A stretch of 64,000 bases of DNA from Rhizophagus irregularis. Taxonomy: Eukaryota; Glomeromycota; Glomeromycetes; Glomerales; Glomeraceae. Below the pieces are notes generated by a model that was not told where the DNA came from, did not search any database, and saw nothing but the letters and a program-made list of their open reading frames with translations. The stretch lies in contig NC_089435.1 in the NCBI RefSeq assembly GCF_026210795.1, positions 434,001 through 498,000 on the forward strand, in the 5' to 3' direction. Below, one piece after another: positions 1 to 64,000 of the stretch (position 1 is its first letter; each line of letters opens with the position of its first letter). A program made the position numbers and the translations under genes.

Positions 1-20
1 CACCATGAGTTAAATTTGAT

Positions 21-1294
21 TCATGAATTACTTTGAGTCCTAATCAATAAATGTAATCTGTCTTGCCACTTAAATTTAATTATATCAGATAAACATTTTC
101 TCAAACTTCCTTTTTTTGCATAACTCATTACTATTATATAATTTAAACTATTTGGATCTTTAGTAATTCCACAGAATTGAATAAATTTTGAAAATGATTT
201 TTTTTGACAGGTATAATGATATTTCCACTATATAAATAATAAAAAAATTATTAAATTTTTGCAAGAGAAAATAAATTAGCTATAAAATAATATAAATAAC
301 ATACCTCCTCCAGAAATTTATCATTTAAATTTGATGAATTATTAAGTGTTTTAAGAATAACCTCATAACCTGTTTGAAAATTACATCTATTCCATTGTTT
401 TTTGTCAAAATTCCAACTAAAAATAGGTCCATCTAACCAGATAGCTTTATGAATTTCACTAAATCTTCCTTTATCATAATAATTAATACTTGACAATTTA
501 TCATAAGGTATCCATTCTAAAATTTCATAACTATTCTTAGCTTTTAATTGTGCTTCTTGAATAAATTTATCAATAAATTCATTTTTACTAGTCCACTTTG
601 AAAAATCTTGTTGAAATTGTTTAGTATTACATTGTTGGCACCACTGGTAATAAGTATATGGTTGCTTGCATTCATTACATAATTCACCAGCTTCATTATT
701 ATAACTTACTTCATTACTTCTTGTTGCTCTTTGTTGCCAATAAAAGGCTTTTTCTAAATTCTTTTCTGTTCCTTCACCATTATAATACATACCAGCTAAA
801 TTATTCATTGTACTAGTATTACCATGTTCTGCTGCATTTTGATACCAAGAAAAGGCTTTTTCTAAATTCTTTTCCGTTCCTTCTCCACTATAACAACACA
901 TGGCTAAATTAAACATTGCTTCTTTAACACCGTTTTCTGCTGCTTTTTGATACCAATAAAAGGCTTTTTCTAAATTCTTTTCTATTCCTTCTCCATATTC
1001 ATAACATACGGCTAAATTATTCATTGCATCTGCATCACCATTTTCTGCTGCTTTTTTATACCAGTAAAAAGCTTTTTCTAAATTCTTTTCCGTTCCATTT
1101 CCACCTTCATAACGTATGGCTAAATTAAATATTGCTTCTCTATTACCATTTTCTGCTAATTTTTCTAAAGAATTAATGCATTCTTTACACCATAATTCAT
1201 TAGTAAAAGGTTTACTGCAATATAAACAATTTTCGTTATTTATTGTATTGATATCATTATTTGAAATATTTAAATTGCTAAATTTCGTTCCCAT
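21..1294 (-). pseudogene. Sel1-repeat / protein kinase-like gene, kinase part frameshifted
   Basis: Two exons fit: 305-1294 and 21-227, joined in phase 0 by a GT-AG intron. The product opens with a zinc-ribbon-like motif (C23, C26, W35-C36, C39), then four Sel1-like repeats of about 36 residues (roughly 55-200). A second C-x2-C...WC-x2-C motif and the WIPY/N-lobe segment of a kinase follow. The glycine loop is degenerate (DKGRFS), but the VILK lysine is present. Exon 2 matches the paralogue at 61277-62218 closely until about position 41-70. There this copy lacks 11 bases, shifts frame and stops at 21-23, before the HGD catalytic loop. The broken sequence runs off the left edge. Sel1 repeats mediate protein contacts; a catalytic kinase cannot be made from this frame. 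Probably a pseudogene, though a truncated adaptor-like protein is possible. Confidence 0.75.
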
Positions 1295-1587
1295 TTTTTA
1301 TTTAGAAACTTATTTTATTGAAAGAATTTATTTTTTTTTGACAAATTTTTTTTTATATTTTATTGAGTTTACTAAAAAGGAATACTTGAACCAAAAGTAG
1401 AAGTCACAACAAAAAAAAAAAATTTTTTCGGGTCATATTTTTTCCGATAAACTAATCTGCGACGAGTTAAAATCATAGATAAATATCTATAATAAAATAT
1501 TGAATTTTTCAAAAATTAATCTTGTTATTTTTTTACATTAAGATTATTTGATCATATAATTTTAAAAAAAAATTAAGCGAATGTAAG

Positions 1588-1780
1588 CGAATTCATTATT
1601 TATTTTATGTGAAGCCGGCAGAGAAACTAAGCAAAGGGATGGACTATAACTAGCACGACCTAAACGAATCCTACCATCGAATTCCAGACAAGCTGGAGCC
1701 CAACCCGAACTTCTTGAAAAATAAAAGACCTGCACTACTACCACTACCGATAATAATCCAGGAGTAAACGAATTCATTAT
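1588..1780. mobile_element. Short GC-richer insertion flanked by a 12-base direct repeat
   Basis: The 12-base word CGAATTCATTAT occurs at 1588-1599 and again at 1769-1780. It brackets about 169 bases that are clearly less AT-rich than their surroundings. This looks like a target-site duplication around a short insertion, perhaps SINE-like. I see no terminal inverted repeat and no convincing tRNA-type promoter boxes. The minus-strand reading frame across it is probably incidental. Confidence 0.45.
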
Positions 1781-4700
1781 AATTCGATTAAATTTTTACG
1801 AATAGACATCATATGTGAATCACGTGATTAATTCAATATCCTCCGTATATTGAATTTGTTAATTCTCAATACAATATGAAAATTTGATTTTAAGCTCATT
1901 AATTATAACAACTAATTCCTTCAAAAAAAAGTAAGGAAACTTTCCAATAAGCACGTAAGTCGCAACCAGAAATTATCGCTTCTTATCTATAAAATATTAA
2001 TGGTATTTCATTTCTTTTGAAGCCTCATCATGTGAAATATTGAAATTTATTTCTTTTTATTTATCCCCGACCCAAAGCGGTTTATAGATAATAAAATTAT
2101 GATTTATTTTGAGTGTTATACTATTAATCATTAAAATATCTCTTTGTCTTTTTACTAAAAGATTTTAACTCTTAATATTTTGTATATAAACTATGAAACG
2201 TTGAAGTTTCTATATTAAATTGTCTTACACGCTTAATTTGATTCGTTTTACTGATTCTAATAAAATATTAATATTAATTTTGAATTTTAATTAATAATTC
2301 GTTAATTAAATAATTTATTTTTTTTTTATTTAATATAAATAAATGAATATATTAATTCATACTTTATATACTATTTTAGTATTCACGTTAATAAAATAAT
2401 TTTTGACATTTTGCATGAAAAATATCAAGTAAAAAGTTTTATCATTAAGCGTCAAATTGAAATTGACTTTGTTTTAAAAACTCATTTTTATTCATTCTGC
2501 ATAATTTAAATTATTTAAATAAAATTTAAAATTATCATATTAATGTTAATGTCAAATACTGTGAATAAATAAAAAAAAATTGAATAAAATACATTAAGAA
2601 CATATAAATTATAGTATTAAAGTTATATTAATTCAGTTATTCTTTAAAGAAATTTTACACATTAACTGGGATGGAATCGAAGCTATCAGTCTAAATCAGT
2701 TTAATTGATTTAATATATTCGACGGTTGCAACAATCCAGAAAAACTATAAGTGTATTGCATTAATAGTTAATAATTTTTGAAGGTTCACGGTTGTGAATC
2801 TTCTACCATTTTGTACAACATCTCCCTTAAATGGTGAACTTTAATGATTATAATGATTTATGAAATTTATCAATCTCAAAATTATTAAATCTTTTAAATA
2901 GTAAGGTTTAATTGGCTATTTGATAGTATTTGTTTTCCACTCTGAAGAAAAATACGTCAAGTTATAGTAAATTAAGTTCATCATTTGTAACATCAGTAAG
3001 ACTATTTACTTTCAATCAAAGATATTATATCTATTCATGCTGTATTAGACAGATAATAATTGGCAATATAATATATGTTGGCTTTATAAGAACTACAAAC
3101 ATCAAAGATGAAATATTAGATTTTTTAAAAGATAAAGCAAAGTTAAGGTTACTAAAATTTGAATACTTTATTATTACGTCCTTTGACAACTATGACTTTT
3201 ACATTATAATTAATAAGATCGTGGAGGAAATTCAAAAAATTACTGGATAAGGCACGATTTATAATTTATATAGTAAAATAAGAAAAAGGAAAAAGAAATT
3301 TAAGTAATTCAATACATGGTAAAAAAAATATTCTTAAGCCATCATTAACCCAAAAAAATAAATTAAAATAAAATAAAAATAAATTGAAATGAAACGAAAT
3401 AAATGAAAAATAAAAACAAAACAATGGATTAAATAAGTCACTACTTGAATAGCGAATTCTAATTCCAAATCCTAATATTATATATTTTAATGGCATCTAT
3501 TCCAATTTCCAAACAAGGAAAAATTGAAAAAAAGGACAACGTGGTAAAAGTCTCATAAGCCCTTGGTAACGTGATTGAATAACATGAAATATAAGTGTAT
3601 AACGGAAAAAAATGAATGTATGGATTAACAAATAAATTTTAAAGAAATTAAACCGTCTGTAGCATATCAACATTATCGATACGTTATATATTTTTGATTT
3701 AATTTTATTTTTAAATTAGAGTGGTTGGAGTCGAAGTTGTAAAATACAATATCGATCACTGCGTCACAAATTTAGATCTAATGTTACTATGAAGATGTCG
3801 TCTCCAACGATAAGGTAAGAAAGCTATTATTAACAAGGAATTATACGTTGTAAATACTAAAGTTTGCAGACAGAAGTTTTTTTTTTCTAATTATTTATAA
3901 TTTATTCATGTTATCCCAAGAATTTTCTGTATAGAAAATATGTCTATGAACAATTTCTTCATAGAATTGATAATGCTACATTGCAACATTGCAGCAGTAA
4001 ACAAACAAAATTTAATTTTAGACCTTCTTAATGGAAGACAAAAATAATTCATATAAATATATAAAAATATATTTTTACAGAATTCTATAGAATATTGATC
4101 TAATCCGATTAAGTTATTTTTCATGGAGTGTATAAATTCTGCTAAGCGTCGTTTCCTTTTTAGAATGATTTCCTGATGTGTCGGACTTTAACTTTCCCCT
4201 TTTCCTATTTATATGTAACACAAAGCGTATCTTACCCAAAATATGGAATAAATAAAATTAATTTGATCCAAATTAAAGCCTAGTCCCTACTTTCCGGAAA
4301 AATATATTCTACCGCAAATTATATCATTAAAAATATAGCGGATAACAATACAAGATATAATATTATTAAAAAAAGGGAAACAATGAATAAAATTATATAT
4401 AATTTAATCGATGTTAAATGACAAAGCTGGCCAGAATAAATGATCAGCATAAAAAATTATCTTTTTTGGAATAAAGGCGAGATTTTAACATCTTGTATTT
4501 GAATTTTGAACGAGTTAACAAGAAATGTAAATTTTCTTCCCGGAAATTTCATATTCTAAGAATTATTATGACCATGTTGATACTACGGTGCAATATATAT
4601 TTATAGAAAAGAATTACAATTATTTGGAAACCCAATTGATAATATTTCTTTGGATTTAGGACTTGTTCAAGATGTTTTCCTAATTTCTTCTGGATGGGTA

Positions 4701-6400
4701 ATATTATCCTTCAAAGATAAACTATTCCAATTCTTTTAGGGTTTGTAATATAACCTAAAATTTTTAATTTGTTAATCTGCCTGTAAAAAAAAAATCAAAC
4801 ATATTTATTACAGCTATTTGTAAAAATAACAGACCATTTTTACTACGACGCAGTTATTATTTAATTAAAATTCTGGCTGGAATTATAATTTGGCCAAAAT
4901 TATGCCGATCAGTAATAATCTCTGCGTATGATTACTCATGAAGCCTCGGAACGAAAATGAAATGAATTGGGTGGTCCTTTTCTTTTGCAATGATCGGCGG
5001 TGAATATTTCGCGCTTCTGAATCTCTCAAAGCCGCGTTTATAAAAATTTGCAAGTTAAATAATATGACGTTTCATTAATAAAAGTAGGAAAATTAGATGA
5101 AGGATTACATTTTGGAACATTTTGACGTTTTTGGTGGCAGTCATATGATAATACATTATATCCTATATCCTATGTGCTTAGAAATGAAAACCCTGGTCAT
5201 ACTTTAATAAAACTCATTTTATAATTATCAGTTATCGTAGTTAAAGGAACTTCAAATTTTTTCAATAATTTTATCAAATTATTTTTTTTTTTGTGTTACA
5301 AATTAGGTAAATCAATGATCACATAACGAATTTTAATCTCTAACCCATGGGATTCACTATAGTAATAAGGATGAATTGTATATGGTTTAAGTTCATTTAT
5401 CCCAGTGTGAAGCAATGGCTGTTACTAGTATATATTATTAAAATTTCATATTTCTTTTAAAAATCAACCATTCAAATTTTTGACAAGTATTAAACGTTTG
5501 AGAAACAATATTAATAAGTAATAATTTTAGAATTTGAAAGTCCAATAAAAATTTGAAAGTTCTGTAGTACAAGTGATATTGGTAATTTATCAAATTCATT
5601 AAAATTCGAATATTACAAATTTCGATTTCAAGGTACCAAGCAATGCCGATTATTGAAGAATTTTTCTTCGATTGTAACGTACTAATGTTCAAACTAAATC
5701 AATAAGGTCGCTTATTTTAGAAATTTTGATAAACTGATAACTAATTTTTAATATTGACTAAATTATTAATAATTGAAATATCATTATTAATGATATAATG
5801 ATATAGCAAAAAATAAAATACGTATTATAAGGATCTTTAAAATATAATTTTGATAAATTTATTTTGAGCCTCCTAAAAGTTAAACTTATAACATAAAACA
5901 TTAGTTCATCACTACTAAACAATAATAAAATACAATTCTAGACAGTACATAACTTAGATGTTAGAATCGATTAAGGTACCTAAAAAATCGGTTAATAGAT
6001 TAATTTAATCAATTAAAAATGAAAAAATGCAAGATCATTTCAAAATCGATAATTATTTTTTAATATATTTAGTTAGATTGACTTTGTAAAAAAAATACTG
6101 TAAAAAAATTTTGATTATTATTTTACATTTTTTTTTTTAGAAAAAATAAACCTTTGTTTTTAAAATATTACATCTTTATAAATTGAACTAAATGATGATT
6201 ATTCTAAATATAAGCATAGTTCCTATTCATATTAAATGAATCGGGGCCACAAAAGAATGTTGAAAATATTGAATATTTTTGAATATATCTTAATATTTGT
6301 GTGTTTTTTATTAAATACTATTCAGCCGGACTAACTTTAGTCAGTTGTCTAATAAATAAAAATTTTTTTTGATTACAAATAATTTATTTTTTATAGTTAC
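1781..6400. other. Gene-poor AT-rich stretch
   Basis: No convincing gene. A 106-codon plus-strand frame at 2930-3250 is described separately. Around 4861-4925 there is a copy of a dispersed motif (TTGGCCAAAATTATGCCGATC followed by TCTGCGTATGA, here split for length), which recurs at 6780-6860. At 5955-6015 a TTAA/CGATTAA-rich stretch looks like a decayed relative of the element at 41307-41510. Other frames here are short and biased in composition. Confidence 0.5.
2930..3250 (+). CDS. Short unrecognised open frame, possibly an exon remnant
   Basis: An open frame of 106 codons. Its second half (about residues 55-105) has a plausible protein-like pattern: charged helix-like DFLKDKAKLRLLKFEYF, then alternating hydrophobics and IVEEIQKI. 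No family is recognised. There is no obvious partner exon, promoter or polyadenylation context. It could be a decayed exon or chance. Confidence 0.2.
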   Translation: MFSTLKKNTSSYSKLSSSFVTSVRLFTFNQRYYIYSCCIRQIIIGNIIYVGFIRTTNIKDEILDFLKDKAKLRLLKFEYFIITSFDNYDFYIIINKIVEEIQKITG

Positions 6401-7102
6401 GGTGCGTTTCGCCGAAGTCTATTTCACCAAAACCCATTTCGCTGATGCCATTTCGCCGAAGGGATATTTCGTCAAATGGCGTTTCTTTGAATAAACATTT
6501 CACTGAATCCTTTTCCCAAATCGCTCATTTCGTCGAAGGACATTTGGCCAAAAATGTTAGTGATTAACATAATTTAAAGAAATATGAAATTGTTTATTTT
6601 TGCTCGGAAGTTTCATACGCAGTCATACGACAAGAGCATAATCGATCTGCATAATTCTGGCCAAATTATGAACTTGACCAGAATTATAATTTCCGTTTTA
6701 GGAAATTAAATGTTATACAAATTTGAAAAAGGAAATTTTCATTGTGGAATGGCCATCGCCAAAAAAGGATATGATTGGTATAGCCATTGTTATAAAATTA
6801 CAATTTGGCCAGAATTACTGCCGATCAATAATAATCTTTGCGTATGACTGCGTATGACTGTGTATGAATCTCCGGAGGAAAAATGTCCATTATTTTTGCA
6901 AATAGCTGTAATTAAATAAAAATGAACAAACGTGACTTGTAATGTGTAAGAGAATTAGATGTCCCTTCGCCGCCAAAATGCCTTCAGTAACATGGCCATT
7001 TGGGAAAATATTTCGGGAAATAGCACTTTAGTGAAACATCTCTTCAGAGAAATTGCTTCGGCGAAATGGGTTTTGATGGAATGGACTTTGGCGAAAAGTC
7101 CA
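6401..7102. mobile_element. Inverted-repeat element built from TTTCGCCGAA-type subrepeats
   Basis: The left arm (about 6401-6555) and right arm (about 6957-7102) are inverted, imperfect copies. Both hold the order TTTCGCC(A/G)AAGTC, CAAAACCCATTTCGC and further CGCCGAA-like units. Each arm is itself a degenerate array of about 20-base units. The interior carries two copies of the GGCCAGAATTA / GCGTATGACT motif in opposite orientation around 6615-6670 and 6785-6870. No transposase is visible, so it is non-autonomous. A decayed related arm lies at 60985-61095. Confidence 0.6.
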
Positions 7103-7803
7103 GATACCATTTTATACCATTTTTTATTCGTATAGCAAGAAGAAATAACGATGCAAACTATCAATAATTTATGTAATAATAAATTATATAAATTGATAAT
7201 ATCCTTTATAATAGATTTATTCCATGTTTTTTTATTCCATGTTTTGTTTTCTGCATATTCACGTGATTTTTACAGAAATTACGGATCAAATTACAGGGTA
7301 AGTAACATGAAATTCAATTACAAATTTTCAAAAAAAAATAATTTATTTAATTCTAATACTTAATTTTCATTATGTACTCAGTAATACAGATATTCAGCTC
7401 AAAAGCCTCAAATAATTAAGAAGTTTATCAATTAGGTCTTTGCTATACATATCTGAATTGAGGGACCAATTAGATTTTAATAGTCGAAAGTTTCTTTTTT
7501 GCGAATATTTACATTAGATATTGAATAGTAATTTTATACCAGTATTATCTTTTTAATAGTGGAATATGACTTATTGATAAATAAATAACTGCTAGCATCA
7601 AAAAATAATTTTTCTTGTACAAAATATTTATAACATTTATATATCAATTTTGAATCATTCTTTAAAATAATACAAAGTAATTTAATCAATTACAAGCTAC
7701 TTTTATTTATGTAAAAAAAGTTTACATTTTAACTCTATAATCAATGAACAAAAATTATAATATCAAAAATTAATTTCTCATTATAATAAACCTAACAAAA
7801 TCT
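7103..7803. other. Intergenic AT-rich DNA, 3' side of the modular kinase gene
   Basis: About 700 bases with no supported gene. A 70-codon plus-strand frame at 7151-7363 is low-complexity (F, N and K rich) and is not called. The stretch presumably includes the 3' untranslated region and terminator of the minus-strand gene that ends at 7804; no specific signal is resolved. Confidence 0.4.
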
Positions 7804-10800
7804 TTAATTAATCATAAAATTTACCTTAATTGCACAGTCTAAGCAATCAGTATTATCATCTGCGTATTTTGGAAGATTTTCCGTAAAAGGATTGAGTAAT
7901 CTAGATGTATAGAAAGCTTGAGAGTGAGTTGTTGAATGATTATTTTTACCTACTCCATTATTATTGTATCTATATTCTTCTGCTTCTTTGAATTGATCGT
8001 CATTATTTGAATAAAATTGCTTAATTAATTCTTCCACTTCAGCAACATTAGGCCTATTCATTGGATTTAAATCCAAACACTTTATCATTAGGTCAATATA
8101 ACAATTAGGTGCTTCTTGCTCATTTGTTTCTGGTCTAATTCCTTTACAAATATCTAATGCTAATAATCCATCATGAGCACGATTTGCAAATGGTTGTTTT
8201 TCAGTTGCCACAAAATACATCATCATTCCAAAGCTATATATATCTGCTGCTTTAGTATAAGGTCTTCCTCTTAATACTTCAGGAGCTACGTAGGGCATAA
8301 CTCCATAAGTTTTTGTTTCATCTATGTTATTAACTTCTCCACTTGATCCCATATCTGAAATATAGTTTGAAGTAGCCCAATAATAAGTATCCTTAAATAA
8401 TATATTTCCTGTATGAAAATCACGATGAACCATCTGTTTTTGATGCATTTCTTTAAGACCATTAATAATATTATTCAACACTTTTAATTTATTTGACCAA
8501 CTAAAGTTTTTATGATTATTATTTAACCAATTATTAAAATTTCCACCTCTTGCATGTTGAAGAACCATAATATAATCTTCTGTATCTGGGTTTTGAGATA
8601 TACCATATATTTTAAGAATTTCACCAGAATTGTCAAAATTATTAAACCTACTAATTGAATATGCTTTAACCTAAAAAAAGAAAAATAATTACTAATTATT
8701 ATATTTAAGAAAATGTACTCAAATTAAATATTTTCGTACCTCACTTAGAAATTTATTAGAAATATTTTGAGAATCATCTAAACATTTTAAAGCTACCGTT
8801 TTATTTAAATCTCTTGTATATTCCTTTTTATTCCAATATAATGGACCTTCCATCCATCTTGCTGAATATACTTTAGCAAAACCACCTTTACCTATTTCTT
8901 TAATATCATTAAATTGGTTGTATGGTATCCATTCAAATATTATATCATTATGATCATTAATTTTTAATTGCATTTCCTGAATTAATTTATCAATTTGTTC
9001 ATTATTACTGGTCCAGTTCATAAAATTCTCTTTTAAATAATTTATTTGACATGATTTACACCATTTATATTCTGCATTTATATATTTGTTGGCACATTTA
9101 TCACAAAAAATTTTAAAATATTGATTTAATTCAAGGACTATAATATAATTCATTGTATTAGAATTTTGTGATATTCCATACAACTGAAATTCTTTATACT
9201 GTACAATAATCTATTATCAAAAATATTAATATTATAGAAAATATTTAAATTAAATTTACAGAAAATTTACATACCTTGTTCAGAAATTCTTTAGTAATAT
9301 TTTGTGAAATAGTTAGATATATTAAAATAACTACTTTATTTATTGAATTTCTTGTATATTCCTTTTTATTCCAATATAATGGACCTTCTATCCATCTGGC
9401 TGAATATACTTTAGAAAAATTATCTTTGCCTATTTTTTTAATGTCATAAAACTGATTATATGGTATCCATTCAAATATTATATCTCCATGATTATGAATT
9501 TTTAGTTGCATTTCTTGAATTAATTTATCAATAAGTTCATTTTCACTAGACCAGCTTGTGAAATTTTCTTTTAACCAACTTATTTTGCATGATTTACACC
9601 ATTTATACTCCACATTTGTAAAGTACTTTTCACATTTTATACAGTAATTTTCCAAATATTGATCTACATTAAATATCATAACGTAGTCCTTTGTTTTAAG
9701 ATTTTGAGATATGCCATATATATCAACTTTATCATAATATGCTGTAATCTATTAAAAATAAATGTTATTATATCGTAATATACTTGAAATTAATTTCATA
9801 GAAATTTACATACCTCATTTAGAAATTCATAAGTAATATTTTGTGAGTCAACTAAATATTTTAATATAACTGCACTATTTTCTAAACTTCTTGCATATAC
9901 ATTTTTATAATGACTAAATGACAATGGACCATCCTTCCATCTTGCTAAATATGTTGTATGGCTTAATTCTTTGGTATCATTGAATTGATAATATGGTATC
10001 CATTCAAATATTATATCTTTATAATCATTAACTTTTAATTGCATTTTCTGAATTAATTTATCAATAAGTTCATTTTCACTCGTCCAGTTTGTGAAATTTT
10101 CTTTTAACCAACTTATTTCACATGATTTACACCATTTATATTCTGCATTTGTAAAATATTTTTCACATTTTACACAGCAATTTTTCAAATATTGATCTTC
10201 ATTAAATATGACGATGTAATCCATTGTATCAGGATTTTGAGATATACCATATATTTTAATTTTACTATAATACGTTATAATCTATTAAAATAAGTGTCAA
10301 TATATCATAATTTGCTTGAAATTAAATTTATAGAAAATTTACATACCTTATTTAAAAATTCATTAGTGATATTTTGTGAATTAATTAAACATTTTAAAAT
10401 AACTGCTTCATTTGCTGAATTTTTTTTATATCTTTGTTCATTCCAATACAATAAATCATTATTCCATCTTGTTACATATCTTTCTACATTCCAATACAAT
10501 AAACCATCTTTCCAGCTTGCTAAATATGTTGTATTGCTTAATTCTTTAATATCATTAATTTGATTGTATGGTATCCATTCAAATATTACATCTTTGTAAT
10601 CATTAATTTCTAATTGCTCCTTTTGAATTAGATTATCAATTTGTTTATTGCCGCTAGTCCAATTTGTAAAATTTTCTTTTAACCGATATATTTGGCATGC
10701 TTTACACCATTTATACTCTGAATTTGTGTAAAACTTTCCACATGTTACACAGCAATTCTTCAAATATTGATCTTCATTAAATATCATTATGTAATCCTTT

Positions 10801-13441
10801 GTATTAGGATTTTGAGATATTCCATATATTTCAACTTTATCATAATATGCTATAATCTATTAAACATGAATGTCATTATTTTATAATGTACTTGAAATCA
10901 AATTCATAGAAAATTTACATACCTCACTTAAAAATTCATTGGTAATATTTTGTGAATTAATTAAATATTGTAAAATAACTGCTTTATTTGCTGAATGTCT
11001 TATATATTGTTTTTCATTCCAATATAATAAACCATCCTTCCACCTTGCTAAATATGTTGTATTGCTTAATTCTTTAATATTATTGAACTGATAGTATGGT
11101 ATCCATTCAAATATTGTATCATTATAATAATTTATTCCTAATTACATTTCTTGAATTAATTTATCAATATGTTCATTTTCACTGGTCCAGTTTGTGAAAT
11201 ATTCCTTTAACTGACTTATTTCACATGTTTTACACCATTTATATTCCATATTTGTAAAGTACTTTTCACATTTTACACAACAACTCTCCAAATATTGATA
11301 TATATTAAATATCATAATATAATCTCTTGTGTTAGGATTTTGAGATATACCATATATTTTAACTTTATTGTAATATTCTGTAATCTATTAAAAATGAATG
11401 TCAATACATTACTTAAAATTAATACATAGAAAATTTACATACCTCACTTAGAAATTCATTAGTAATATTTTGTGAATCGATCGAATACTTTAAAATAACT
11501 GTCACATTTGCTGAACTTCTTATATATCCTCTTTCATTCCAATATAATAAACCATCCTTCCATCTTGCTAAATATGTTGTATTGCCTAATTCTTTAATAT
11601 CATTAAATTGATAATATGGTATCCATTCAAATATTATATCTTTATAATCACTTATTTCTAATTGCATTTTTTGAATTAAATTATCAACAAGTTCATTTTC
11701 ACTAGTCCAGCTCGTGAAATTTTCTTTTAACCGACTTATTTCACATATTTTACACCATTTATATTCCACATTTGTAAAGTACTTTTCACATTTTATACAG
11801 CAATTCTCCAAATATTGTTCTTTATTAAATACCAAAATGTAATCCGTCGTATTAGGATTTTTAGATATACCATATATTTTAACTTTATCATAATATTCTA
11901 TAATCTATTAAAATGAGTGTCAATATATTATAATGTACTGGAAAGAAATTAAATTCATAAAAATTTACATACCTCATTTAGGGATTCATTAGTAATATTT
12001 TGTGAATTAACTAAATATTTCAACATAACTGCAATGTTTGCTTTATTTCTTGTATATTTATTTTTATAATAACTATATGATAATGGACCATCCTTCCATT
12101 TTGCTAAATATGCTGTATTGCTTAATTCTTTAATATTATTAAACTGATAGCATGGTATCCATTCAAATATTATATCTTTATAATAATTAATTCCTAATTG
12201 CATTTTTTGAATTAGACTATCAATATGCTCATTTTCACTAGTCCAGTTTGTGAAATTTTCTTTTAGTTGACTTATTTCACATATTTTACACCATTTATAC
12301 CTCACATTTGTAAAATACTTTTCACATTTTATACAGCAATTCTCCAAATATTGATCTTTATTAAATACTATAACGTAATCCATTGTATTAGAATTTTGAG
12401 ATATACCATATATTTTGACTTTATCATAATATGCTATAAACTATTGAAAATAAGCGTCAATATATTATAATTTACTTGAAATTAAATTCATAGAAATTTT
12501 ACATACCTCATTTAGAAATTCATTAGTAATATTTTGTGAATCAACTAAATATTTTAATACAACTGCAATATTTGTTAAACTTCTTGTATATACATTCTTA
12601 TAATAACTATATGATAATGGACCATCCTTCCATTTTGCTGAATATGTTATACTGCTTAACTCTTCAATATTATTAAACTTATGATATGGTATCCATTCAA
12701 ATATTACATCTTTATAATTATTAATTTCTAATTGCATTGTTTGAACTAGATTATCAATTTGTTCATTTTCACTAGTCCAGCTTGTGAAATTTTCTTTTAA
12801 CCAACTTATCTGGCACTGCTCACACCATTTACACCAAACATTATGTGCATTTGTATGATACTTTTCACATTTTACACAGAAATTCTTCAAATATTGATCT
12901 TCATCAAATATTATAATATAATTCCTTGTGTTAGGATCTTGAGATATGCCATATATTTTAATTTTATCATAATATGTTATAATCTACGAAATAAGTGTCA
13001 ATATATTATAGTGTATTCGAGATTAAATTCATAAAATTTACATACCTCATTTAAAAATTCATTGGTAATATTTTGTGAATTAACTGAATATTTTAGTATA
13101 ACTTCAATTTTTGCTTTATTTCTTGTATATTCATTTTTATGATAGCTATATGATAATGGACCATCATTCCATTTTGCTGAATGTGTTGTATTGCTTAATT
13201 CTTTAATATTATTAAACTGATGATATGGTATCCATTCAAATATTACATCTTTATAATCATTAATTCCTAATTGCATTGTTTGAATTAATTTATCAATTTG
13301 TTCGTTTTCACTTGTCCAGTTCGCAAAATTTTCTTTTAACCAACTTATTACACATAGCTTACACCATTTATACCGTTCGTTTGTGTATATTTTAGAACAT
13401 TTTACACATGCTTTTCTTAACAAATCTTCCATCCTTGACAC
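7804..13441 (-). CDS. Modular protein kinase with nine tandem zinc-ribbon/N-lobe exons and one C-lobe
   Basis: Ten exons read through GT-AG phase-0 introns of 58-69 bases: 13046-13441, 12507-12983, 11973-12440, 11443-11904, 10923-11384, 10347-10856, 9814-10281, 9275-9748, 8740-9210 and 7804-8670. Every exon length is a multiple of three (about 1,684 residues in all). Exons 2-9 each begin with IYGISQN...DYI, then CxxCEKY...KWCKxC, NFTxWTSEN...IDxLIQ, FEWIPY, a kinase N-lobe with VILK/ALK lysine, and NITNEFLNE. Only exon 9 keeps an intact glycine loop (GKGGFAKV). Exon 10 carries the C-lobe: HRDFHTGN catalytic loop, SDMG in place of DFG, and APE. Exon 9 plus exon 10 therefore form one plausible complete kinase. 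Exon 5 has an in-frame TAA at 11142-11144. It may be skipped without changing frame; otherwise the gene is broken. The start at 13441 is the only Met placed before the first module. Confidence 0.8.
8740..13441 (-). repeat. Tandem array of about 0.53-kb exon-intron units within the kinase gene
   Basis: Successive splice acceptors lie 543, 536, 520, 528, 575, 533, 538 and 540 bases apart. Each unit holds one exon and one intron, with nearly the same donor (GAG or AAG, then GTATG/GTACG) and acceptor (mostly ATAG/ATT). Introns are similar as well as exons, so whole genomic units were duplicated rather than retrocopied. The 575-base unit is longer because of a 48-base internal duplication (10440-10535) that repeats a LLYWN-containing segment. 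Confidence 0.9.
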
Positions 13442-13957
13442 ATATATGGATTATATAAATTCTATGAAGGTTTTCAAAAAAAAAAAAAATAATGCTTTTA
13501 TTCGTAACCTATCACAACATATACGAAGCTTTGTATTACTTTTGTGTTACGTTTATTTTACATATGTACTAACATAATAAATGATCGACGTTCAAAATAA
13601 TGACGTAAAAAAAAAATATAATAAAAAAAACTTGGTCATATTTAGATTACTTTGTATGAATTAATCTGAATTGTGTAATCTCCATCAAATCTATTAGAAT
13701 TATGTCATTTTATAGTTAAAACTAAACGCCAATCATTTTCGTAGACTACCATGAAAATGACGTTAGTGATCAGGTGTAAATATCCTTGATAAGACGGAAC
13801 GATTTTTAAAAAATATTATAATTTAGATTTAAAAAGATAAAAATAACTTAATTTTTGATATTATTTATTAATTATTTTTATCTTAAAAAATTTTTATCAC
13901 GAATAAAATTATGGGAAATCAGAGAGCTGATCTGCATGGCAAACAATCACATGTATA
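13442..13957. other. Upstream region of the modular kinase gene
   Basis: About 500 bases with no supported gene. It presumably contains the promoter of the minus-strand kinase gene. A TTATATAA lies at 13451-13458, but it is only about 10 bases from the ATG, too close to be called a TATA box with confidence. Confidence 0.35.
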
Positions 13958-14660
13958 CTTAGGGTTGGATCGGTCCTAGCAAAGACCGGTCCTGCATCAG
14001 TCTTGGGACCAGTCTTCACGGTCTTCGGTCTGAAATCTGAGGACCGGTCCAGACCGAAGACCGATCCCATATTATTAATATCCAATAAAAATGAGCCAAT
14101 TTTTGTGCTCATCTACTTCTAGGGCACAGTTTTTGCCAAAACCAATTGTCAGTTCAGTTTTTAACGTTTTCGCAATGTTTTTTATTAAAAAAAACGTGCA
14201 AAACTTTTTTTTCGTGAAATTATTAATAAAAAACGTTTTTGCAACGTTTCCTATTAATAAAATAATTAAAAAAACGTATGAAAACGTTTTTTTTTATTAA
14301 ATTGCTTAATAAAAAACGTTGCAAAACGTAAATTACTTAATAAAAATGTTTTCGCAACGTTGTTTGTTAAAATAATTAAAAACGTTTGCGAAAAACGTTT
14401 TTTTTTATGAACTTATTAATAAAAAACATTTTCGCAACATTTTCTATTAAAATAATTAAAAAACGTTGCGAAATGTTTTTTATTTGTTAAATTACATATT
14501 AAAAAACGTTTCACAACGTTCTTTAATGTTTTAGCATAGTTTAGAGGTCTAAAAATCATTTCTTTAAATTTAATCAGTCCGGTCCCGGTCCGGTCCGGTC
14601 CAGGTTGAAAGACCGGTCTTTTTGGGACTGGACCGGACTGGACCAGACCGATCCAACCCT
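13958..14660. mobile_element. GGTC-rich terminal-inverted-repeat element (hAT-like MITE)
   Basis: The ends carry a perfect 15-base inverted repeat AGGGTTGGATCGGTC (13961-13975 and 14646-14660). It extends inwards as imperfect GGTC/GACC-rich sequence. ATGTATA occurs at 13951-13957 and 14661-14667, consistent with a 7-8-base target duplication. The interior is a run of AACGTTTT / TTTTCGCAACGTT palindromic units. The element at 56914-57290 has the same architecture and the same interior motif. No transposase is present. Confidence 0.65.
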
Positions 14661-14708
14661 ATGTATAATCCTCACGTGATTCTAGCTGACCAATCAGGAA
14701 TGGTCAAG

Positions 14709-17475
14709 CCCTATAAGAAATATGTATACGGAAAGGATACGTTTTGTATACATTTTATGTACGTTTCTATAGATTCCGTATACAAATTCCGTATATTTAA
14801 TAAGCAATTCATTTTTGAACATTTTTTAAAAAAACTAATGTATAAGAAATGTATACGGAAAAAATTAATCATGCGGAATGTATATGGAATTTTTAAACTT
14901 TTATTTTTATTTTATTTTTATTTTTAAAATACGGACACGACTGGGGTCGAACGCTAAATAGGAATAAACATGATCTAAAAGAACAATAAATTCTAAGCTA
15001 ATGTTAAACCCAACCTCTCAGGAGGAGCCCGAAGGGGTCGTCTTACCCACAGAGATTTAGGGACCCACGCATAGCGTGGACCCCCTAAATCTGCTCTCAT
15101 ACCAGTACCCACCTTATGCAATGGTAGTTCGTTTCTATACAAAGTCCCTAAGGACCCGCCGCCCATGTACACTACACTAGGTATGAGCCGACTGCAATGT
15201 ATCCAAGGCTCACGCAAATTGGTGGACCACCATAGGTGGTTAGTACTCCTGCCCGCACTATTATATCCCCATAGGGGCCTATATCGGGTACCAAGATGCT
15301 TTAACAGAGTCATAGGACCATCTGGCATATCGGATATGCTGGAACCGCAGTACGGGGCCACTATCCCTTGGTTATATCTGAAGTCAAATGACCATTTCTA
15401 GGACTCGCCATACCAGTCTACCAATGATCACATCTACCACCTTACCATTCGGTAGGCATCATTTCAGCTCCCCCTATAAACCCTTACTTTGATGAGTTTG
15501 ATCTTCCGATCTTCCTTTCTGTCTTGTTTTCTCTTGTCTTATTTTTGTTATTTTTTCTAAATTTTTCTTCTTTTTCGTCACCCCCCTTTTAAAAAAAAAT
15601 TTTTTTTTTCGTACCTCACTTTAAAAATTTTTCTTTTTCATCACTCTCCTTTAAAAAAAAATTTTTTTTCATCACTCCCTTAAAAAAAAAAATTTTTTTG
15701 ATTTTATTCTTTTATTCCCACTCTTCTAAAAATTTTCTTCTTTCTATTTCTATTTCCTCTTATAAAAAATTTTTTATTTTTCTAACTTTGACGTCCTCCC
15801 TTTAAAAAAAAAATTTTTTTTAACTCTCCTAACTTCGTTACCCTCTTTTTAAAAAAATATTTTTTTTTGATTTATTCTTTATTCCCTTTCTTTTTTATTT
15901 ATATTTATCCCTTTTTTTATTTCATAGGCCAGCAGATTTTTTTTTGTGAGAAGATTCAATTTTTTTGTATATCAGTTTGGGAGTCCTTTCCTTTTCCCTA
16001 TAAGAAATATGTATACGGAAAGGATACGTTTTGTATACATTTTATGCACGTTTCTATAGATTCCATATACAAATTCCGTATAATTAATAAGCAATTCATT
16101 TTTGAACATTTTTTTAAAAAACTAATGTATACGGAAAAAATTAATCATACGGAATGTATACGGAATTTTTAAACTTAATATTTTTAGAAAATAATTTTAC
16201 AAAAATCTCGTATCATAACACGAGATCACGTGATTGTTTATTGTTTTGTTATGATACGTTTTTTGTTTTTATATAAACCCTTACTTTGATGAGTTTGATC
16301 TTCCGATCTTCCTTTCTGCCTTTCCCTTCCTTCTCTTTTCTCTTGTCTTATTTTTGTTATTTTTTTTAAATTTTTCTTCTTTTTTCGTCATCCCCCTTTT
16401 AAAAAAAAATTTTTTTTTGATTTTATTCTTTTATTCCCACTCTTCTTTTTTTTAAAAAAAATTTCTTCTTTCTATTTCTATTTCCTCTTTATAAAAAATT
16501 TTTATTTTTCTAACTTTGACGTCCTCCCTTTAAAAAAAAAATTTTTTTTAACTTTCCTAATTTCGTTACTCTCTTTTTAAAAAAATTTTTTTTTTGATTT
16601 ATTCTTTATTCCCCTTTCTTTTTTATTTATATTTATCCTTTTTTTTATTTTATAGGCCAGCAGATTTTTTTTTGTGAGAAGATTCAGTTTCTTTTTTTCT
16701 TTTTTGTAGATCAGTTTGGGAGTCCTTTCCTTTTTGTAGGATTGTTCAGGATTTTTTTCTTTTTTTAGGTCAGTTCAAATTTTCTTTTTTTTTTTTTGTA
16801 AGTTGGGTTCAGATTCTTTTATTTTTGTAGGTTGTTTCAGTTTTGTTGCTTTAGAGTCTTCTTTTTTTGTAGGTCAGTTTTGGATTTATTTTGTTGTTTT
16901 GGTTTCTTTTTCATCAGATGCTTTCATTTATGTAGGTCAGACATTCTGGAGTTCTCTTTCTTTTTTTGTAGGAATGCTGACCTTTGGTGACTTGGACGAT
17001 TGCAGATACTATATGAAGGGGGGTTTTTTTTTTCCAATTAAGTTAGACATTCTTATGTTTCTTTTTTTTGTTTTTTTTAGGTTGTTTGACTCTAAATGAA
17101 CCTGAACTTATAGATAATTTTGGTTGCAATAGGTGGCCTTAATAAGGAGGGAATTTTCATAATGTATTTGTATTTTGTTTATTTTTTATTTTTTATTTAA
17201 TTTAATAAAGTAAAATTAGATTTATGTAAATATAATTATAGTAAACTGTAATACAAATAGTAAATTCAGTGACCAAATCGTATAAATTTCGTGGTAAAAT
17301 CAGTGATCAAATCATGTAAATTCCATATGAATTCCATGCAAATTCCGTATCCAAACCATATTTTTAGTGATACGGAATTGTGCATTTTTCCGTATCCTAT
17401 TATGATACGTTATTTCTAAGGAAAAAAAATCGTATAAAAACTTTATAAAAAACGTATCCCAATTTTTTTATAGGG
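14709..17475. mobile_element. Composite repeat: two tandem copies of a CCCTATAA-ended, pyrimidine-rich element
   Basis: A segment beginning CCCTATAAGAAATATGTATA occurs at 14709 and again at 15996. Both continue through a GTATACGG-rich stretch and then through a pyrimidine-rich region (15477-15990 and 16275-16735), which match each other closely. The right end at about 17475 reads TTTTTTTATAGGG, inverted relative to the start, so the full second copy (15996-17475) may be a terminal-inverted-repeat element. In the first copy the stretch corresponding to 16175-16270 is replaced by the SINE-like insertion at 14926-15475. Plus-strand frames in this region are low-complexity F/S/Y runs and are not genes. 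Confidence 0.5.
14926..15475 (-). mobile_element. SINE-like GC-richer retroelement, 5'-truncated copy
   Basis: This is a minus-oriented copy of the element seen in full at 33470-34194. The shared sequence runs from the CGAACGCTAAATA-containing tail at about 14950 to AGCTCCCCCTA at 15475. It lacks the upstream 130-odd bases of the other copy, including its tRNA-like boxes, as expected for 5' truncation during LINE-type retrotransposition. Open frames inside it (14993-15361 minus, 15165-15401 plus) follow from its higher GC content. Confidence 0.55.
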
Positions 17476-17904
17476 AAGCCAAATGATAAATTATTTAAAA
17501 AGATTTTACAAAAAAAAATATGTAAGATAATGGTAATGTTAAATAAGGTGTTAAAAATTTTTTTTCATTTCCTAGCCTTATAATAATATATTTGTATGAA
17601 TCAGAACCCAAATAAATTTTTTTTTCCATAATAGCAATTTCATAGATAACACGAGACCGACAGTATCAATTTTTAATTGATGGAAAAACAAATGATGTAT
17701 ATTCAAAAAAGTCCAGAATTATTAAACCAAAGCAGTTAAAAAATTGATAAAAAACTATAAATAATATTTATTACCAAAAAAAAGGATGATCCGAAAAAAT
17801 CGTCTACATTTACGCAGCGTAAAGGGAAAATCTATTTATATCAGCCTTTTTTATTATCAAATGTAACTTATTTAAAATTTTTAATTTGCCAGCCAACTCA
17901 TATA

Positions 17905-18379
17905 CACAGCCAAATTCGATAAACCAGATCTTTGATAAACCGGATTTGGGCCTAACCCAGACTTTTTTGCTGGAACCAAATCACGTATATTAAAATAGTT
18001 TCAATATACCGGAGTTTAGTAAAAGCTCGATATTTGCTATTACGGATCAATTTTCTAACCATAGTAAAAATGATAAACCGGATCCCGTGATCATGAACCA
18101 ATAAAATTTAAGTAACGTGATGCGGTAAATCAGAAATTTTGGCCAGAATTATAAAAATCTTATTCTGGCTGAAGTTATATATATTCTTATGTTCATTTTC
18201 ATGACCTCTATGGCTTAAAACTAAGATGAAAAAATCAAAATATAGTGTATTGATATTAGTTTTATTAGCATGAAAAATTCAGTATAATAGATTTCAATAC
18301 ATCGAAATTTTTTCGCTATACCAGATATCCGGATATTTTTAATGGAACCGATAGATCCGGTTTATCGAATTTCACTGTG
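17905..18379. mobile_element. Tc1/mariner-like MITE with TA target sites
   Basis: The ends are inverted: CACAGCCAAATTCGATAAAC on the left, and its near-complement ending CACTGTG on the right. Each end abuts a TA dinucleotide (17903-17904 and 18380-18381). More AAACCGGATC motifs occur internally. The GGCCAGAATTATA...TTCTGGC palindrome sits inside at 18137-18175. TA duplications and CACAG/CACTG ends are known for Tc1/mariner and pogo relatives. No transposase frame is present. Confidence 0.65.
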
Positions 18380-18395
18380 TAATAAGAATATTATT

Positions 18396-18418
18396 TATAT
18401 ATATATATATATATATAA
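18396..18418. repeat. (AT)n microsatellite
   Basis: A run of about eleven AT dinucleotides lies just outside the right end of the Tc1/mariner-like MITE. Confidence 0.85.
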
Positions 18419-19662
18419 TTATAATTATTAATAGGTAATTATTTTTAGAAGGCCTTACATGCAAATCGTTCTTAAAAAAGATCAATAAAAATGGTAAATA
18501 ATTTATATTTAAATCCATTCCAGGCCTAAAAAAACGAATGTATTGTTAACAAAAATAAAGCAATTACTAACAGAATACTGTACATAAATGATCATTCGAT
18601 TTTTTTAAGTAAAAAAAATAAAATGAAATGAAACATTATTAGTAATATTAATTCCTATTGGTCACCGCAGTATTCCTAATGATTGAACTATAACTCAGTT
18701 ATTGCATTATTAGATGGGGATATCGGTCTTCGACCGGTATCTCTATCCTCTCATCCAATAACTATTTAATAATTAAGCAACTTTAAAAAATATTTAAGCT
18801 AATATTTTTTTTCCCGACATAGTAGGCCACTCATGTACTCTGGAAGTTTATCAAATTTTATATTGCGCACATTTATGAATAATGCGTTTTCTAAATAAAG
18901 AGATTTTTCTTAGTAAGATCGAAAAAGGGATTAAATTTTTTTTATATTAAAAGTAAAATAAATTTCATCTTAATACCTTTTTTGCTTTCTATGATAACAA
19001 ATATAAGTATTAGTGCTCTTTACTCATATTAAAATTTACCATTTATAATACATTATTTAAATTTACCACTTTTAAACTTACAAAGTCTGTCAGTGGCACG
19101 CGTAAGTATGATAATATACATATATATAATAAAACGCCACGTTTAAAGCGATTCCTATCAAAAATCTATATTACGCACTATTCTAAATTAATGTTTTGAA
19201 ATTTTTTCACGCTCTTGCCTGTCTCCCTCTTCGTTAACGCGTTTATTTTTGTCTTTCACAATTTCTTCAGGCGCTGCATTTTTTTGGAAGACGGGAGTTA
19301 AAGTCACTATCAAGCTTATTAAATTGTTAAAAACTTCCTCTTTTGTTTGTGTAAGAAAGGAATAATTAAACGTTGATCGGTTACAAGATTTATTACATAC
19401 AGTACATTTAAATGTAATTTTTTCTTTGCAAAATAAATATTTTATTTAATCCATTAAAGAAGTAACGTTAAATAAATAAATAAAATATCAAATAGTTGAT
19501 TTTCAAATTTATTTATAGGGCTTTATATACTAAGATATAAAATAGTGTTAAGAGGATAAATATAAACACAAAAAAAAAATTTGAAACAGTATATTTTACG
19601 ACAAATTCGAGAAAAAATAGAGATAATTGCATATATTAAATTGCGAAACTTAAGTAATGATA
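18419..19662. other. Intergenic DNA before the aldo/keto reductase array
   Basis: No gene is supported. A small imperfect hairpin lies at about 18708-18770 (core GATATCGGTC / GACCGGTATC around 18720-18742). The rest is AT-rich, with short runs of A and T. The 3' end of the first reductase gene lies at 19663. Confidence 0.4.
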
Positions 19663-21774
19663 TCAATCTAATCTTCCAAAGTTATACTTAGTCGCAATAG
19701 ATGCAAATTTATTTGGAACTTGAGTATTTTTTCCGAGAAATGAATCAAAAGAATTAATAAACGTATAAGGAAATGGAATTTCACGTCCAGTTGGTTGAGA
19801 AACATCATCGAGTCTTTTCATTTGTTCAGGTGTCAATCTGAAAATAGTTTATAGTTAAAAAACAATTTTTTTTTTTTTAATAAAATAAAGAAAAAGGTTT
19901 GTTGGATAATAATCACTTACTTGAATTCAAGTGATTTAAGATTTTCTTCGAGTTGAGTAACTGTTTTAGCACCAATAATAGGAGAAGTAATACCAGGTTT
20001 TTGTTGAATCCAATTCGTGGCAACCTATTCATATAAAAAGAAAAAAAAATAAATTTATTAAAAATTATATATAATATTTAAAGATTGAATATAAATAATT
20101 ACCTGAACAGGAGATCTGTTAATTTCTTTTGAAATAGCAATAACTTTATCTAAAATCTCCCAATTTTTTTCATATCTTGAATGATTTTGAACTGATAGAC
20201 TGCGATATTCTTCCATCATTTTCGATTCGTCACCAAGGTTTGTACTTGATTGAGTTTTGGTTGATTCTCTCGTATATTTTCCGGTAAGAAAACTATTTAT
20301 ATAAAACCATTACCATATTATTTTTATATTTATGAAAGATAAGTAGCATCAATATATAAATGATTAATTACCCTTCTGCTAAGATAGCCCATGGAATAAT
20401 TCCAACCTAAAAAAAAATTTTTTATTAAATGTCATGTGGTTCAGGTGAATTATGAACGTGAATTAAATTTATAAAACATACTTCATGTTCAGCACAAGCT
20501 GGTTGTAAGTCAAATTCTAATGAACGATCCAACAAATTATAGCGCGATTGAAGTCCGATGAAAGGGCTAAATACGGTTATTAAATATATGTTAACCTAAA
20601 AATTCATCTTTATTATTTACAAGATATTGCAATTTCGTACCTCCATCCACGTAATTCGGCAAGAGTATTTGAACGAGAAAGTGCCCAAGCTGGAATATCG
20701 CTTACGGCAACGTACAAAGCCTATTGTTTTTTTAAAATATTTATTTATAAAAAAAACTTATTTAAATGAATGGTTTAAGACATTGTTACCTTTCCACTTC
20801 GAACGATGTCATCTAATGATCTCATATATTCTTCAATTGGAGTTCGATACTCATAAACATGAACATATAGAATATCAACGTAACTCATGTTCAATCGTTT
20901 CAAGCTACCATCTAAATTTTCTACAAGACTCTTTCGATGATTTCCTCCTATATTTTCAATAGTTGAATTTTCATTTATTATCAACTAATGTAAAAATATT
21001 TAATACTATGTATTAATTGTATTATGAATAGTTGACTAACTTACCGAGATTCGGATTGAATCTCTTATCCTTTTGCATAACAGTCATATTACCTAAGAAT
21101 TAAATCGAAATTATTATTTATTCAAAATTTGAATAATGTCACGTACTAGACGTCTCATGATTCATACACGAATATTTTGTTGCAATCACAACATCGGATC
21201 GTTTATCGGAAATATAATCTCCAAGGAAACGTTCACTCTAATTATTTATATTAATGAATATTAGTATTGAATTAATTAAAAAATATTGTTTTTTTTATAT
21301 AACTTACTTCACCATTATTATAAGTACAGGCGGTATCTAAAAGATATACTTGTTATTAGATTTTTTTAATTGATTTCGTGATAAAAAAAAATAATAAATA
21401 AAAATTACCAAAGAAATTTCCACCCTTCTCATAATAAAGGTCAAAAATTTTTTTCGATTCTTCTTTATTAGAACCTCCCTATTTTTATGGTAAATATACA
21501 AAATTATCTTTCTTTCCTTTTTTTTTATTAATTCAATTCGAATTAATATTGTAAGAAAACTTACCCATGTTTCTCCAAAAGTCTTTATGCGTTAAATAAA
21601 ACATAGTATTACAAATACTTAATTATAATTTGATCAAATTTACGAATAATTTATGAATAATCTTACCATAGTACCAAGACATAACGGAGAAACTCTCAAT
21701 CCACTACGACCTAATAGGACATAATCATCAAGAGCTTTAGTGGTTTTAACAGGAGAAGTAGAATCTTGAGCCAT
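19663..21774 (-). CDS. Aldo/keto reductase, array copy 1
   Basis: Thirteen exons fit GT-AG introns and keep one frame of 389 residues: 21667-21774, 21565-21582 (18 bases), 21409-21478, 21308-21336, 21168-21237, 21045-21092, 20790-20947, 20641-20720, 20482-20566, 20372-20406, 20103-20292, 19921-20024 and 19663-19837. The fold is the NAD(P)H-dependent (alpha/beta)8 barrel of aldo/keto reductases, which reduce aldehydes and ketones. The opening LGRSGLRVSPLCLGTM is followed by TFGETW. The catalytic tetrad is D66, Y71 (DTACTY), K96 (ATKYS) and H144 (YVHVYEY). Near the C-terminus SPIIGAKT...LEENL fits the cofactor phosphate site. It most resembles the aryl-alcohol-dehydrogenase/YajO-like branch. 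The substrate is unknown. No signal peptide, so probably cytosolic. Confidence 0.9.
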
Positions 21775-21820
21775 TTCTTTCAAAAATGAATAAAAATTTC
21801 AACTTCGTTGACCCATAGTA

Positions 21821-21827
21821 TTTATAT
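21821..21827 (-). promoter_or_regulatory. TATA-like box of reductase copy 1
   Basis: ATATAAA on the minus strand, 47 bases upstream of the ATG. All six reductase copies have an equivalent box at 47-63 bases, which supports its function. Confidence 0.5.
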
Positions 21828-24031
21828 CTTTTGGATTCTGATTGTATTAATGACTGACTTCTGAAACGGTCCAGGTTTCGAACTTTTTTTCACTGTAACT
21901 ACTTTTTTAGATAAAATAAATTTCGAACTTTCTATCATTAGATAAACTAACTCATTCGGGAAAATATCTGTTAAGAAACTATACACAATCATAAATCCTT
22001 GACTCCGAATAATTCCGACATCATTACTATATGCTAACTAGTTTTGGAAATGTCACATTATTCGTATCACTTATATCCTGGCTAATTAGGAATAAGTAAA
22101 TTTTACTATAATCGGATAAATGATCGGCCGATCGGTTATATTCCGATTCTAAGTACTGAAGTAAAGTTTTTACTATTTCATTAGCCAGGATATAATTGAT
22201 TTATCCCCTGCCATTTACACAATAGTAAGTGTTTAGACAATAGTAAGTATTTACACAATATTAAGTGTTTTATAATATATCATGAGTATATCTTATTGTT
22301 GAATCAAATTTTCTTTCGTTTTCATTTAAAAAGATTTTTAAAAAATAATTAAACTTTAAAAGGCTTCGGAACTATTTCCATTACACTTGAAAAATAATAT
22401 TGAGATTACGAATAAGATAAAAGAAAGTTTTTCTCATTTGGAAAATACAAATTTTTCTGAATTACTCAAATTTTCAAATCCGTCTATTATTGTATAATCA
22501 ATAGTTAATTTTACTGCAAAATCTTTTAGAAACGGATAAATAAATATACCGATCGGGGATAATTAATAATAAAACCTGTTTGTTGTTCAATCCAATTACT
22601 TAAATGATTAAAGTTTAATTAACATAAGTCGTACGCACACGCAATCGTAATTTCCGTAATGCAATTTGGCTGATTTGCATAATTCTATAAATCGATGCAA
22701 CTATATATATTACGCAATCACAAGAAATAGATTTATCAGAGGGAGCTATATTAAAAGGCTTTATCATTATAGAACCACATGATTTTATTTTTTTTTTGTT
22801 AATAAATATCAGTTGTTACAATTAATCTTTAAAATAAGCATAAATTAAGTAAATTTAAATATCAATGAGATATTTTTGCAGCGTAGTTCATCAAAGTACG
22901 TGATACCCAGATTTTATCATGATGTTTCTCTGCTTATGGTATGGCCCCATCCTAAATACTGCATCTATATATTCTGCGACAGATCTTATTTTAGAATGAT
23001 CTTTTTTTTCATTTCTACTAAGTTAAAATGAGATAAAAAATTTTTTTTAGAATAATCATATTTTCAATTGATTCATCTAAATTGAGTATTATGGTTAAAA
23101 AAGTTAATCTATAAAAATACGCAGTTCTAGATGTGATTTAATGCATTTCAGGATATGATCGTCAATTCGGGTACAAAAATTTTTCTCGCATTTTACCGTA
23201 ACTCCGATGATCAACTAACGTAAAATCCCGAAAATGAGCATATGATAAATTTACAAATTCTAATTCATTAAGAAATGGTTTTATCAAATTTTTTATATTA
23301 CACAAATTACTACTTTTCTATTTATGGTTTCGCCATTCATTCACTTTACTTTTCACCCGTTTTTCCATATCGTGTTACAACTTATATTTTACATTTAACG
23401 TTCTGTATATACACGTACCTTTAACTCGTTTCTAAATATGACATTCCCCATTTTTTGGTCTCCAGTCTAATGTGTTACCAAATAAACCGACATAGTTTAA
23501 ATACGTTATTAATTTTATAAAAATTTATTCAGTATATTTAAAAATAACTAGCTCATAGTGTCTATATACCTTTTTCACTAATACAAAATAATTATATATA
23601 TTATCTAACGATTATCTAACATTTTATTTCTTTAATACAATTATATACGCTGGCCTGCAATAATATTTAAAATTTAAAATTTTTTGAAACGAAAAAATAA
23701 AATAAATTTGTTATAATTTTCCCGACAGAGATCTTTCGTTCTCCAGGTTAATAAATGGTCAAATTGGCAAGCGAGGCTTCATTAGGTCAAAAAATATTTT
23801 TGAATAAATTATCTTAATTTAATAGATGCAATAATTATATTTTTCATTGTACATTTTGATTTATTAAATAAAAAAATTACAATATATTTAAATCTTTAAT
23901 GTCAAAAGTATCGAGTAAAAAATATATTATTTAAACTTAGTTTATTCTTTAAACCTTACACTTATTTGAATTTGAAAAAAAATAATTGAAGACATAAATA
24001 TACAATATTCAAAAACATTCTCATTAATACT
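21828..24031. other. Intergenic region between reductase copies 1 and 2
   Basis: No gene is supported. It contains a small inverted-repeat element (22072-22194), a short direct-repeat cluster of ACAATAGTAAGTGTTTA-like units at 22211-22265, and at 22620-22725 one unit of the CGCAATC...CGTAAT repeat that forms an array upstream of copy 2. The rest is AT-rich. Confidence 0.45.
22072..22194. mobile_element. Very small inverted-repeat element
   Basis: TATATCCTGGCTAAT at 22072-22086 is exactly inverted at 22180-22194. Between them lie further self-complementary words (GATCGGCCGATC). About 123 bases. No clear target duplication was found. Confidence 0.5.
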
Positions 24032-26184
24032 TTAATCTAATCTTCCAAAATTATATGTAGTCGAAATAGGTGCAAATTTATTTGGAACTTGTATATTTTT
24101 TCCAATAAATGTATCAAATTGGTCATGATATGAATAAGGAAATGGAATTTCACGTCCAGTTGGTTGAGAAACATCATCAAGTCTTTTCATTTGTTCAGGT
24201 GTCAATCTGAAAATAATTTATTCGCATTAAAAAAAAAACAATATTTTATAAAATAAAGAAAAATTTTTGCTGGATAATAATCACTTACTTGAATTCAAGT
24301 GATTTAAGATTATCTTCGAGTTGAGCAAATGTTCTAGCACCAATTATGGAAGAAGTAACCCCAGGTTTTTGTTGAATCCAATTCATGGCAACCTATTCAT
24401 ATATAAAAGAAAAAATTTATAAAAATTATATATGTATATAATATTAAAAAATTGAATATAAATTATTACCTGAGCGGGAGATCTGTTAATTTCTTTTGAA
24501 ATAGCAATAACTTCATCTAAAATTTCCCAATTTTTTTCAGATTTTGAATGACTTTGAATTGATAGACTGCGATATTCGTCTACCATTTTCGATTCGTTTT
24601 CAAACTTAGTAATTGAGTGAGATTTAGTTGATTCTCTCGTATATCTTCCGGTAAGAAAACTATTTATAAAAAAGAGTTATCAAATATTTACATTTTATAT
24701 TTATAAAAAAGGAATAGCATCAATGATTAATTACCCTTCTGCTACGATACCCCACGGGATGATTCCAACCTAAAAATTTTTTTAATTAAATACATAGTTC
24801 AAGTACGTGGATTAAATTTATAATACATACTTCGTGCTCGGCACAAGCTGTTTGTAAGTCAAATTCTAATGAACGATCCAACAAATTATAGCGTGTTTGA
24901 AGTCCAATGAAAGGGCTAATGATTATTATGACCGAAAAAAGAAGTTTGTTAACGCGTCGTAATATATGTTAACCTAAAAATTCATCTTTATTATTTACAA
25001 GATATTATTGTAATTTCGTACCTCCATCCACGTAATTCAGCAAGAGTATTTGAACGAGAAAGTGCCCAAGCTGGAATATCGCTTACGGCAACGTACAAAG
25101 CCTATTTTTTTAAAAAAATATTTATTTATAAAAAAAAACTTATTTTGAACGATTTAAGAAAATAATTTATTTACCTTTCCACTTCGAACGACGTCATCTA
25201 ATGCTCTCATATATTCTTCAATTGGAGTTCGATACTCGTAAACATGAACATATAAAATATCAACGTAACTCACGTTCAATCGTTTCAAGCTACCATCTAA
25301 ATTTTCTACAAGACTCTTTCGATGATTTCCTCCTATATTTTCAATAGTTGAATTTTCATTTATTATCAACTAATGTAAAAACATTTAATACTATGTATTA
25401 ATTATATTGTGAATAGTTGACTAACTTACCGAAATTCGGATTGAGTCTCTTATCCTTTTGCAAAGCAGTCGTATTACCTAAGAATTAAATTTCGAAAATT
25501 ATTAAAAAATTCAAAAAATTGGATGATGTTTTACATAAGACAGCTAATAATTTCATACACGAATATTTTGTTGCAATCACAACATCGGATCGTTTATCGG
25601 AAACATAATCTCCAAGAAAACGTTCACTCTAATCATTATATTAAATAAATATTAATATTGAATTAACTAGTAAAAAACATTTCTTTTTATATTTATTAAC
25701 TTACTTCAACAAACTGATAATTACAAGCGGTATCTATAAGATGTACTTGTTATTAAATTTTTTCTTAAAATAATGAATCGATTGATTGCGTAATAAAAAA
25801 AATATATAAATTACCAAAAAAATTTCCGCCTTTTTCATAATAAAGGTCAAAAAATTTTTTTGATTCTTCTTTATTTGAGCCTCCCTATTTTTACAGTGTT
25901 AATATTCATTTTCTTCTTTTTTTGTTAATCAATAAATTCGAATTAACATTACAAGTGACTTACCCATGTTTCTCCAAAAGTCTTATACGTTAAATAAAAC
26001 GTAACATATAATATAAATATTTATTATTTGGTCAAATTCACGAATAATTTAATATTTTTTTTATGAATAATCTTACCATAGCGCCAAGACATAACGGAGA
26101 AACTCTCAATCTGCTACGACCTAATAAGACGTAATCGTCAAGAGATTTAGTGGTTTTAACGGGAGAAGTAGAATCTTGAGCCAT
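24032..26184 (-). CDS. Aldo/keto reductase, array copy 2
   Basis: Same 13-exon plan and 389-residue length as copy 1: 26077-26184, 25964-25981, 25815-25884, 25705-25733, 25559-25628, 25430-25477, 25175-25332, 25022-25101, 24831-24915, 24735-24769, 24470-24659, 24289-24392 and 24032-24206. Catalytic D66, Y71, K96 and H144 are kept, but the short exon 4 reads DTACNYQFVE where most copies have a YN-x-GE ending. This changes the loop just after the catalytic tyrosine. With copy 1 it shares a longer exon 11 (190 bases against 157 in copies 3-6). The two also share upstream repeat sequence, so they are the closest pair on the left side of the array. The frame is fully open. Confidence 0.9.
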
Positions 26185-26240
26185 TTCTTTTAAAAATGAA
26201 TAAATATTTTGATAAAATTTCAACTTCGTAGACCCATAGT

Positions 26241-26248
26241 ATTTATAT
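26241..26248 (-). promoter_or_regulatory. TATA-like box of reductase copy 2
   Basis: ATATAAAT on the minus strand, 57 bases upstream of the ATG. It sits in a context (CATAGTATTTATAT on plus) almost identical to copy 1. Confidence 0.5.
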
Positions 26249-26439
26249 TAATGATTGGTTTTACAATCAACGGTCCAAATTTTGAACTTATCTATTATTA
26301 GTTAGACTAACTCATTCAGAGAAATTATATTTTTTTCCAGATCTACTATTAATTAACTTAATTTGTATTAACTAATAAAACTTAACCTTTATAGGTTAAA
26401 CAATTTGCTCATTTACTCGTCCAAAATCAATTCCTTAAA

Positions 26440-26970
26440 TTGTAAGCGAGTAAACATAAGTCGTTAGTCGTAAGCAACTATACGCAATCATAAATCCTTA
26501 ATTTTGTAATACAATTATGGATAATTTATTATTTGGCTTCCCGAAGACTATTTACGTATAAATAATGAATACGTAATCATTAATATACGTATTTTCGGAA
26601 TTTAAAAATGTCTCATTATTTGCATTTTTAATAATTAAAAATCTGTTTGTAGCATTTCACACATATTTCAATACTATAGTTAAAAATAGTTAAAATTTTT
26701 GAAGGGAAATAACTGATAGAACATTGGTTTAAACCTATCGATAAATTTAAGTTAAATAATAGAAGCCATTGATTAAATCCGTAATTCCGTAATACAATTA
26801 CGAATAATTGATAACGTATTCAATTCAAGCGAGTCGTAAGCAACTACACGCAATCATTAATTCTGTAATACAATTACGGATAAATTGGCTGATCTGTAAT
26901 TTCTAAATAAACACTTCTGATGCAACTATTACGCCAATCGTAATTCCGTAATACAATTACGAATAATTGG
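26440..26970. repeat. Degenerate upstream repeat array with a CGTAATACAATTACG palindrome
   Basis: At least three units contain GTCGTAAGCAACTA, CGCAATCAT/AATT, then a near-perfect palindrome (CCGTAATACAATTACGGA at its best) and ATAATTGG. They lie at roughly 26455-26540, 26780-26890 and 26920-26975. A related unit is upstream of reductase copy 1 at 22620-22725. These may be mobile-element remnants or repeated operators; the sequence alone does not say which. Confidence 0.5.
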
Positions 26971-26982
26971 TGATCAACAATA

Positions 26983-27125
26983 CAGTAAATTTCCGAAAAT
27001 AAGCACCCTTTTATGTACGTAATTCCAGCCGAGCCCCATCATAATGTAGGCCAAAATTACTATAATTCTGGTAAGGAGTGCTTATTTTCGGGTGCTTATA
27101 TTCGGGTGCTTATATTCAGGACTTT
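26983..27125. mobile_element. Small inverted-repeat element with GAAAATAAGCACCC ends
   Basis: The left end holds CCGAAAATAAGCACCC. The right end holds three inverted copies of GGGTGCTTAT(A/T)TTC, followed by GGACTTTAC. The interior has the GGCCAAAATTACTATAATTC motif seen in other elements of this window. The ends resemble CAGTAAA...TTTAC of pogo-like elements, but the right terminus is not clean. Confidence 0.4.
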
Positions 27126-27418
27126 ACAATTAAATAAATTTTAATTCATTATAAACTGAATTTTTTAATATTACGCAAATTACTACTTTTCCATTTATGG
27201 TTTCGCCCTTTCGTTCATTCCATTTTTCCAATTTCGTCATATTGCATTACAACTTATACTGTATTTTGTCAAAGTCAAATTGAATCAGGATGATTTCCAT
27301 TGGTCCGATTTAACGAAGATTTTCAACTTTAATATCCATTTGCGCAGATCGTGTTAACTCATTTTGTTGAATACTCTTTGTGATTAGCTTGGAGTTAAGC
27401 ATCAGTTACTATTAAGCT

Positions 27419-27496
27419 GCCTATCACCCTCAAACTAACGGATTGGTTGAACGATTCAATCGAACGCTATGTGAAGCGCATTACGAACATTCTTAA
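27419..27496 (+). pseudogene. Fragment of a Ty3/gypsy-type integrase
   Basis: In frame from 27419 the sequence reads AYHPQTNGLVERFNRTL, the classic integrase C-terminal core motif of LTR retrotransposons, then a stop at 27494. Upstream sequence has the right kind of residues only in broken frames. No reverse transcriptase, protease or LTR is seen nearby. This is a short fossil. Confidence 0.75.
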
Positions 27497-29042
27497 AATG
27501 ACTAGAACATAGGTTATTATCTCAGATTAAAGATTTATGCAGTTATATTTAAAAACAACTAACTCATTCAAATGATCTAAAGACAAGACGTAGAAAGTTA
27601 TGGAATATGAGACTGGCCAATACTGTATACATTTTTTCTCCAATACATATATACTATCTAACATTTTATTTCTTTAATATAAGTGTTCTGCTCTTTTTAA
27701 TAAAAAGAAACCAACGGTAACATTATTAGTTAACATCATTACTATTACTTTGGAACTGAAATGAATACTAGGAAAGCAGTAATAGCTAGAGTCTGTCACA
27801 TTTATTTACTCAGGATCTTTTATTATTACAACATTAAACAAAAAAAAAATCGATTACAAAAAATAGCAAATTATCAGTATTACAAAAAGGGATATGATTG
27901 AAAAAGGATTTTTGTTTAAATTTAAATGTCAAAAACGGTGCTAGTCCTAAGAATGTTATTATAAACGCTCTTCACGATTCGAATGCACTCCTTTTCTCAC
28001 ACAATATACTACCAAACCTAACTACAATATACCCTTCGCTGGAATAATGTCGATATCAATGGAAAAACTATGCACAATAATTTAAAATTATACCAAATTA
28101 TTTATTTAGTCGTGTTTACATGAAATCAATTCAATAAATTAATAAAATGAACAAATCGATTTATGACTTATGTAATATGTAATTACTATTTGTTGCTGAC
28201 TTAGCCAAGTCTTTTAAAAAACTTCTTGTCATCTGATCACCATGTTGAGATGCAGCGACATTGGTCGGGGAAAGGGAAATGAAAGGGGAATACGAGAGGG
28301 AGAGAGATAGCAAGAGGAAATGGGAATACGAGAGGGAAAGGGTAAAACGAGAAACTGAAAGGACACAAACATACCACCATCCACACACTCACACACAAAC
28401 CACATACAAACATACACACAACAACCCACATACCTATCTAAAGGAAGACATAAAAGAAAAAGGAACCTAAGAATAAAGAGAAGACCAGAAGACCTAGTAG
28501 ACAGAGAGAAAACAGACCTAAAAAAAGAAGAAAAGAAAAAAAAAGACAAAGAAAAAGAAGACAGAGAAAAAAGAAGATCAAACATATTTATATTATTTAA
28601 ATTATATACTCATGACAAACCACATCAAGATTATGTGTTACACGTCATAAGGAATTACGTAAATAACTTTTATTCATATAATATGATTCATATGACTGAT
28701 ATTTAAGTTATTCAGCTCGAAGTGCCGAATAAGTGATTTATCCGGTATCCCGTGATTTGAATATTGCCTGATACACGATTTTGACTAGACGTCTAGTGCA
28801 TAACAATAAGATGCAATAATTATAACATTTTAATTATAAATTTGATTGTTTAATCTTACCTATTTATAACATTAAAAATATGAAAATTTATAATGTAAAT
28901 TGTCAAAAGAATCGGGTAAATATATTATTTAAACTTAGTTTTTTTTCTTTAAATATTACTTTTTTATTTGAAATTTGTAAATTAGAAAAATTAACGGAAG
29001 ACGTAAATATAAAATATACAAAATATTCACATTGAGACTATA
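27497..29042. other. Intergenic region with a long purine-rich tract
   Basis: No gene. From about 28265 to 28580 the plus strand is strongly purine-rich (GGGAAAGGGAAATGAAAGG-like units, then AGAAGAAAAGA-like units). A CA-rich segment (CACACTCACACACAAACC) interrupts it at about 28375-28430. The minus-strand frames here are S/F/L-rich shadows of that composition. The remainder is ordinary AT-rich DNA. Confidence 0.55.
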
Positions 29043-31084
29043 TTAATATAATCTTTCATAATTATATGTAGTCGCAATAGGTGCAAATTTATTTGGCACT
29101 TGTATGTTTTTTCCAAAATATGCATCGAATAAGTTAGTCATTGAATAAGGAAATGGAACTTCACGTCCAGTTGGTTGAGAAACATCATCAAGTCTTTTCA
29201 TTTGTTCAGGTGTCAATCTAAATGATATTTTTTTTTTTAGTTTGTGATTTATTTTTTTTTAAAAAAAAAAAAAAGATGGAAAAAGGTAATTATGATTCTT
29301 ACTTAAATTCAAGTGATTTAAGATTTTCTTCAAGCTGAGCAACAGTTCTAGCACCAATTAGAGGAGAAGTAATACCGGGTTTTTGTTGAATCCAATTCAA
29401 AGCAATCTATTTATTTTAAAAAAATGTTGTATTATAACTTTTATATAATATTTAGAGATTGAATATAAATTATTAATTACCTGAACGGGAGATCGATTAA
29501 TCTCTTTTGAAATAGCAATAACTTCATCTAAAATTTGCCAATTTTTTTCATCTTTTGAATAGCTTATAATTGATTGATTGCGATAATCGGATTTTAAATT
29601 AACATTTGATTCTCTCGTATATTTTCCGGTAAGAAAACTTTTGTATATATAAAAAAAAAAATATGAATAAATTTAAATATTGAAAATATTGAAGATAAAG
29701 AACTAATGATTTATTACCCATCTGCAACGATACTCCATGGAAGAATTCCAATCTAAAAACTCTTTTTTTAGATATATAGTTCAAGTGAATTATGAGCATG
29801 AATTTAGTTTATAATACATACACCAAGTTCAGCGCAGGCAGGTTGTAGGTCAAATTCTAACGAACGATCCAACAAATTATAACGCGTTTGAAGTCCAATG
29901 AAAGGACTAAACACAATTATTAAATATGCGTTAACTTAAAAAAAACTTATAATTATCTGCAAGTTATTTTATCATTTCGTACCTCCATCCACGTAATTCA
30001 GCCATAGTATTTGCACGAGAGAGTGCCCAAGATGGAATATCACTTACGGCAACGTACAAAACCTATTATTTTTTTGTCCATTTTTTTTTTAATAATATTT
30101 ATAAAAAAATTAAATAAGACAGCAATTCATTTACCTTTCCACTTCGAACTACGTCATCTAATGATCTCATAAATTCTTCAATCGGAGTTCGATACTCGTA
30201 AGCATGAACATATAAAATGTCAACGTAACTCATGTTCAATCGTTTCAAACTCTCGTCCAAATTTTCTACAAGACTCTTTCGATGATTTCCTCCTATATAT
30301 TTGGCAGTTAAGTTTCAACTAATATAAGATATTATATATACTAACTATAAACAACTTACCGAAATTCGGATTGAATCTCTTTTCCTTTTGCATAAAAGTA
30401 TTATTACCTAAAGAAATAAATTTTGAAAAATTATTGGAAATTCAAAAAATTAAATAGAAAAGTTACATAGAAAGCTCAAGATTCGTACATGAATATTTTG
30501 TTGCAATCACAAGTTCGGATTGTTTATCGGATACATAATCTCCAAGGAAGCGTTCACTCTAAATATTTCATTAACAAATATTAATATTGAATCAACAGAA
30601 CTAATATTTAGTATTTTTATTACTTACTTCACCAAAATTATAAATGCAAGCGGTATCTAAAAGATGTCATTAAAATATCCTCATAATAAAAGATTAAGAG
30701 CAACTGCGAAAATAAGAAAAACTTACCAATAAAATTTCCACCTTTTTCATAATAAAGGTCAAAAACTTTTTTCGAATCGTCTTTACTAGTACCTAATCCC
30801 TGTTTATATAATTTTAACATTCAGAAAATTTTTTCTTTTTTGAATCATCAATTAAATTAATTTATAGGTAGGTTACTTACCCATTGTTCTCCAAAAGTCT
30901 TCATACGAAACAATAAAGAATTATAAATATTAAAATTACATTTTCATAATTTAACCAAATTTATAAATAATTTTACCAAAGCACCAAGACATAATGGGGA
31001 AACTCTCAATCCACTACGACCTAATAGAACATAATCATCAAGAGCTTTAGTAGTTTTGACGGGAGAAGTAGAATCTTGAGCCAT
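29043..31084 (-). CDS. Aldo/keto reductase, array copy 3
   Basis: Thirteen exons, 379 residues, frame open: 30977-31084, 30881-30898, 30727-30799, 30628-30656, 30489-30558, 30360-30407, 30135-30292, 29983-30062, 29822-29906, 29718-29752, 29481-29637, 29303-29406 and 29043-29217. Compared with copies 1-2, exon 3 is one codon longer (GLG opening) and exon 11 is eleven codons shorter, as in copies 4-6. The tetrad is D67, Y72 (DTACIYNFGE), K97 and H145 (YVHAYEY). The region around exon 6 and its two introns is almost identical to copy 6. Upstream lies a retroelement-like fossil at 31589 that also lies upstream of copy 5. Confidence 0.9.
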
Positions 31085-31146
31085 TTCTTCGAGGATGAAT
31101 AATTTGATAAAATTTTCAGCTTTGTAGACTGACTAGACTCTCATTA

Positions 31147-31153
31147 TTTATAT
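31147..31153 (-). promoter_or_regulatory. TATA-like box of reductase copy 3
   Basis: ATATAAA on the minus strand, 63 bases upstream of the ATG, in the context CTCATTATTTATATGTTC shared with copies 4 and 5. Confidence 0.5.
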
Positions 31154-31588
31154 GTTCAAGATATTTATCATAATGACTGGCTTCTACAACGGTCCGAAGT
31201 TTCAACCTTTTCTATTTAATTTATTATATGACCTCGGAATCTGCATTATTTTGTTTTAACTATCCAAATTTTTTGACCTTTTCCATTATTAGTTTAAAAT
31301 TATGTCTTTTGTCAATCAATAATTTATTTTAACCAAAGATTTCATTGCTATAATAATCTAAATTTATTAATTTATCTGAATCTTTTGTCAATCAATATAA
31401 TTACAAATCAAAGTTTTCGATCTTCTCTATTATTGGTTTAAATTGACATCATATTTTTTTAATTTCCAGCTCTACCGTCAATCCGATTTTATTTAAATTT
31501 AATATTTAATGTTCTGTATATATACATTGCATATACGCAGTAAGATCGGCAAACACAACAAAAAGAAAAAGATTAAAAGATTTAAAAC

Positions 31589-32330
31589 ATGAATAATATC
31601 GCAGAAAGATTAGGAGATTGCGGAATTACAATCAAAAAAGTTAAAAGAACGGAAGGTCGAGGATAAAAATGGCAATTCACCAACGAAAAATGGGATGAAA
31701 CAAAGAAAATCAAAAAGTGTCGGGAATGTAATCTAAAAAAGCAAAAGATCGTCAAATCATTAGAGAATGTTCCAGTACCTTCTACAGAGGGTATGCAGAG
31801 AAGTCACGTGATTTACTATTTTACGATATTCCTAAGAAGTGGAATGATAACCATATATACGAAGCACTCTCCAAGATTTGAATTATAGAAACGCCGAGTG
31901 TTAAACAAGTTCACAAATATAAATCAGTGAAATTAGGTTAACACGAGAAGCGGACAAAAATTTCATGCGGACAAAAATTTCATAAATGGAAGAGTTAACC
32001 CCGTGTTGAGTTCAAAGTTTTTGGTACGGTGGTTTAGCAGAAGAATGCCGGCTATTAAAATTATTTTCTTGGCAAAGCAACTCGTAAATTGAATGAACAT
32101 ATTAGTACGAAATACTAGGAAACCAATTGTATAATAAAGTGCGTCAAACTTTACAAAGCCATGTACGGGAAGATAATAAGACCACACGGTTCTTTGTATG
32201 TATTATTATATTTTAGTTAACAATGAAACAAGATGATGGAGACGATTTATAAATTAGCAATGAAAGAAGAATTAGGTTCATCTTTAAAGATAAAGGGCTT
32301 TTGGAACGAACGATAAATACATCTTTAAGG
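31589..32330 (+). pseudogene. Decayed retroelement-like ORF, copy A
   Basis: Starts ATGAATAATATCGCAGAAAG. With several stops and frame changes it then encodes recognisable pieces: YDIPKKWNDNHIYEALSKI, then QVHKYKSVK, then SSKFLVRWFSRRMPAIK. The order (partner motif, HKYKSV, RWF) recalls nucleic-acid-binding ORF1-type proteins of fungal repeats, but that assignment is from memory of the style and is uncertain. A parallel, differently broken copy lies at 44950-45900. Confidence 0.5.
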
Positions 32331-32392
32331 GTAGAGGAAATTACGTAATCATTAATTAGTAGATCCATGTCAAAAAATTTTTTTTTAATTAT

Positions 32393-33030
32393 TTCCTAAA
32401 AAAAATAAATAAAAAGAATATTAGTAACCCTCCCGAATCAAAAAAAAAAAAACAAACCCACCTTGCAATTCTGAAGCCCAAGTTGGCTTAAGCCTTTCCT
32501 AAAAAAAGAAAGAAAAAGGGAAAAAGGGACGTTAGTAATGTTTCCAAATCAAAAAACAACAAAAAAAATTAAAGAAATAAGGAACATCCACCCATCTTGC
32601 AATTTAAAGTCCAGGTCGAGTTCAAACTGTTCCTAAAAAAAGGTAAAAGGGAACATTAGTAATGTTTCCAAATCAAAAAAACAACAAAAAAAATTAAAGA
32701 AATAAGGAACATCCACCCATCTTGCAATTTAAAGTCCAGGTCGAGTTCAAACTGTTCCTAAAAAAGGTAAAAGGGAACATTAGTAATGTTTCCAAATCAA
32801 AAAAACAACAAAAAAAATTAAAGAAATAAGGAACATCCACCCATCTTGCAATTTAAAGTCCAGGTCGAGTTCAAACTGTTCCTAAAAAAAGGTAAAAGGG
32901 AATATTAGTAATGTTTCCAAATCAAAAAACAACAAAAAAAACCAAAAAGCAGAGTAATAAAATGAAATACCTACCTACTTTGCAATTTTGAAATTTGGGT
33001 TGAAGTTTCTATAAAAAAATGAAAATGGAA
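32393..33030 (+). repeat. Minisatellite with a 124-125-base unit
   Basis: Units start with TTCCTAAAAAA near 32393, 32499, 32631, 32756 and 32880, with a last degenerate one near 33005. Each continues GGTAAAAGGGAACATTAGTA, ATGTTTCCAAATC and ACCCATCTTGCAATTTAAAG. The central units are almost identical and the outer ones diverged, the usual result of unequal crossing-over. Confidence 0.85.
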
Positions 33031-33242
33031 TATTAGCTGTATTGGCTAACATTCTCAGTTTAAAAAAATAATGTTTCCCTAACCTTCTTAAATACCATTG
33101 TGAGTTATTCTATCAGTTATAAAGTTCCAAAGAGCTACTATTCAACCAAAAAAAGTTTTTTTTACAATAAAAAAAGATCGATGATCATAACAATTATTAA
33201 AATTGGTGCGTTGTCGGTTCATTTTCTCGAAAAAGGGTCAGA

Positions 33243-33461
33243 TAATCTTCCCCAGCGTCGCCCCAAGATTTTTCACCCCACGTGACCTGCATAAAATGTC
33301 ACCCCGCGTCACACCTCACCGTTTTCATTTTTTCATAAGTAATTCTGGGGACAGAGAAAATTTTTAGTGGTGAAAAAATATTTTTTCACTCCCCCTTAAA
33401 CATCACCGGTCATGTGGGGTGGAATTTTACTTAGAAATCTTGGGGCGATGCTGGGGTAAAT
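33243..33461. mobile_element. MITE with CCCCAGC ends and an 8-base target duplication
   Basis: CCCCAGCGTCGCCCCAAGAT at 33250 is inverted with one mismatch at 33437-33456. GGGTCAGA flanks it at 33235-33242 and 33462-33469. An 8-base duplication is typical of hAT elements. It sits directly beside the start of the SINE-like element. Confidence 0.6.
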
Positions 33462-33469
33462 GGGTCAGA

Positions 33470-34194
33470 GGGGGATTGGCGTCCCTAGTGTAATGGCCTA
33501 AGGCGTCTACACTCCCTATTGATCTGACCAATCAATAGGACGCAGGTTCAGATCGTCCAGCCAATGATCCTTGCTACAAATATTACTGCGTGCACAGCCA
33601 CCAACTGTGTTGAAGATCCCGTACCTTTAGGGGGAGCTGAAATGATGCCTACCGAATGGTGAGGTGGTAGATGTGATCATTGGTAGACTGGTATGGCGAG
33701 TCCTAGAAATGGTCATTTGACTTCAGATAACCAAGGGATAGTGGCCCCGTACTGCGGTTCCAGCATATCTGATATGCCAGATGGTCCTATGACTCTGTTA
33801 AAGCATCTTGGTACCCGATATAGGCCCCTATGGGGATATAATAGTACGGGCGGGAGTACTAACCACCTATGGTGGTCCACCAATTTGCGTGAGCCTTGGA
33901 TACATTGCAATCGGCTCATACCTAGTGTAGTGTACATGGGCAGCGGGTCCATAAGGACTTTGAATAGAAACGAACTACCATTGCACTACGCCTGGGTACT
34001 GGTATGAGAGCAGATTTAGGGGGTCCACGCTATGCGTGGGTCCTCTAAATCTCTAGAGGCAAGATGACCCCTTCAGGCTTCTCCCGAGAGGTTGGGTTTA
34101 TCATTAGCTTAGAATTAATTGTTCTTTTAGATCATGTTTATTCTTATTTAGCGTTCGAGTCCAGTCGAGTCTATATTTTAAAAATAAAAATTTT
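33470..34194 (+). mobile_element. SINE-like retroelement with tRNA-type promoter boxes
   Basis: Near the 5' end, TAGTGTAATGG (about 33487) resembles an A box and GGTTCAGATCG (33545-33555) a B box. This is the spacing expected for a tRNA-derived RNA polymerase III promoter. The GC-richer body is shared with 14926-15475. It ends in AT-rich sequence after GCGTTCGAGTCCAG. The body's open frames are not considered coding. Confidence 0.55.
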
Positions 34195-34334
34195 TTTTTT
34201 TTATTTTATTTTTAAAATATAGACTCGACTGCCGAACGCTAAATAAGAATAAACATGATTTAAAAAAACAATAAATTCTAAGCTAATGATAAACCCAACC
34301 TCTCAGGAGGAGCCTGAAGGGGTCGTCTTGCCTC
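34055..34334. repeat. 280-base near-perfect palindrome (tail-to-tail SINE-like copies)
   Basis: The left arm, AGAGGCAAGATGACCCC through GCGTTCGAGTCCAGTCGAGT, and the right arm, ACTCGACTGCCGAACGCTA through GGGGTCGTCTTGCCTCT, are inverted copies of about 138 bases. They meet in an AT-rich centre near 34194. The right arm is the 3' part of a second, opposite copy of the SINE-like element. Confidence 0.85.
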
Positions 34335-34766
34335 TTATTCAATAGAACAATCAGGTATAACCGGGAGTCTAGAAAGTACTATCGAATGAAAAAGAAGAAC
34401 TAAAAAAATTAAATTTAAAACAGTCTTACCAAAATTCCAAGAAAAATGAACAAGAAAAATTAATAAAACCCGTATTTTGCTTTCAGCCCTAAGGCTGCCA
34501 CTTGTCAATACTGTCATAAGTGGAGTGGTTCATACTATTCTAAATTGTTTAATATATTTACATATATACATGATGACGTAGGGGTAAGTTAGACGCCAAA
34601 ATGTGTAATGTAAATTATAAAGTAGGAAAAAATGTTATAAGACTCATTACATGGAAAATATACATATATAAAGAAAACAAAAAAAACTAATTTAATTAGA
34701 ATTAAGACTAGTAAATAGGGAGTCAGGTAAATAACTATTCGCTGGTCTTGGTCTTTTATTGTCGTG
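34335..34766. other. Spacer on the 3' side of the 507-residue gene
   Basis: Ordinary AT-rich DNA. A 60-codon minus-strand frame at 34335-34517 is not supported. No terminator signal is resolved. Confidence 0.35.
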
Positions 34767-36290
34767 TCATTGTGATGAAGCGGAAGAATTGGTCAACGTA
34801 TCCCTCTTGTTAGGTCGGTATTCCACTGTTTTAGTTTCATCTGATGTGTATGAAGGAGAACCAAAAAGGTCTGTATGGTAATCAGGCGGGTAGTAAGGCC
34901 GAGGAGCGTACGGTTTGCTCATAAAGTCTTCATAATCTTGATGCTTTTCCATCCATTTCTTCCACTTGTGATGCTGTTTCTTTTTGGAAGGTTTTGGAGG
35001 TGGTGGAGGTTGTTTCATATACTTATGGTAGTCTTTAGTCCAGACCGTAATTTGTCGAGTCAACATTGCTCGACGATAATAATGTTTGAGTGTAGTACCT
35101 ATAGCGTTAGCGGTGGATGAATCGTAATCTAAAGGATTAGATTGACGTATTTCGATACTGGGAGGTAAATCGGGTTGAATAGGGTTGTATTGTAAGTGAT
35201 AACTACTGTCCACTTTTGACGGGTCTACGGGGTTATAACCGTAATAAACAGGAGTACGTTTAAGTGGTTCTAAAGAGCCACCGAGCACCGCAATTTCTTC
35301 AGCATTCAAATAATGGGGGATTGTATTGGCACCAGAAGGCCTATATGATGTCGAAGGTTGTGAACCAACTATAGGCGTAATACTGGAATTCTTCAGCGAA
35401 TGGTAAGGTATGTTAAATGTATAGTCATCGGGATCAGGTAAAAATTTTCCTATTGAAAAACGTTTGAATTTCAGGTGGTGAAGAGGTGAGTAAATGTGTT
35501 GAGATTCATGGAATAGGAAGCGAAAACGTCTCCCTGCTGCGAGTTTATCTTCTTTCATAGTGCGGGATGTAGGGTTAATATTTTTAAACACCCGTGCACA
35601 ATGTCTCTTAAAGCGGGTTTCCTGTTTGCGTTTCGTTACAGGGTTACTGCTGAGGTCGAAGCTGAAATTCGAAAGGTGTTTCCTATAAATGTAGGCGCCT
35701 GGGTGCTTTCGCACGAAATTACTACTGTTGGCTGCATAACATACATTGTATCGAATACCAAGACGATTGGAAAAAATATCATTTTTCCATCGATGTTGCC
35801 AAAGATCATATACATGATTTGCGTGTGAAGATTTTGAATTTATAAATCCTGGGTCTGAATCAGGCACAGGTTTCAGATGGTGGTTGATTTCTGTTCTCGA
35901 GAATTCAGATTGATGAGTACCACAAGCACGTCTATTTAAAGACATGACGAAAGGGCTCGGGCTATGACACCAGGTGAAAGGGTTTAATGAACCAGGTGCG
36001 CAAGCATGTTCACAAGGAATGTAAATGCCAAAGTGGAAGCGATAGCGCTTATAAGAAAACGAGAAGAAAGTGCGGGTAATGGAGTTCTTCAAAGTTCTTT
36101 TAGAAGCACGTGACTTGATAAAGTTAATTTGTTCCAATAATTTCCGGCGAATCAAATCAAAATACTTTTGTTGAATACGTCGAGGTAAAACTTTTTGTAA
36201 AATAAAAAAGTGTGTGAGCATTTTACTAATTTGATATTTTGTGTTAGGCAAATAACTTGTGGATGTGTATCGAATAGGCGTAGAATCCAT
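34767..36290 (-). CDS. Unrecognised 507-residue single-exon protein
   Basis: The longest intronless frame in the window, in sequence noticeably less AT-rich than its neighbours. The N-terminal half is rich in basic and aromatic residues. Around residues 85-125 it has scattered C and H (CEHAC, WCHSP, RRACG), but no spacing I can assign to a known zinc finger. The C-terminal quarter is Y/P/D-rich with a PPPPPKPSKKK segment (about 430-440), a short KKWMEKHQDYEDF helix-like stretch, and repeated YPP/YRP motifs. No signal peptide or membrane segment is obvious. I recognise no family. Neighbours are a SINE-like palindrome downstream and a broken plus-strand frame upstream, so it could be a repeat-borne gene. 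If real, an orphan or lineage-specific protein. Confidence 0.6.
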   Translation of the reverse strand: MDSTPIRYTSTSYLPNTKYQISKMLTHFFILQKVLPRRIQQKYFDLIRRKLLEQINFIKSRASKRTLKNSITRTFFSFSYKRYRFHFGIYIPCEHACAPGSLNPFTWCHSPSPFVMSLNRRACGTHQSEFSRTEINHHLKPVPDSDPGFINSKSSHANHVYDLWQHRWKNDIFSNRLGIRYNVCYAANSSNFVRKHPGAYIYRKHLSNFSFDLSSNPVTKRKQETRFKRHCARVFKNINPTSRTMKEDKLAAGRRFRFLFHESQHIYSPLHHLKFKRFSIGKFLPDPDDYTFNIPYHSLKNSSITPIVGSQPSTSYRPSGANTIPHYLNAEEIAVLGGSLEPLKRTPVYYGYNPVDPSKVDSSYHLQYNPIQPDLPPSIEIRQSNPLDYDSSTANAIGTTLKHYYRRAMLTRQITVWTKDYHKYMKQPPPPPKPSKKKQHHKWKKWMEKHQDYEDFMSKPYAPRPYYPPDYHTDLFGSPSYTSDETKTVEYRPNKRDTLTNSSASSQ

Positions 36291-36657
36291 GTGATAATCA
36301 TTGGTGTGTAAAAATAAATGAAGATTATTGGTGTCCGAGAAAGGATCAGCAAGCTCAAAAAAGAAACTTTTTGAGCGCCTAAATTCATAAATCTTGTTAT
36401 AACCGGTTCAGCGTTTAGTCATCACGTGAAATTTTTTCACAGAGACAAGGAAAGTATTTTCATGAGTATTGGACGTATTATTAAACGTTTTTAAGGGAAA
36501 AGGTAAAGGTAAAATAGTCTGGTCGTTATGAACAGACTGAAGTGGAACAGGTATATCTTCTGTATCCATATCTCTCAGAGGTCAAGGGTAATAAAAGGAG
36601 ACCTTTCCGTAGAGGCCACCGAGTGGTCCTCGCTCCTTACAAAAAATATAAGTATTT

Positions 36658-37159
36658 GTGAAAAAAAAGGTATATTACTGCGGTTTTTTAACAAAAAAAA
36701 ACGGAAAGGGGAGAGAGTTTTTTTTCTTAAAAATAAAAATAAAAATAAAAATAAAAATAAATGGGTCAGATACGAACGGTCACGTGACTCCGGACGAAGT
36801 GCTTGACGTCATTAATGATTTCAGGAAAAAAGGAAAAACTGGAGAAGTACCAATTTCCGTGATTCTATATAATAAGGTGAATCAAGCTTGTTCATTGCAT
36901 CTGCCTGAAATTAAAAAAGAAGAAATTTCAGAAGAAAAAATTGGCCACAAGCGATGTAGCAAGGAATAATTGAGTAGGGTCAGTTAGTAGTGATGAAACT
37001 GATGGGGAGAGTGAATCAGAAAATATTGCTACAGTAGTGGCGAAAAAAGAAAAATCTGCTCAAGGAGGGAAAGGTAAAAAAGGTGGGAATCAAAGAAAAA
37101 GAATAAGAAAAAGTGATAAATTTGTTAGTAAAGTATCTATCGCTAGTGATAGTAGGTAT
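36658..37159 (+). pseudogene. Unrecognised small acidic/basic protein gene, frame broken or spliced
   Basis: The frame 36658-36969 begins in low-complexity sequence and becomes protein-like from about 36785: TPDEVLDVINDFRKKGKTGE, then VPISVILYNKVNQACSLHLP, then EIKKEEISEEK. It stops at 36967-36969. About 17 bases on, in another frame, a plausible continuation runs to 37159: SSDETDGESESEN, then a K/G/R-rich stretch. The shift may be a one-base change or a tiny unresolved intron. Function unknown; a nuclear protein is only a guess from its composition. Confidence 0.35.
36729..36763 (+). repeat. (AAAAAT)n microsatellite
   Basis: Five to six copies of AAAAAT/AAATAA in tandem. They produce the KIKIKIK run of the overlapping frame, which supports starting the real coding part after it. 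Confidence 0.85.
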
Positions 37160-37447
37160 TAGCGTAGATTTTAATTAAAAATTAAAATTATAAATAGCTA
37201 GTACGTTTTGGTAGTCTTAGTTTGTTTAGTTTTATTTTATTTTTATTTTTTTTAACAGGTTTTTAGATAGATACTTTATTAGGAGATGCATGTCGTCTAA
37301 ATTATGCAATAATTGTTATAATAATAATAAAGTTTTTAAAAAAAAAATTATTAAAATTGGATCGACCTCAGCAAAATTATTTTCCGTGATGATCACATGA
37401 TGACTTAGGGAATCAGAGTTGTTATCTATATAAATAAATATCTTTAC

Positions 37448-37996
37448 TGAGTCCGGTCCGACGATCTTTCTGCCAGTCATGTCAATTTTTAGCACAGTCA
37501 TATGAATTTTGATGCAGACCGAATTTAAACTTTGATCGGACTTCGCTACCATTGGACTGAGTTAACTGAGTCCTGTGATTTTGATCAATCAGACCGAATT
37601 AAATCTACATGACCGATCTACATTTTATTTTATTTTTTTTTGTATTAATTGTAGATTTAAATAAACATTTTTTATACAATAAAATGTTTAAAAACTTATA
37701 ACAAAAATCAATTGCATCTTAATTTATTGAAACAAGAGGTTCCTAGCAATTTATATATACTATATCATCTAAAACCATTATCTCATTAAATATTTAATAT
37801 AGTAGTAAAAAAAAAAATTTTTTAATAACTCATTATAAAGCAAAAAAAACCGTGTAGATCAAGCTTTATAATCAAGTAATTTTTAGCGAATCACTAGACC
37901 ACATGGTCCGATCTCCGATGATCTGGACCCAAATTCACATGACTGTGCTAAAAATTGACGTGACTGGACGCAGAAAGATCATTGGACCGACACCGT
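37448..37996. mobile_element. Inverted-repeat element with GATCTTTCTGC...TTTTTAGCACAGTCAT arms
   Basis: Arms at about 37448-37512 and 37929-37996 are inverted and match through GATCTTTCTGC, GTCAATTTTTAGCACAGTCA and TGAATTT. The interior of about 415 bases has no transposase. Target duplications are not clear. Confidence 0.55.
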
Positions 37997-38017
37997 AAGG
38001 CATAATCTTCTCTATAT

Positions 38018-38171
38018 TGGTGTAGTTAGCCGAAAGATAATTACCGCAACGTGATCCGGACCTGGCTCGGGCTTAGATCGTCGTGGAATTCCAGGGGATT
38101 TTCTGCGATTAAACCGGGTCCGGATGATCAGCAATCAGGAATTCAGCTCCGTTTTTCGGCTAACTACACCA
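38018..38171. mobile_element. 154-base MITE with TGGTGTAGTTAGCCGAAA ends
   Basis: TGGTGTAGTTAGCCGAAA at 38018-38035 is inverted at the right end, finishing CGGCTAACTACACCA at 38171. The interior is GC-richer and partly self-complementary (CCGGACC / GGGTCCGG). AT-rich flanks show TA/TTA on both sides; the exact duplication is not resolved. Confidence 0.7.
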
Positions 38172-38419
38172 TTACATCACTAATCAATATTGCACAAATA
38201 CTTAAATTTCTCAAAATTTATGCAGTATAGTTAACAATATTATATATGTAATTTTTTGTACAAATTTTTTACAATATATCACAGAAAATTACTCAATATA
38301 CATATTATATATATTTAATATGCAAATAATGTGCATTTTCAGGGTGTGCAAATCAGTTTTTTCATGCACGAAATTTTGCATATTTTCTACACAAAAAATT
38401 TCCTGATGAATATATCATC

Positions 38420-39130
38420 ATCACTGCAATAAAAATGTTCAAGCTAAATTGGAATGCCAGAATCGATAAATAAAAAAAAGAAAATTATTTTTCTCAATGC
38501 TGGCATACCAATATCTACGAATGAAAAAAGTATTATTTTTTTTTTCATTAAATCGGCCATAAATAATAAAAAAATTTTTTTTTTTATTACTAAATCGAAA
38601 TGCCAGAACGGCAGAACCTGACAACAAAAAGACGTTTTTGTTTATTAAAATCAAAAATGCTGATATCTAAAATAACAAATAAAAAAATTCTCAAAAGAAT
38701 TTTTTTCTTCAATATCAGAATCTACAAATAGAGAAAAAGTTTATGTCTAATAGAGAATTCTCAATACTGGAACTTGCAATAGAAAAAATAAACTTTTTTT
38801 AAAAGTTTTCTCTTTTTCATATATCCAGAAGAGGATTCTCAATACTGGGAATTTGCAATAGGGAAAAAAAAAAATTTTTAAATTTTTCTCAATACTGGAC
38901 TTAATGAAATTAAAAAGACAAGCAAAAATGCCTTGCATACAAATATAGATAATGTTTTTTCAATACCAGAATGCTAGAATTTATAAATACTAAAGTAATT
39001 TTTTAAAGAAGGAGCCGATTTGAACGTATAAACCAAAATTTATTAATAAATAATGTTATACTATACAAATATAGATGATCAATGGATAACTCCCCATGGA
39101 AACTTGCCTCTTGTTTTTACTTGTAAATTA
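38420..39130. repeat. Degenerate CTCAATACTGG repeats and 3' flank shared with the next reductase
   Basis: Units containing CTCAATACTGGAA(C/T)TTGCAATA recur at about 60-70-base intervals (38490, 38759, 38838 and 38887). The last 240 bases (about 38890-39130) are repeated at 41534-41775 next to reductase copy 5. This defines a direct duplication about 2.65 kb long that contains one reductase gene. Confidence 0.6.
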
Positions 39131-39190
39131 GAAAAAAATTAACTTAAGACGTAAATATAAAATATACAAAATATTCACATTGATACTATA

Positions 39191-41144
39191 TTAATATAAT
39201 CTTCCATAATTATATGTAGTCGCAATAGGTGCAAATTTATTTGGCACTTGCATGTTTTTTCCAATAAAACCATCAAATGAGTCAGTCATTGAATGAGGAA
39301 ATGGAACTTCACGTCCAGTTGGTTGAGAAACATCATCAAGTCTTTTCATTTGTTCAGGTGTCAATCTGAAAATGATATTTTTTATTTTATTCTAGTTTGT
39401 GATTTTTTTTTTAAAAAAAAAAATGGAAAAAGGTAATTATGATTCTTACTTGAATTCAAGTGATTTAAGATTTTCTTCGAGCTGAACAACAGTTCTAGCA
39501 CCAATTAGAGGAAAAGTAATACCGGGTTTTTGTTGAATCCAATTCAAAGCAATCTATTTATTTTAAAAAAATGTTGTATTAAAACTTTTATATAATATTT
39601 AGAGATTGAATATAAAATTCTAAATTACCTGAACGGGAGATCGATTAATCTCTTTAGAAATAGCAATAACTTCATCTAAAATTTGCCAATTTTTTTCGTC
39701 CTTTGAATAATTTATAATTGATCGATTGCGATAATTGGATTTTAAATTAATATTTGTTTCTCTCTTATATTTTCCGGTAAGAAAACTTTTATATATATAA
39801 AAAAGAAATATGAATAAATTTAAATATTGAAGATAAAAAAAAAACTAATGATTAATTACCCATCTGCAACGATACTCCATGGAAGAATTCCAACCTAAAA
39901 ACTTTTTTTTTTTAGATATATAGTTCAAGTGAATTATGAACATGAATTTAGTTTATAATACATACACCAAGTTCAGCGCAGGCAGGTTGTAGGTCAAATT
40001 CTAACGAACGATCCAACAAATTATAACGCGTTTGAAGTCCAATAAAAGGACTAAACACAATTAATAAAAATGCGTTAACTTAAAAAAAACATAATTATCT
40101 GCAAGTTATTTTATAATTTCGTACCTCCATCCACGTAATTCAGCCATAGTGTTTGCACGAGAGAGTGCCCAAGATGGAATATCACTTACGGCAACGTACA
40201 AAACCTATTATTTTTTTTATTCATTTTTTTTTTAATAATATTTATAAAAAAAACTAAATAAGTCAGCAATTCATTTACCTTTCCACTTCAAACTACGTCA
40301 TCTAATGATCTCATAAATTCTTCAATTGGAGTTCGATACTCGTAAGCATGAACATATAAAATATCAACGTAACTCATGTTCAATCGTTTCAAACTCTCAT
40401 CCAAATTTTCTACAAGACTCTTTCGATGATTTCCTCCTATATATTTAACAGTTTTGTTAACTAACATAAGGTATTATATACTAACTATGAACAACTTACC
40501 TAAATTCGGATTGAATCTCCTATCCTTTTCTATAGCAGTATTATAAGCTGTATATTTTGTTGAAATCACAACATCGGATCGTTTATCGGATACGTAATCG
40601 CCAAGGAAGCGTTCACTCTAAATATTTCATTATTAATAAATATTAATATTGAATCAACAGAACTAATATTTAATATTTTTATTACTTACTTCACCAAAAT
40701 TATAATTGCAAGCGGTATCTAAATGACTTCATTAAAATATCCCCATAATAAAAGATTAAGAGCAACTGCGTAAATAAGAAAAACTTACCAATAAAATTTC
40801 CACCTTTTTCATAATAAAGGTCAAAAACTTTTTTCGATTCTTCTTTATTAGCACCTAATCCCTGTTTATATAATTTTAACATTCAGAAATTTTTTTCTTC
40901 TTTTGATTCATCAATTAAAATTAATTTATAGGTGACTTACCCGTTGTTCTCCAAAAGTCTTCATATGAAACAATGAAGAATTACAGATATTAAAAATACA
41001 TTTTCATAATTTAACCAAATTTATAAATAATTTTACCAAAGCACCAAGACATAATGGAGAAACTCTCAATCCACTACGACCTAATAGAACATAATCATCA
41101 AGAGCTTTAGTGGTTTTGACGGGAGAAGTAGAATCTTGAGCCAT
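39191..41144 (-). pseudogene. Aldo/keto reductase, array copy 4, with nonsense codon and intron loss
   Basis: Twelve exons in place of thirteen: 41037-41144, 40941-40958, 40789-40861, 40690-40718, 40500-40617, 40279-40436, 40125-40204, 39966-40050, 39860-39894, 39629-39785, 39450-39553 and 39191-39365. The 118-base fifth exon equals exons 5 (70) plus 6 (48) of the other copies, so that intron has been lost exactly. In exon 40279-40436 the codon at 40288-40290 is TGA where the other five copies have CGA (R165 in VVRSGK). Translation would stop after the catalytic residues but before the cofactor-binding half. All other splice sites and frames are intact, so the lesion is recent, or a sequence error. 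Confidence 0.85.
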
Positions 41145-41206
41145 TTCTTCAAAGATGAATTATTTGATAAAATTTCAGCTTCATAGACTGACTAGACTCT
41201 CATTAT

Positions 41207-41213
41207 TTATATG
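41207..41213 (-). promoter_or_regulatory. TATA-like box of reductase copy 4
   Basis: ATATAAA on the minus strand, 63 bases upstream of the ATG. It is kept although the coding sequence is interrupted. Confidence 0.45.
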
Positions 41214-41306
41214 TTCAAGATATTTATCATAATGACCGGCTTCTACAACGGTCCGAATTTTCAACCTTTTCTATTTTAGTTTATTATATGATCTTAGAAT
41301 CTGCAT

Positions 41307-41510
41307 TTAGGATTGGAACCGATTAAGGCTAACCGGTTAAGACTTCTCAAAAAACGGTTAACCGGTTAATTTAACCAGTTAAATTAACCGACTAATTAAC
41401 CGGCTAACTTAACCGGTTAAAATACAGATCATCCTAAATTAGTAATTTCTAGCCAACTTCTAACTTTAACTTTACTAGCATTAACTTTAATTTTGCCCCA
41501 CCCTAATAGA
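41307..41510. mobile_element. AACCGGTTAA-rich palindromic element
   Basis: Begins TTAGGATTGG and ends CCACCCTAA, with dense AACCGGTTAA / TTAACCGG palindromic units in between. The corresponding upstream DNA of copies 3 and 5 continues past GAATCTGCATT without it, so it interrupts copy 4's upstream region. The exact right end is uncertain. Confidence 0.5.
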
Positions 41511-41843
41511 TTTTTTTTAAAGCACGAGTCGATGATTTCTCAATACTGGACTTAATGAAATTAAAAAGACAGGTAAAATGCCTTGCATAATGTTTTTCAA
41601 TACCAGAACGTTGGAAATTGGAATTTGCAATAAAGTAATTTTTTAAAAGAAGGAGCCGATTTGAACGTATAAACCAAAAATTTATTAATAAATAATGTTA
41701 TACTATACACAAATATATCATGACCAATGGATAGCTCCTCATTGAAACTTGCCTCTTGTTTTTATTTGAAATTTGTATAATTAGAAAAAAATCAATTGAA
41801 GATGTAAATATAAAATATACAAAGTATTCACATTGATACTATA

Positions 41844-43884
41844 TTAATATAATCTTCCATAATTATATGTAGTCGCAATAGGTGCAAATTTATTTGGCAC
41901 TTGTATGTTTTTTCCAATAAAAACATCAAATGAGTCAGTTATTGAATAAGGAAATGGAACTTCACGTCCAGTTGGTTGAGAAACATCATCAAGTCTTTTC
42001 ATTTGTTCAGGTGTCAATCTGAAAATGATATTTTTTATTTTATTCTTTCTAGTTTGTGATTTTTTTTTTAAAAAAAAAATGGAAAAAGTTAATTATGATT
42101 CTTACTTGAATTCAAGTGATTTAAGATTTTCTTCGAGTTGAGCAACAGTTCTAGCACCAATTAGAGGAGAAGTAATACCGGGTTTTTGTTGAATCCAATT
42201 CAAAGCAATCTATTTATTTTTAAAAAAATATTGTATTGAAACTTTTATATAATATTTAGAGATTGAATATAAAATTATAAATTACCTGAACGGGAGATCG
42301 ATTAATCTCTTTTGAAATAGCAATAACTTCATCTAAAATTTGCCAATTTTTTTCGTCCTTTGAATAATTTATAATTGATCGATTGCGATAATCGGATTTT
42401 AAATTAATATTTGTTTCTCTCTTATATTTTCCGGTAAGAAAACTTTTATATATATAAAAAAGAAATATGAATAAATTTAAATATTGAAGATAAAAAAAAA
42501 ACTAACGATTAATTACCCATCTGCAACGATACTCCATGGAAGAATTCCAACCTAAAAACTTTTTTTTTAGATATATAGTTCAAGTGAATTATGAACATGA
42601 ATTTAGTTTATAATACATACACCAAGTTCAGCGCAGGCAGGTTGTAGGTCGAATTCTAACGAACGATCCAACAAATTATAACGCGTTTGAAGTCCAATAA
42701 AAGGACTAAACACAATTAATAAAAATGCGTTAACTTAAAAAAAACATAATTATCTACAAGTTATTTTATAATTTCGTACCTCCATCCACGTAATTCAGCC
42801 ATAGTGTTTGCACGAGAGAGTGCCCAAGATGGAATATCACTCACGGCAACGTACAAAACCTATTATTTTTATATTCATTTTTTTTTAATAATATTTATAA
42901 AAAAAACTGAATAAGACAGCAATTCATTTACCTTTCCGCTTCGAACTACGTCATCTAATGATCTCATAAATTCTTCAATCGGAGTTCGATACTCGTAAAC
43001 ATGAACATATAAAATATCAACGTAACTCATGTTCAGTCGTTTTAAGCTACCATCTAAATTTTCTACAAGACTCTTTCGATGATTTCCTCCTATATATTTA
43101 GCAGTTGTTTCAATTTATTGTCAATTAATATAAGATATTATATATACTAACTACTGTGAACAACTTACCGAAATTCGGATTGAATCTCCTTTCCTTTTGC
43201 ACAGTAGTATTATTAACTAAAGAAATAAATTTTGAAATTATTAGAAATTTAAAAATTAAAAAGTTACATAAAAAGCTCAAGATTCGTACGCGTAAATTTT
43301 GTCGAAATCACAACATCGGATCATTTATCGGAAACATAATCTCCAAGGAAACGTTCACTCTAAATATTTCATTAATAAATATTAATATTGAATCAACAGA
43401 ACTAATATTTAATATTTTATTACTTACTTCACCAAGATTATAACTGCAAGCGGTATCTAAAAGACGCACGTCATTAAAATATCCTCATAATAAAAGATTA
43501 AGAGCAACTGCGTAAATAAGAAAAACTTACCAATAAAATTTCCACCTTTTTCATAATAAAGGTCAAAAACTTTTTTCGATTCTTCTTTATTAGCACCTAA
43601 TCCCTGTTTATATAATTTTAACATTCAGAAATTTTTTTCTTCTTTTGATTCATCGTTAAAATTAATTTATAGGTGACTTACCCGTTGTTCTCCAAAAGTC
43701 TTCATATGAAACAATGAAGAATTACAGATATTAAAAATACATTTTCATAATTGACCAAATTTATAAATAATCTTACCAAAGCACCAAGACATAATGGAGA
43801 AACTCTCAATCCACTATGACCTAATAGAACATAATCATCAAGAGCTTTAGTGGTTTTGACGGGAGAAGTAGAATCTTGAGCCAT
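41844..43884 (-). CDS. Aldo/keto reductase, array copy 5
   Basis: Thirteen exons, 379 residues, open throughout: 43777-43884, 43682-43699, 43531-43603, 43428-43456, 43290-43359, 43169-43216, 42932-43089, 42780-42859, 42621-42705, 42517-42551, 42286-42442, 42106-42209 and 41844-42018. The tetrad D67, Y72 (DTACSYNLGE), K97 and H145 is kept. The residue after the catalytic lysine is F (TKFT) where others have Y. The opening reads LGHSGLRVSP where others have LGRSGLRVSP, and the 18-base microexon reads TFGEQR as in copy 4. It is the nearest relative of copy 4, and both lie in a 2.65-kb direct duplication. Confidence 0.9.
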
Positions 43885-43936
43885 TTCTTCGAAGATGAAT
43901 AATTTGATAAAAGTTCAGCTTCGTAGACTCTCATTA

Positions 43937-43943
43937 TTTATAT
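43937..43943 (-). promoter_or_regulatory. TATA-like box of reductase copy 5
   Basis: ATATAAA on the minus strand, 53 bases upstream of the ATG, in the CTCATTATTTATATGTTC context shared with copies 3 and 4. Confidence 0.5.
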
Positions 43944-44357
43944 GTTCGAGAAATTTATCATAATGATTGGCTTCTACATTTTCAATCTTTTCTATATTAG
44001 TTTATTATATGAACCCGAAACTGAATCTGCATTATTTTGTTTTAACCATCCAAATTTTTGACCTTTTCCATTATTAGTCTAAATTATGTCTTTTGTCAAT
44101 CAATAATTTATTTTAGCCAAAGATTTTAATGCTACAATAATCTAAATTTTCCGACCTTTTCCATTATTAGTGAAATATTATTAATTATTTAAATCTTTTG
44201 TCAATCAATATAATTACAAATCAAAGTTTTCGATCTTCTCTATTATTAGTTCAAATTGACATCATATATTTATTAATTTCCAGCTCTACCGTCAATCCGG
44301 ATTTAATATTTACGTTCTGTATCTGATATACGCAGCAAGATCGGCAAAGAAAAGATT

Positions 44358-44937
44358 AATTGCCGATCCGCCTAAAATCGGCACTGCGTTACTAATAAAA
44401 TTCGGGGTTAAATTTGCCGATTTTGTGTTAGAACACAAATTTCAAAAAAGGATATCTCATAGACGACAAATTGATTATAAATAAAAGTCATATGATATAC
44501 TGAATAAAAAAGAATTTACAAAAAAAATTATACATTCATACGCAAAATAATGAGTTTACTATGTACGCGCATCAGATTTACACCTTAAAATATATGAAAT
44601 TTCAATATTTCATTTTACTATATTGTGTTATTTACATTAAAAACATATAATTTTTAGCTTTTAAAGTTGTTTTTAAAGACATATTGAAATATTTTTATTA
44701 TTAAAAGCAAGTGAAAGTTGAAGAAAACCCGTTACAGAAATATAGTTATGGGGCAAGTCATACTTGCCAAAAAGTTTTATAAAATGAAGGAAAATATTGA
44801 ATTTATGTTATTTCTGTTTGTGAAATAGTGGAAACTTATTCCGCGCGCGAGATGTAAAAAATGCTTTTTTTTTATTATTGCTATTAACCCCGAATTTTAT
44901 TAGTAACGCAGTGCCCATCTTAGGCAGATCAGCAATT
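44358..44937. mobile_element. 580-base MITE with about 50-base inverted ends
   Basis: Left AATTGCCGATCCGCCTAAAAT continuing through GCACTGCGTTACTAATAAAA (split for length) is inverted at the right end with only a few differences. AAAGATT flanks it at 44351-44357 and 44938-44944. The duplicated upstream DNA of reductase copy 3 (about 31560-31590) is the empty site, running AAAGATT straight into AAAGATTTAAAA. No coding capacity. Confidence 0.8.
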
Positions 44938-44949
44938 AAAGATTTAATA

Positions 44950-45900
44950 ATGGATGTAAAACACGAATAATATCGCAGAAAGATGAGATTGCGGAATCAT
45001 CAAAAAAGTTAAGAACGAAAGGTCGAGGATAAAAATAGTAATTCACCAACAAAAAAACAGGGTGTTGAAACAGAAAATCAAACGTTATCTAAAAAGCAAA
45101 AGATCGTCAGATCAATAGAGAATGCAGGATATCCGATCACAGTCACTTGCACGACTAACACAAGATCGACAACAAAATCTCGACAATCCAAAATCATGAC
45201 AAGTTATATCGACAATTTTGTGATGTGTGTTCTAATAAAATAATTTGTTGCAATATGTAATATTTAGTTTAAATGTGCTATAATTTTGTCAGGATTTTGA
45301 CTTGTCAAGATATTGGATTGTCGAGATTTTGTTGTCGGTCGCTCAAATGATTTTCGAGATTTCGTACCAAAACCGAATGCAGTACGGAATTTCGTACTGG
45401 AATTATAGAAACGCCGAGTGTTAAACAAGCTTACAAATATAAATCAGTGAAAGCTAAAATTACGTTAATAGGAGAAGCGGACAAAAATTTCATTGGAGGG
45501 TTAACACCGTGTTGATGAAAGGCAGTTCAAAGTTTTTGATACGGTGGTTTAGTGGAAAAATGCCGGCTATCAAATTAGACAACGTTTTTTTGGAAAGCAA
45601 CTCGTAAATTGAATGAACATATTATGAAAGACCAGGAAACCGATTGCATAATAAAGTACGTCAAACTTCGCAAAGCCATGTACGGCAAGATAATAAGACC
45701 ACACGGTTCTTTGTATGTATTATTATGTTTTAACAATGAAAACAAGATAATGGAGGCGATTTATAAATCAGCAATGGAAGAAGGATTAGGTTCATCTTAC
45801 AGATAAAGAGTCAAAATGAACTACTGTATTTGGGAAGAACGATAAATACATCTTTAACGGACCGAAGAAAAAAGATTGTGCAGTGTCGACAAATACCACG
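44950..45900 (+). pseudogene. Decayed retroelement-like ORF, copy B
   Basis: Parallel to 31589-32330, with shared words CGAATAATATCGCAGAAAGA, AAGCAAAAGATCGTCA, ATTATAGAAACGCCGAGTG and AAATATAAATCAGTGAAA. It is broken by different indels and carries a small inverted-repeat insertion (45160-45345). Its best-preserved piece is a 65-codon frame at 45609-45806 (KAMYGKIIRPHGSLYVLL, then FNNENKIMEAIY). An R/Q-rich and K-rich tail follows to about 46180. The ORF1-like assignment is tentative. Confidence 0.5.
45160..45345. mobile_element. Small MITE inside retroelement copy B
   Basis: CGACAACAAAATCTCGACAA near 45167 is inverted near 45315-45340, continuing into TCCAAAATCATGACAAG / CTTGTCAAGATATTGGA. 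About 180 bases. It replaces sequence present in copy A between AGAGAATG and GGAATTATAGAAACG. Confidence 0.6.
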
Positions 45901-47546
45901 CCGTTAAAACAGTCAGATGACATTTTAGATGGCGTTAAGTTATATTTTGACACGATGGATCAAATGGATTGGAGAAACAGACGCCAACGCCCACGCCTAC
46001 AACATCATCTTCAATAAAACCGTAAGTCAGATTTGAATGAAGATTTTAGTAAAAGGTTGCCTTTAAGATCTTTAGTATCAACAAAACCAAAGAAAATAAT
46101 CTAGTTCGGTCTGTTCAGATGATTCGGATGAGGAGAAAGATAATAAGAAAAAACGAAAGCTCAATCACGTGGTGATGTGATTTAATCGGATTAAATTTTG
46201 CGTCATTTTTGGTAGATTATGAATAGTTTATTAAGGTTATTAATTGGTAGAATTAATATAAAATTAGTATTTTCATTTAAGACAAAAAATTTTATCAATT
46301 TTCTGTAGTAATTTTAGTATCTTATAGCAATTTTTTTATTTTTCTTATTATAGGTTGCTTCGTAGTAAATTAGTTAGGCATAAATTTCGAATTTTAGTCT
46401 AGATTGGGTTATTCAATTTTTGTATTATGTTAATATGACTTACTTAATAAAGAAATGCGTTACTAAATTAAAAAAAAATATTCATAACATATATTTCCTT
46501 CCACTTTTTTTTAAAGTAGCTTATTTTTTTCTTCTTTCTTTCTAAAATTAAAATAATTTTGTTTTTATTTTTAATATTTTTGATATTTCTGAAAAAAAAA
46601 CTAATGGAAAAGCTAATAGAAAAAATCAAAAAATCAAAAAATCGTGATCTCTATTGTGCTACCACGCCTATCAGATAAACTAATTATTAATACATGCAGC
46701 ATTACTTCACCGATTTTATTGATTAATAATTTAATATTTGTAATTTTTTTATTTTTGTCACTATCTGCAATTAAACCTGTTTCATCGACATAAACTTTTC
46801 CCGAAACTACAGTAAATTCCCTAACTGTTCTATTTGAAAAAAAAATAGAGAAAAGATTACAAAGAAACAATTAAATTGGTGCTATATAATCTTGCATTAT
46901 TAATGCATTCTATTAATCAGTTCTTTTACATTTTGGCACTAAGAAATAATTTGCGCAATAAGAAGTGAGGCGCAGTTAATAAATTTTCGGGTGAATACAT
47001 AGGCTGTCTGTAACAACGTATTGTAGATTTGGTTTTTTTTTTTTATAAAATATGGATTTCGACTCCAAGTGATTTATTTTCGCATGTTGAACCGTGGGAA
47101 AATAATTCACTTTGAACTTGAAAATTTCATAATCAATAAATATTAATTTTGCAAGAAATTTTTGATCATCGAATTATCGCCGTTTTCAAAATGGTGTACC
47201 GTTTTTTTGTCCATATTTCGTCCCGTTTTCGTCCGGGTTTAGGTTTCTTTTTTTTATTCAAATTTAACTGCGTACATCATCTTGAAAACGGCGATAAATA
47301 AATATTGGACGTTACTTGATTTTTGATTCTAGATTAAAAGGTCAAATTGGTAAATATTTTTATGTAAATGATTGGTTTTTTATTACGACATTTTATTTTT
47401 TCACTGAAAATTCGGGAGTATATACTGTATTATTAGATTACGAACAGGAAAATTTATAATATCAAAAGAATCAGTTGAAAAAAAAAACGATTTATATTTT
47501 AAACTTCAATTTTTTATTTAAAATTTGAATTTAGGAAAGACAAAAA
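45901..47546. other. Intergenic region between retroelement copy B and reductase copy 6
   Basis: A 78-codon minus-strand frame at 46634-46870 has a protein-like middle (VSGKVYVDETGLIADSDKNK) but no identifiable partner exons; it may be a remnant. At 47178-47297 an imperfect inverted pair ATCGCCGTTTTCAAAATGGT / CATCTTGAAAACGGCGAT makes a 120-base hairpin. Otherwise AT-rich. Confidence 0.35.
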
Positions 47547-47636
47547 TTGAAAGACAAAAATTGGAAGATATAAAATTGAAAGACAAAAATCGAGAGACAT
47601 AAAATTGAAAGACATAAAATTGAAAGACATAAAATA
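47547..47636. repeat. Short tandem repeat of TTGAAAGACATAAAA
   Basis: About six units of 14-17 bases (TTGAAAGACA(A/T)AAA) lie just downstream of reductase copy 6. Confidence 0.85.
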
Positions 47637-47697
47637 TACACAATATACAATTTTACAAAATACTTTAAAAATAAAAACCTATTTATAATTTTTTACA

Positions 47698-49738
47698 TTA
47701 AAATAATCTTCCATAATTATATGTATTCACAATAGGTGCAAATTTATTTGGAACTTGCATATTTTTTCCAATAAAAACATCAAATGAGTCAGTCATTGAA
47801 TAAGGAAATGGAACTTCACGTCCAGTTGGTTGAGAAACATCATCAAGTCTTTTCATTTGTTCAGGCGTCAATCTGAAAATGATTTTTTTTTTTTATATTA
47901 GAAATCATTTTTATTTAAAAGAAAAAATCTTTTTCAAATAATTTTATACTCACTTGAATTCAAGTGATTTAAGATTTTCTTCGAGCTGAGAAACGGTTCT
48001 AGCACCAATTAAAGGAGAAGTAACGCCAGGTTTTTGTTGAATCCAATTCAAAGAAACCTATTTGTTTAAAAAAATATAATTTATTAAAAACTTTTTTTTT
48101 TTATATAATATTTGAATATAATTAATTACCTGAACGGGAGATCTATTAATTTCTTTTGAAATAGCAACAACTTCATCTAAAATTTTCCAATTTTGTTCAT
48201 GTTTAAAATGACCCGCAATTGCTTGATTGCGATAACCAGATTTTATATCAATGGTTGATTCCTTCGTATATTTTCCGGTAAGAAAACTATTTTAAAAAAG
48301 GAAATGAACAAATTTTAATTTTTGAAGATAAAAAAAAATAATTAATGATTAATTACCCATCCGCAATGATGCCCCATGGAATAATTCCAGCCTAAAAAAA
48401 AAAGATTTTATTAGGTACATGGGTTCAAGTGAATTATGAACGTGAATTTTAGTTGATAATACATACACCAAGTTCAGCACAAGCAGGTTGTAAGTCAAAT
48501 TCTGACGTACGATCCAACAAATTATAACGCGCTTGAAGTCCAATGAAGGGGCTAAACATGATTAATAAATTATAGGTTAATTTAAAGCTTATCATTATCT
48601 ATAAGCTATTGTTATAATATCGTACCTCCATCCACGTAATTCAGCAATGGTATTACCACGAGTGAATGCCCAAGACGGAATATCGCTTGCAGCGACATAT
48701 AAAACCTAATTTTTTTTATTAATAAATATTCAACTTATTTTGAATGAATATTGTTAAATAATGATTATCTTACCTTTCCACTTCGAACTACGTCATCTAA
48801 TGATCTCATCATTTCTTCGATGGGAGTTCGATATTCAAAGATATGGACATATAAAATATCAACATAACTCATGTTCAATCGTTTCAAACTTTCGTCCAAA
48901 TTTTCTACAAGACTCTTTCGATGATTTCCTCCTATATATTTAGCAGTTAAGTTTCAATTTATTGTCAACTAATATAAGATATTATATATACTAACTATAA
49001 ACAACTTACCGAAATTCGGATTGAATCTCCTTTCCTTTTGCATAAAAGTATTATTACCTAAAGAAATAAATTTTGAAAAATTATTGGAAATTCAAAAAAT
49101 TAAATAGAAAAAGTTACATAGAAAGCTCAAGATTCGTACATGTATATTTTGTTGCGATCACAACATCGGATCGTTTACCGGAAACGTAATCTCCAAGGAA
49201 GCGTTCACTCTAAATATTTCATTAATAAATATTAATATTGAATCAACAGAACTAATATTTAATATTTTTATTACTTACGTCACCAAAATTATAATTGCAA
49301 GAGGTATCTAAAGAGTTGCATGTCATTAAAATATCTTCACGACAAAAGATTAAGAGCGACAGCGTAAATAAGAGAAACTTACCAAAAAAATTTCCACCTT
49401 TTTCATAATAAAGGTCAAAAACCTTTTTCGATTCTTCTTTAGTAGCACCTAATCCCTGTTTATATAATTTTAACGTTCAGAATTATTTTTCTTTTTTTTT
49501 GAATTATTAATTAATTAGAATTAATTTACAAGTAACTTACCCATGATTCTCCAAAAGTCTTCATACGTTAAACATACATTAATTATTATAAATTGACCAA
49601 ATTTACGAATAGTTTTACGAATAATCTTACCATAGCGCCAAGACATAATGGAGAAACTCTCAACCCACTACGACCTAATAGAACATAATCATCAAGAGCT
49701 TTAGTGGTTTTGACGGGAGAAGTAGAATCTTGAGCCAT
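47698..49738 (-). CDS. Aldo/keto reductase, array copy 6
   Basis: Thirteen exons, 379 residues, open: 49631-49738, 49541-49558, 49383-49455, 49279-49307, 49140-49209, 49010-49057, 48774-48931, 48626-48705, 48467-48551, 48357-48391, 48130-48286, 47954-48057 and 47698-47872. Tetrad D67, Y72 (DTSCNYNFGD), K97 and H145 (YVHIFEY). It is the most diverged of copies 3-6 over exons 8-13, yet exon 6 and its flanking introns are nearly identical to copy 3, suggesting gene conversion. The exon 12 donor is GTGAG where others use GTAAG. Confidence 0.9.
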
Positions 49739-49794
49739 TTCTTCAAAAATTAATATTTTTGATGAATTAATCTCGTATGATTCTCATTAATGCA

Positions 49795-49804
49795 TTTTTA
49801 TATA
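49795..49804 (-). promoter_or_regulatory. TATA-like box of reductase copy 6
   Basis: TATATAAAAA on the minus strand, 57 bases upstream of the ATG. Confidence 0.45.
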
Positions 49805-52103
49805 TTATCAATGATATGAACGATTATTAATTGATTTGATCATTTAAAGTTTCTGGAAAAGAAATCAGGAAAATCCGGATCAACGTTTGTGGCTAAGCGT
49901 TACATTGATTATTAACATTATAATTGTTATTACCACATGTCATTTGAATAATCTTTCTATATCCGGTTTAGTTGATTGATCTTAAAATAGATCGATGAAT
50001 GATTTTATAGTAAGATATTCCCTCGAGATTAACATTTTTTATCATTATCTTCCCACAGTTTCACTTAGTAATTTTTATTTGTAATAAAGTCAATATTACT
50101 ATGAACATAAATTTAGTTTTCCTATTTTGAAATCGTTTCGGGTTATAGTGAACCCGAAATTTTAAAAAATATGAGGCGCAGCAATTTTGGTCAAAAACTT
50201 TATTTAACAGAAATCTTTCATTTATGTGGGAAAATGAAAGATCCTTTGTCTTAAATGGCAAATTATCTCCAAAAAAGGAATATTCCGCTATTTAATCACT
50301 GAGCCTACGCCAAAAATTATAGTTGCGTTGCAAAATAATGCGTAAAATTTCATTATTGAATGGCGAAGAGAAATTTAAATATATTTTTTTTTTTTACGAG
50401 ATTTTTTTTTTAACGATAGATTATTGTAATAAATATTAAAAAATTGATAATTGGTTCTTTTTTTTAGAGAATTAAATTTTTTGCCTAAATATAAAATTGT
50501 TGAGCGACTGAGCGAGACGCAAGAAATGATTGTAAAAAAAAAATAATATATATTCAATAAAATTATTAAAATTTTTAGTTTTAGTAGAAAATTAATTTAT
50601 TTTCATATTTTAAGCTCAGACCGAGTCTGACCGAGTTTCAAAATACGGATATTTACAAACTTTTTCTACTCTCTCAAATTAAACTCTGATCAGCATAAAA
50701 ATTTTTCGATAATCATATTTTATTAATTATTTGACATTTATTTTAAAATTTATTTATTTTAATAATAAATAAAAGGTTGTTCAGAGATTTTTGAAACAGT
50801 TTATACTTTATAATTATTATTTGTAATTAAATTTGTTTTCGCGCGAATAAGAATTAATTCTACTTGTAATGCCAGGAATATCGTATACGTTTTAGTCATT
50901 TTTTTTTCGTTTTATGTTCGTTATTCGTGTAACAATCGGGGAAATCCCTAGGGGTAAATTAAAAAAATCGGGTTTGCGATTATCCCACGATCTATTGAAC
51001 CAATTTCGACGATCTTTTTTATATTGTAGGGGGTGTAGAGAGTTGCACAACAACAAAAGGTTAATCGAAATTGATCCACTGGATCACGAAATAATCGCAA
51101 AGCCGATTTCTTTCGGATGAATCCGATATGTTCTGAAAAAAATCGATCTATTGGTCCAATTTCGGCGATCTTTTTTTTTATTCTGTAGAGGGCGCGGAAA
51201 GCTATATGACAAAAAAAAGTTAATCGAATTGAATCACAGGATCACGAGATAATCGCAAAGCTAAGTTTTCATCGATTGTTACACTGATCACGAATTATTC
51301 CATTTAATAATGTTTCCCACTTAATAATGCTATATTACGATGATGAACGTGATAAAGGAACGCTTTAAATATTTTTTTTTTAGAATAAAATTTATTATCG
51401 AAGTATAAATTTAATAGAATTTGCAAAGCATATTCGTTAAAAATTAAAGGTTTTGTTTGAGCCTTCAACACTTGCTCATATACTCAATAACTATTAGCAT
51501 CGCATTGTAAAAAATTCAGTCTGTAACATGGTAAATTAGAACTTTAAAATGGGATGAAAATATACTGTACTTTACGTGTTTATACAAATATAAAGTACTT
51601 AAGAAGTAGGTTGAATATTCAGCTTCCAAAAATGTCACCATATCCTGCACAATACGCATCAATACATGTTTGCGAGATATTTGCGAAGAAAAAGAAGTAC
51701 GACTTGAATTTTTGCCACTGATTATAACCCGGTAAGGAATTATCTAAGCATTCTTTCAGTTTATATCAAAAATTGTTTACGCCAACAACGTAATTGTGTG
51801 GGAATCTATAGAAAGTCGGTAGATGCATTAAATTTTAGTTGTATGACAATTGGCTAAATCATATTTTGAACACGCTGGATATTGTTAACTAATTTGTTCT
51901 TAATTATTAATTATCCTCTACAAGTTTTATAAGTATTGTATAAAAATTACTTTGATTTATAAAAATGATAGAAGAAAGAAATTGTCATAAGATGTCTCTA
52001 CTATTATTTTTTATTTAACTATAATTTTTTTTTTAACACTTCATTGGCGTTGATCAGTTGATAACGTTAGACTTTATTGTGTGATACAGATGAAGTGCGT
52101 CAG
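49805..52103. other. Intergenic region with one inverted-repeat element
   Basis: No gene is supported. Short frames at 50061-50261, 50375-50557 and 50914-51120 are in biased or repetitive sequence. The only structured item is the element at 50917-51294. Confidence 0.45.
50917..51294. mobile_element. Inverted-repeat element containing a 156-base tandem duplication
   Basis: The left end TTCGTTATTCGTGTAACAAT and the right end, whose complement reads TTCGTGATCAGTGTAACAAT, are inverted with a few mismatches. Inside, GATCTATTG(A/G)(A/T)CCAATTTCG(A/G)CGA at 50989 is repeated at 51145, and similarity continues to AATCGCAAAGC in both. The 68-codon frame over it is not a gene. Confidence 0.55.
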
Positions 52104-52422
52104 TTACCAATTGATGCGCAACCGACACATATTATTGAATTCACTGTTATGATAGAGACGTCCAATACCTTCAGTATTATCATCAAAGTCATAATTTTTA
52201 ATTATACCTTCTACCTTATACATTTGTAGTTGATCCTTTAATACCTGTAGCTCCAATTTATCTAATTCATATTCTAATGTAATTGTTTGTAATATTATAG
52301 GATGTCTGTCCTTCCAACTATCAAGAAATAATTTTAATATTTCTAATTTGTTTTCTATATTCCGAGAAAAAAATTTAAACTTAAACAAATTAATTGGTGA
52401 GGATCTCAATAATATTTCAAAT
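52104..52422 (-). pseudogene. Detached 3' end of the F-box gene
   Basis: The minus frame continues from the target site (LFEI) into LLRSSPINLFKFKFFSRN and on to a stop at 52104. Its composition (leucine-rich, KLEILKLFLDSW) fits the C-terminus of the F-box protein whose upstream part is at 53173-54453. The two halves are separated by the element at 52423-53210, with TTTCAAAT duplicated at 52415-52422 and 53211-53218. Removing the element and one duplicate would restore one continuous frame. Confidence 0.75.
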
Positions 52423-53210
52423 AGTGCTCCGAATGATACGAGTCGACCCGGGTTAATTTGACCCGACTCGACTTTTAAATCGGGTCGGTACTAACGATTT
52501 TTAATGACCCGTGACCCGCATGACCCGCATGACCCGACCCGCCGGGTCGGGTTATAAATTTCCTTGACCCGGGTTTGACCCGGGTTTGACCCGGATCGAC
52601 CCGGATGTTTTTAATTCTGGCAAAATTATAATTTTGGCCAAAATTAAGCCAAGAATTAGTTTTAACAAATATTAACATAGCTTAATCAGAAAAATAAAAA
52701 AATTAACATTTGGCTTTTGAGAATAATATTTTTCTGATAGCTTTAGAATTCCAATTTATCTTTGATTTGAATATCTGCTAATTATTTTGCCTAACTCTTT
52801 GATTTTTATTATATTAAACCAGGTTCAAAATTCGTATTTTTAATTTTATTTTAGATAATTTAGTCTAGGAGAAAAATAAGAGCTAGTGTTACATGTTTTG
52901 TATAACCATTCATGATACAAATTTCAGGATGCTACTAGTGGTTAATCACTAAGTTGCCTTTTTTTCAAATAAAAGGAAATTAATTTTGTTATTATTAGAA
53001 GAAAATCTCACATAATATAAGTTAGTACCCATTTTACTTAAATGTTCGGGTCTAACCCGGGTTACACGAGTTAAATTATACTCGGTCGAGTCAAGGGTCG
53101 GGTTACAAAAATATGAGACCCGAATAAATACGAGTCTTATATTTTTTTATTCAGATCGGGTCGAATATTTCCTCAAAACCCGACCCGACTTGACCCGGTA
53201 GGAGCACTAA
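52423..53210. mobile_element. GGGTC/GACCC-rich hAT-like MITE inserted in an F-box gene
   Basis: About 788 bases with inverted AGTGCTCC / GGAGCACT ends, dense GACCCG / CGGGTC motifs near both ends, and an 8-base flanking duplication TTTCAAAT. The interior has the ATAATTTTGGCCAAAATTA palindrome seen in other elements here. As in 56914-57290, two extra bases lie between the right inverted repeat and the duplication, suggesting one transposase family mobilised both. Confidence 0.8.
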
Positions 53211-54453
53211 TTTCAAATAATTTATTCCAATCGTCTTTTTCAAAGGGAGAAAATTCATTCAATTCCATAATTTCTAATTCAATTAAAAATTGACAATGAA
53301 TTAATATATTTTCAACTTCTGGAATATCACTATCAACCAATGATAATTGAAGATAACTAAGATTTGGACAATTTTTATAAATTACTTGTATAAGCTTTTC
53401 ATTATCAGTGGTATTTTGAAAAAGAATACTAATTTTATTAAGTTGACCTTTTGTATTTTCAATTAAACTTGCTAAAATTTTAGATGAGATATATCGAGTT
53501 TTTAGACATTTTAAATGAGGTAAAAATAGATTTTCTAAATGTTTAAAATGTGCTTTGTGAGTAGGTTGTATTTTTAAACTTACTAAATTTATAAGGTATG
53601 AAAGATAATTTGTAATAGGTATCCACCTTATTTTTAAATACTGGATAGTATCTGCACATTTAATTAGCGATTCTTCAAGTGTTTTAAAATATGTATCATA
53701 AATAATAAATCCATTTCTGTCTAAAACAGCAAGATCCTTTAGTTCTTCTTGAGCTCTAATTATTGAAAAATATGTTTCATGCCTATTTTCAACAAATATA
53801 TTACCGAAATTGACTTTTTTTAGGCTTTTTTGTGCCTCAATTAATCTAATGATTCCGGGATTATTCTTTAAGTGATTAATTTCAAATATCAACTTTTTAA
53901 TTGATGTGTTTGTTATAGCCAAACTCTCTAAAACATTACTATTGATTTTAACATCACAAGAACAGTATTTAAGTTCTGAAAAACAAGATTCAGTCCCTGT
54001 AATATGAATACGGTCTAGATTTTGAATAGAAAGAGAAATAAATTTTGTATTCATATTAAATAGATTCAATATTTCATTTCCAACTTTATATATAATATCT
54101 GAATGATTATATTTAATATTTGGATGATTAGTTATGATACATTCTAAAAAATTTAAATCCAAATGTCTCCAAAAACTAATATAATTATATAATAAAGGTC
54201 TCTGATCTTCAAAAAATTCAAATCCTTGTTTCTTTAAATTATTTCTTGATTTTTCTGATAAATGTGAAAGTATTACTTGTAAAAAACTTTTTTCGTTATT
54301 AATATGATCTTTTCTAGTAGGATTTTTCCATAAAATTGGAATGGTTGTTTCACACAAATCCTTATTAACTAAAAGGCATGAACGAATAGTTTTGTAATCA
54401 TCTTGTAATTCTTCTAATATTAGGAGAATTATGTCTTTGTTAAGCTTTTCCAT
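53173..54453 (-). CDS. F-box protein, C-terminus truncated by insertion
   Basis: The 426-residue frame starts MEKLNKDIILLILEELQDD and continues with SCLLVNKDLCETTIPILWKNP, the usual fungal F-box form (residues about 3-45). The F-box would bind Skp1 in an SCF ubiquitin ligase. The remainder, about 370 residues, is a leucine/isoleucine-rich region with repeated L-x2-L-x-I patterns consistent with irregular leucine-rich repeats for substrate binding. The last eleven codons (ending SSRVGF) come from the inserted element; the native C-terminus of about 105 residues lies at 52104-52422. The truncated protein may still be made. Confidence 0.8.
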   Translation of the reverse strand: MEKLNKDIILLILEELQDDYKTIRSCLLVNKDLCETTIPILWKNPTRKDHINNEKSFLQVILSHLSEKSRNNLKKQGFEFFEDQRPLLYNYISFWRHLDLNFLECIITNHPNIKYNHSDIIYKVGNEILNLFNMNTKFISLSIQNLDRIHITGTESCFSELKYCSCDVKINSNVLESLAITNTSIKKLIFEINHLKNNPGIIRLIEAQKSLKKVNFGNIFVENRHETYFSIIRAQEELKDLAVLDRNGFIIYDTYFKTLEESLIKCADTIQYLKIRWIPITNYLSYLINLVSLKIQPTHKAHFKHLENLFLPHLKCLKTRYISSKILASLIENTKGQLNKISILFQNTTDNEKLIQVIYKNCPNLSYLQLSLVDSDIPEVENILIHCQFLIELEIMELNEFSPFEKDDWNKLFEISAPTGSSRVGF

Positions 54454-54499
54454 TTTTTAAAACGAAGAAAATTGGTTTTTTTCTTATTTTTTTTTATAG

Positions 54500-55550
54500 G
54501 AAAGAAATTAAAATCATGATTCATAAAATTGACATCATGATTCATTAATTACTTTTCGTGATTCACGATAACTTTCATGATGACATGCCGCTTTCTCACC
54601 ATGTGACATTGTAACATGCCGATTTTCATCATGTGATGAATAATCTTCTACGAATTTAGATTTACCGATTTTTCGCATATTATCGCATTCGTAACATTTT
54701 TATCAAATCGATTATTTGATTTATTTTGACATGTAGATAATGAACAGATAATTTATCAAAAAAAAAATTCCCCAGTTTATTAGAAAGAAATTAAAGAAAC
54801 CCTAAATGACCATTTTTTATTAAAAAGAAAATTTTAAAAAACCTAATCCTTAAAAAATTGGGTTCCTTAATTTTTTTTGTATGGAAATTAAAGAATCCGA
54901 TTTTTTTTTTATTAATATTTAAACGTATATAATTATTTAAATCAGTTTTATAAAAGTTGCAATTGTGTTAAGTAAATTTAATAAAATACAGTACGTGTGT
55001 TACTGTGTACAAGACTTTTTTTTTTTGCGATAAATTAATAAATCCACATATAAATTTAATACGAAAATTATTAATATTGAGAGTAAAAATTAATTTATGA
55101 AATTGAAAAAAAAAACGAGTTTACGAGTTTCGAGTTTCGAACTTGGATCATTTGGTGAATATTCGTATTATAAAACAGAAAAAAATTAAAGACATTTTTT
55201 TTTATAATTTTTAAAATTTTTTTTTCTTTTTTTTTATTTTTATAATTTGTCGGCAAAAAGTTTTTTTTTTTTTGTATAAATTTTCATATAAAACTGAATT
55301 TTAATAATACAAATTTAGAGATTATAGTTTTTTTTTTATTTACAAATTTAGAAATTTACGATTTTCTTATGCATTTATAAAATAATAAGAAAAACATCTC
55401 TTAATTTTAAAATGTGAAATACGTGGTAAGACATTTTCGTCAAACGATCATTCATAACGATATGAAACATGAAGATTATTCGTCACATGATGAAAAAGTT
55501 CATGTGAAAAATCGTAACATGATCATGAAAAATGATGGGCTTACGGCGGG
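54500..55550. mobile_element. Possible CATGA-rich inverted-repeat element
   Basis: CATCATGTGATGAATAATCT near 54625 is inverted near 55473-55495 as AGATTATTCGTCACATGATG. Both sides are dense in (T)CATGAT words (54518-54600 and 55440-55535). Ends and target duplication are not resolved. The middle is AT-rich with runs of A and T and no gene. Confidence 0.4.
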
Positions 55551-56223
55551 CCATATCAAACTTTAATGTACGACCAATGTACGACTAATATACGACATCT
55601 CAAAAAATGTCTCAATTTTTCTAAAAAAATTCAAACAATAGTTAACATTCTGTCAAATAGAAATACGGATAATGAATACAGTGTAAAATCATTTTTTATT
55701 ACTAACTATCTCAATATTAATTTTGTAATTTGAACGTAATGTTAACCCAAATTTATCGTTATGATAAATAGTATTTCTGATACGAGACGCACGGCCTAAA
55801 AATTAAAACTTTTTTAATAATTTGGGCAATATACAGTCAAAGTAAATGATGAGAAATTCGCCGACGGAGACATGACACGAAAATGATGGCCGATAAATAA
55901 CTGTAATAAGCAATTTAATAGTTATTACACGCACACATATATATTTATACTTGAGTGTCACATAATCACAATCCTTTTTAATACGTGATGATGATTGTCA
56001 ACACTTAAAATATTATATCCTAAATCAAACTTATTAAAACGTATGTGAGTTATGAATTATGATATACAGCAATGTTAAAATAATTCTTTCTTTACGAAGA
56101 TAATCGAACTGATAATTTGAATAGCTTTATTTACAATAAAATTTGACGTAACCCACCCATACATAATACTGCGTATAAAGTAAAAGATAAGGGAAATAAG
56201 AGTGTGAAAAAAAATAATGATAT
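55551..56223. other. Intergenic AT-rich DNA
   Basis: No gene or structured repeat is recognised between the CATGA-rich element and the small gene ending at 56224. Confidence 0.35.
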
Positions 56224-56679
56224 TTAGATATTATTTACATTATCACCGGAAATGGATGACGCATTGTAAGTATTGTCATTCGAATCATTCGAATATAATT
56301 GAATCATATTTTGTGGATGGTCAGCGGATTGTTGAACAATCTGTTGTCGAATTGAAGTTTGTACATTATAGTGGTGTTGAAAATGATGGTAAGGAACATG
56401 AGATAAATTAATTCTGTTATTTAAATGTCGAGCAATTTCTGTTGTAGTATTTAATTCTGTATAAGTAACATGATAAATGCGTGTATCGTTCGGTATGGGA
56501 AGGTAAAATTCAAAAGTAGGTGCAGAAGCAGTTGCACTAGTTTGTGAGGTATTTATGTTCGTATTAGTGGACATTCCCAGGGTTGAAGTATGTTGAAAGT
56601 TGAGTTCACCATTATTTTCAACAATTTGTAAAGGTGTTTGTATATTAGAATAATTTTGCGTTGAGTTCATGTTTTCCAT
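56224..56679 (-). CDS. Small N/T/Q-rich hypothetical protein
   Basis: A single open frame of 151 codons. The first 50 residues and last 35 are rich in N, S, T and Q and likely disordered. The central part is more ordered: FEFYLPIPNDTRIYHVTYTE, then IARHLNNRINLSHVPYHHFQ. No signal peptide or membrane segment, and no family recognised. A TATA-like stretch (ATATATACAGTATACTATTT on minus) lies about 35-55 bases upstream of the ATG. The real gene could continue in unseen exons. Confidence 0.5.
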   Translation of the reverse strand: MENMNSTQNYSNIQTPLQIVENNGELNFQHTSTLGMSTNTNINTSQTSATASAPTFEFYLPIPNDTRIYHVTYTELNTTTEIARHLNNRINLSHVPYHHFQHHYNVQTSIRQQIVQQSADHPQNMIQLYSNDSNDNTYNASSISGDNVNNI

Positions 56680-56913
56680 AATTTCTTTTTTATTTTCGAG
56701 TGCGAAAAGTATAAATAGTATACTGTATATATATGCTATTTTTCAAGATTATATCGTTTAATACGATAACGCAGCACAAAATTTAAAAGGAAAATTAATA
56801 ATCAACGATCGATATCTAACGCCTTTGCCTCACTTTAATTTTTCCCCATTTGGCATTGTACACACCTTATTTTGGTTTAATTCACTTTTGTTTCGACTTG
56901 CTTGGTCTCAATT

Positions 56914-57290
56914 AGGGATGGCAACGGTCACGGTCATTAACCGGTTATGACCGGTCATGACCGTGACCGATATCGGTCGGTCAAAGACCTCTGACCGACC
57001 GTTTGACCGACCGTTTGACCGATCCTGAAAACGTTTGCGAAACGTAATTTAATAAAAAAAATGTTTCACAAACGTTTTTTTAATTATTTTATTGTAATAG
57101 AAAACGTTGCGAAAACGTTTTTTATTAAGTATTTCAATTAAATTACGTTTCGCAAACGTTTTCAGGATCGGTTAACCGGTCGGTTAGACCGGTCGGTCAA
57201 CGGTCGGTCGGTCGGTCAAAGGTTCTTGACCGGTTATGACCGACCGATGACCGACCATGACCGACCATGACCGACCGTTGCCATCCCTAG
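56914..57290. mobile_element. GGTC-rich hAT-like MITE
   Basis: The ends AGGGATGGCAACGGTC and GACCGTTGCCATCCCT are inverted. TCTCAATT flanks at 56906-56913 and 57291-57298. Near the ends ACCGGT/GACCG words repeat. The interior is a large palindrome of AAAACGTTTGCGAAACGTAA and its inverse. It shares architecture and the ACGTTT interior with 13958-14660. Confidence 0.75.
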
Positions 57291-57298
57291 TCTCAATT

Positions 57299-59059
57299 TT
57301 GGTCTGGTTTATGTTGCCTATATCTAAATTTTATCCCGTTCACATTGTCTATACTTCAATTTTGGTACAATTCACCTAATATATATTTCTTATTTTACTT
57401 TGAACCATCCTTGTACTTGCTCTATTTAGTCTGTTGCGTCTTGTATTTGCATCACTTTGGTTTTGACCCACCTTGCTTTTGCCTCGCTTCGGTAGTTTGA
57501 CATAATATTATTATCTATGATTGGGCAAGAATTCAACACCAACTTATGGGGGTACTCGGTACGACGGAAGATTAACTTTAATTGGTTTTTCTCGTAGGAA
57601 TTTTTTGAAAATACTTTTAGACGAAAGTAGAAGATAAAATGACGATTAATATATAAATTAAATCTAGAAAAAAAAAATTAATTGTATAAATATAATGAAT
57701 TTATGGTATACATAAAAAGAAAATTAAGAGTATCAATTAAAAAAAAAGGTAAAATAAAATAATATAATATATTTTTTTCTTACATTTTTTATCGACGAAA
57801 CAATTTTGGATGGATAAATTCTTTTTCGAAACATCGAACATAATCGAACATGAATCAAGAAGGAAATTATTTCAGAAATAGATTTATAAAAAAAGTATAT
57901 TTATAAATAGAAACAAAGAATCAAAATTCTGGTGTAACGTTCGAAATGCAAGATATTGTAATCCATGATAAACAAAACTGCGGTATGTCAAACCATTAAA
58001 ATTGGCGTAATGCAAATCATGATGTTTGATATACATCGTTTATTTTGAAGAATAAAATCGTTGGTATGAAATAACTAAATATTGTCGGTACCAATGTTCG
58101 TTATAAATTTACAAATACTTTTGTTGAATAATTTGTTTTACCCAATTGTGATTTATATCATTATTGAAGTTACATAAAAAAGACTTAAAAACGATAATGA
58201 AGTTATTTAATGATTTACAATTCTAGGGGGTCAAGATCATCCAAAATTGATGTGATATGCAAGTCACAGATATGAAAGAATGATGAAAGTACAGTATATA
58301 AACTTTAATTATTATGTAATCCTTATATAATTCATTCTAACGCAGTAACGCTATGTTTAAGGAAATCAATATGTAATAATAAAAAAAAAATTGTATAAAT
58401 TTATTATATGTTTGATATCTATTGTAAATATACATATACTGCATTTGTCTAATGACGAAGATTAAATTGTAATCTAATCTATCGCAGCATATCGCAGCCG
58501 ACACAGCGTAAATAAATTACGTAAGCTAATATTCTAATAAAAAAGTTTTAATAATAGTTAATTACATTCTTAAAAGAATGGATAATCTAGACATCAATTT
58601 GATACATTTTTACAATGTTAATTATTTTTTGGTAAAAAATTTTGAAAATTTAATCTGAAATTTGCGTTAAGGTATAGCAATAGTTAAATTGGTACGAACT
58701 TATTTCATCTTTCTATTTCTTTAGCAATAATGATAGGTTGTCTATTTAGCCATATAAAGAAAAGTCAAATTTTCTTTATATCTGAACTAAAGACCAGGTC
58801 AAAATGGTATTTCGAACTTTTGAGTTTTTCTAGATAAATCGATCGACAGGCTGATCGCTGGTTTTTATTCACTCACGGACCATTTCCCGACAGGACATTT
58901 CCCGATAGCCTAACATCCGTCTGGAAATCGTGCCGTAACCGTTTTTATTATGTTAAGTATTACAGGTCAAAATTGTAGTTTACTCGTACTTTGTTTGTTT
59001 TTTTGTTTTTCAATTTTATTATCACATATCAGAATTGTTCATACAAAACGTAAAGAAAA
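57299..59059. other. Intergenic region with the left end of a decayed transposon
   Basis: No gene to 58860. At 58871-58905 the sequence CATTTCCCGACAGGACATTT followed by CCCGATAG is a direct repeat. It probably marks the left end of the transposon whose fossil coding region starts near 59060. Confidence 0.4.
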
Positions 59060-59700
59060 TATTTTTTTAATGAAATTATTGAAAATAGAATTTTCTTCCA
59101 CCTTTTGTTCTTTTCTTTATAACCGTTCTGGCACTGTTTTTGAAACTTTTAGACGCAGGAATAATTGCAAGTTTCAAAGATAATTTAAGAGAAAATATTG
59201 CAATTATTTGTAACTTTTGAAGATAGCAAAGATATTAATGAAGCAATCTTCAATTGCTGGAAAGAAACTATTTTGCCTTCTTCAACAATGAAGATATGGC
59301 CGATTCAAGATAGAGACAAAGAAGAAATAATGAATGATAAAAAATAGAAAATATCAATGAAATAATCAGAGAACTACAGTAGACATAATGTCCGATCTCC
59401 ACGCTGCTTTATTGGCAGATGCATTAAATAAATACTTTTGTGGATTGGTAGAAGAAAATTCCAACTAAAGAATTTTTAGATGATGACGATATCATAAAAT
59501 TGAGATACGTGAAGATGGAATTGATGAAAATGGTTTTGAAGAAGTGCAAATTCAAGTGTCTCTGGGCGATGCATTTAAATCTATGTGAATTTTTTTGAAC
59601 AACAAAAAAACAGATGGATTTAATATAGAAGGTACGAAAAGTATTTTGATTACTACGTGATGACTTGAATCGCAAGCTAAAAAACAAGTTCCAATAACTA
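59060..59700 (+). pseudogene. Fossil pogo/Tigger-type transposase
   Basis: Broken plus-strand frames show the order expected of the catalytic C-terminal part. First comes LLDAGIIASFKDNLR (about 59143-59190), then EDSKDINEAIFNCWKETILP (about 59220-59280), then DGIDENGFEEVQIQVSLGDA (about 59515-59575). Stops and frame changes lie between. The motif L-D-x-G-I-I-x-S-F-K is characteristic of Tc1/pogo transposases of the DDE type. The CATTTCCCGACAGG repeat at 58871 and ACCCGACAGGCCGACACC at 60081 may be its ends. Confidence 0.65.
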
Positions 59701-59869
59701 AATATTTATAATTTTTTGAAATTATATCTTGGTAATTTACTAGGGAAAGAAGTTGTTAAATTGCTTTTTTTTTTAAGTTTCAAAGTGTTATAATTTATTT
59801 GATCAGCAGTGGATACATTTAAAGTGATTTATTGATGTTTATATCATGATTTTATTATTATTCCAGTTT

Positions 59870-60300
59870 TTTAATCTCTTCAATGGTTAGCATATTTTCT
59901 CTTTCAGCATCCCAACATTTCATTATCAAATTTACAATAATTTTGGTATATCTTTAAAAATTTTGGTTTAATTCCTTTACATATTTTAAAATTCATCTTT
60001 CGAATTATTTCATCTTTGTTGTATTCAAACTTTTAATGCAACCGTGAAATACGAATTTTTTATCAATTCTGATTCTCAATACCCGACAGGCCGACACCTA
60101 ATGTATCATTCAGATCACTAAATCTACAACTTGTAATACAGTAATATCTTGTAATATCTTTAGGAATTTTATAAGGTATCTATTCAAAACATTTTGTTAA
60201 GTATAAAATTTTATAATTTTGAATTAATTCATCAATTTCTTTATTTTAATTAGTCCAATTTTTAAAATTCTTTAAAATCATTTAACATTACAAAGTTGAC
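59870..60300 (-). pseudogene. Decayed protein kinase fragment
   Basis: On the minus strand, NWTN-stop-NKEIDELIQ and WIPY-like I-P-Y-K-I (about 60160-60280) match the kinase N-terminal module used elsewhere in this window. Further down, ICKGIKPKF and NLIMKCWDAE...LTIEEIKKL (about 59875-59990) match the end of the C-lobe. Everything between is missing or scrambled. The transposon end at 60081 lies between the two pieces. Confidence 0.6.
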
Positions 60301-61276
60301 ATCAAAAGCTCCCTGTCCAGGTTTATTTCATTCTCCATATATTCACATACTTATTTTCATTTTTCTAAATTATCCATATAAATTATTTTTTAATCCATTT
60401 CTTCTAATTCAGTAGTTTAACCAATGGTTACATGGAGCTTTTAATTTTTTTAAAAAACATTAGGCCTTACCATACCAATTTGAAAGTATATTTAACATCA
60501 TGTATTTAAGAGGGGAAAGAATGGGAGAATAAATGAACAATAGAAAAATCAAACATTTATAATGAATTTTTCGGAAAAAAAGCATAAAAAAAAAATATTA
60601 TGTCACATATTAATCATGTGGCACTATGTTTACCATTGATTATTTTATGATCTTTTGTTAAATATATATAAACCATTAATTATGTAACATTATTATAAAA
60701 ATAAATTTTTACGTAATATTTTTTTTCTATCATCATGTTTCATAAATTCCTTGGTTGTTCGGGTTTCTTTTTTTTTTAATAATTCCATACTAGATTAATT
60801 TGAATTAATATTTTTTTTTATTTCTATTTAGTTAAATATTATTGATCTTGGATTTAAAAAAGATAGTGATATCATCATTCTCCCAATTTTCTGAAACAAG
60901 TAAAAAAGAGAATTTGTTCTTTGAACATTTATTATTTTCTTTGTATCAAATTGTTTTTAATTAAAGAAATATGTCAATCACTAAAATTTCAGCGAAATGC
61001 CCTTGATGAATTGTCTTTCTGCAAACTTCCAAAACTTCCCTTCAGCGAAATGACTTTGGAAAAATGAGTTTCTGTGAAACAGATTTAGGTGAAATGTACC
61101 ATAATCATTATAATTATAAGAAATAATGAAATAAAAATATTAAATAAACGAACATTATTCAATAATTATTATACTTGTATTTAATAATATTTATTTTATT
61201 TTAAAATTGTAATCACATAAAATGTAAATATTTTCTATATAATAACTGATAAATAATTCAATAAATAACAAGATTA
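60301..61276. other. Intergenic region on the 3' side of the right-hand Sel1/kinase gene
   Basis: No gene. At 60985-61095 there is a decayed arm of the TTTCGCCGAA element (CAGCGAAATG, CTTCAGCGAAATGACTTTGG, GTGAAACAGATTTAGGTGAA), which ends GTACC as the arm at 6401 begins GGTGC. The rest is AT-rich. Confidence 0.5.
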
Positions 61277-63754
61277 TTAATCTACAACCATACATTCAAA
61301 ACACTCAGACTTTTCTTGAACGATTTCCTGAACTATGAATTTGGACTTTTCTTGAGCTAAAATTTCAGTAAATTTAGTAAATTTGCGACTTGTATAATAT
61401 GCTTGTGGATGAGATTGCATAATAGAAGTATTTGCTTGTTCTTGTGCTAAAGTTTTGTTTGCTTCTACAAATTCAAGCATATCATCTTTTAATTGATTAT
61501 CAATATTATGTACTACAAAGTTATAATCTCCATCCCTGTTTATTGCATAATATTCATTATTACATCTAATCCATCCAGATACAATATTTTCAAGCATTCC
61601 TATGGTTGGTCTATTTGAGGGATTTGAATCCCAACATTTTTTCATTAAATCTATATAACATTTTGGAGTATTTTTTATAATTTCAGGACGTTCCCCTTTA
61701 CAAATATTCAAGGTAAGGTCATAATCATGTGCTTCATATTTAAATGGGGGAATACCTGATGTAAATTCCCACATTATCATTGAAAGACTATAAATATCAC
61801 TTGCTGAAGTATAGGGTTTGTTTCTTAATATTTCAGGAGCCATATAAGGTAAAACTCCATAAATTTCATCATCATCATTACCAGAATCTTGTGAATTGTT
61901 TATAGGTTTACATAATCCTAAATCAATAATAAATAATTCATTGTAATTATCTGACATTAATATATTACCATCATGAAAATCGCCATGAGTTAAATTTGAT
62001 TCATGAATTACTTTAAGTCCTAATATAATTGTTTTCAATAATTGTAGCTTATCTTGCCACTTAAATTTAATTATATCAGGTAAACATTTTCTCAAACTTC
62101 CTTTTTTCGCATAACTCATTACAATTATATAATTTAAATTATTTGGATCTTGAGTAATTCCAAAGAATTGAATAAATTTTGAAAATGATTTCTTTTGACA
62201 ATTATAATGATATTTCCACTATATAGACGATAAAAAAATTATTAAATTTTTTGCAAAAGAAAATAAAATTTGCTATTAAAATAAATACTATACCTCATCC
62301 AGAAATTTACTATTTAAACTTGATGAATTATTAAGTATTTTAAGAACAACCTCATAATCTATTTGTCTATTCCATTGTTGTTGTTTAAAATTCCAACTAT
62401 AAATAGGTCCATCTAACCAGATAGCTTTATGGATTTCTCCAAATCCTCCTTTATCATAATAATAAATACTTGACAATTTATTATAAGGTATCCATTCTAA
62501 AATTTCATAACTATTTTTAGTATTCTGTTGTGCTTCTTGAATAAATTTATCAATAAATTCATTTTTACTAGTCCATTTTGAAAAATCTTGTTGAAATCGT
62601 CTAGTATTACATTGTTGACACCACTGATAATCAGTATATGGTTGCATGCATTCATTACATGATTCAACTTCATTTTTAGAATTTACGTTATTTTCTGCTA
62701 CTTTTTGATACCAATAAAAAGCTTTTTCTAAATTCTTCTTTGTCCCTTCTCCATCATAATACCAATTGGCTAAATTAAGCATTGCTTTAATATGATCTTT
62801 TTCTGCTGCTTTTTGGCACCAACGAAAGGCTTTTTCTAAATTCTTTTCTGTTCCTTCTCCATTATAATAGCTATTGGATAAATTAAACATTGCTACTTCA
62901 TCACCATTTTCTGCTGATTTTTGAAACCAATGAAAGGCTTTTTCTAAATTCTTTTCTGTTCCTTTTCCATTATAATAATTACTGGCTAAACTAAGCATTG
63001 CATTAATACACCCATTTTCTGCTGCATTTTGATTCCAATAAAAGGCTTTTCCTAAATTCTTTTCTGTTCCTTCTCCATTTTTATAACATATGGCTAAATC
63101 TTTCATTGCATACTTCTCGCCATTTTCTGCTGCTCTTTGAAACAAATAAAAGGCTTTTTCTAAATTCTTTTCTGTTCCTTCTCCATTTTTATAACTAGTT
63201 GCTAAATTAAACATCGCTACTTCATCACCATTTTCTACTGCTTTTTGATACCAATAAAAGGCTTTTTCTAAATTCTTTTCTGTTCCTTTTCCATAATAAT
63301 AACTATCAGCTAAATTATTCATTGCTTTAATATAATCTTTTTCTGCTGCTTTTTGATACCAATGAAAGGCTTTTTCATAATTCTTTTCTATTCCTTTTCC
63401 ATCATAATAACTATTGGCTAAATTATTCATTGCTTTAATATAATCTTTTTCTGCTGCTTTTTGATACCAATAAAAAGCTTTTTCATAATTCTTTTCTGTT
63501 CCTTCTCCATTTTCATAGCATATAGCTAAATTAAGCATTGCTTTTTCATAACCATTTTCTGCTGCTTTTTGATACCAATGAAAGGCTTTTTCATAACTAT
63601 TTTCTGTTCCTTCTCCATAATAATAACTATCAGCTAAATTAAACATTGCTACTTCATTACCATTTTCCGTTGCTTTTTGATACCAATGAAAGGCTTTTTT
63701 ATAATTATTTTCTGTTCCTTCTCCATGATAATAACTATTGGCTAAATTATTCAT
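61277..63754 (-). CDS. Sel1-repeat protein kinase
   Basis: Two exons: 62294-63754 (from the first Met after a stop) and 61277-62218, with a 75-base phase-0 intron. The product has ten Sel1-like repeats of 36 residues (M-x-N-L-A-x-x-Y...GEGTEKN-x-EKAF-x-WYQKAAEN) covering about residues 1-355. The zinc-ribbon-like CNEC...WCQQC follows, then the kinase: GGFGEI in the glycine loop, VVLK lysine, HGDFHDGN catalytic loop (HRD arginine replaced by glycine), IDLG metal-binding loop, APE, and WDSNPSNRP near the C-lobe end. The tail has SHPQAYYTSRK, a motif shared in form with the modular kinase tail. Likely a cytosolic Ser/Thr-type kinase or pseudokinase with a protein-binding superhelix. An in-frame stop at 63785 lies just upstream, so the true N-terminus is uncertain. 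Confidence 0.75.
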
Positions 63755-64000
63755 TGCTACTTCATCACCATTTTCTGCTGCTTTTTAATACCAATAAAAG
63801 GCTTTTTCTAAATTCTTTTCTGTTCCTTCTCCATTATAATAGCTATTGGATAAATTAAACATTGCTACTTCATTACCATTTTCTGCTGCTTTTTGATACC
63901 AATGAAAGGCTTTTTCATAATTCTTTCCTGTTCCTTTTCCATTATAATAACTATTAGCTAAATTAAACATTGCTACTTCATCACCATTTTCTGCTGCTTT
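62700..64000 (-). repeat. Tandem 108-base Sel1 repeat array
   Basis: Twelve or more units of exactly 108 bases are conserved at DNA level, for example TTTTCTAAATTCTTTTCTGT on the plus strand in most units. This indicates recent unit duplication and exchange. Units differ mainly in KNL against KNY after GTE and in the linker (NGDEVA, KDYIKA and so on). Confidence 0.9.
63785..64000 (-). pseudogene. Upstream Sel1 repeats cut off by an in-frame TAA, continuing off the window
   Basis: Two more 36-residue Sel1 units and part of a third read in the same frame as the gene below. The codon at 63785-63787 is TAA where all aligned units have CAA (WYQKAA). Either the gene is split by this nonsense change, or translation of the downstream part starts afresh at 63754. 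The frame runs past the right edge. Confidence 0.65.

Follow-up and report, generated by a model that had tools for sequence, protein, structure and literature searches.

Arrays of zinc-ribbon/N-lobe modules ahead of a single kinase domain in Rhizophagus irregularis

A ten-exon gene with nine modules and one C-lobe

The window is a stretch of 64,000 nucleotides from contig NC_089435.1 of Rhizophagus irregularis. On its minus strand, from 13432 to 7804, it carries a gene of ten exons and nine introns in which nine modules, each comprising a zinc ribbon, a linker and an N-lobe up to the helix-C Glu, are followed by a single C-lobe. The ATG lies at 13432-13430, and the end given in the initial annotation, 13441, falls 9 bases upstream. 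The features are as follows.

13046 to 13432, minus strand: exon 1, start codon, zinc ribbon CxxC..CxxC, WTSEN linker, N-lobe without Gly-Gly loop, helix-C Glu last
12507 to 12983, minus strand: exon 2, strand 4/5, zinc ribbon and degenerate N-lobe
11973 to 12440, minus strand: exon 3, strand 4/5, zinc ribbon and degenerate N-lobe
11443 to 11904, minus strand: exon 4, strand 4/5, zinc ribbon and degenerate N-lobe
10923 to 11384, minus strand: exon 5, strand 4/5, zinc ribbon and degenerate N-lobe, broken by an in-frame TAA
11142 to 11144, minus strand: in-frame TAA stop in exon 5, codon 679 of the spliced frame
10347 to 10856, minus strand: exon 6, degenerate N-lobe/zinc-ribbon module with a 48-nt duplication inside, last residue K
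9814 to 10281, minus strand: exon 7, degenerate N-lobe/zinc-ribbon module, first genome-search query
9275 to 9748, minus strand: exon 8, module with the loop GKDNFSKVY, VAxK lysine substituted, last residue K
8740 to 9210, minus strand: exon 9, terminal module with GKGGFAKVY loop, VALK lysine and helix-C Glu
7804 to 8670, minus strand: exon 10, strand 4/5 and kinase C-lobe (HRDFHTGN, DMG, APE), Pfam Pkinase 108.5 bits
8671 to 8739, minus strand: intron 9, 69 nt, phase 0
Gaps between the listed exons, minus strand: introns 1-8, 58-68 nt, phase 0

As the initial annotation had proposed, all ten exons are multiples of three (387, 477, 468, 462, 462, 510, 468, 474, 471 and 867 nt for exons 1 to 10), the nine introns (58-69 nt) are all in phase 0 and the repeats are spaced by 520-575 nt. 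Introns begin with GTATGT and end with TAG, except for the last one (GTACGA...TAG). They had also been described as alike in sequence, which holds for introns 1-7 (78-86% between neighbours), less so for intron 8 (67% alike to intron 7) and hardly for intron 9 (58% to intron 8). Regarding the module boundaries, the last residues of exons 1-9 fall at helix C (...EFLNE and variants, K being final in exons 6 and 8). Exons 2-9 in turn start on the strand-4/5 segment (IYGISQN...DYI and variants), followed by CxxC; both boundaries agree with the earlier description. The earlier view that an intron within the N-lobe marks where the unit was cut is borne out by single-module loci, taken from contig 1 as its first 20 isolated EWIPY sites: 15 of them have the same phase-0 site after the helix-C Glu. 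Adjacent exons are 62-77% identical in protein and, with like arrays at 20 of 20 further loci, this confirms a repeat pattern well beyond chance.

Exons 9-10 together contain the Gly-rich loop, the VAxK lysine, the helix-C Glu, HRD and APE, with DMG replacing DFG, and exon 10 also matched PK_Tyr_Ser-Thr with 99.9 bits. The terminal domain has thus the hallmarks of a eukaryotic protein kinase, and its motifs support the earlier proposal of a poly-module gene with one putatively catalytic kinase at its end. Following published papers, we take this kinase as a putative member of the tyrosine kinase-like (TKL) group. Among the 21 genes that we examined closely, HRD and DMG were each found in 19 and APE in 21. 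The window array has a single C-lobe, its last part, and the internal exons gave no C-lobe match, so the gene lacks the two or more whole two-lobe domains of a tandem pseudokinase-kinase protein.

Because of the TAA in exon 5 (11144-11142), which the initial annotation had overlooked, the full-length frame of the window gene is not open as read. Skipping of exon 5 would be frame-neutral. The locus may encode a 678-residue kinase-less protein, or the full-length one by exon 5 skipping, or it may be a recently damaged copy. Stops and frameshifts were checked at four loci, with one stop each in L007 and L017 and a frameshift in L009 besides the window stop, so that at least 4 of the 21 genes carry a stop or a frameshift. 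Stops are present in 6 of the 288 module exons described below.

Scanning single modules with Pfam gave no match above the curated cut-offs; zinc-ribbon families scored below theirs (Zn_ribbon_NOB1, 17.2 against 24.9; DZR, 15.1 against 27.3; Spt4, 14 against 25), and weak matches to Med28, Stc1 and CspB were discarded for the same reason. The best AlphaFold2 model of exon 7 reached a pLDDT of 66 (44-48.5 for the other four) and had no significant match in the PDB (best E 1.1). A model led by exon 9 had a pLDDT of 57 overall, with about 72-85 in the strand-4/5 and strand 1-3 segments and less than 50 in the zinc ribbon. Kinase domains (RIPK2, EGFR, PAK) were among its top structural matches, none of them significant (best E 0.44), and a profile search of solved structures gave only non-significant hits to IQGAP1 and ribosomal protein L37 (E of 1.3 and 2). 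Models this weak (pLDDT 66 and 57) say nothing on the string of modules.

The initial annotation had called the product receptor- or scaffold-like. Using a simple hydropathy scale instead of a trained predictor, and judging the signal peptide by eye, we saw no transmembrane segment in the window protein: the top 19-residue mean was 1.01, with none above 1.6. Hence, a receptor-like product in the membrane sense finds no support, and we prefer 'scaffold' to 'membrane receptor'.

A genome-wide family of module arrays

The window gene is not a single odd gene. Module exons occur on 24 of 32 contigs, where at least 288 distinct ones form 124 clusters, and we rejected a one-off gene on these grounds. 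The number of exons is a lower bound, given that the three genome searches each scored only 150 candidates, out of 4,259, 4,364 and 4,359. The 21 genes have 3 to about 12 modules each; the raw count was 3-13 pieces per gene, with a split module counting as two until merged by eye, and arrays running up to the border of a fetched stretch may be longer than counted. Arrays of the window-gene build were present at 20 of 20 further loci, and 19 of them had a C-lobe within the fetched stretch. These loci were chosen as those most similar to exon 7 of the window gene and are not a random sample.

Splice phases are kept almost everywhere in the arrays: 148 of 149 module ends have a phase-0 GT, and of the 140 module starts that were resolved 139 have a phase-0 acceptor; among exons with both ends, 110 of 112 are divisible by 3. 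One unit pair in L019 is identical at 548 of 550 positions, and module number differs between two related genes, L010 (four) and L012 (six). The donor phases, the L019 pair and these module numbers uphold the claim that copy number can change without loss of frame.

Motifs, selection and descent of the modules

All 20 single-module kinases and 20 of 21 terminal modules have the Gly-Gly loop, versus 3 of 114 scorable internal pieces (Fisher p = 1e-19; 122 internal pieces in total, 8 unscored). Pieces from arrays with no C-lobe in the fetched stretch (the first arrays of L002 and L003, and L019; n = 17) were left out of the terminal and internal counts. That only the terminal module keeps the loop went unnoticed in the initial annotation, and no other observation speaks as strongly for a division of labour; with loops this rare and no C-lobe match in internal exons, the internal modules do not qualify as active kinases. 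Given that many genes are built alike and have the loop only in the last module, the arrays look like a large, hitherto undescribed family of signalling proteins.

Among full-length modules, the VAxK lysine is present in 19 of 19 terminal and 97 of 107 internal ones, and the helix-C Glu in 19 of 19 and 58 of 107. The four cysteine columns, which make up the two conserved pairs of a zinc ribbon, hold Cys throughout in each of the 19 terminal and 107 internal modules, a count biased towards intact modules as it leaves out broken and partial ones. A strict spacing pattern was passed by 19 of 19 and 104 of 107, respectively, and by 109 of 122 internal pieces when broken and partial ones were included.

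In the eight adjacent module pairs of the window, dN/dS ranged from 0.29 to 0.52 with all upper bootstrap limits below 1, and it was below 1 in all 36 pairs, which argues that the window modules are constrained in protein sequence. By region, values were 0.29 for zinc ribbon plus linker and 0.57 for the N-lobe. Three L005/L006 module pairs gave 0.25-0.47 (upper limits below 1). In the young pair L013/L014 values were 0.31-0.85, with limits that include 1 in 4 of 6 module pairs, and 0.69 (0.44-1.20) in the C-lobe. One L010/L012 module pair reached 3.0 (1.0-7.6) and one in L015 1.27 (0.5-5.1).

The terminal modules of the window gene, L001, L002 and L003 group together in the tree (SH-aLRT 98), and a second clade with equal support (SH-aLRT 98) takes in 18 of the 22 internal modules of these genes, so by phylogeny the terminal and most internal modules descend separately within the window subfamily. 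Besides, five of the six L013 modules are resolved sisters of the same-position modules of L014. Family-wide, terminal modules form no single clade: 10 label changes are needed, and starred branches force at least 4 of them. For both L004 and L016, the terminal module clusters with internal modules of its own gene.

One could argue that the arrays are decaying, with internal exons left over from tandem duplication, and that the terminal module and the C-lobe alone matter. Stops or frameshifts in at least 4 of the 21 genes, the lack of the loop in internal modules and the weakly or unclearly constrained young pairs would fit, but full-length internal modules keep every cysteine although the loop is nearly always gone, phases are retained almost everywhere, and the window dN/dS (0.29-0.52) has its minimum in zinc ribbon and linker. 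We find this reading unlikely. We hold it quite unlikely that the array is an alternative-splicing cassette, in which any single module exon is joined directly to the shared C-lobe exon to give many kinases per gene, as with mutually exclusive exons. In principle any module could be so joined, given the common helix-C end, the near-universal phase-0 donor and the phase-0 exon that follows; yet products built on internal modules would probably be dead kinases for want of the loop, and such a choice requires neither the mostly separate internal and terminal histories of the window subfamily nor the six modules kept in order in both L013 and L014.

Separate transcription of every unit as a small gene would suit the regular units and the stop in one of them, but it is very improbable and we rejected it, since the 58-69 nt with intron-like ends between window units leave little space for a promoter and a terminator, and nearly all module ends carry phase-0 donors. 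False multiplication of a single unit during assembly, a known hazard with tandem repeats that the L019 pair brings to mind, is scarcely credible and was likewise rejected: adjacent window units are no more than 62-77% identical in protein, module exons recur across 24 contigs, and a long-read assembly of the species, presumably the present one, has been published (PMC10234402).

Proposed function and comparison with known systems

According to these results, the array and the kinase probably form one polypeptide, in which catalytically dead but constrained N-lobe/zinc-ribbon modules regulate one terminal kinase and module number changes by duplication of phase-0 exons. The sequences themselves show the arrays, their phases, the loss of the loop from nearly all internal but not from terminal modules, the retention of zinc cysteines, the protein-level constraint on the window modules and, within the window subfamily, the separate descent of terminal and most internal modules; the remaining steps are put forward as a model. 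The unit exon, strand 4/5 of one N-lobe plus zinc ribbon, helical linker and strands 1-3/helix C of the next N-lobe, would have gone through many rounds of tandem duplication, with phase-0 introns on either side. A single mRNA would be spliced through the whole array, and consecutive exons would fold as a cytosolic string of zinc-ribbon/pseudo-N-lobe domains. This string might bind partners or ligands, or oligomerise, and so control the C-terminal catalytic domain, while gain, loss and divergence of modules could alter specificity.

More tentatively, the products might be a new class of modular recognition protein, in which N-lobes freed from catalysis and fused to zinc ribbons serve as a repeat unit for evolvable binding surfaces, arranged in arrays of 3 to about 12 before one kinase. 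This plant symbiont might have perhaps 100 or more such genes, whose unit number would be altered by recombination between phase-0 introns; repeat number plays a comparable part in immune receptors. If so, half a kinase domain would have become a repeat unit with built-in length change. If many R. irregularis kinases are poly-module proteins with modules that escape standard domain models, annotation has missed the part likeliest to carry specificity. We know of no accepted reason for the expanded kinase repertoire of this fungus.

Our literature search did not find a poly-module zinc-ribbon/N-lobe kinase architecture, while kinase expansion in R. irregularis is published (PMC6123716, PMC8647823, PMC10234402, PMC4771724), as is that of tyrosine kinase-like genes (PMC4219462, citing Tisserant 2013). 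The repertoire is reported to comprise 2,533 genes (PMC10234402). Its C-lobes are of the kind found in the window gene; the relevant passages of these accounts count kinase genes or domains and make no mention of zinc-ribbon/N-lobe arrays.

The window also contains Sel1-repeat kinases (62291-63784 with 61280-62218, and 254-1297). As in the module arrays, repeats precede the same type of N-lobe and C-lobe and feed one kinase, but the repeated part is Sel1 repeats and not kinase N-lobes. Plant tandem kinase proteins and animal JAKs carry one or more dead kinase units ahead of an active kinase in one chain, and in such tandem pseudokinase-kinase proteins each unit is a whole two-lobe domain. In the module arrays, by contrast, only the N-lobe recurs; each copy stops at helix C and is joined to a zinc ribbon, and there are up to about a dozen copies. 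Finally, the arrays share duplicated tandem exons with the alternative-splicing systems described in PMC9013439, whereas the loss of the loop in nearly all copies but the last argues against their free exchange.

Exon structure of the window gene

The kinase gene of the window has ten exons, each with a length divisible by three, and nine introns of 58-69 nt, all in phase 0. Its spliced frame comprises 1,681 codons plus the stop. Strand and helix C names are those that we assume from the usual kinase motifs, and not from a solved structure.

Features of the window kinase gene
13432-7804, minus strand: whole gene, ten exons
Exon 1: start codon, zinc ribbon (CxxC...CxxC), linker LKENF.NWTSEN..., EWIPY motif, strands 1-3, helix C up to the glutamate
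Exons 2-9: in each, a strand-4/5 segment, then the exon 1 unit again
Exon 10: strand 4/5, then the kinase C-lobe with HRDFHTGN, DMG and APE
11144-11142, minus strand: in-frame TAA in exon 5

The initial annotation had described this layout of exons and modules correctly, but had overlooked the TAA of exon 5. Pairs including this stop-bearing exon gave dN/dS values no higher than the others (0.36 and 0.29), so the stop would be either recent or tolerated. Exon 6 contains a 48-nt tandem duplication that keeps the frame (10418-10527). Just ahead of the exon 10 stop, at around 7816, there is a possible splice donor (AAG|GTAAAT), which may lead to a further, short final exon. Upstream of the gene, 14160-14490 contains several repeats whose cores resemble AACGTTTT.

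A family of module arrays

Using the exon 7 protein as a query against its own genome (146,748,485 bases, 32 contigs), we scored the best 150 of about 4,300 candidates. Among these, 148 start no later than query residue 11, and hence contain the junction between strand 4/5 and the zinc ribbon. Two further searches, with modules from other loci as queries, also scored the best 150 of about 4,300 each, so the union of the three gives lower bounds: at least 288 distinct module exons in at least 124 clusters, on at least 24 of the 32 contigs. Successive gaps between scored module exons measured 480-620 nt in 115 of 164 cases, and 53 of the 124 clusters showed one scored exon only, with unscored neighbours possible there. 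The window gene thus belongs to a family and is not a single case. The EWI[PS]Y coding pattern, common to array genes and single-module kinases, occurs 2,679 times in the genome versus 10 for the reversed control; among the 100 occurrences listed, which cover contig 1 and the beginning of contig 2, 50 were in arrays and 50 isolated, as judged by eye. The intact-loop pattern GKGGFxxVY gave 154 occurrences versus 1 in the control.

The 20 further array loci analyzed (L001 and following) were sampled by similarity to the window, and are hence not random. Including the window gene, 21 genes had their C-lobe inside the fetched stretch. In L002 (reverse-strand offsets 7117-8256), C-lobe matches fall in two open frames some 0.8 kb apart, as by insertion or a long intron.

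Regarding splice phase, a phase-0 GT was present at 148 of 149 module ends (140 good sites and 8 weaker), the remaining end being in phase 2. For the 152 exons with a strand-4/5 match, the acceptor was in phase 0 in 139 and in phase 2 in one, from a search that demanded that the frame stay open as far as the motif and is therefore biased toward in-frame sites; four lacked a usable YAG and eight a donor in reach. Length was divisible by three in 110 of the 112 exons with both ends. Of the 20 single-module loci (the first isolated EWIPY sites on contig 1), 15 likewise end their kinase exon with this same phase-0 site after the helix-C glutamate, so the boundary is probably ancestral.

Divergence and descent of the modules

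We compared terminal modules (the last before the C-lobe) with the internal ones preceding them. The Gly-Gly ATP-binding loop was found in 20 of 21 terminal modules versus 3 of 114 scorable internal pieces (Fisher p = 1e-19; 122 pieces in all, 8 without a loop score). Some internal modules keep a partial loop, such as GKDGF in L012. All 20 single-module loci have the Gly-Gly loop, the first glycine often being T or A. The four cysteines were present in every full-length module (19/19 terminal, 107/107 internal), with strict spacing in 104 of the 107 internal ones. The VAxK lysine was found in 19/19 terminal and 97/107 internal modules, and the helix-C glutamate in 19/19 and 58/107, its most frequent internal substitute being lysine (37). 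By these counts, the loop was lost inside arrays and the zinc ribbon retained. The sole terminal module without the loop is that of L005. In the tree it pairs with module 3 of L006 (SH-aLRT 99), which points to loss of the terminal module from L005. Like window exon 5, one module in each of L007 and L017 carries a stop; one module of L009 has a frameshift.

The eight neighbouring module pairs of the window gave dN/dS values of 0.29-0.52, every upper limit being below 1, and all 36 window pairs were below 1. By region, values were 0.29 for the zinc ribbon plus linker, 0.49 for strand 4/5 and 0.57 for the N-lobe. L005/L006 pairs ranged from 0.25 to 0.47, also with upper limits below 1. Judging by these ratios, constraint on the window and L005/L006 modules is clear. 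For the young pair L013/L014, values were 0.31-0.85 in the six modules and 0.69 in the C-lobe, and most of the limits extended to 1. Higher values came from one L010/L012 pair (3.0, 1.0-7.6) and one L015 pair (1.27, 0.5-5.1). Constraint does not show clearly in the young pairs.

A tree of 153 modules (130 columns, loop columns removed; 68 of 150 forks open) joined the terminal modules of the window gene, L001, L002 and L003 in one clade (SH-aLRT 98), and 18 of their 22 internal modules in a second (98). Five of the six L013 modules were resolved sisters of the same-position L014 module, the sixth pair being left without resolution, and internal modules of L009, L011/L015 and L008/L018 mostly clustered inside their own gene or gene pair. 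Across the family as a whole, the terminal label needed 10 changes versus 18.3 in shuffles, so it is more clustered than chance; the 153-module tree did not recover terminal modules as a single clade. The terminal modules of L004 and L016 cluster with internal modules of their own gene, and separate descent of the two classes, as read from this tree, therefore holds in some subfamilies only. Module duplication is still in progress, since one unit pair in L019 is identical at 548 of 550 positions.

Possible working and related kinases

The best explanation of the family is an array of dead but constrained modules regulating one terminal kinase and built by phase-0 exon duplication; we consider it somewhat better than an even bet, with separate descent in some subfamilies only counting slightly against it. 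The junction exon would have arisen by tandem gene duplication and a later deletion that removed everything between the hinge of the first copy and the zinc ribbon of the second. The product would be a single chain of zinc-ribbon/pseudo-N-lobe beads ending in one active kinase, with helix C from one exon packing against strands 4/5 from the next. A structure model of exon 9, of low confidence overall, has moderately confident strands in both halves, which is compatible with packing across exons and no proof of it. No transmembrane segment is visible in the window protein.

The module-array architecture was not found among the open-licence papers searched, which does not prove its absence in print. 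That kinases are enriched or expanded in these fungi is mentioned in PMC6123716, PMC8647823, PMC10234402, PMC4771724 and PMC4219462.

Other open frames of the window
61280-63784, minus strand: Sel1-repeat kinase, with ten Sel1 stretches (Pfam), a zinc-ribbon/N-lobe match and a C-lobe exon
254-1297, minus strand: second Sel1-repeat frame, cysteine-rich at its start and also matching the N-lobe
34770-36407 (546 residues) and 53176-54456 (427 residues), both minus strand: no Pfam match at E 0.01

The second Sel1-repeat frame seems to run on beyond the window, given a strand-4/5 match at 24-227. The Sel1-repeat kinases have a plan similar to that of the array genes, with repeats ahead of a kinase, but their repeat is Sel1, unlike the module of the arrays.
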